This document shows, one piece after another, positions 1-24,041 of a DNA stretch of 24,041 bases (the first letter of the stretch is position 1; the number at the start of each line of letters is the position of its first letter). Source of the stretch: a virus; IMG/VR virus record IMGVR_UViG_3300027754_000436, positions 1-24,041 of that record, one strand, 5' to 3'. The notes under the pieces are model-generated. The model did not search any database, was not told the origin of the DNA, and worked only from the letters and a program-made list of their open reading frames with translations. The translations under genes and the position numbers were made by a program.

Positions 1-318
1 AAACAAAATCTGTAAGCAGTATTACGTGTATTGAGTATACGTCCATTTGTCCGAATAAAAAAATTATATGGGACTTATTTTGCAATACTCTCACACCCCC
101 CAAGAGTGTAACAGACGTTAATTAGGGGATTAACTAATTAGTTATTTAACTAAATACCAAATCTTAAAATAATACAATTGTAAACTGCTAACAAAAACTT
201 CTATCTCGCATAGACTAATTCTAATCATACTGCAAGTATAGCGGGTCCACCTCACGCACGCCTCCGGCGTCTGAATATAAAAATAATACAAAATAAATGA
301 AAAATAATTGGTGAAATA
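1..318. other. Noncoding region upstream of the tRNA
   Basis: No convincing gene is visible here. The stretch holds a perfect 14-bp palindrome (131-144) followed by a half-site copy (TTAACTAA, 146-153), a short hairpin with arms ACTCT/AGAGT at 87-107, and a GC-rich island around 238-272 with a small ACGCC/GGCGT hairpin. The GC-rich island stands out in an AT-rich genome and could be part of a structured RNA, but no promoter or terminator frames it. Nothing else is recognised. Confidence 0.5.
131..144. repeat. 14-bp perfect palindrome, operator-like
   Basis: TAACTAATTAGTTA is identical to its reverse complement. A further TTAACTAA copy follows immediately at 146-153. The arrangement resembles a dimeric DNA-binding site, but its target promoter is not evident. 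AT-rich palindromes arise by chance fairly easily. Confidence 0.35.
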
Positions 319-350
319 TTTGCATATTTGAAATAAATTGCTTACCTTTA
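319..350 (+). promoter_or_regulatory. Promoter of the tRNA gene (host-type)
   Basis: TTTG at 319-322, a 20-base spacer, and TACCTTTA at 343-350 match the Bacteroidota vegetative promoter (TTTG, 19-21 bases, TAnnTTTG). The -7 element ends six bases before the tRNA acceptor stem, so transcription would start almost at the mature 5' end. Confidence 0.65.
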
Positions 351-356
351 GTAAAC

Positions 357-430
357 AATCAGGTGGCGGAATGGTAGACGCAACCCCGTTCAGGGGTCCG
401 GAATTACAGGTTCGATTCCTGTCCTGATTA
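357..430 (+). tRNA. tRNA with atypical anticodon arm (canonical position reads UCA)
   Basis: The acceptor stem AATCAGG (357-363) pairs perfectly with CCTGATT (423-429), with discriminator A430 and no encoded CCA. The T arm is ACAGG-TTCGATT-CCTGT (406-422). The D arm is GCG/CGC (366-368 with 379-381) around a loop containing GG, and its sequence resembles that of leucine tRNAs, but there is no long variable arm. Counting from the D stem in standard geometry puts T33 at 389 and the anticodon at 390-392, TCA. In that register only two anticodon-stem pairs form. The alternative ACCCC/GGGGT stem (383-387 with 393-397) is perfect but leaves a five-base loop GTTCA. The amino-acid identity is therefore unresolved. 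The tRNA call itself is strong. Confidence 0.85.
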
Positions 431-465
431 CTTGTTTTTTAGTTGATTATTGCACATATTATTAG

Positions 466-498
466 AAACCCTTTTGGCTTTGCTAGAGGGGTTTTTTT
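466..498 (+). terminator. Rho-independent terminator after the tRNA
   Basis: The stem AAACCCTT (466-473) pairs with AGGGGTTT (487-494), with one G-T wobble, and is followed by a T run to 498. It lies 36 bases after the tRNA. Confidence 0.8.
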
Positions 499-500
499 GT

Positions 501-537
501 ATGACACATCGTCAGTATAAATGAGACACATTGTCAT
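501..537. promoter_or_regulatory. Putative operator cluster, two TGACA-N3-TGTCA-like sites
   Basis: TGACACATCGTCA (502-514) and AGACACATTGTCA (524-536) are two near-identical 13-mers with inverted-repeat symmetry TGACA-N3-TGTCA. They sit 9-45 bases upstream of the promoter at 545-577. A third, perfect copy occurs at 14435-14447 on the opposite strand, and GTCAGTATA (511-519) also recurs beside it (14424-14432). A shared dimeric regulator is the natural inference; no regulator gene was identified here. Confidence 0.5.
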
Positions 538-544
538 TAAAATA

Positions 545-577
545 ATTAGGAATTGTCCACATAATATATTACCTTTA
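545..577 (+). promoter_or_regulatory. Phage-type promoter 1 (ATTAGGA box)
   Basis: ATTAGGAATTGT begins at 545. TAGG (547-550) is followed by 19 bases and TACCTTTA (570-577). It is one of seven such promoters in the window with identical spacing, and it drives the gene at 631. Confidence 0.75.
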
Positions 578-630
578 CTATGTACTTCGAGAGAGAGGTA
601 TTTTAGGAGTTAAACATAAAAAATAAAAAT

Positions 631-1209
631 ATGAAAAAGACCGTTAAATTCAACTTATTAGGTATGACATTTGAGTTACCATCAAATTGCCTTCGTACTC
701 ATTCTTATTCAGGTACACCTCTAGCTAATCCAATTATTTCTATTGGACGTAAAGAAGTTCCTCTGATGTTTAAGCAATATATAAAAGCCAAACATTCCCA
801 CCTATTGGCTTGGGGTAAATCTTCTACGTTTGCCAATGGATGTTCTTCTGACCTTTACGCTTGCCATACCGATGGTGACGAATTAGTTTGGGGTAGTGCT
901 GTGTATAAAGATATTGCTTCGTTCTGTGATATGTTCAAAGGTGGTCACTACGATGGTATGCATGATTGCTATGAGTACGCAGAGAATGGCAAGACTGATA
1001 ACGGAACTGAATTAGAGTTCAATGCAAAATATGTTTCATTCAATGGTAAAGCACCCTATGGTACTTGGCCAGAGGCATTACGTTTCTTAAAAGGTGCTAT
1101 GGCTGGTGAGTACCATTGGGGCGTATTAAGTTTAGAGAAATCTATCGAGAAATTAAGAGGCTACTCTTACACAGAGGCAACCATCGCCAAAGCAGTTTCA
1201 GCTCTATAA
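631..1209 (+). CDS. Hypothetical phage protein, 192 aa
   Basis: This protein is not recognised. It is soluble (no signal peptide or membrane segment), rich in Tyr, Trp, His and Cys, with the aromatic and glycine-rich part at about residues 80-155 and a helical C-terminal tail. The ATG at 631 follows an A-rich leader, typical of Bacteroidota genes that lack a Shine-Dalgarno site. It is the first gene after promoter 1 and the operator cluster, so it is probably expressed early and under that control. Its product could be a host-takeover protein, but nothing in the sequence shows a function. Confidence 0.8.
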   Translation: MKKTVKFNLLGMTFELPSNCLRTHSYSGTPLANPIISIGRKEVPLMFKQYIKAKHSHLLAWGKSSTFANGCSSDLYACHTDGDELVWGSAVYKDIASFCDMFKGGHYDGMHDCYEYAENGKTDNGTELEFNAKYVSFNGKAPYGTWPEALRFLKGAMAGEYHWGVLSLEKSIEKLRGYSYTEATIAKAVSAL

Positions 1210-1265
1210 GTTTAAGACACTCGCGGACAAAGGTAAAAATAATTTAGTTAAACATAAAACACACT

Positions 1266-1493
1266 ATGAGTACATACCAACAAAACCTAAACTTTTTTCA
1301 ACGTAGATTATCTGCATTAGAGACAGATATACAAGACCTAATAGTAATGTATCTACAAGCCCAATCTACAAAGAACATGCAGTTAGCAGAACAATGTGAG
1401 ATAACCCTACGTTCAGCTCGTCAACATCAGTACACAGCTACTCAAGCCCTAAAGGCCTATGAAAGACCCGTCCGTAAGCCTTTTAATAATTAG
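1266..1493 (+). CDS. Small helical hypothetical protein, 75 aa
   Basis: A Gln- and Leu-rich protein, predicted to be mostly alpha-helical and probably coiled coil over about residues 5-65 (heptad-like leucines), with a basic tail. No family is recognised. It lies 56 bases after the previous gene and is the last gene before a 390-base gap, so it is likely the end of the operon begun by promoter 1. Confidence 0.7.
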   Translation: MSTYQQNLNFFQRRLSALETDIQDLIVMYLQAQSTKNMQLAEQCEITLRSARQHQYTATQALKAYERPVRKPFNN

Positions 1494-1802
1494 ATAACTA
1501 TCTAACTAGATGCGCGAGGGGCAGTGCGTGGGCAGTGGCTCTCCATTGTCTGTAAGACCCTTTTTTACTTTTTGTTTTGGTCGGGGGCGGGTACACTGTC
1601 ATTGCGAGGTCATATTTTAGGTCTAACCTATATTAATATAGTTTAATACCTACATAGGTCAAAAAAATACTGCTCTCTGCAATCGGGTACTATTGTTGCT
1701 ATCGGGTCCCGTAAGGTCATAAGGTTTTGGGGTATGACGTTTTAAAGGTCTATAAAGAGAGTATAAAAAAAATAGAAAAAAAGAAAAAATAGTTGGTCTA
1801 AA
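1494..1802. other. Noncoding gap with AGGTC repeats and a G-rich hairpin
   Basis: No gene is visible. Five copies of AGGTC followed by A or T lie at 1607, 1619, 1656, 1714 and 1746, with a related TGGTCTA at 1794 beside promoter 2. Other structure: a perfect 12-bp palindrome TATATTAATATA near 1628-1639, two ATCGGGT copies (1682, 1701), and a hairpin at 1530-1551 (GGGCAGTGG with CCATTGTCT, three G-U wobbles) followed by a T run at 1561. The G-rich segment 1511-1540 is compositionally unlike the rest of the genome. It could be a regulatory or replication region, or contain a small RNA. Confidence 0.5.
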
Positions 1803-1835
1803 ATTAGGATATATGAATTATTCTTTGTACCTTTA
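1803..1835 (+). promoter_or_regulatory. Phage-type promoter 2 (ATTAGGA box)
   Basis: ATTAGGATATAT starts at 1803. TAGG (1805-1808), 19 bases, then TACCTTTA (1828-1835). It lies 48 bases upstream of the gene at 1884. Confidence 0.75.
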
Positions 1836-1883
1836 TTATATGGGAGTGAGGGACGGACCTCCTCTCTTTAACCCCCCCTTACT

Positions 1884-2120
1884 ATGAACGATTTAAATGA
1901 TTTACTATTAGGACTTGAGTGTGATGAGTTTATCTCTAATGCTCTTATGTACCAAAAGGTTGATTGGGTTGAGTATGGTTCTATTGTTGAGAATGCAGAT
2001 GGGACTTGTACCCAACACTATTGGGATAAGGTTGAGCCGATTAAGGTTGCTTCCAACGCCGATGCTCACATTTACAGAGCTTTACGAACTATTGAGAAAC
2101 ATTTTAATACTAAACTTTAA
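1884..2120 (+). CDS. Small acidic hypothetical protein, 78 aa
   Basis: An acidic, soluble protein with no recognised domain. It is the first gene after promoter 2. The start codon follows a C-rich stretch (AACCCCCCC, then TTACT) that recurs before several other starts in this region. The longer ORF that overlaps it in another frame from 1915 is only the upstream extension of the next gene. Confidence 0.7.
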   Translation: MNDLNDLLLGLECDEFISNALMYQKVDWVEYGSIVENADGTCTQHYWDKVEPIKVASNADAHIYRALRTIEKHFNTKL

Positions 2121-2133
2121 ACCCCCACTTATT

Positions 2134-2424
2134 ATGAACCCATTTATTGACATTAATTTGACCGAATTAGAATCGAAAACCTTAACTGCCTTTATTGGTG
2201 GTTTGTATGCCGAACCTGGCTTTTCCGATGTAGATGTAAACGATTTGAGTAAGGAGTTAGAAATCCCTACAAAGGTCCTTCGTGGTGTGTTAGGTTCTTT
2301 AGTTAAGAAAGGCATTGTTAGTGTGGATGAGAATGGTGGTGGTTATGATATTATCTATATGAGAGAGAAGTATTGGTATTTAGTTAATGAAGATTGGGCT
2401 GCTGAAGCCAGAGTTGGTTGTTAA
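2134..2424 (+). CDS. Putative winged-helix-like small protein, 96 aa
   Basis: The start chosen is the ATG at 2134, 13 bases after the preceding stop and behind the same C-rich leader (AAACCCCCACTT) as its neighbours. The open frame extends further upstream, but that part overlaps the previous gene and looks unnatural. Residues about 8-70 follow a helix-helix-turn-recognition-helix pattern (ELESKTLTAF, then a DLSKELEIP segment, then VLRGVLGSLVKKGIV), as in winged-helix DNA-binding domains, followed by a hairpin containing YDIIYMREKYW. A DNA-binding role is plausible but rests on pattern only. Confidence 0.7.
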   Translation: MNPFIDINLTELESKTLTAFIGGLYAEPGFSDVDVNDLSKELEIPTKVLRGVLGSLVKKGIVSVDENGGGYDIIYMREKYWYLVNEDWAAEARVGC

Positions 2425-2440
2425 AAATAATTCACTAGAA

Positions 2441-2473
2441 ATTAGGAAATGTGACATTTTTTGCTTACCTTTA
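2441..2473 (+). promoter_or_regulatory. Phage-type promoter 3 (ATTAGGA box)
   Basis: ATTAGGAAATGT starts at 2441. TAGG (2443-2446), 19 bases, TACCTTTA (2466-2473). The spacer is T-rich and nearly the same as in promoter 4. It lies 28 bases upstream of the start at 2502. Confidence 0.8.
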
Positions 2474-2501
2474 CTAAACATCCGTTAAACATATAAAGAT
2501 T

Positions 2502-2717
2502 ATGACATTTGATAAATCCCTTTTAGGAAACCCCAACAACCCCCACTACTTTATTGTTAGAGGTGGGTTCAACACTATTACTGTTGAATCAACGATAGTT
2601 GATTTCAAACCATTCTCTTCTCACAAAGAAGCAAAGAAGTGGGCGAGTAAGATTGGTGCTTTTGCCGTCTTCGCAACTGCCTTTGAGTATGACAACATTT
2701 TAAGATATAAACTTTAA
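2502..2717 (+). CDS. Small hypothetical protein, 71 aa
   Basis: No family is recognised. Residues about 15-65 look like an alpha-beta fold with HKEAKKWASKIG in a helix. It is the first gene after promoter 3 and begins a run of small genes that continues without a clear terminator to about 5380. Confidence 0.7.
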   Translation: MTFDKSLLGNPNNPHYFIVRGGFNTITVESTIVDFKPFSSHKEAKKWASKIGAFAVFATAFEYDNILRYKL

Positions 2718-2736
2718 TCCTCTTAACCCCTATACT

Positions 2737-2940
2737 ATGAATGTAGAACAATTAACTCAAAACTTTAACAAAACGGGTGTGTTCCCTACGGATGACCAAC
2801 TGGCCATCGCTATTGATGGAAATCCCAAATATTATGACGAATATGATTTGGAGATGGAGTTGATTTACATTGCGATGAATGATGTTAATCATCCGTATCA
2901 TTGGGCAGTTAGTGGAAATGATAAATTTTTAGATATTTAA
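2737..2940 (+). CDS. Small acidic hypothetical protein, 67 aa
   Basis: An acidic, soluble protein with no recognised family. The start is preceded by the recurrent C-rich leader (TTAACCCCTATACT). It lies 19 bases after its upstream neighbour and 12 bases before its downstream neighbour, so it is surely co-transcribed. Confidence 0.7.
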   Translation: MNVEQLTQNFNKTGVFPTDDQLAIAIDGNPKYYDEYDLEMELIYIAMNDVNHPYHWAVSGNDKFLDI

Positions 2941-2952
2941 ACCCCTACTATT

Positions 2953-3156
2953 ATGATTACGATAAACCAAATTAAAGAGTTTGCTAAAACCCACACTGCG
3001 GTTGAGTTTGATAAGTGGTGTGATGAGAATAAAGTATTTGTTGAATGGTTGGATGTTACTTTAACTAATCTTAACGACGGGGACTATAATGTGTACCTAC
3101 CTAACTACGCAATTGGTGTTCAATTTTATAATGGTAAATTAGAAGAAATTGCATAA
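2953..3156 (+). CDS. Small acidic hypothetical protein, 67 aa
   Basis: No family is recognised. An N-terminal helix (about residues 4-27) is followed by a Trp-containing segment and a possible beta hairpin near the end. The start follows AAACCCCTACTATT, again the C-rich leader, which here directly follows the previous stop codon. Confidence 0.7.
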   Translation: MITINQIKEFAKTHTAVEFDKWCDENKVFVEWLDVTLTNLNDGDYNVYLPNYAIGVQFYNGKLEEIA

Positions 3157-3159
3157 GAT

Positions 3160-3396
3160 ATGAATATGTTAGAATTAGTTGGTTATTTTGCTATGGGGAT
3201 GTCCGTTCTATCCTTTGCCTTTTCCAAACAAAAGTTGGTTAGGATGGTCAATCTCTTTGCTTGTTTAGTTTGGGTGTGGTATGGTTTTTTAATTCAAAAC
3301 AACCCTACTATCATCGTCAATGTTATGGTGTGTATGGTACACCTTTTTTGGTTCATCAAAAGATGGCATAGAATTAGTAAGTTAAATCGTAAATAA
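3160..3396 (+). CDS. Three-helix membrane protein, SemiSWEET/YgjV-like
   Basis: 78 aa with three hydrophobic segments at about residues 3-20, 28-46 and 49-66. The pattern is a first helix, then basic SKQKLVRMVN, a Trp-rich second helix ending in WYGFL, and a third helix starting around a conserved-looking IIVN. It resembles three-helix-bundle inner-membrane proteins such as SemiSWEET half-transporters and the YgjV group. It would lie in the host inner membrane, perhaps as a dimer. Transport of a sugar is inference only. It starts four bases after the preceding stop. Confidence 0.6.
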   Translation: MNMLELVGYFAMGMSVLSFAFSKQKLVRMVNLFACLVWVWYGFLIQNNPTIIVNVMVCMVHLFWFIKRWHRISKLNRK

Positions 3397-3403
3397 TAAA
3401 CAT

Positions 3404-3736
3404 ATGAAAGCACCACAAAATTTCGCTCAAAAGATTAAAGGTCACAAACTAACCGTTGGTGGTATGAAGTACGAGTTAGGAGACTCCGATGGAGCTGATG
3501 ACCAATTATGGATATACCCTCAAAACAAAAGTGCAAATGTAATCCGTATGGAGTTCAATTGGGAAAAGCAATGGTATGGGGTGTATATAGCAAAGACCGG
3601 TGATGGTAATAATTTCCACACAACTCTCCCAGCTTTTGATTTTGTCCGTACATCCCAATTCTTATCCTTTGGAGCATTCAATAGTTGGATGATAGCTAAA
3701 ATAGAAGATTTACACAAATACTTTGAATTTGAATAA
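3404..3736 (+). CDS. Hypothetical protein, member of a local paralogous family, 110 aa
   Basis: No known family. It is soluble, with a central beta-rich part containing MEFNWEKQWYGVYIAKTGDG and a C-terminal helix after a SFGAFNSWM segment. The layout (beta hairpins, a short Phe/Trp segment, then a C-terminal amphipathic helix) is shared by the proteins at 3740, 4110 and 5009, suggesting tandem duplication and divergence. Direct identity is low. Confidence 0.7.
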   Translation: MKAPQNFAQKIKGHKLTVGGMKYELGDSDGADDQLWIYPQNKSANVIRMEFNWEKQWYGVYIAKTGDGNNFHTTLPAFDFVRTSQFLSFGAFNSWMIAKIEDLHKYFEFE

Positions 3737-3739
3737 GGC

Positions 3740-4108
3740 ATGCTAACAATTAAAAACCCCCGAAAAGGTGCGGAAGCAGATAATAGAATCCAAATAGGTG
3801 CATTCAAATTGGTAGATGCTGGTTTGTGTAATAGAGGAAAAACTGCATCCATACTCCTTAACCCATATTATTCATTCCATTGGAGTTACAATGATGAACC
3901 ACACCGTTTCAAATGTTATTTAGAAAGAGAACCAATAGAAGGTACAACATCTATATACAATTTTGAGATTTACGATAGTGGAGGAGTTGGTGGTGATTCG
4001 TTAATATACGCTACATCGGTGGGTACACATACTCACCTAAAGGATAGAATTAGTTTTTATACTTGGATGACAAATCAAATAGTAAAACATATAAGCTACC
4101 CATTGTAA
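3740..4108 (+). CDS. Hypothetical protein, MLTIKN-type paralogue, 122 aa
   Basis: The protein begins MLTIKN and has a central YYSFHW beta segment, then IYNFEIYDSGG, then a C-terminal SFYTWMTNQIVKHI helix. The same order occurs in the proteins at 4110 and 5009. No database family is recognised. It starts three bases after the previous stop. It is probably expressed with its paralogues from promoter 3. Confidence 0.7.
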   Translation: MLTIKNPRKGAEADNRIQIGAFKLVDAGLCNRGKTASILLNPYYSFHWSYNDEPHRFKCYLEREPIEGTTSIYNFEIYDSGGVGGDSLIYATSVGTHTHLKDRISFYTWMTNQIVKHISYPL

Positions 4109-4109
4109 T

Positions 4110-4565
4110 ATGCCAACAATCCATAATTGTATAAGATGTAATAACCCAATTGATTACGATGTTACCGATTGGTGTGGTGTATGCGATATGAGTATATTTG
4201 ATGATAGAATGGTAAAACCAAAAAAGATGTTGACAATAAAGAACATTAGGTCATTAGAAGGAACACAATGCAATGGGTGGATAATTAACCTTGTTAGTGA
4301 AGGTATCTATTTATACGATGATGGTTTGAATACCATTGGACCGGAATACTATTCGATTGGATTCGAGCTGGGAGGGAATAACATAGGTAAGATACTTATT
4401 GGTAGAGAGTGGGATAAGGATTATAAGAACCAATATAGATATATAATTTACTTAAATCAAAAGAAGTTTGATAGTGGTGGGATAAGTGCCAATGGATTAA
4501 AGAATAAGGATTCGTTTATACAATCCGTAGTAGATACATTAGATTACCAATTGAAGAATAACTAA
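4110..4565 (+). CDS. Zinc-ribbon fused to MLTIKN-type paralogue, 151 aa
   Basis: The N-terminus has two CxxC pairs (CIRC at residues 7-10 and CGVC at 22-25), a small zinc-ribbon-like knuckle. From about residue 40 the sequence restarts as MLTIKN and follows the same plan as the protein at 3740: a YYSIGFELGG strand, IIYLNQKKFDSGG, and a C-terminal helix containing DSFIQSVVDTL. It therefore looks like a zinc ribbon joined to a family member. The ATG inside the gene (MLTIKN) might also be used. Its start is two bases after the preceding stop. Function unknown; the zinc ribbon hints at nucleic-acid or protein binding. Confidence 0.7.
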   Translation: MPTIHNCIRCNNPIDYDVTDWCGVCDMSIFDDRMVKPKKMLTIKNIRSLEGTQCNGWIINLVSEGIYLYDDGLNTIGPEYYSIGFELGGNNIGKILIGREWDKDYKNQYRYIIYLNQKKFDSGGISANGLKNKDSFIQSVVDTLDYQLKNN

Positions 4566-4623
4566 CTTATCAAAAAAATCGTAAACCGACACCGCGCGAG
4601 TGATGTCATAACTTTAAATGTAT

Positions 4624-4749
4624 ATGAAAGGATTTTTACACAATTTACTATTGCTATCATCTATTATGTTGATATGGCTAATCGTATTTCCCGGATGGGT
4701 TATTAAAGAAATTATATTTAGAATTAAAAACAATAAACACACATTATGA
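4624..4749 (+). CDS. Tiny single-pass membrane protein, 41 aa
   Basis: The ATG at 4624 opens a 41-codon frame with one hydrophobic segment (about residues 4-28, containing LLLLSSIMLIWLIVFP) followed by a basic tail. Its TGA stop overlaps the next start as ATGA (4746-4749), which is strong evidence for real coupled translation. A -7-like TAACTTTA lies at 4609-4616 without a clear -33 element. Small phage membrane proteins of this kind may act in superinfection exclusion or lysis control, but no function can be assigned. Confidence 0.6.
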   Translation: MKGFLHNLLLLSSIMLIWLIVFPGWVIKEIIFRIKNNKHTL

Positions 4750-5009
4750 AAGAATTTAAAGATTTAGAGTTTAAGGATTTACCCGATTATAGAGGTATTC
4801 AATGTCGTATTATGTTTGAGAACGGATTTGGTGCAAGTGTGATAAGACACGAACATACATACGGAGGTAAGGATGGGTTGTATGAGTTGGCAGTATTGGA
4901 TGCCGATGGAGAAATCCATTACGATAATTCGGTTGCCAATGGGGATGTGCATGGTTATTTGACCGAAGTTGATGTTACTGAATTACTAAAAGAAATCCAA
5001 AATCTGTAA
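4746..5009 (+). CDS. Small acidic hypothetical protein, 87 aa
   Basis: An acidic, soluble protein. The middle contains GFGASVIRHEHTYGGKDGLYELAVL in a beta-hairpin-like arrangement, followed by DADGEIHYDNSVANGDVHGY, and a C-terminal helix. No family is recognised. It is translationally coupled at both ends: ATGA with the upstream membrane peptide and TAATG with the downstream gene. Confidence 0.75.
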   Translation: MKEFKDLEFKDLPDYRGIQCRIMFENGFGASVIRHEHTYGGKDGLYELAVLDADGEIHYDNSVANGDVHGYLTEVDVTELLKEIQNL

Positions 5010-5380
5010 TGCTAACTATACATAACTTTATGCATAGGTTGGCTGAAATTAGTGAGAACGCCAATTTTAATGAATGGCGCATTGTTGATGCTAATGATTT
5101 AGTAGAAGATTATTATTCCATATATTTAGATAAGGATAAAGGTAAACAATTTTTAGAAATAAGACTACATAGAAAAGTAGATGAAGAGATGAGTGGTGAT
5201 AATACGGATTATACCTATAAACTGCAATTTCTAAATAAGAATGGATATGTTATATACGAACATTGGGTTACGCGTAATTGGTTGAGGAAACCCGCTGGTA
5301 ACTTTATGCTTCGAATCGGTGATATTATAGAACAATTTGTAGTACCCCATCCTCGTTATAAATTAAACTATAATAATTAG
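5009..5380 (+). CDS. Hypothetical protein, MLTIKN-type paralogue, 123 aa
   Basis: It begins MLTIHN and repeats the family plan: WRIVDAN, then a YYSIYLDKDKG strand, YTYKLQFLNKNGYVIYEHW, then a C-terminal segment ending in a hydrophobic helix (MLRIGDIIEQFV). It overlaps the previous gene by one base (TAATG). It is the last gene before promoter 4, whose ATTAGGA box overlaps the stop codon region. Function unknown. Confidence 0.75.
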   Translation: MLTIHNFMHRLAEISENANFNEWRIVDANDLVEDYYSIYLDKDKGKQFLEIRLHRKVDEEMSGDNTDYTYKLQFLNKNGYVIYEHWVTRNWLRKPAGNFMLRIGDIIEQFVVPHPRYKLNYNN

Positions 5381-5408
5381 GAAATGTGGATTTTTTTGCT
5401 TACCTTTG
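5376..5408 (+). promoter_or_regulatory. Phage-type promoter 4 (ATTAGGA box)
   Basis: ATTAGGAAATGT starts at 5376. TAGG (5378-5381), 19 bases, TACCTTTG (5401-5408). It heads the operon containing the kinase and RNA ligase genes. Confidence 0.8.
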
Positions 5409-5430
5409 TTATTCACTAAAACAAACATAT

Positions 5431-5610
5431 ATGATACATCCAAATGAATTTCAGTACGATGAGGCTCCAGCTAAATCATTTATCAAAACGGGTAAATTGT
5501 TTTTGCACGAGTTAAGATTTATTGCAAAGGCAAAGGGTATTCCAAAATATTTGGAAATGAGTTATGAAGAGTTGAGTGAGACAATTCTTAATTATAAGAA
5601 AATTAAATAA
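5431..5610 (+). CDS. Small protein with SAP/Rho_N-like helix motif, 59 aa
   Basis: The ATG at 5431 is preferred over an upstream in-frame start because the upstream part overlaps promoter 4. Residues about 22-55 (LHELRFIAKAKGIPKY, then SYEELSETIL) have the helix-extension-helix pattern of SAP or Rho N-terminal domains, which bind nucleic acid. It lies two bases before the kinase gene, in the likely RNA-repair operon, so a nucleic-acid-binding role fits. The family call is tentative. Confidence 0.65.
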   Translation: MIHPNEFQYDEAPAKSFIKTGKLFLHELRFIAKAKGIPKYLEMSYEELSETILNYKKIK

Positions 5611-5612
5611 GG

Positions 5613-5996
5613 ATGAAAGAGTTAATCTTATTAAGGGGATTGCCGGGCAGTGGAAAATCAACATTCGCAGAAGTGATTGGTGGTTTCCGTTGTGAGGCAG
5701 ATATGTTTTTTATGGAAGGTGGTGAGTATAAGTTTGATGTAATTCGCATCGAAAAAGCACACAAATGGTGTAAAGAACAATGCGAATCTTTTATGGTAAG
5801 AGAAAAACCAAAGGTAATAGTATCCAACACATTTACACAAGAGTGGGAAATGGAAACTTACTATGAGTTAGCAAAACAATATGGTTACAAAGTAACATCG
5901 GTGATTGTTGAAAATAGACATGGTAGTGAGAGTATCCACGACATTAATATCAGTACAATGAATAAAATGCGGAATCGTTTCAGTATAAAATTATGA
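5613..5996 (+). CDS. P-loop kinase, AAA_33/polynucleotide kinase-like
   Basis: 127 aa with a Walker A motif GLPGSGKST at residues 9-17 directly after the first strand (ELILLR), a second strand ending VIVSNTF as in AAA_33 kinases, and a basic C-terminal helix. This matches the 5'-kinase domain of T4 polynucleotide kinase, which phosphorylates 5'-OH ends, but without the HAD 3'-phosphatase domain that T4 PseT carries. Its TGA overlaps the start of the RNA ligase gene as ATGA. This coupling argues that both act in repair of broken RNA, such as tRNAs cut by host anticodon nucleases. Other substrates, for example nucleotides, cannot be excluded. Confidence 0.8.
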   Translation: MKELILLRGLPGSGKSTFAEVIGGFRCEADMFFMEGGEYKFDVIRIEKAHKWCKEQCESFMVREKPKVIVSNTFTQEWEMETYYELAKQYGYKVTSVIVENRHGSESIHDINISTMNKMRNRFSIKL

Positions 5997-7057
5997 AATA
6001 CAATTTAGAAGTTTTAGAGGAGTATATAGATAAGGGATTGGTGGTTAAACAAAATCACCCTACATTACCTTTGTCTATATATAATTATTCCCGCACCACA
6101 CAATATGATAGTATGTGGGATGATATTACTTTGAATTGTAGGGGATTGGTTTTAGATTTAGAAGGTAATGTTATTGCCAAACCTTTCCCAAAGTTCTTTA
6201 ACTACGAAGAACACAAACCAGAAGATATTCCAAATGAAAACTTTGAGGTATATGAGAAGATGGATGGTTCGTTGGGTATCATATTCCATTACGAAGGTGA
6301 TTGGTTAATAGCAACTCGTGGTTCGTTCACATCAGAGCAAGCTATCAAAGGCAAGGAGATGTTGGATAAATTAAACAAATCTGCTTTAATACCCGGCTAT
6401 ACTTATTTAGTTGAAATCATTTATCCTGAAAATCGTATCGTTGTAGATTATGGTGATGAGGAGAAGTTGGTTGTATTGGGTGCTTACAATAACGAAACTG
6501 GCAAAGAGGTTGAGGTTGATGAGATGGTGAATGAAGGATGGGAAGTTGTGATGAGGTATAAGACTTGGGGAGAAGGATACGATTTACTTAAAGAAGAAAT
6601 ATCCAAAGATAAAGAAGGATATGTAATCCGTTTTTCAAATGGTATGCGAATGAAGATAAAAGGAACGGAGTATGTAAGATTACATAGAATCCTTACCAAC
6701 TTTTCTACCAAAGATATTTGGGAGTTATTAAAGAACGGAGAAGATTTAGGACCATTTTTGGAAAGAGTACCCGATGAGTTCGATGATTGGGTTAAACGAA
6801 CTGCTATGAACTTACGATATAGTTTTCACTCAATAGATGAAAGAGCAGGTAAATACCACGATGGTTTCCGTTATGGCAAGTATAATGATAAAGAAGTAGA
6901 ACCAACTAAAAAGGATTTTGCTGAATATGTTAAACAATTTCCAGTAGAATTAGCTGCGGTAATGTTTAAGATTTGGGATAAAAAGGCATATGATTATATA
7001 ATATGGAATATGATTAAACCAATGCATCAGAAACCATTTCGAAATAATGGGGAATAA
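5993..7057 (+). CDS. rnlA: T4 RnlA-like RNA ligase
   Basis: 354 aa, close to the length of T4 RNA ligase 1 (374). Nucleotidyltransferase motifs are in order: motif I KMDG at residues 89-92 with K89 as the adenylated lysine, upstream RGLVLD at 50-55, motif III-like region YLVEIIYPENRIV (138-150), motif IV EGYVIRF (208-214) and motif V MKIK (220-223). The C-terminal third is helical, as in the Rnl1 specificity domain. The enzyme joins 5'-phosphate and 3'-OH RNA ends using ATP. It is coupled to the upstream kinase (ATGA overlap), giving a kinase-ligase repair pair. Confidence 0.92.
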   Translation: MKYNLEVLEEYIDKGLVVKQNHPTLPLSIYNYSRTTQYDSMWDDITLNCRGLVLDLEGNVIAKPFPKFFNYEEHKPEDIPNENFEVYEKMDGSLGIIFHYEGDWLIATRGSFTSEQAIKGKEMLDKLNKSALIPGYTYLVEIIYPENRIVVDYGDEEKLVVLGAYNNETGKEVEVDEMVNEGWEVVMRYKTWGEGYDLLKEEISKDKEGYVIRFSNGMRMKIKGTEYVRLHRILTNFSTKDIWELLKNGEDLGPFLERVPDEFDDWVKRTAMNLRYSFHSIDERAGKYHDGFRYGKYNDKEVEPTKKDFAEYVKQFPVELAAVMFKIWDKKAYDYIIWNMIKPMHQKPFRNNGE

Positions 7058-7058
7058 A

Positions 7059-7090
7059 TTTGGAAAAGTAAAATATTTGTTGTATATTAC
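7059..7090 (+). promoter_or_regulatory. Possible host-type promoter
   Basis: TTTG (7059-7062), a 20-base spacer and TATATTAC (7083-7090), a partial match to TAnnTTTG. It lies directly after the ligase stop codon and 18 bases before the ATG at 7109. Confidence 0.4.
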
Positions 7091-7108
7091 AATTTGATAG
7101 TTAGACAT

Positions 7109-7483
7109 ATGAAACGAATAAATATAGAAAATATTCATTTACTAATTGGTGAAAACCAACCCGGTAGTAATAGTGAGTTGTTTGAGTTTAGTATAGGTAA
7201 TATGGCAACTGCCGATGAGCAGTATTCATTTGCATTTAGTTACTCAAACAATACAAGCGGTACGAAATATTCCGGTTACTTTCAATTGACGCGTCAAATA
7301 GAAAACTATACAGATGAAAGGGGTAGAGATGTGGATGTTTGTAGATTCATTACTACTTTGTGGGAGAACGGAAAACCATCTGCCAATATTGATAAAGATA
7401 CTGTAATACCATTAGCAGTAATTAAACAATACGATTTACTTTATTTATTTATAAGAAGTTATATAAGAGAAGTTATAGGATAA
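7109..7483 (+). CDS. Hypothetical protein, possible distant paralogue of the 3404-5380 family, 124 aa
   Basis: The ATG at 7109 is preferred to an upstream TTG at 7094, which would overlap the likely promoter. No family is recognised. The order of a YSFAFSYSNN strand, a beta hairpin, a Trp-containing segment (ITTLWENG) and a hydrophobic C-terminal helix resembles the MLTIKN-type proteins upstream, though the identity is low. It ends in a TAATG overlap with the dCMP deaminase gene. Confidence 0.7.
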   Translation: MKRINIENIHLLIGENQPGSNSELFEFSIGNMATADEQYSFAFSYSNNTSGTKYSGYFQLTRQIENYTDERGRDVDVCRFITTLWENGKPSANIDKDTVIPLAVIKQYDLLYLFIRSYIREVIG

Positions 7484-7923
7484 TGAATTGGGATGAATAT
7501 TTTATCAACATAGCCGAACAGGTAAAGTTGAAATCAAAAGATAATAATACAAAGATTGGTGTAGTATTAGTTGGTAAAAACAATGAGATTGTATCTACTG
7601 GCTATAACTCATTTCCTCGTGGTATCAACGATGGTGTTGTAGAACGACAAGAGAAGCCAGAGAAATACTTTTGGTTTGAACACGCAGAACGAAATTGTAT
7701 TTATAACGCAGCTCGCATCGGTGTATCAACATTAGGTACTACTATGTATATGACATGTGGTATTAGTTGCGCAGATTGTGCAAGAGCAATTATATCAGCA
7801 GGTGTAGAGAAGATTATACTACGGAGTGGTAAAGGTGCTATGAGTCCAAAGTGGCAAGAGTCAGCAGAACGCTCTAATCAAATGTTTAAGGAAGCAGGAA
7901 TTATTGTAGAATTTTTTGATTAA
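7483..7923 (+). CDS. dcd: Deoxycytidylate (dCMP) deaminase
   Basis: 146 aa. The zinc-dependent cytidine-deaminase signature is present: HAE at residues 67-69 (H67 zinc ligand, E69 proton shuttle) and CADC at 96-99 (C96 and C99 zinc ligands), in the context TCGISCADCARAII. GYNSFPRG near residue 40 is typical of the dCMP deaminase family. The enzyme converts dCMP to dUMP, feeding dTMP synthesis for phage DNA. The usual Pro before the first zinc cysteine is replaced by Ser. It is the cytosolic deoxynucleotide-pool enzyme often carried by large phages. The gene symbol follows T4 usage (cd or dcd) and is not certain. Confidence 0.9.
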   Translation: MNWDEYFINIAEQVKLKSKDNNTKIGVVLVGKNNEIVSTGYNSFPRGINDGVVERQEKPEKYFWFEHAERNCIYNAARIGVSTLGTTMYMTCGISCADCARAIISAGVEKIILRSGKGAMSPKWQESAERSNQMFKEAGIIVEFFD

Positions 7924-7939
7924 AAAAAAGATAGAAATA

Positions 7940-7972
7940 ATTAGGATATATCATTTATTTTACTTATATTTA
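7940..7972 (+). promoter_or_regulatory. Phage-type promoter 5 (ATTAGGA box)
   Basis: ATTAGGATATAT begins at 7940. TAGG (7942-7945), 19 bases, TATATTTA (7965-7972). It ends only four bases before the ATG at 7977, so the transcript would be nearly leaderless. Confidence 0.75.
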
Positions 7973-7976
7973 AGTT

Positions 7977-8636
7977 ATGAAAATTACGTTAAACAAAGGA
8001 CAGAAATTATGGTTTACTAGTGATACTCACTTTAACCACGCAAACATCTGCTCTGCCACTACTACTTGGAATAAGGAAAGTGGTAATAATTTTCGTACAT
8101 TCAATTCATTAGATACGATGAATGATAGGTTAGTCGCGGGTATAAACGCATCCGTTGGGCAAGATGATATTTTGTTTCATTTGGGTGATTGGAGTTTTGG
8201 TGGATTTGATAGTATCCGTCAGTTTAGAGATAGATTGGTGTGTAAAAACATTCACCTTATTTTAGGAAACCACGACCAACACATTGCTAGAAACAAAGAT
8301 GATGTGCAAGAAATATTTTCATCCGTACATAATATGTTGGATTTGGTTGTAAAATGGAATGTTGGAACTCCAATACAAGATGAAGCAAAGTTTATGTTAA
8401 TGCACTTTCCAATTGCAAGTTGGGATAATTTGGCAAAAGGAGTTATACATTTGCATGGTCACGTTCATTTACCTAAACAACAAAGAATTGGACCAGGTAA
8501 GATGATGGATGTGGGTGTAGATGGTAATGGGTTAGCACCTATTATACTAAATGATGTATTAACTCTTATGAAAAACCAACCGATTAAAAGTATGATGCCG
8601 AAAGACCATCACGAGATTGTTGAGAATTATCGATAA
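7977..8636 (+). CDS. Calcineurin-like metallophosphoesterase
   Basis: 219 aa with the full set of metal-binding motifs: SDTHFNH (residues 15-21; D16, H18), LGDW (69-72; D71), GNHD (97-100), MHFP (H143) and GHVH (161-164). The family hydrolyses phosphomono- or diesters using two metal ions. The protein is compact and cytosolic, of the type often found in phages. It follows its own phage-type promoter. It could supply the phosphatase activity missing from the kinase at 5613, clearing 2',3'-cyclic or 3'-phosphates, but that is a guess from proximity. Alternatives are nucleotide or diadenosine-phosphate hydrolysis. Confidence 0.9.
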   Translation: MKITLNKGQKLWFTSDTHFNHANICSATTTWNKESGNNFRTFNSLDTMNDRLVAGINASVGQDDILFHLGDWSFGGFDSIRQFRDRLVCKNIHLILGNHDQHIARNKDDVQEIFSSVHNMLDLVVKWNVGTPIQDEAKFMLMHFPIASWDNLAKGVIHLHGHVHLPKQQRIGPGKMMDVGVDGNGLAPIILNDVLTLMKNQPIKSMMPKDHHEIVENYR

Positions 8637-8652
8637 ATAAAATAAATAAAAA

Positions 8653-9291
8653 ATGAAAAAACTATTAGTAATGAGTGCTTTGTTGCTATCTTCTATGTTA
8701 GTAACTGCACAAACCGCAAAAGTATTGCGTGTTAAATCGTACAAAGATGGTAAGATTATAGGTACAAAGACGTACAACATAATCCAACCCATCAATGTAA
8801 CTCAAACTAAACTTGTACCAAAGACAAGAACAATTACAAAAACAAAAGTTGTAAAAGTTCCACAAATTGAATACAAGTTAGTGGAAATTCCAACAAAGGC
8901 AACTGCGTTAGATACTACGGCAATCTTACAACAATATTATCCAAAGAATGTTCACAAAGAAACAATCACATTGGAAGATGGTGTAGGAACAATTCAAATT
9001 ACAGACACTATTTCACACAACCGATTGGTTAGTAGAAAATGGTTAGCAGATGTAAAACCCAAAGTTAAAGAAAAGATTGTAGAAATTTATCGTCCAAAGA
9101 CAGTACAATGGTACATTGGTCCAAACTTTACATCTAATGTAAAACAACCTTTCTTATCCTTTGGTGCATCGGTATTGCGTAAAGGATTGAGTGATAATAT
9201 ATTCCAGATTTCAATTGGTACAACTGTCCACGAAGGAGTAGCATCACCAACACCATACTTTGGATTTGGAGGGTATTTTAAAATTAAATAA
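8653..9291 (+). CDS. Exported hypothetical protein, 212 aa
   Basis: A clear signal peptide (MKKLLVMSALLLSSMLVTAQ, cleavage after the Gln or just before it, typical of Bacteroidota). The mature protein is basic, with two Lys/Val-rich segments (TKTKVVKVP near 60; KVKEKIVEIYRP near 140) and a C-terminal part of about 65 residues with alternating hydrophobic residues and glycines (GPNFTS, SFGAS, YFGFGGYF) suggesting outer-membrane-like beta strands. It opens a set of three exported proteins. A role in the envelope during lysis or adsorption is possible. No family is recognised. Confidence 0.75.
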   Translation: MKKLLVMSALLLSSMLVTAQTAKVLRVKSYKDGKIIGTKTYNIIQPINVTQTKLVPKTRTITKTKVVKVPQIEYKLVEIPTKATALDTTAILQQYYPKNVHKETITLEDGVGTIQITDTISHNRLVSRKWLADVKPKVKEKIVEIYRPKTVQWYIGPNFTSNVKQPFLSFGASVLRKGLSDNIFQISIGTTVHEGVASPTPYFGFGGYFKIK

Positions 9292-9315
9292 ACATAAAAC
9301 TTAAAACTTAAAAGC

Positions 9316-9606
9316 ATGAAGCAGTTTAAAATTATCGCAGTATGTGTAGTATTACTACCACTATTCACGTCATATCAAACTATGGCAAGGGAAAAGTATA
9401 GAATTGAAATCAAAACACTTGATGGTGTTACTTACTATTACCCAATGGCTTTGCGTAGAAACGGAAAGTTATTTAAAGAATGGGTATATTTGACTGATAA
9501 TATTTATCCAACGCGAGAAGCTGCTTTAGATATTGTAAATAGAGCAAAGGCAATTGAAACTAATTATGAGATTTCAAAAAACGTGCAATTCCTTTATATA
9601 AAATGA
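9316..9606 (+). CDS. Small exported hypothetical protein, 96 aa
   Basis: Residues 1-24 form a signal peptide with a hydrophobic core (IIAVCVVLLPLF), likely cleaved after TMA. The mature part is 72 residues and basic, with KYRIEIKTLDG then YYYPMALRRNG as likely beta strands and a helix near 70. It overlaps the start of the following lipoprotein gene as ATGA. Together with that gene it could form a two-component spanin-like or envelope pair, but neither family is recognised. Confidence 0.7.
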   Translation: MKQFKIIAVCVVLLPLFTSYQTMAREKYRIEIKTLDGVTYYYPMALRRNGKLFKEWVYLTDNIYPTREAALDIVNRAKAIETNYEISKNVQFLYIK

Positions 9607-9821
9607 AAAATATAAAACTAGGATTTCTAATGGTAGTCGGTGTACTACTATTAGATTCTTGTTTGGTTATACCTCGCCATAGAACTTATATGGAACGCAG
9701 AATGTATCGTAATGGATTGTACATCCATCCACGCATTCAGTTGTATAGAAGGCAATATATACCAAACTATCACCCACAACCACGTCAGTATTACAACCCA
9801 ATACCGCAAAAACCTCGTTAA
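9603..9821 (+). CDS. Small predicted lipoprotein, 72 aa
   Basis: A type II signal peptide with lipobox LLDSC (Cys at residue 20). The mature part is about 52 residues, extremely rich in Arg, Tyr, Pro and Gln, basic and of low complexity. It is coupled to the preceding exported protein by an ATGA overlap. A short Pro-rich lipoprotein next to an exported partner is reminiscent of outer-membrane spanins, but a canonical inner-membrane spanin is not visible. Confidence 0.7.
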   Translation: MKNIKLGFLMVVGVLLLDSCLVIPRHRTYMERRMYRNGLYIHPRIQLYRRQYIPNYHPQPRQYYNPIPQKPR

Positions 9822-9838
9822 AAATAATTTAAAAAAAA

Positions 9839-9871
9839 AATAGGATATATAAATTATTTTACTTATCTTTA
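9839..9871 (+). promoter_or_regulatory. Phage-type promoter 6 (ATAGGA box)
   Basis: TAGGATATAT starts at 9841. TAGG (9841-9844), 19 bases, TATCTTTA (9864-9871). The box lacks the second T of ATTAGGA but keeps the spacing. It lies 37 bases upstream of the ATG at 9909. Confidence 0.75.
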
Positions 9872-9908
9872 TAGAGTAGTAAAAATTAAACAATTTAAAC
9901 ATAAAAAA

Positions 9909-10094
9909 ATGAGTAACAGAGAACAAACAGTTCAAAAGAGAATTACTGCCTTACGAAGAGAAGCAGCAGGTATTTATGGCAATCGCTATGAAGAACTCAA
10001 TAGAGTTAGGCTTGAAAAAAAATGGGAGCCACTTGGTAAAACATCAGCAGAATCAATCTTTTCACAAATGGGCGGAGGACGTCGTTCATTTTAA
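9909..10094 (+). CDS. Small basic hypothetical protein, 61 aa
   Basis: A strongly basic, helical protein, Arg-rich at 10-40, ending in GGGRRSF. No family is recognised. It is the first gene of the block headed by promoter 6. The basic charge suggests nucleic-acid binding, which is inference. Confidence 0.7.
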   Translation: MSNREQTVQKRITALRREAAGIYGNRYEELNRVRLEKKWEPLGKTSAESIFSQMGGGRRSF

Positions 10095-10111
10095 CCTTAA
10101 CCCCTAATATA

Positions 10112-10372
10112 ATGGCTCACTTAAAGAAAAACCCATTTACTATTATTGAACGACCATCTACTACATTAGGAACAATCTATGATGTGGTTGATAAAAAAGA
10201 AAATCGTTTAAAATCATTTGTATCATTTGAATTGGCAAATAAATACTCTACCCAACAATTCTTACAAATTCAGTTTGATAAAGCTATTCGTAGTGGAAAA
10301 CCATCTGGCGTAAGTAAAGATTTGAAAAAAGAATTTGGAGAAGATTATGTACCTGAACTAATTTTTGTATAA
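10112..10372 (+). CDS. Small hypothetical protein, 86 aa
   Basis: A soluble protein with an N-terminal beta-rich half (FTIIERPS, GTIYDVVDK) and a helical middle. No family is recognised. The start is preceded by the C-rich leader CTTAACCCCT seen before genes at 1884-2953. It overlaps the next start by one base (TAATG). Confidence 0.7.
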   Translation: MAHLKKNPFTIIERPSTTLGTIYDVVDKKENRLKSFVSFELANKYSTQQFLQIQFDKAIRSGKPSGVSKDLKKEFGEDYVPELIFV

Positions 10373-10584
10373 TGGATAATAAATCAAATGATGATGGGGG
10401 TATAATAGTAACATTATTGCTTGGTGCATTTATGATTTTATTGATAATGCGAGTTATGTGGTATATAGATATACCTTGGATAGTAGTGTTTGCTCCTTTA
10501 TGGACACCTTTTATATTAATTTTATTAGTAACCACCTTTATGGAAATATTTTACAAACCTAAAAACAAAAAAGAAAATGATTAG
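10372..10584 (+). CDS. Small two-helix membrane protein, 70 aa
   Basis: Two hydrophobic segments at about residues 10-30 (IIVTLLLGAFMILLIM) and 33-58, with an acidic N-terminus and a Lys-rich C-terminal tail, fit an inner-membrane hairpin. Function unknown. It overlaps both neighbours, so it is co-translated in this block. Confidence 0.7.
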   Translation: MDNKSNDDGGIIVTLLLGAFMILLIMRVMWYIDIPWIVVFAPLWTPFILILLVTTFMEIFYKPKNKKEND

Positions 10585-10807
10585 AGAATTTAATTCAGCA
10601 GAACAAAGTAGTACAATTCATTCTTGCAGTTATGATACGGAGACAAGATTATTGACAGTACACTTTAAGCACAATACATCTTATATTTATAAGCAAGTTC
10701 CATTAGAAAAGTACGAAGAGTTTGAATTGGCAGAATCAAAAGGTACTGCATTTAGAAATCTTTTTTACAACTTATATGAATATACAAAACTCTCACACTC
10801 CGTCTAA
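10577..10807 (+). CDS. KTSC domain protein, 76 aa
   Basis: The whole protein fits the KTSC domain: a serine-rich start (SAEQSSTIHSCSYD), a beta hairpin (TVHFKHNTSYIYKQVP) and a helix with LAESKGTAFRNLF, in the family's VP-x3-Y-x2-F/L spacing. KTSC domains are common in phages and are sometimes linked to lysyl-tRNA synthetases, but their molecular role is not established. It overlaps the previous gene by eight bases and the next one by 32 bases. Confidence 0.8.
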   Translation: MIREFNSAEQSSTIHSCSYDTETRLLTVHFKHNTSYIYKQVPLEKYEEFELAESKGTAFRNLFYNLYEYTKLSHSV

Positions 10808-11030
10808 TAACGCAGTAGAATTATTAGAACTTTATAATTCCGGTTATGAGTTTGGATACAGAGATGCAATTGTAGATTTGCAAAAAGATATAGAAGAGGA
10901 GCCGGCTGGTCTGGCTTCTTTCTGTACCGATTACATTAAAACCGAATCGGTTGATTTTGCCAATCAAAAAGATTTTGAAGAGTATATGTTAGAATATTCG
11001 TATCGTTTATTATCGCAATATATACAATAA
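10776..11030 (+). CDS. Acidic hypothetical protein, 84 aa
   Basis: The ATG at 10776 is preferred to an in-frame TTG at 10722 because it limits the overlap with the KTSC gene to 32 bases. The protein is acidic and helical, with ELYNSGYEFGYRDAIVDL near the start. No family is recognised. It is the last + strand gene before the 11031-11559 gap and is followed by a terminator. Confidence 0.7.
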   Translation: MNIQNSHTPSNNAVELLELYNSGYEFGYRDAIVDLQKDIEEEPAGLASFCTDYIKTESVDFANQKDFEEYMLEYSYRLLSQYIQ

Positions 11031-11031
11031 T

Positions 11032-11169
11032 TTAGTTTGGCCAAATTTTATTTTGGTCCAAATTTTTTGTGTGAGAACGAAATTTAGAAGGATTATTGTT
11101 TGTAGATATTTTAGTTAGAATACCACCTAGTAAACTAGCACATAAGATAAGAATTAAAAGTAATTGCAT
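11032..11169 (-). CDS. Possible tiny minus-strand membrane or exported peptide, 45 aa
   Basis: Reading the minus strand from the ATG at 11169, the peptide starts MQLLLILILCASLLGGIL, a hydrophobic segment like a signal peptide or membrane anchor, followed by a polar basic tail ending at 11032. It would be convergent with the gene ending at 11030. No family match and no clear promoter; a chance ORF in AT-rich DNA remains possible. Confidence 0.35.
   Translation of the reverse strand: MQLLLILILCASLLGGILTKISTNNNPSKFRSHTKNLDQNKIWPN
11036..11068 (+). terminator. Hairpin terminator, probably bidirectional
   Basis: TTTGGCCAAA (11036-11045) pairs with TTTGGTCCAAA (11052-11062) with a single bulged T, followed by six Ts (11063-11068). 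It ends the + strand operon. It also overlaps the 3' end of the possible minus-strand gene at 11032-11169, and AT-rich symmetry could let it work in both directions. Confidence 0.6.
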
Positions 11170-11310
11170 TGTTTTTATAAATTTATATTTTGTATTATTT
11201 GTATATAAATATAACATTTCCGTACCAAACAAAGAATAATACAACGATTTCTACAATATTTACCGATAGTTCTTTATATAATACAATTTTATAAAAAAAC
11301 CTTAAAAGAT

Positions 11311-11341
11311 TTTGATTAGTGAATAAATTTTCGTATCTTTG
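11311..11341 (+). promoter_or_regulatory. Consensus host-type promoter for a noncoding RNA
   Basis: TTTG (11311-11314), a 19-base spacer, then TATCTTTG (11334-11341): an exact match to the Bacteroidota vegetative promoter. No ORF follows for more than 200 bases; a folded RNA and a terminator do. The TTCG before the -7 element is shared with the promoter at 13350. Confidence 0.8.
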
Positions 11342-11344
11342 ACT

Positions 11345-11514
11345 TATAAAAATTAAGGTTACGATATAGTACGATGTTGGTGGGGGATACAAATATTTGG
11401 TCCATAGTTACTCCCAAAGAAACAAAACCAAACACCCCACCAACCTCCCGTACAAAAGATTTTATGTTTAACTCGATTATAGAAAAGTAGTGGATTTTAT
11501 CTACTACTTTTTTT
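11345..11514 (+). ncRNA. Structured small RNA of about 170 nt
   Basis: The RNA is framed by a consensus promoter (11311-11341) and a strong terminator (11484-11514). Nested helices are visible: TACG (11370-11373) with CGTA (11449-11452), GTTGGTGGGG (11376-11385) with CCCCACCAAC (11435-11444), and TTTGGT (11396-11401) with ACCAAA (11427-11432), separated by internal loops. This gives one long interrupted rod. The 10-bp GC-rich helix is very unlikely by chance in this AT-rich genome. It could be a stand-alone phage RNA, a 6S-like polymerase mimic, or a leader RNA with attenuator for the genes from 11560. Start and class are inferred. Confidence 0.7.
11484..11514 (+). terminator. Strong Rho-independent terminator of the small RNA
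   Basis: The 12-bp stem AAAGTAGTGGAT (11484-11495) pairs with ATCTACTACTTT (11499-11510) with one G-T wobble and a three-base loop. The T run continues to 11514. Confidence 0.9.
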
Positions 11515-11540
11515 GTGTCATAGATATTTATAGGAAATAA

Positions 11541-11551
11541 ACTTATAATAA
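11541..11551 (+). promoter_or_regulatory. ACTTATAATAA element, possible late-type promoter
   Basis: The 11-mer ACTTATAATAA lies nine bases before the ATG at 11560 and shortly after a terminator. The identical 11-mer lies at 14965-14975, 10 bases before the ATG at 14986 and again just after a terminator. It resembles the TATAAATA box of T4 late promoters. It might instead aid translation initiation. Confidence 0.4.
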
Positions 11552-11559
11552 TTAAGACT

Positions 11560-11694
11560 ATGGCAAAAGCTAAAGCAGGTGCTGGAACTAGTACAAAAAA
11601 AATAACTTTCGGCAAAAGAACAAAGGGTAAGGCAAAGAAATCGTATAGCAAATACGAAGAGAAACCAAAGAAGTATAGAGGACAAGGTAGGTAA
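11560..11694 (+). CDS. Tiny basic protein, 44 aa
   Basis: A 44-codon frame starting MAKAKAGAGTSTKKITFGKR, with about one third Lys or Arg, no hydrophobic segment and a Gly-rich basic end. It finishes two bases before the next start (TAATAATG), so it is co-translated with the large gene downstream. The composition suggests nucleic-acid or polyanion binding. It resembles small basic internal phage proteins, but no family is recognised. Confidence 0.7.
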   Translation: MAKAKAGAGTSTKKITFGKRTKGKAKKSYSKYEEKPKKYRGQGR

Positions 11695-11696
11695 TA

Positions 11697-12896
11697 ATGA
11701 AAAATGTATCAAACACGTATGGTTACTATTTGACCGAAGATAGTGAGACGGTAGAGTTGCAGGGTAATTTTAAGGAGAATTTTATTTATCTTCCTACAAA
11801 AGACCCGAAAGAACAACTTAACTATAAGGTGTTTGTATCTCCTAAAAAGAATGTAAACTTTGCTATACAAATAGTTGGTGGGGATAATCCACAGACAATT
11901 TATATACCTCAACACATCTATAAAGATTTAGATTTTGCTTATTATGAGAATAACCCATATTATGTTATAAAAGATATTACGATTATTAAATTAGATTTTA
12001 CAGATACTGGTAATAAGTTAATTACATACTTAAAAACAAAGTTTGAAAAGGCAACAGATGGTTTATCCAAACTATCACAAGCAGGTGTTGATTCAGTTGA
12101 CAACTATGCCGGCTTTAGTACAAATGGTCAACCAGTAGATGAAGATATATTAAAACAAATTCTTTTTTTATTTGATGAGCAAAACGATATTATATTTGTT
12201 GATAAAAATGTAAAATTAGTGGATGAAACAATAGTTAAAGAAAGAAATTATAAATCAAATCGTATTAAAGGTAAGTTTGCATACACTAGTAATTACTTTG
12301 ATTCGACTGGTAAATTTAAGGAAGGTATATTAAATAGTAAATCAAACATTAAATTAGAAACAACCACTGGCTTAAATATTTCACAATTAAACGATTTTGT
12401 AAAAGATTTTGCAGGCAGTAGTCTTACAGAAATTAACTCAATATATAAAACCAATATTGTAAAAGATACAATTATATCAAACGCACCAAAGGTATTAGGA
12501 ATGATTATGAGTGGCATTCCACTTGTAGCACCATTAGTAAAAGGTACATTAGATAAGTTGGCACAATTAAAAAAACAAAATGCTGCTAAACAATTAGAAC
12601 AAGCAAACGCAATTGGTGGTATTAAAGGAGAAGCAACGGATAAGCTTGATGATGTAAAGGGTTTATTTTCAACGCAAAAATCATTGGTTTCTAAATACCA
12701 AAGTTCTATAATGTTACCGCCTACTAATATAAAAAAAATAAATACATCATTTGGAAGTGGATTACCCACAATACCAAATGCTTCATTGCCAACATTACCA
12801 AAATTACCGGCAGCTCCAAATGTTCCAACTATAAATTCAATTAAAACAACACCATCAAGTATAAAACAAATAAACGCAGATTTTTTAAAGTTTTAA
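11697..12896 (+). CDS. Large hypothetical protein, possible virion component, 399 aa
   Basis: No family is recognised. The first 100 residues are beta-rich (a VFVSPKKNVNFAIQIVGG segment and IYIPQHIYKDLDFAYYE). The middle is mixed, and residues about 265-290 form a hydrophobic stretch (VLGMIMSGIPLVAPLV), followed by a Lys/Ala/Gln-rich coiled-coil-like region. The C-terminal 60 residues are a Pro/Leu/Thr-rich repeat (IPNASLPTLPKLPAAPNVP). This pattern, and the position after the possible late element with a small basic protein, suggest a structural or ejected protein. That is inference only. Confidence 0.75.
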   Translation: MKNVSNTYGYYLTEDSETVELQGNFKENFIYLPTKDPKEQLNYKVFVSPKKNVNFAIQIVGGDNPQTIYIPQHIYKDLDFAYYENNPYYVIKDITIIKLDFTDTGNKLITYLKTKFEKATDGLSKLSQAGVDSVDNYAGFSTNGQPVDEDILKQILFLFDEQNDIIFVDKNVKLVDETIVKERNYKSNRIKGKFAYTSNYFDSTGKFKEGILNSKSNIKLETTTGLNISQLNDFVKDFAGSSLTEINSIYKTNIVKDTIISNAPKVLGMIMSGIPLVAPLVKGTLDKLAQLKKQNAAKQLEQANAIGGIKGEATDKLDDVKGLFSTQKSLVSKYQSSIMLPPTNIKKINTSFGSGLPTIPNASLPTLPKLPAAPNVPTINSIKTTPSSIKQINADFLKF

Positions 12897-12922
12897 TTTA
12901 ACTCATTATATTTATAGATAAT

Positions 12923-13336
12923 ATGGACGTAAGGAACTTATTAAAAATTACGGATATGTATGTTAAGGTAGATTGGAAAGACTATTTTGGAAAGGATGCT
13001 TCGGAGTCCATTAAGGAATATATTTCCGAAAATAAAACTACTATATTTCCCTGGCTATACGATACAATACAATTTGCAATAGATAAAGAACTGAAAGAAG
13101 TTGCTATTCTACGATTTCAAGAAACAAAAATCTACGCAACAATACAATCAAAAGATTTCCCTTTGTTTTTAGAAAAACTGATTGAATACTACGAATCAAC
13201 GGAAGAGTATGAAACTTGCGCTGAAATTATGAATTTAATTGCTGATATGAAAGTAAAAGAATTATTAGTAGTTAAACCTAAAAGAAAAAGAACAAAAAAA
13301 CAAACTGAACCTACATTAGTAGCTACATCAAAATAA
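12923..13336 (+). CDS. Hypothetical protein with basic tail, 137 aa
   Basis: A soluble protein, largely helical after residue 20, with a basic Lys/Arg/Thr tail at about residues 120-137 (KPKRKRTKKQTEP). No family is recognised. It follows the large protein by 26 bases across an AT-rich ATTATATTTATAG segment and precedes the promoter at 13350. Confidence 0.7.
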   Translation: MDVRNLLKITDMYVKVDWKDYFGKDASESIKEYISENKTTIFPWLYDTIQFAIDKELKEVAILRFQETKIYATIQSKDFPLFLEKLIEYYESTEEYETCAEIMNLIADMKVKELLVVKPKRKRTKKQTEPTLVATSK

Positions 13337-13349
13337 AAGTTATAAATAA

Positions 13350-13381
13350 TTTGTTAATGTGACCATTTTTTCGTAACTTTG
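13350..13381 (+). promoter_or_regulatory. Consensus host-type promoter
   Basis: TTTG (13350-13353), a 20-base spacer and TAACTTTG (13374-13381) match the Bacteroidota consensus. Its spacer (AATGTGACCATTTTTT) is nearly the same as that of phage-type promoter 3, which has TAGG in place of TTTG. It lies 29 bases before the ATG at 13411. Confidence 0.8.
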
Positions 13382-13410
13382 AGTTAAATTAAAAATGATT
13401 CATTATACAC

Positions 13411-13737
13411 ATGCTTACATTCCCTAAAACACCTATTACAGATTCTTCTTTTAAAAAATGGAGTGCTATTAAATACGAAGAAGAAAACGAAGAAGATGGT
13501 AGTACATACCATTACTATATAATTCCTTTACCAAACGATTGGGACAATGATGCTTCATCTAGACCAGCTTTGTTAAGTACAGCTAGCGATGAATGTAATA
13601 TTATTGGTTTGAAGAAAGGTGAATTTAAAATTTCAGTATTTGATTATGGTGAATTACCATTATTAGAAACAGAAGAAGATGTAGAGTTATTATATAAGAT
13701 AGTTACACAACAAGAATTAGTTACAAGAAAAAAATAA
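13411..13737 (+). CDS. Acidic hypothetical protein, 108 aa
   Basis: An acidic, soluble protein, beta-rich in the middle (TYHYYIIPLPNDW, then EFKISVFDYGELP), ending in a helix. No family is recognised. It lies directly behind the consensus promoter at 13350 and one base ahead of the HD hydrolase gene, so the two form an operon. Confidence 0.75.
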   Translation: MLTFPKTPITDSSFKKWSAIKYEEENEEDGSTYHYYIIPLPNDWDNDASSRPALLSTASDECNIIGLKKGEFKISVFDYGELPLLETEEDVELLYKIVTQQELVTRKK

Positions 13738-13738
13738 T

Positions 13739-14422
13739 ATGAAAAAAACAGACGAAGAGTTACAGAAAAATTACGAAAGATTTATTGCTATTATTAACAA
13801 ATACTTTACAGGCGAAAGACTTGAGAAGTTATTGTTTATGTATTCGGAAGATGAATTGGGTGGAAATCTAATGGTTGCTCCTGCAAGTGGAAATAAAGGC
13901 TATCACAATTCTTATGATGGTGGATATATTGACCATATTTTTAATGTAACAAAAAACTGTCTTAAAGTAAAAGAATTATTTGCTTCTATGGGAGGTGAAA
14001 TAGATTTTACAGATGAAGAATTAATATTCTCTGCCTTACATCACGATTTGGGTAAGTTGGGTACAAAGGAAGAATTGCATTATATTCCAAATGATAGTAA
14101 GTGGCACATTGAAAACAGAGGTGAGTTATATAAACGCAATAAAGCTAATTCATTTATGGCTTTTGCCGATAGAACTATTTTTACTTTACAATCGTATGGT
14201 ATCAAAGTTACAGAGAAAGAATATTTAGGAATTAAATTAACTGATGGTATGTATGATGAAGATAATCAGAAGTATTTAAAGACATATTCGCCAGATGACA
14301 AGTTAAGGTCCAGCATTGGTTATATTCTACATTGGGCAGACCATATGAGTACAATTGCTGAACAATGCGAATTAAAACGAAGAGAGAACCAACCATTTGA
14401 ATTTAAGGTAGGTACATTTTAA
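13739..14422 (+). CDS. HD-domain phosphohydrolase
   Basis: 227 aa. HD-superfamily motifs are visible: the first metal-binding histidine is probably H66 in GGYIDHIFNV, the HD doublet is HHDLGK at residues 101-106, and ADHMS (around 200) supplies the last Asp. These proteins hydrolyse phosphoester bonds in nucleotides or nucleic acids. A role in deoxynucleotide turnover or second-messenger removal would suit a phage; the substrate is not evident. The gene is translated right after the 13411 gene. A putative operator follows its stop codon. Confidence 0.85.
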   Translation: MKKTDEELQKNYERFIAIINKYFTGERLEKLLFMYSEDELGGNLMVAPASGNKGYHNSYDGGYIDHIFNVTKNCLKVKELFASMGGEIDFTDEELIFSALHHDLGKLGTKEELHYIPNDSKWHIENRGELYKRNKANSFMAFADRTIFTLQSYGIKVTEKEYLGIKLTDGMYDEDNQKYLKTYSPDDKLRSSIGYILHWADHMSTIAEQCELKRRENQPFEFKVGTF

Positions 14423-14423
14423 T

Positions 14424-14447
14424 GTCAGTATATGTGACAATGTGTCA
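14424..14447. promoter_or_regulatory. Putative operator, third TGACA-N3-TGTCA site
   Basis: TGACAATGTGTCA (14435-14447) is a perfect inverted repeat with three central bases, the reverse complement of TGACACATTGTCA, and it differs from the site at 524-536 at one position. GTCAGTATA at 14424-14432 is also shared with 511-519. It lies between the HD hydrolase and hsp20 genes. Two TATGGTATA copies follow at about 14458-14490. Confidence 0.5.
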
Positions 14448-14519
14448 TAGTTTAGTATATGGTATAGCAATTGATAATACTATGGTATAATTTATTTGTT
14501 TAACCTAAATAAAAATAAT

Positions 14520-14903
14520 ATGTTTGAATTATTACAAGAAATCAGTAGATTACAAAACACACCAACAACCGATAAATCTTCGGCAGTTCGTTTATCACAA
14601 AACGCTGTATATCAGTCAAAAGATGATGTACAATTAGAGATTGCATATTCAGTATTAGGATATGGACAAGAAGATGTTACAGTAGAAGCCAATAACAACA
14701 TTTTAAAAGTAAAGGCTAAAAAAGAAGATGTTGAGAGTATCCAATCTAAATTAATTAAAGAGATTGATGATACAATTACAATCAACAAAGATTACGCTTT
14801 AGAAAAAGCAGAATGCTCAATCAAAAATGGTGTCCTTTTAATTGTTATTCCAAAGAAAGAGGATACATTAACAAAAAAACTACCAATAAAGTTGTTAAAG
14901 TAA
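14520..14903 (+). CDS. hsp20: Small heat-shock protein, Hsp20/alpha-crystallin
   Basis: 127 aa with the ATG at 14520; an in-frame TTG at 14496 is less likely. The alpha-crystallin domain runs from about residue 25 to 115, with the conserved end NGVLLIVIPK and a C-terminal IxI-type anchor LPIKLL. The protein is an ATP-independent holdase that oligomerises in the cytosol. Hsp20 genes are known from T4-like cyanophages, where they are thought to help protein folding or assembly during infection. The putative operator at 14435 suggests separate control. A terminator follows at 14930. Confidence 0.88.
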   Translation: MFELLQEISRLQNTPTTDKSSAVRLSQNAVYQSKDDVQLEIAYSVLGYGQEDVTVEANNNILKVKAKKEDVESIQSKLIKEIDDTITINKDYALEKAECSIKNGVLLIVIPKKEDTLTKKLPIKLLK

Positions 14904-14922
14904 AATTTGTTTCGTATATTTG
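14891..14922 (+). promoter_or_regulatory. Possible host-type promoter just before a terminator
   Basis: GTTG (14891-14894), a 20-base spacer and TATATTTG (14915-14922), preceded by the TTCG seen in two other host-type promoters. The -33 element lies inside hsp20. Its transcript would at once meet the terminator at 14930, so it is doubtful or serves an attenuated transcript. Confidence 0.35.
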
Positions 14923-14929
14923 TATTTAG

Positions 14930-14959
14930 AAGGGTAGATTTTCTACCCTTTTATTTTTT
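14930..14959 (+). terminator. Rho-independent terminator after hsp20
   Basis: AAGGGTAGA (14930-14938) pairs perfectly with TCTACCCTT (14942-14950), a 9-bp stem with loop TTT, followed by TTATTTTTT. Confidence 0.9.
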
Positions 14960-14964
14960 CTTAT

Positions 14965-14975
14965 ACTTATAATAA
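14965..14975 (+). promoter_or_regulatory. ACTTATAATAA element, second copy
   Basis: Identical to 11541-11551, in the same setting: just downstream of a terminator and 10 bases before a start codon. It probably drives or helps start expression of the block 14986-16489. Confidence 0.4.
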
Positions 14976-14985
14976 ATAATGTTTT

Positions 14986-15177
14986 ATGAAATACAGAGAC
15001 CAAGTAAGAGAATTACTCACAAAAGTGGACGTTCGTACGGATTACTTAATGAAAATCGCAAAGGGTGCTACACAAGCTACCCAAAACGATGCAGTTAAGT
15101 TAATTGAAGAAATCGGTTATACCTCTCAAAAAATTAGAGAGCTAGTAGATTTGGAACACAACGAAAATCCCTATTAA
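14986..15177 (+). CDS. Small helical hypothetical protein, 63 aa
   Basis: A soluble helical protein with a mixed-charge N-terminal helix and a second helix after residue 30. No family is recognised. It is six bases ahead of the coiled-coil membrane protein gene and is probably co-transcribed with it. Confidence 0.7.
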   Translation: MKYRDQVRELLTKVDVRTDYLMKIAKGATQATQNDAVKLIEEIGYTSQKIRELVDLEHNENPY

Positions 15178-15183
15178 GAAAAA

Positions 15184-16248
15184 ATGAAACCATTTACTTT
15201 ATTAGTTGGATTAGCCGCATTAGCAGTAGCTGGATGCGCAGCTTTCTTTTCAGTAACAGGGTTGGCATTATTATTTAGCGGAGCAAGTTTAGCAGTTATG
15301 GTGATGGGAACATCATTAGAGATTGCTAAACTCGTTTCTGCGTCCTACCTACATCAATATTGGCATACTACTAATAAATTATTACGATTTTATCTAGTTT
15401 CCTGTGTTCTTACATTGGTGGTAATTACATCTGCTGGTATTTTTGGGTTTTTATCCAACGCATACCAATCAACCTCTTTAAAAAGTGATGTGGTTAGTAG
15501 AGAGATAGGTGTATTTCAAAGTAAAATTACCCAAAATGAGCAACAAATTGGGCAACTTAACTCACAAATGGGTAATCTACAACAAAATTCAGGTACTTTG
15601 TTAGGTAGTGGTAAGGTAAACAATAGATTAATCCGTTCAATTGACAACAGAGATAGACAAATCAATAAATTATCCACTAAAATGGGTGTTTTAAATGACT
15701 CAATAGCAGTTTGGAACATAAAAATCAACGAAATTAAGAATAATAACCTAGATTTAGAGCGAGAAATCGGTGGATTTAAGTTTATTGCTGAAGCATTTGA
15801 TTTACCAATCAATTCAGTTGTAAAATTCTTTATATTTTTACTAATTTTTGTGTTTGACCCAATGGCAGTAACACTTATCATTGCATTTAACACTGCTTTG
15901 CAAGAAGACAGAAAGAAAAAACCTAAAAAAATATTTGAAGAACCAACAATTGGTATATCTATCGAAGAGGATACTGACCAAATGGATAAAAACTATAAAA
16001 TTTATGGTGACGAAGAAAAAAACGAAGAATTGGTAGAAAACACCATAGATACATTTGAAAATACAAACGAAACTGTCTCAATTACATCAAAAGCACCATA
16101 CTATACTCAACCAGATTTTGATTGGGATAATAAAACACTATGGATAAACGATAGACACGCTATAAAGTATTGGATGCGCATGTATAATGGAAATCAAAAA
16201 CAATTAGATAAATTTAAAGAAGAAGATTTTACAAAAAAAAGTTATTAG
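15184..16248 (+). CDS. Polytopic membrane protein with central coiled coil, 354 aa
   Basis: Hydrophobic segments at about residues 4-24, 26-48, 68-92 and 212-238 indicate four membrane helices. Between the third and fourth lies a coiled-coil region (about 100-195) rich in Gln and Asn, with QSKITQNEQQIGQLNSQ as a heptad-like example. The last 110 residues are a charged cytoplasmic tail ending with a Trp/Tyr-rich segment. The long coiled coil would project to the periplasm if both ends are inside. No family name can be given. Membrane proteins of this kind could rebuild the host envelope or exclude other phages. Confidence 0.75.
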   Translation: MKPFTLLVGLAALAVAGCAAFFSVTGLALLFSGASLAVMVMGTSLEIAKLVSASYLHQYWHTTNKLLRFYLVSCVLTLVVITSAGIFGFLSNAYQSTSLKSDVVSREIGVFQSKITQNEQQIGQLNSQMGNLQQNSGTLLGSGKVNNRLIRSIDNRDRQINKLSTKMGVLNDSIAVWNIKINEIKNNNLDLEREIGGFKFIAEAFDLPINSVVKFFIFLLIFVFDPMAVTLIIAFNTALQEDRKKKPKKIFEEPTIGISIEEDTDQMDKNYKIYGDEEKNEELVENTIDTFENTNETVSITSKAPYYTQPDFDWDNKTLWINDRHAIKYWMRMYNGNQKQLDKFKEEDFTKKSY

Positions 16249-16249
16249 T

Positions 16250-16489
16250 ATGAACCTATCTAAAATAAAAGAAATATTCAATGCCTACGCGGTTATGGTA
16301 GACCCAACATTGGAACAATCTAGAATTGCTGCAATTCGTTTAGAGACTTGTAATAGTTGTGAATTTATGAAAGAAATGGATGCAGGTATTACAACGATTA
16401 AATTTTGTGGTAAATGTGGATGTGCTTTAAAAGCTAAATCATTTGTACCAGAAAAAACTGGTTGTCCTGAAAATAAATGGGAAATATAA
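16250..16489 (+). CDS. Cysteine-rich zinc-binding protein, 79 aa
   Basis: Seven or more cysteines in ordered pairs: CNSC (residues 34-37), CGKCGC (52-57) and a last Cys in GCPENKW. They make a rubredoxin- or zinc-ribbon-like site, resembling the small Cys-rich DUF6171-type proteins with the ending GCPxxKW. It begins two bases after the membrane protein gene and is likely translated with it. Function is unknown; possibilities include metal binding or protein contact. Confidence 0.75.
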   Translation: MNLSKIKEIFNAYAVMVDPTLEQSRIAAIRLETCNSCEFMKEMDAGITTIKFCGKCGCALKAKSFVPEKTGCPENKWEI

Positions 16490-16521
16490 TTAGGAATTGT
16501 AAAAAATTATTTGTATATTTA
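16489..16521 (+). promoter_or_regulatory. Phage-type promoter 7 (ATTAGGA box)
   Basis: ATTAGGAATTGT starts at 16489, overlapping the preceding stop codon. TAGG (16491-16494), 19 bases, TATATTTA (16514-16521). It heads uvsE and the carbohydrate cassette; no other promoter or terminator was seen downstream to the end of the window. Confidence 0.78.
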
Positions 16522-16549
16522 GGATTAGTTAAACTATAAACTATAAAAT

Positions 16550-17515
16550 ATGAATTTAGGTTACGCTTGTATCAATTTGACATTAGGAGAACAGATTCCT
16601 CGTATTACTACCAATCGTAGTATGATTAAAAAAACATTTACCGAACGTGGTATTGCTTATGCTTCCGAATTAGCATTAGAAAATGTGCGTGACCTATTTG
16701 AGATTATTAAATGGAATGTAAAGACTGGTATTAAAGTTTTTCGTATATCATCTGATATATTCCCGTGGGGTAGTGAATATAATTTAGAAGATTTACCAGA
16801 TTTTACAAAAATATCAAATATACTTAAAGGTTGTGGTATTTATGCCAAACAAAATGGTTTACGCATTACATCTCACCCTGGTCCATTCAATGTATTAGTT
16901 TCACCAAACCCAAAAGTAGTCCAAAATACATTCATAGATTTAGAACTACATGGTAAAGTATTTGATTTATTAGGATTAGAATTATCACCCTACAATAAGA
17001 TTAATATTCATTGTAATGGGGTGTACGGGGATAAACTATCTGCAATGGATAGATTTTGTGAGAACTTTATGAAACTCTCTGACAGTGTAAGGAAACGATT
17101 GACTGTGGAGAATGATGATAAGGCTAGTATGTACTCCGTAAAAGATTTAATGTATATTCATCACAAAATTGGTATTCCAATTGTATTCGATTATCACCAC
17201 CACCAATTCTGTACTGGTGATTTAACAGAACAACAAGCTCTTATTCTTGCAGTATCTACTTGGAACAAATCAGGTGTTAAGCCAATTGTACATTATTCAG
17301 AAAGTAAATCGTTGCACGAAAACGATACAAAAATAAAACCACAAGCACATTCAGATTATATTACAAATCTACCAGATACCTACAACATTGATGTAGATGT
17401 TATGGTAGAAGCAAAAGCTAAAGAATTAGCTATCCTACCTTTTATTAACGAATTAACAATTAAACATGTCTCCACTAGAAGCAATTTACAACCAACGTTG
17501 TCATACTCCATCTGA
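16550..17515 (+). CDS. uvsE: UV-damage endonuclease UvsE (UVDE)
   Basis: 321 aa, matching the usual UvsE length of about 300. The TIM-barrel motifs are in order: the N-terminal GYACINLTLG, RISSDIFPWGS, the metal-binding SHPGPFNVL, HCNG, VENDD and FDYHHHQF. The enzyme nicks DNA 5' to UV photoproducts, starting an alternative excision repair. In a phage it would restore UV-damaged genomes after entry. It is the first gene behind promoter 7. Its 3' end overlaps the next gene by 50 bases in another frame. Confidence 0.9.
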   Translation: MNLGYACINLTLGEQIPRITTNRSMIKKTFTERGIAYASELALENVRDLFEIIKWNVKTGIKVFRISSDIFPWGSEYNLEDLPDFTKISNILKGCGIYAKQNGLRITSHPGPFNVLVSPNPKVVQNTFIDLELHGKVFDLLGLELSPYNKINIHCNGVYGDKLSAMDRFCENFMKLSDSVRKRLTVENDDKASMYSVKDLMYIHHKIGIPIVFDYHHHQFCTGDLTEQQALILAVSTWNKSGVKPIVHYSESKSLHENDTKIKPQAHSDYITNLPDTYNIDVDVMVEAKAKELAILPFINELTIKHVSTRSNLQPTLSYSI

Positions 17516-18032
17516 TATTAACGAACACTTACCAACATTAAAAAAATACGCAGAAGAATGCGAGCATATTACCGAAATGGGAGTCCGTTGGGTAGTATCT
17601 ACATTTGCGTTTATGATGGGTAATCCAAAAACTTTAATTTGTTACGATTACGCAGATGCACCCGGTATTAATGTTGCATACGAATTGGCAGGAATGCATG
17701 GAATTGATTTTAAGTTTGAAAGAGCAGATACTCGTAATTTAACAATTGAGGAAACTGATTTTTTATTCATAGATACATTACATCACTATGACCAGTTAAA
17801 AATTGAGTTAGAGTTGCATGGTGATAAAGCAAGAAAGTATATTGGATTTCACGATACAACCTTATTTGAATCTGTTGGTGAAATATATACAAATGACCCA
17901 AATGCAGAAGATAGAGAAGAAGGTAAAGGATTGTGGAAAGCAATCGAAGAGTTTTTAGAAGTAAACCCACATTGGGAATTACACGAAAGATATACAAATA
18001 ATAATGGTTTAACTATATTAAAGAGGAAATAA
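17466..18032 (+). CDS. Class I SAM-dependent methyltransferase-like protein, 188 aa
   Basis: The Rossmann-like core is visible: EHITEMGVRWVVST (strand 1 and glycine loop region), KTLICYDY (strand 2), then FLFIDTLHHYDQL, characteristic of the Methyltransf_24/CmcI-like group, and KYIGFHDTT. These enzymes methylate sugars or small molecules. The start at 17466 keeps a plausible SPLEAIYNQRC head but overlaps uvsE by 50 bases. It shares one base with the following epimerase gene (TAATG), so it belongs to the glycan cassette. Confidence 0.8.
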   Translation: MSPLEAIYNQRCHTPSDINEHLPTLKKYAEECEHITEMGVRWVVSTFAFMMGNPKTLICYDYADAPGINVAYELAGMHGIDFKFERADTRNLTIEETDFLFIDTLHHYDQLKIELELHGDKARKYIGFHDTTLFESVGEIYTNDPNAEDREEGKGLWKAIEEFLEVNPHWELHERYTNNNGLTILKRK

Positions 18033-19024
18033 TGAAAGTATTAATTACAGGTGTAGCTGGATTATTAGGTAGTAGATTAGCAGATTACATCATAGAAAAT
18101 GTACCAGAAGCAGAAGTAGTAGGTATTGATGATTTGAGTGGTGGGTATAAAGAGAATATTAATCCAAAAATAACATTTTGGAATCAAGATATTGTAAATC
18201 ACCCAATTGAAAATTGTTTTGAGGTATATAAGTTTGATTATGTGTTCCATTTAGCAGCTTATGCGGCTGAAGGATTATCACCATTTATCAGAAAATATAA
18301 CTATGAAAACAATTTAGTTGCAACTGCTAAAATTGTAAATAATTGTATTAAGTACAATGTTAAAAGATTGGTATTTACATCTACTCTTGCAGTATATGGA
18401 CATGGTGAAGGTGGAATATTTGATGAGAATCAACAACAAGCACCGATTGACCCGTATGGTGTAGCAAAGTATGGATGTGAAATGGATATTCAAATTGCAG
18501 GAGAACAACATGGTTTAGATTGGTGTATAATCCGCCCACATAATGTTTATGGTAGAAATCAAAACATTTGGGATAAGTATAGAAATGTTTTGGGTATTTG
18601 GATGTACCAACACTTAAACGGATTGCCAATGACTATATTTGGTGATGGAGAACAAACTAGAGCATTTAGTTGTATTGATGATATTATTGAACCACTATGG
18701 AAATCGGCTATCTTACCAGAAGCATCGAATCAAATTATCAATTTAGGTGGTGTAGAGGAATGGACAATTAACGATGCTTGTAAAGTATTACAAAAAGTAA
18801 TCGGTGATGGTACAATCGAATACAAAGAAGGTAGACACGAAGTAAAACATGCTATTCCAACTTGGCAAAAATCAATTGATATATTAGGATTTGAACACAA
18901 AACCGAATTAGAAGATGGATTGAAAGATATGTGGGAGTGGGCTCAAAAACAACCTAAAAGAGAACAATTCGTTTGGGATTCGTATGAGATAGATAATGGT
19001 ATTTACTCATTTTGGAAAAACTAA
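18032..19024 (+). CDS. NAD-dependent nucleotide-sugar epimerase/dehydratase
   Basis: 330 aa, an extended short-chain dehydrogenase. The NAD-binding loop GVAGLLG is at residues 7-13, the acidic residue after strand 2 is in GIDDLSGG, and the catalytic set is STLAVYG (117-123) with Y142 and K146 in YGVAK. A C-terminal sugar-binding part includes RPHNVYGRNQ and a FGDGEQTRAF segment, as in UDP-glucose 4-epimerases. It likely interconverts or dehydrates a nucleotide sugar for the neighbouring glycosyltransferases. The exact substrate cannot be read. Confidence 0.88.
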   Translation: MKVLITGVAGLLGSRLADYIIENVPEAEVVGIDDLSGGYKENINPKITFWNQDIVNHPIENCFEVYKFDYVFHLAAYAAEGLSPFIRKYNYENNLVATAKIVNNCIKYNVKRLVFTSTLAVYGHGEGGIFDENQQQAPIDPYGVAKYGCEMDIQIAGEQHGLDWCIIRPHNVYGRNQNIWDKYRNVLGIWMYQHLNGLPMTIFGDGEQTRAFSCIDDIIEPLWKSAILPEASNQIINLGGVEEWTINDACKVLQKVIGDGTIEYKEGRHEVKHAIPTWQKSIDILGFEHKTELEDGLKDMWEWAQKQPKREQFVWDSYEIDNGIYSFWKN

Positions 19025-19028
19025 AAAT

Positions 19029-19661
19029 ATGTATTCAGTTGTAGCATTAACAATGTGGAAGTGTGAGAGATTTAAAGAAACTCTTGCTGAATTAGATAAA
19101 CACCCATTAGTAGGTGAGATTATTCTAATAGATAATTCAGAAATGGATGTGGATTTAATAAAATTGAAGAAACTAAATCACATTAAAGAAGAAAAGAACA
19201 CTTATATTAATCCAGCGTGGAATAAAGGTGTATCATTGGCTAAATATAATAAATTATTAGTATTAAACGATGATTTATGGTTTGATTGGGATATTTTATC
19301 TACATTAGAACCCCATATAACCGAAGATATAGCAATGATAGGTATGGCAGAGGAGAATTTTGATAACCCATCCGATGAGTTTGGTTTAGAACCCATAACC
19401 CATAGAAATGGTGGATTTGCTTGTGCTTTCTTTATACATAAGAATAGTTGGTTAAATATCCCATTTGAAATGAAATTATGGGGAGGAGATGACTGGTTAT
19501 TTGTTAAAAATAGAAATGGTGGTAAGCAAAACTACAAAATTACAGGTTTTAAACTATTTGGTGAAGTTTCTGGTACATTGGAGAACGTAGATTTAACACC
19601 AACGCTAAATCCAATCAAACAAAACGATTTAAAATTAAAAGATTATTACAATCTATTTTAA
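19029..19661 (+). CDS. Glycosyltransferase, GT-A/GT2-like, 210 aa
   Basis: The ATG at 19029, after the epimerase stop, is preferred to an upstream in-frame ATG at 18996 that overlaps that gene. The GT-A layout is visible: VVALTMWKCERF, then EIILIDNSE, then NPAWNKGVSLA, then LVLNDDLWF as the DxD-like metal site, and GGFACAFFIHK later. It would transfer a sugar from a nucleotide donor at the cytosolic face. It is short (210 aa). Its last 35 codons are duplicated at 20576-20682. Confidence 0.8.
   Translation: MYSVVALTMWKCERFKETLAELDKHPLVGEIILIDNSEMDVDLIKLKKLNHIKEEKNTYINPAWNKGVSLAKYNKLLVLNDDLWFDWDILSTLEPHITEDIAMIGMAEENFDNPSDEFGLEPITHRNGGFACAFFIHKNSWLNIPFEMKLWGGDDWLFVKNRNGGKQNYKITGFKLFGEVSGTLENVDLTPTLNPIKQNDLKLKDYYNLF
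19555..19661 (+). repeat. Direct repeat copy A: 3' end of the glycosyltransferase gene
   Basis: This 107-bp segment is repeated at 20576-20682 (offset 1021) with six differences by eye. It lies wholly in the gene's 3' end including the stop codon. Confidence 0.95.
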
Positions 19662-19662
19662 T

Positions 19663-20556
19663 ATGAAAAAAATTGTATTTTTATATAGACAAGTAAGGGA
19701 AATGGGAGAATATTTTGTTCTAACCCAACCCAAAATAATGTTAGAAATGTATGGTTTAAATGTTGAAACACAACTATTACCTAATATAGATTTGAATACC
19801 ATTAAAGATTCAATTGTGGTTTTTTGTAAAGAAATACACAAAGATGAATCAGATATACTACATAATAATAATAATTTAATTTATTTAGATATAGTAGACC
19901 TACTTGCACATTTGGGGCATGGTAATCAAAGTGAAAGACTTGATTATTATTTAAAAGAATGTAGTGTAGATAAAATAATATTTAGACAAAAATATATTGC
20001 GGATTTATATGGTAATTTTGGATATTATATCCCACACCACTATGATTTTAGATTAAATTTTATAAATGTACCTGCTAACGATTTTTCACAAAAGAAAATT
20101 TCATTCCCTTATACTGACCCCGGCGGTATAGCATTACACTCAACTTTTACTGATTTATTTGATGTAGTACCTATTAGTGCAGACATGGTTTTTAATTTTA
20201 GCCAAATAAAAAATGTAAATTTAGAATGTGTAAAAAATAATTTTTATTTTGGATTAAGAAAAAACACAAGTACAGATTATTGGTATAAACCTTGCACAAA
20301 AACTGCATCAGCTGCTGCATTAAATAGAAACATCATAACCAATACTGATAAATCATTAGATGATTTATTACCTCGCGATTATCCTTATTTTTTATTAGAT
20401 GATAGTGATGAGGCATTTATTGAATTTTATCACTCTAAAATAGAAATACCAAATAAAGATGAATATAAATATGGGTTAGAATGTATGCGAAATGTAAAAG
20501 AAAAAACAAATATATTTAATCTATTTGAACTATATAAAAATTTATTTGAAGTATAA
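19663..20556 (+). CDS. Putative GT-B-type glycosyltransferase, 297 aa
   Basis: The N-terminal half reads like a Rossmann domain (KKIVFLYRQ, IVVFCKEIHKD, LIYLDIVDLLAH, then IIFRQKYIADLYG). The C-terminal part has FGLRKNTSTDYWYKPCTKTASAAAL, the pattern of a donor-binding loop in GT-B enzymes, then NRNIITNTDKSLDDLLP. The gene appears even richer in A and T than its neighbours and is flanked by the two 107-bp direct repeats, which suggests that it was added to an older gene order. The enzyme class is inferred from this pattern. Confidence 0.65.
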   Translation: MKKIVFLYRQVREMGEYFVLTQPKIMLEMYGLNVETQLLPNIDLNTIKDSIVVFCKEIHKDESDILHNNNNLIYLDIVDLLAHLGHGNQSERLDYYLKECSVDKIIFRQKYIADLYGNFGYYIPHHYDFRLNFINVPANDFSQKKISFPYTDPGGIALHSTFTDLFDVVPISADMVFNFSQIKNVNLECVKNNFYFGLRKNTSTDYWYKPCTKTASAAALNRNIITNTDKSLDDLLPRDYPYFLLDDSDEAFIEFYHSKIEIPNKDEYKYGLECMRNVKEKTNIFNLFELYKNLFEV

Positions 20557-20575
20557 CCCTACAAAACCCATTAAT

Positions 20576-20682
20576 TATTTGGTGAAGTTTCTGGTACATT
20601 GGAGAATGCAGATTTAACACCAACACTAAATCCAATCAAACAAAACGATTTAAAATTAAAAGATTACTACAATTTATTTTAG
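20576..20682 (+). pseudogene. Direct repeat copy B: orphan 3' end of a glycosyltransferase gene
   Basis: This is a headless copy of 19555-19661. It encodes FGEVSGTLENADLTPTLNP and onward to the same DYYNLF end, with a TAG stop. Of the six differences, four are silent, one swaps the stop (TAA to TAG) and one changes Val to Ala. It has no start codon and lies two bases before the next gene, where the glycosyltransferase gene itself probably once ended. Confidence 0.9.
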
Positions 20683-20684
20683 TT

Positions 20685-21794
20685 ATGAAAACATTAAACG
20701 AATTAATTGATGAGTTTGGTAGTGATAAGAATTTAAGTGGATACACTCCTACTTATATTGAATTGTTTGAATCTATTAGAGATAAAAATTTAAACCTATT
20801 AGAAATAGGAATTGGGACAATAATATCTGGTGCTCAAAGTTCTATGTCAAATACTAAAATCCAAAATTACAAACCAGGTGCTTCTTTGCGTGTTTGGAAA
20901 ACATATTTCCCTAATGCACTTATATATGGCGGAGATATTCAAGAGGATACACAATTTACAGAGGATAGAATCCAAACATTTTTATTTGATTCTACAAATA
21001 AAGAACAATGTGATACTACCTTAAAAGATATGGAATTTGATATTATAATTGATGATGGTTGGCACAAATGGGAAGCACAAAAAGATACAATAACCAATTT
21101 GTTTAGTAGAGTTAAGGTAGGTGGGTATTATATTATAGAAGATATTGAACAAGGTGGTGGTAGTGCTTTATTCAATGATGAGTTTGAAAATCTTAAAAAA
21201 ATAGTGGAAAACAATGATATAAAATCAAATTTTGCTAAAAATCTTATCGTAATCCATAAAACCCATATGATAAAATTAATTATATTAGATGTTGATGGTG
21301 TAATGACTGATGGTAAAAAATACTATGGTATAAATGGTATGCCATTTGCTAAAACATTTGCAGATAAAGATTGGACATCTATAAAACGATTCAAAGCATT
21401 GGGTATTCCAGTTATATTCCTAACAGGAGATGCTAACATAAACGAAGAAATTGGTAAAAACCGAAATATTCCAACTTATTTAAGTAGAGGTAAAGAAAAG
21501 GCAGATTTTATACCAGAATTTGAAAAGATATACAATTGTACTGCCGATGATATGCTTTATGTAGGTGATGATTTGTTTGATTTGGGTATAATGCGTAAAG
21601 TTGGATATGCCTTTTCTACAAAAGATGCTCCTTTGATGGTTAAAGATGAATGTATAACTTTACCAAAAAATGGTGGAGATAATGTAATTTTATCATTATT
21701 TGAGTTTTGCGAACAACATAAAATGGTTGAAATTGTAGAATTTGATGAAATAATGGGGAAAATAAACGAATTAGATAAAAAAGAAGTGTTTTAA
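20685..21794 (+). CDS. Fusion: SAM methyltransferase plus KdsC-like HAD phosphatase, 369 aa
   Basis: Residues 1 to about 190 are a class I methyltransferase of the kind seen in sugar and macrolide O-methylation: FGSDKN near the start, LLEIGIGT (motif I), ASLRVWKTYFPNA, IIIDDGWHKW (120-129) and GGYYIIEDI. Residues 195-369 are a HAD phosphatase: DVDGVMTDG (202-210) with D202 as nucleophile and D204 as acid/base, IPVIFLTGDA, and GDDLFDLGIM. The HAD motifs resemble KdsC, which removes phosphate from Kdo-8-phosphate, and related sugar phosphatases. The junction is tight (IVIHKTHM), and an internal ATG at 21267 could allow separate expression of the HAD part. Confidence 0.85.
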   Translation: MKTLNELIDEFGSDKNLSGYTPTYIELFESIRDKNLNLLEIGIGTIISGAQSSMSNTKIQNYKPGASLRVWKTYFPNALIYGGDIQEDTQFTEDRIQTFLFDSTNKEQCDTTLKDMEFDIIIDDGWHKWEAQKDTITNLFSRVKVGGYYIIEDIEQGGGSALFNDEFENLKKIVENNDIKSNFAKNLIVIHKTHMIKLIILDVDGVMTDGKKYYGINGMPFAKTFADKDWTSIKRFKALGIPVIFLTGDANINEEIGKNRNIPTYLSRGKEKADFIPEFEKIYNCTADDMLYVGDDLFDLGIMRKVGYAFSTKDAPLMVKDECITLPKNGGDNVILSLFEFCEQHKMVEIVEFDEIMGKINELDKKEVF

Positions 21795-21795
21795 T

Positions 21796-22458
21796 ATGGT
21801 AGATGTAGCATTATATGGTAATCTTACCAAAGATATAATCTTTAATGGGTTTGAGCAAACTACATCCATAGGTTCAATTGGAAATGTGTGGGATGCGTTA
21901 GTTAAACTAAACCAAAAATTAACAATACATATTGAACCAACAACAATTGGTACTGCACTAATCTATGTGGATACGGATAATAATACGCGCGTATCCAAAC
22001 CTAATTTATATCTAAAAGTAAATCAACCAAAAGTAGTAGAAGCAAAGTGGAGTCATATTCTATATCTAAATCATATTAAAGATTTAGAGTTTCTAAAATC
22101 TATACAAAATTCAATCATATCAGCGGATGTTGCCGGCAAGGGAAAATTTGATTTGGATATACTTACTTATATAGATTATCTATTCATTTCAGATGAAGAT
22201 ATTATTGATTTAGATATTCTATTGGATAAAATAAAAGGTTGTGTTATATTACATAGTAATTCAGGTAGTACAATTTACAAAAAGGATGGTACTACAATAA
22301 TAACAAACCACAAAACAATAGATGGAGTAAATGTATTAGGTGCGGGTGATTACTTTGCATCGGTATTTATAAATTCTATGTTACAACTAAATGATATAGA
22401 ATTATCAATTAAAGTAGCACATAACAAAACAATTAGTTTTTTGAAAGATAAAGTATGA
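21796..22458 (+). CDS. PfkB/ribokinase-family sugar kinase, short form
   Basis: 220 aa, against about 300 for typical family members. The family signature LGAGDYFAS is present with the catalytic base D185 in GAGD (182-185). An N-terminal SIGNVWDAL segment corresponds to the GG-x-x-N-x-A substrate loop, and VDTDNNTRV is typical of the lid region. The missing part lies between, so the lid or an internal strand is shortened. It would phosphorylate a sugar or sugar phosphate with ATP, like HldE or HddA. It is between the phosphatase and the nucleotidyltransferase genes and overlaps the next gene as ATGA. Confidence 0.78.
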   Translation: MVDVALYGNLTKDIIFNGFEQTTSIGSIGNVWDALVKLNQKLTIHIEPTTIGTALIYVDTDNNTRVSKPNLYLKVNQPKVVEAKWSHILYLNHIKDLEFLKSIQNSIISADVAGKGKFDLDILTYIDYLFISDEDIIDLDILLDKIKGCVILHSNSGSTIYKKDGTTIITNHKTIDGVNVLGAGDYFASVFINSMLQLNDIELSIKVAHNKTISFLKDKV

Positions 22459-23612
22459 AACCAATACTATTAGTACCCATTGCAGGAAAAGGACAAAGAT
22501 TTGTGGATGATGGTTTCCACATGCCAAAACCACTTATTATGGTGGATGATAAACACATTATTGATTGGTCATTTTTATCAATCAATAAAGATGAATACGA
22601 TATTGTATTCGTTGTTCGTAAAGAGCACATTTATAATTTTGGTATGGATACTATTTTAAGAAACAAATTTGGTGAGGATATTAAAATAGTTGAAACGGAT
22701 AAAATAACAAGTGGTACGGTTGCATCTTGTTTATTAGCAAAAGATTTTATCAATAACGAACAAGAATTGGTTATCTACACATTAGATGTTCATTTTCAAA
22801 ACAAATTTAGTATAAATGATGTTGATAAAGAATCTGATGGATTTATTTTAACATTTAAGGCAAACAATCCAGCATACTCATACGCGGAGTTAGATGATAA
22901 TGGATTGGTATTAAGAACGGCTGAAAAGGAAGTGATAAGTGAAAACGCAGCAGTTGGCATTTACTATTTCAAAGAGGGTAGTACATTTGTAAAGTATGCA
23001 GAGGAAATGGTTGATAAAAACTTACGAACTAATAATGAGTTCTATGTCTGTCCTTTGTATAACCTAATGATTAAAGATGGGTTAAAGGTTAGAACTAAAC
23101 AAGTTGAAAAGATGTATCTAATGGGTACACCAACTGAACTAAACTTTTTCAAAAATCACGTCAACAAAAAATTTGGTGAAAAACCAATAGCACTTTGTTC
23201 AGACCATTCTGGTTTTGAATTGAAAGAAATAACAAAACAAATATTGGATGAAAAGGGATTAAAGTATATTGATTTTGGAACTTATGTAAAGAAAGATTGT
23301 GATTACAATGATTATGTAAAATCAGTTGCTCAATTTATTCAAGACAAATATTGTGATTTTGGATTTGTATTTTGTAGAAGTGGGCAGGGTGTGAATATGG
23401 CAGCTAATAAACAAAAAGGTATTCGTTCATCTTTAATTTCAGATGAGTGGACAGCAGAGATGGCAGTTAGACACGGGTGTTCCAATGTATTCGCATTTTC
23501 AGAAAAGAATATAGATAAAGATTTAATGGAAAAGTGCATTGATAAAATACAACACAATACATTTGATGGTGGTAGACATATAAATAGAGTTCAGAGATTA
23601 AATGAAAATTGA
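22455..23612 (+). CDS. Fusion: sugar nucleotidyltransferase plus RpiB/LacA-like isomerase, 385 aa
   Basis: Residues 1 to about 235 are a nucleotidyltransferase: PIAGKGQRF (8-16) followed by PKPLI is the NTP-binding motif, and YTLDVHF carries a metal-binding Asp. Residues about 242-385 match RpiB: ALCSDHSGFELK, YNDYVKSVAQFI, FVFCRSGQGVNMAANK with the catalytic Cys, SDEWTAEMAVRHG with a conserved His, and FDGGRHINRVQRL. The usual CGTG loop reads CRSG here, so substrate preference may differ. RpiB enzymes interconvert aldose and ketose phosphates. Both activities belong to one nucleotide-sugar pathway, in line with the adjacent kinase and phosphatase. Confidence 0.88.
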   Translation: MKPILLVPIAGKGQRFVDDGFHMPKPLIMVDDKHIIDWSFLSINKDEYDIVFVVRKEHIYNFGMDTILRNKFGEDIKIVETDKITSGTVASCLLAKDFINNEQELVIYTLDVHFQNKFSINDVDKESDGFILTFKANNPAYSYAELDDNGLVLRTAEKEVISENAAVGIYYFKEGSTFVKYAEEMVDKNLRTNNEFYVCPLYNLMIKDGLKVRTKQVEKMYLMGTPTELNFFKNHVNKKFGEKPIALCSDHSGFELKEITKQILDEKGLKYIDFGTYVKKDCDYNDYVKSVAQFIQDKYCDFGFVFCRSGQGVNMAANKQKGIRSSLISDEWTAEMAVRHGCSNVFAFSEKNIDKDLMEKCIDKIQHNTFDGGRHINRVQRLNEN

Positions 23613-23934
23613 TAATATAAAAAATTTTAAGCGAGGTTGGTTGGTTGGAAATTTCCAACCATCTTTGTTTGAAACGCAAACTAATGATGTTGGTGTTTTG
23701 TTTCTAAAATCAGGCGAAAGTGGAGATGGGCACTACCACTTAAACCATACGGAATACAATATAGTTTTATCAGGTAAAGCAGTTGTAGATGAAAACGAAT
23801 TGGTTAGTGGTGATATATTTGTATATGAAAGAGGTGATAAGAGTTATGTTACTTATTTAGAAGATACAATTTTATTGGTAATTAAAGACCCAGCAACTAA
23901 AAACGATAAACATTATGATACTAATATCTCATAG
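23602..23934 (+). CDS. Cupin-domain protein, 110 aa
   Basis: A single cupin barrel. The metal-binding motif GDGHYHLNHTEYNIVLSG provides H44, H46 and E51, and a second conserved motif is GDIFVYERGDKSYVTYLED. Small cupins act as sugar isomerases, epimerases or regulators. The context in the sugar cassette favours a sugar-modifying role. It overlaps the upstream fusion gene by 11 bases and the next start at 23915 by 20 bases. Confidence 0.82.
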   Translation: MKIDNIKNFKRGWLVGNFQPSLFETQTNDVGVLFLKSGESGDGHYHLNHTEYNIVLSGKAVVDENELVSGDIFVYERGDKSYVTYLEDTILLVIKDPATKNDKHYDTNIS

Positions 23935-24041
23935 AGGAAACCTAATGGGTAGAATGCCCAACAACGAAAATCACCCAAAGTATATTGATGAAACAATAAA
24001 TGCTGGATTTGATGTGGAAATTGATATGTGGTGGGTAGATG
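23915..24041 (+). CDS. Glycerophosphodiester phosphodiesterase-like protein, 5' part only
   Basis: The ATG at 23915 opens a frame that runs off the window end; 42 codons are seen. It reads ISHRGN near the start, ENHPKYIDETINAGFDVEIDMWW after, the pattern of the GDPD family (HRG, then ENT-like, then ExD metal residues). Such enzymes cleave phosphodiesters, for example in lipids or glycans. The start overlaps the cupin gene by 20 bases. Only the N-terminus is visible. Confidence 0.7.
   Translation, partial: MILISHRGNLMGRMPNNENHPKYIDETINAGFDVEIDMWWVD

Follow-up and report, generated by a model that had tools for sequence, protein, structure and literature searches.

The RNA locus

The DNA analysed here (the window) is a 24-kb virus record, and between a small gene on its minus strand (about 11032-11169) and a 44-aa gene that starts at 11560 there is a stretch in which a conserved coding frame is absent and which, judging from its sequence, probably encodes a discrete RNA of about 165 nt. 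The stretch opens on the plus strand with a host-type (sigma-A) promoter at 11311-11341 (TTTG at 11311-11314, TATCTTTG at 11334-11341) that matches the flavobacterial consensus. The arrangement TTTG-N17-23-TAnnTTTG is found four times on the plus strand of the window and three times on the minus strand, TATCTTTG itself occurs a single time on the plus strand, and the copy at 11311 is the only one on that strand that lies outside genes and not directly before one, in agreement with the earlier note, which had described a consensus promoter that is not followed by a gene. Since in Flavobacterium psychrophilum the TAnnTTTG box occupies -12 to -5 (PMC9723704), the transcript is predicted to begin at about 11346, which slightly shifts the start at 11345 that had been proposed before.

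The predicted small RNA extends from 11346 to 11514 on the plus strand (about 165-169 nt), and the minimum free energy of this strand is -48.5 kcal/mol, whereas its dinucleotide shuffles give -31 +/- 4.0 kcal/mol (z -4.35, 0 of 200 shuffles). A rod at 11369-11453 is formed by the pairing of GTACG (11369-11373) with CGTAC (11449-11453), of GTTGGTGGGG (11376-11385) with CCCCACCAAC (11435-11444), and of TTTGGT (11396-11401) with ACCAAA (11427-11432), all on the plus strand, as are the 5' arm that precedes it (11357-11368; GGTTA, GATATA), which pairs weakly with 11463-11473, and the intrinsic terminator stem with its T tail (11481-11513). The minimum free energy and centroid structures agree on one dominant fold in which the terminator is intact. 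All parts that had been described for a structured orphan RNA with its own promoter and terminator can thus be found at the sequence level.

The gene 3' of the RNA (11560-11694, plus strand) encodes a 44-aa basic protein and is mentioned for context only, as it is probably outside the mechanism discussed below. The protein, ending in KKYRGQGR, belongs to a family that is widespread in phage contigs, where it is found in varied gene contexts with or without the RNA (L102, L103, L105-L134). The sequence TATTTATA at 11525-11532 and again at 12909-12916, in both cases shortly 5' of an ATG (11560 and 12923), may represent a second (late) class of promoter or leader. The minus-strand ORF on the other side (11032-11169) encodes 44-45 aa with a hydrophobic N-terminus (MQLLLILILCASLLGG...) and is conserved in contig L088, and relatives have about 150 nt of extra DNA near its 3' end.

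Conservation in related phages

Homologs were searched with the protein of a 399-aa gene in combination with a hairpin pattern, which detected three more RNA-bearing contigs (L018/L002/L085, L086, L084), and then with a loop pattern, which detected a fourth additional one (L088). In these four contigs of the phage group the RNA is 91-93% identical to the window copy at the DNA level and the gene order is the same, the alignable DNA around the RNA shows 66 to 89% identity, and the protein encoded two genes past the RNA has only 58-64% aa identity. The latter protein (window 11697-12896; L088 3073-4740) diverges fast, and in L088 it has C-terminal tandem repeats (SGGKSNTFSI...) unlike its neighbours. 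No wider homologs were detected in phage records or in genome contigs, and a covariance model of the RNA applied to 40 relatives gave no convincing member, its best hit (E 0.03) being dismissed after inspection. A scan with the second of the two antisense segments described below returned just the known contigs and chance matches. Three candidates were rejected: L083 has the same hairpin arms and L087 and L089 have the same 17-nt loop, yet all are unrelated GC-rich contigs, and in the last two the 17-nt matches are Shine-Dalgarno (SD) plus ATG sequences on the opposite strand, probably matched by chance.

Two small ORFs could be considered at the locus, one on the plus strand from the ATG at 11373 and one on the minus strand from about 11406, and each loses its frame in at least one of L086, L084 and L088 (by eye). 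As indels shift or break both ORFs while the apical nucleotides stay identical, the locus is conserved as a nucleic acid and not as a protein. The pairings are kept in the homologous phages, as would be expected for the structure that had been proposed, but the RNA is too conserved for much covariation: as the sequence varies little, there is only one compensatory pair (U-A to C-G, in the terminator) besides a few changes that affect one side of a pair, and a stem that is altered in L088 still pairs there for the most part. The longest runs that are invariant in all five RNAs have 29 nt (ATTTGGTCCATAGTTACTCCCAAAGAAAC) and 26 nt (AAAGATTTTATGTTTAACTCGATTAT).

Comparison with known RNA classes

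In its rod-like form and similar size the RNA resembles 6S RNA and 6S-Flavo, and this had led to the suggestion of a 6S-like RNA that binds the host RNA polymerase, with which its phage origin would be in line. Such a function is now extremely improbable. The covariance-model search that had been proposed as a check, carried out with Rfam 15, left 6S (RF00013) and 6S-Flavo (RF01685) unmatched at the gathering score and down to E = 10, a large central bubble resembling an open promoter is absent from the predicted fold, and the most conserved parts of the RNA are antisense to phage mRNA starts, which accounts for the invariant segments. The other Rfam families gave no match at the gathering score and only noise at E<=10.

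The earlier note had alternatively considered a regulatory leader of the genes 11560-12896, and the position of the terminator directly before these genes would be in line with a cis-acting leader or attenuator, just as UUUGGUCCAUAGUUACUCCCAAA with the following A-rich tail at the apex of the rod (GGU..UAG.UAC.CCC) recalls a PreQ1-I riboswitch (RF00522). In the window this model scores 17.3 bits (E 0.08 over 71 bases), which is far under the cut-off of 39 bits, and the relative L086 does not match it at all. The P2 pseudoknot of PreQ1-I, in which the L1 loop pairs with the A-rich tail, is absent, as inspection of the sequences found the loop UAG without a tail CUA in five of five, the PreQ1-like part lies within a long rod, and QueC is absent from two long RNA-bearing contigs, G001 and G003. 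The single dominant fold speaks to some degree against attenuation, and a leader function is disfavoured by the intact terminator that separates the RNA from the genes and by the occurrence of the following 44-aa family also in phages that have no such RNA. Any of these cis-acting functions is therefore very unlikely.

Two antisense segments and their predicted targets

The complements of the invariant runs were searched in the two long RNA-bearing contigs, G003 (L088, 148 kb) and G001 (L084, 195 kb), and both runs contain a segment with exact complementarity to phage translation starts. Segment 1, CCATAGTTACTCCC (CCAUAGUUACUCCC), is located at 11402-11415 on the plus strand within the 29-nt run, and segment 2, TTTTATGTTTAACTC (UUUUAUGUUUAACUC), at 11460-11474 on the plus strand within the 26-nt run, between the rod and the terminator. 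Both are invariant in all five RNAs.

Segment 1 exactly complements GGGAGTAACTATGG, that is, the SD, the spacer and the AUG of one orthologous gene (G003 126228 and G001 27047), over 14 nt, or 17 nt including wobbles. The gene encodes a protein of 99 aa with two transmembrane (TM) stretches that begins MGFFKDLFDDDNN, and it is surrounded by genes for small membrane proteins, for probable lipoproteins and for a class-3 lipase. The protein is not named by any Pfam or PHROG family, and to call it holin-like would be only a guess, but genes for endolysin and holin come directly after its ortholog in the Flavobacterium phage immuto (Immutovirus; 51% aa), which supports a connection of the target with lysis. 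Immuto is a distant relative, and its whole record, searched with the leader motif described below and with the target gene, gave no sign of the RNA. The segment is mostly unpaired in the structural ensemble (unpaired fraction 0.67), and the net pairing energy, with the opening cost of both partners included, is about -19 kcal/mol. In G003 the RNA gene lies more than 70 kb from this lysis cluster.

Segment 2 exactly complements a leader motif, GAGTTAAACATAAAA (GAGUUAAACAUAAAA), that in a set of genes usually lies 10-12 nt 5' of the ATG, and the pairing of 13-15 nt would cover positions about 10-25 nt 5' of the start codons. Predicted target leaders in the window are GAGTTAAACATAAAA at 607-621 (plus strand), before the gene 631-1209, and TAGTTAAACATAAAA at 1245-1259 (plus strand, 14 of 15 positions), before the gene 1266-1493. 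Copies of the motif recur, preceding the ATGs of many phage genes by about 10 nt, in the window (608-621, 1246-1259) as well as in G001 and G003, and with up to two mismatches allowed, the sole reverse-oriented copy in each of these two genomes lies in the RNA. A scan of viral sequences for the leader motif was too unspecific for use.

Most of the genes with the motif have a TAnCTTTR promoter box (TAnCTTT[A/G]) just upstream, and from the -12/-5 rule the target mRNAs would start within or just before the pairing site. These genes are designated as early here on the basis of the host-type promoters and some of the products, and this label is our inference. Mostly they encode small proteins without an assigned function. 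Among the genes behind an imperfect leader are those for proteins with a sigma-70 region 4 (Pfam 5.6e-16) and with an RNA polymerase alpha-CTD (9.4e-13) and for an AAA ATPase. The small sigma-70 region-4 and alpha-CTD proteins are found at G001 193034 and G003 66811, each behind an imperfect leader motif, and they are candidates for phage proteins that take over host transcription.

The predicted fold keeps most of segment 2 in pairs, with an unpaired fraction of 0.29-0.40, as the 5' arm covers part of it, and this arm (11357-11368) may thus serve as a lid. The net pairing energies with the opening cost of both partners included are -6.5 to -11.6 kcal/mol, and the one leader that was folded is unstructured. 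Since segment 1 pairs far more strongly (about -19 kcal/mol) and covers both SD and AUG, and since segment 2 is partly sequestered, it could be that the antisense RNA has only one real target set, either the lysis-cluster gene or the early leaders, and that the other match is a coincidence or a relic. This has some chance of being correct but is not what we expect, as neither segment varies among the five RNAs and, in two genomes, each matches more often than chance would predict.

Another explanation would be that a protein recognizes the leader motif, either as an operator in the DNA or on the mRNA, and that the RNA gene carries the inverted copy as a further site of this protein or as a decoy. 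The motif core GTTAAAC comes close to a palindrome, and many copies lie 9 or 12 nt past the promoter box, which is a possible operator position. However, copies at 30-31 nt from their promoter also stand 10 nt before the ATG, and two exact ones without a promoter in range are found 7 and 10 nt before an ATG. A protein site also leaves segment 1 unexplained, and the invariance of the RNA extends well past the motif, which is why this explanation is unlikely.

How far the matches exceed chance was determined with the 221 and 231 translation starts called in the two genomes, excluding the RNA's own locus. Six starts per genome have at least 13 contiguous complementary nucleotides, whereas RNAs with shuffled dinucleotides average 0.07 and 0.05 and reach that number in none of 400 shuffles, a result that is no advance prediction, as the complementarity was seen first and tested afterwards. 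Same-sense and reversed controls gave no start at 13 nt or more. As five of the six matching starts in each genome share or overlap the leader motif, these matches amount to about two independent facts and not to twelve. In G003 the RNA locus also ranks first among intergenic regions on the coding strand for the number of starts that share one complementary 11-mer (5; next 2); in G001 the locus overlaps an ORF on the other strand and for this reason dropped out, and the same scan found no clear analogue of the RNA in three RNA-less relatives. For the AT-rich leaders, RNAduplex energies separate real from shuffled sequences poorly (most z values lie between -1.6 and +0.5), and the case thus rests on contiguous complementarity and not on these energies.

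Co-occurrence of the RNA and its targets

The pattern AGTTAAACATAAA-N5-12-ATG is present in five copies in G001 and four in G003 and occurs also in the window, and it is absent from all 19 relative records without a detected RNA, several of which have 145-237 kb, as well as from two short contigs, of 28 and 9 kb, that do carry the RNA. Three RNA-less phages have orthologs of the segment-1 target with 63-78% aa identity, and their start regions are without GGGGAGTAACT, whereas AGGGGAGTAACTATGGG is kept in 11 contigs of the RNA-bearing group, even where the protein has diverged. In two of these 11 contigs (85 and 120 kb) the leader motif and the target are present and the RNA was not detected; they match neither of the two proteins that flank the RNA elsewhere, and they may be fragments, the RNA locus probably lying outside of the contig. 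The co-occurrence is partly a matter of shared descent, as the RNA-less relatives are more distant overall, and no compensatory change between a segment and its target was seen. As observations on the gene content of this group, arrays of about 25 tRNA genes are found in L146 and L149 (G003 and G001), and ARAGORN calls a putative tmRNA with an unusually long tag in G001.

A putative two-segment regulatory RNA

Taken on the sequence evidence, the RNA is probably a trans-acting small RNA (sRNA) with two antisense segments, by which the phage would repress the translation of its own early leaders and of a gene in the lysis cluster. From the consensus sigma-A promoter the host RNA polymerase would produce it as a separate molecule of about 165 nt, and the RNA would fold into the rod and offer its antisense segments in the rod apex and between the rod and the terminator. 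Segment 1 would then pair with the SD, the spacer and the AUG of the two-TM mRNA in the lysis and membrane gene cluster, and segment 2 with the common 5' leader of the early-type phage mRNAs. The pairing is predicted to block the entry of ribosomes, by which early messages would be damped and the lysis-cluster protein would be delayed, and with its host-type promoter the RNA may itself be early and limit its targets as they accumulate. Activation of the leaders is conceivable as an alternative effect, although activation by release of an inhibitory structure is disfavoured, as the folded leader is unstructured.

The target search covered the phage genomes. It is known from the trans-acting, Hfq-dependent sRNAs PreS of lambda and VpdS of VP882, both from temperate phages, that phage sRNAs can act on host mRNAs, PreS for example on host dnaN (PMC12197685). 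A main function on host mRNAs is nevertheless quite unlikely for the RNA described here, as it has strong matches in the phage's own genome. Like PreS and VpdS it would be an independent trans-acting phage sRNA, but one that is predicted to act on early and lysis-cluster mRNAs of the phage itself.

Pairing of a phage-encoded RNA with phage mRNA is known from the antisense RNAs sar of P22, which blocks translation initiation, and OOP of lambda (PMC12197685). Each of these is described as aimed at one phage gene, whereas the RNA described here is stand-alone and would address a leader of several mRNAs and a second site. A repression of lysis has been proposed also for PAK_P4as15 of the Pseudomonas phage PAK_P4 (PMC12197685), but this is an antisense RNA of the endolysin gene, unlike the present RNA with its gene far from the lysis cluster. 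The reviewed base-pairing RNAs of phages are mostly from temperate phages, and they are either encoded opposite a single phage gene or directed at host mRNAs (PMC12197685). A targeted search of the literature, mostly outside subscription journals, found no description of an equivalent RNA, which for this reason is weak evidence.

It is possible, and we propose this tentatively, that part of the temporal programme of these large flavobacterial phages is carried out by one two-segment sRNA that recognizes a leader common to many early mRNAs (with mismatches also those of the sigma-70 region-4 and RNA polymerase alpha-CTD proteins) as well as the SD and AUG in the lysis cluster, and that leader and RNA have coevolved in this group. 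With two short segments and named targets, the prediction is easily testable. If it is true, the progression from early to late would be controlled at the RNA level, in a phage group and a host phylum in which such control has received little study.

Follow-up and report, generated by a model that had tools for sequence, protein, structure and literature searches.

The 24,041-nucleotide stretch of marine phage DNA analyzed here (positions 1 to 24,041 of IMG/VR record IMGVR_UViG_3300027754_000436; hereafter, the window) encodes, at positions 20685-23612, a compact set of four enzymatic domains that very likely makes an NDP-sugar of some kind. The chances appear about even that, taken as a whole, the set is an NDP-sugar cassette encoded by the phage and fed from the pentose-phosphate pool. 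The cassette is real and, in the sampled data (one genome-contig scan, plasmids and 395 Bacteroidota genomes), so far confined to phages; its combination of enzymes corresponds to no described pathway, and no published description of the cassette was found in the open-access literature.

The four domains were delineated with Pfam and NCBIfam profiles in three closely packed ORFs on the plus strand (20685-21794, 21796-22458 and 22455-23612) and comprise a KdsC-like HAD phosphatase (21267-21794), a minimal PfkB/ribokinase-fold kinase of 220 aa (21796-22458), a GT-A-type sugar-1-phosphate nucleotidyltransferase (NT; 22455-23168) and an RpiB-type sugar-phosphate isomerase fused to the NT (23169-23612). 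The initial annotation had recognized the same four domain types in three ORFs, and both the profiles and the AlphaFold folds of the PfkB and NT:RpiB proteins bear this out. It had also described two of the steps as fused to other enzymes; here, one fusion joins NT to RpiB, and the partner of the HAD domain is a non-pathway methyltransferase domain (20685-21266, plus strand; phrog_21658 methyltransferase match at 2e-10 and a weak TylF match). A small cupin ORF (23602-23934, plus strand; phrog_24762, 9e-24) follows the isomerase.

The HAD domain (residues 195-369 of ORF 1, following the methyltransferase in residues 1-194) resembles the KdsC/KDN-9-P phosphatase subfamily: it matches TIGR01670 (KdsC) at 7e-21, with 74.7 bits against a subfamily cut-off of 106.95, KdsC relatives of solved structure are among its matches (e.g., 1j8d, 1e-13), and the histidinol-phosphatase-type model reaches an E-value of 0.04 only. 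With KdsC/YrbI-type phosphatases it shares the subfamily match, the compact single domain and the HAD motifs (DxDG, GD, K and GDD, kept in 17 aligned phage copies), but it differs from them in a TGD or SGD loop in place of TGR, in scoring under the subfamily cut-off and in having no KdsA partner in the searched phages.

The kinase belongs to the PfkB/ribokinase family, on the basis of both its fold and its GAGD catalytic motif. Although PF00294 matches only the C-terminal part (1.5e-6), the AlphaFold model (pLDDT 90.5) has a ribokinase-type fold, with the best Z-score, 21.4, to the putative ribokinase 3h49, and the Asp of the G(A/S)GD motif is invariant in all aligned copies. The kinase ORF matches no HldE or HddA model in NCBIfam; HldE-like structures are also absent among its best 50 listed structural matches, which is non-diagnostic.

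The AlphaFold model of the NT:RpiB protein (pLDDT 88) consists of two domains. The NT (residues 1-240 of ORF 3; PF00483, 4e-9) is a GT-A NDP-sugar pyrophosphorylase by its GxxxR...PK loop, metal-binding Asp and sugar-phosphate Lys; the motifs AGxxxRF, PK, D111 and EK(x)2IS are kept in 24 copies, and the structural neighbors are 4evw (Z 25.7) and GalU, GlmU and RmlA (Z 20-24). The RpiB domain (residues 241-385; PF02502, 2e-37) aligns with Thermotoga RpiB (1o1x) at Z 20.9 and 37% structural-alignment identity, and the catalytic Asp-His, Cys and His together with the phosphate-binding GGRHxxR motif (D250, H251, C307, H340, R374 and R378) are invariant in 24 copies. The domain exceeds the cut-off of TIGR00689 (125 bits versus 88), and RpiB profiles outscore those for LacAB and EryI, but it falls under that of the rpiB equivalog model (114.7 bits versus 138.65). 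In fold, Cys, His, Asp-His and GGRHxxR it is thus like the RpiB/LacA/LacB isomerases, from which it is set apart by the fusion to NT, the equivalog score and the loop that follows the catalytic Cys. This loop reads CR[ST]GQG in all 66 phage RpiB copies in place of the canonical CG[ST]GxG of the RpiB/LacAB family; in the Bacteroidota control (30 loci, 8 of which were not parsed), all 22 readable RpiBs have CG[ST]G, with Gly where the phage enzymes have Arg. The residue after the Cys is part of the RpiB anion-hole loop, so the invariant Arg perhaps alters specificity, and the phage RpiB may act on a substrate other than ribose-5-P.

In the NCBIfam searches, no cassette domain reaches a substrate-specific (equivalog) cut-off. 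All four domains retain intact catalytic motifs in the alignments, including those of the kinase and the NT, on the presence of which the initial annotation had staked its proposal. The HAD, PfkB, NT, RpiB and cupin are all under purifying selection, with dN/dS values of 0.12, 0.09, 0.04, 0.02 and 0.09, respectively, between the window and a 97% relative; together with the motif conservation, these values rule out a degraded remnant.

A scan of IMG/VR with PfkB yielded 64 loci, and the pooled set consists of 67 loci that include some duplicate contigs and represent 52 distinct PfkB sequences; the annotated carbohydrate kinase of S-SM2, a marginal match (whole-sequence E-value of 9.5e-4), was left out of the cassette counts. 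The order HAD-PfkB-NT is found in all 66 testable loci, the 67th being cut by the contig end, which rules out a chance neighborhood; in 65 of these 66, HAD lies directly upstream of PfkB and in one (L087) it is separated by an intervening ORF. In 57 of the 62 complete loci, a single protein contains both NT and RpiB, and neighboring genes of the cassette mostly overlap by 1-4 bases. After NT:RpiB, a cupin is encoded in 51 of 55 readable loci of this type, but in none of the five loci of the transketolase type (see below); in the RpiB-type cassette it is probably an accessory isomerase or epimerase acting on the sugar. The initial annotation had allowed that in homologous clusters the domains might belong to unrelated pathways; instead, HAD, kinase and NT occur together in every cluster. 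Epimerases, glycosyltransferases and methyltransferases flank the cassettes, and two isolates, the Synechococcus phages SynMITS9220M01 and Bellamy, carry the cassette; the former is also annotated with glucose-6-phosphate and 6-phosphogluconate dehydrogenases.

Several further features of these phage loci were recorded. Near cassettes (e.g., L091:6999-7466), a small ORF product begins with IAHRGN and, by eye, resembles a truncated glycerophosphodiester phosphodiesterase; similar ORFs are present in 56 of 69 PfkB-hit loci. Locus L120 (7840-9662) is a mosaic in which PfkB groups with those of L118-type phages and NT with that of L102, which suggests recombination within the cassette. Related phage NTs are found fused in ~455-aa HAD_2:NT proteins or arranged in tandem in NT-NT proteins of ~523 aa (L003, L009 and many others; L002:14226-15800; L005:7995-9563). 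The NTs of the HAD_2:NT proteins (S-PRM1, S-CAM9, B23) are ~40-45% identical to the cassette NT and are likewise phage-borne and located in glycan clusters, but these proteins start with a HAD domain of another family, their loci yielded no homologue of PfkB or RpiB, and their NTs form a separate clade (support 100/100).

The fusion of methyltransferase and HAD was rejected as a general feature of the cassette, having been seen in the window only; in the 97% relative, HAD is unfused and directly preceded by a glycosyltransferase. Colinearity with this relative ends at 18040 and, but for a brief glycosyltransferase match, is not restored until 21266, one base ahead of the HAD start codon (21267), at which the methyltransferase reads in frame into HAD. 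Given this gap and the unfused HAD of the relative, the methyltransferase domain and ORF 19663-20556 look like insertions. The fusion is a local event outside the pathway model, and the methyltransferase domain is probably a glycan-modifying enzyme that contributes no pathway step. The relative lacks ORF 19663-20556, which has on either side a 123-nt direct repeat (19552-19674 and 20573-20695, 90% identical) that copies the terminal part of glycosyltransferase ORF 18996-19661, an arrangement that reads as the signature of a recent insertion. Elsewhere in the window, a 399-aa ORF (11697-12896) has no PHROG match and no match in the phage collection.

The substrate of the cassette is suggested by the five loci in which NT lacks RpiB (L087, L091, L092, L094 and L128). 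In exactly these five, a split transketolase pair is located directly downstream of NT, and in the NT tree the transketolase-type NTs form one clade (100/99) nested within the fused NTs (96/92). Given this topology, a single loss of RpiB probably accompanied the arrival of transketolase, so the Fisher value for this pattern should not be taken as independent support; the replacement is also not strict because L094 possesses, in addition to its transketolase-type cassette, a separate second NT fused to RpiB. That transketolase stands in for RpiB in one clade suggests that the sugar phosphate comes from the pentose-phosphate pool, the simplest candidate being an aldopentose such as ribose-5-phosphate. 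In established pentose-phosphate chemistry, both RpiB and transketolase can yield ribose-5-P, which favors an aldopentose phosphate, with the caveat that transketolase could equally supply sedoheptulose-7-P or erythrose-4-P.

In the pathway that we propose, RpiB would convert a ketose phosphate to an aldose phosphate, most simply ribulose-5-P to ribose-5-P; PfkB would phosphorylate the anomeric carbon and the KdsC-like HAD would remove the other, non-anomeric phosphate, either via a 1,5-bisphosphate or via the free sugar; and NT would convert the resulting sugar-1-P to an NDP-sugar that the cupin possibly adjusts and that the neighboring glycosyltransferases would use. We infer the order of the steps, the anomeric site of phosphorylation, the identity of the pentose and the use of the product on host-surface or virion glycans. 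The initial annotation's proposal that the phage makes its own activated sugar very probably stands as far as a conserved unit of four chemistries is concerned, and modification of the surface or virion glycan would be its presumed purpose. Among the sugars which that annotation had considered, a pentose fits best; a ribose-type substrate is our tentative assignment, somewhat short of an even chance. The most specific version, in which an enzyme set so far found only in phages yields an NDP-activated pentose such as NDP-ribose, appears rather doubtful. Ribofuranose donors known so far come from PRPP, not NDP-ribose (PMC11127046), so NDP-ribose would be unprecedented in those systems, which counts against a pentose. 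PRPP-dependent ribofuranose addition likewise incorporates ribose units in glycans of bacteria with the help of a HAD phosphatase, but it involves neither a nucleotidyltransferase nor an anomeric kinase, the donor being PRPP or undecaprenyl-phosphate ribose (PMC11127046).

The initial annotation had modeled the cassette on NDP-heptose synthesis, with RpiB standing in for the SIS-fold GmhA. RpiB would then convert sedoheptulose-7-P to heptose-7-P, from which PfkB would make heptose-1,7-bisphosphate, HAD heptose-1-P and NT the NDP-heptose; in the transketolase-type loci, transketolase would supply sedoheptulose-7-P, which is among its products, and L094 holds both transketolase and NT:RpiB. GDP-/ADP-heptose biosynthesis (GmhA, HddA or HldE, GmhB, HddC or HldE) indeed relies on the same four chemistries, namely an isomerase, an anomeric kinase, a phosphatase and a nucleotidyltransferase acting on a sugar phosphate, and the likeness extends to protein folds given that the HldE kinase domain has the PfkB fold and HddC is a GT-A-type nucleotidyltransferase. 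However, the isomerase of the cassette is of the RpiB family (PF02502) and not a SIS-fold GmhA, its phosphatase matches the KdsC subfamily and not the GmhB type, its kinase is short and lacks an HldE match, its NT is fused to the isomerase, and it has a cupin partner. To our knowledge, the RpiB family includes no sedoheptulose-7-P isomerase, and the surroundings of the transketolase-type cassettes in L087, L091 and L128 showed no isomerase gene. Furthermore, SynMITS9220M01 carries HddA-like kinases, one of them located within ~10 kb of its cassette together with a GmhA-like isomerase and an RfaE-II-like nucleotidyltransferase (L001:22739-23488, with ~100 extra residues ahead of the RfaE-II-like domain), and a heptose epimerase is annotated as well, so that a second complete heptose route would be redundant in this phage; its announcement mentions only these separate heptose genes and not the cassette (PMC7378029). 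A GmhA-type SIS domain (SIS_2) was detected in one of 11 carrier records, several of which are fragments, namely in SynMITS9220M01, outside the cassette and under the family cut-off. Given the different HAD and isomerase families, the lack of an HldE match and the redundancy in SynMITS9220M01, RpiB is a poor fit for the role of GmhA, and we consider a heptose product quite unlikely. As for the Kdo-like sugar that the initial annotation had also considered, a KdsA-family synthase (PF00793) is absent from the 11 carrier phage records, some of them fragments, and was detected in 11 of 14 control genomes, so a complete Kdo route encoded by the phage is unlikely, although a host synthase could supply this step; given the fragmentary records, these absences carry little weight.

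An NDP-tetrose or NDP-hexose would result if RpiB acted like EryI (erythrulose-4-P/erythrose-4-P) or AlsB/LacAB (allose-6-P, galactose-6-P), with the later steps unchanged. The substituted active-site loop allows for such altered specificity, erythrose-4-P is also a transketolase product, and these activities are found within the same Pfam family; yet the EryI and LacAB models, although they do match the domain, score clearly below the RpiB models, and no tetrose or allose genes were recognized near the cassette, which makes this outcome unlikely. A different kind of explanation treats RpiB and transketolase as auxiliary metabolic genes: they would increase the ribose-5-P available for nucleotide synthesis by the phage, and their linkage to HAD-PfkB-NT would be incidental. 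This appears very improbable because RpiB is covalently fused to a sugar NT, always behind HAD and the kinase and inside glycan clusters, even though cyanophages steer host carbon via the pentose-phosphate pathway (PMC2984593) and some of the carrier cyanophages possess a transaldolase. The 195-kb record of the window's nearest relative yielded neither psbA nor transaldolase, which also argues against auxiliary metabolic genes; given the lack of psbA there, the host of the window is not established as a cyanobacterium.

The cellular sampling consisted of one genome-contig scan, plasmids and the 395 Bacteroidota genomes, so a cellular source may still exist among cyanobacterial, SAR11 or other genomes. 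The genome-contig scan returned only an apparent phage contig in a Crocinitomicaceae MAG and one weak archaeal NT match, and save for that contig no PfkB homologue was found in the 395 Bacteroidota genomes. On plasmids, there was no match to a transketolase-type PfkB, and only ordinary NT, RpiB or KdsC relatives were detected. The cassette-bearing contig of the MAG (L083; PACT01000001.1) matches a 15,998-base IMG/VR contig (L127) in length and gene layout and, by this similarity, apparently represents phage DNA that was binned with the MAG.

If the proposed NDP-sugar pathway is correct, marine phages of a widespread group have at their disposal a self-contained pathway for an activated sugar, one unlike any described so far, and would supply glycan building blocks of their own, beyond borrowing those of the host. 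The natural exchange of RpiB for transketolase serves as a built-in clue to the substrate, and the enzymes, compact and conserved as they are, lend themselves to purification and joint testing, so that the product could be found directly. Should the product be an NDP-pentose, it would represent a donor type absent from the ribofuranose systems described so far (PMC11127046). Cyanophage LPS genes have been suggested to alter the host surface during infection (PMC2984593), and such alteration is one plausible use of the cassette product.
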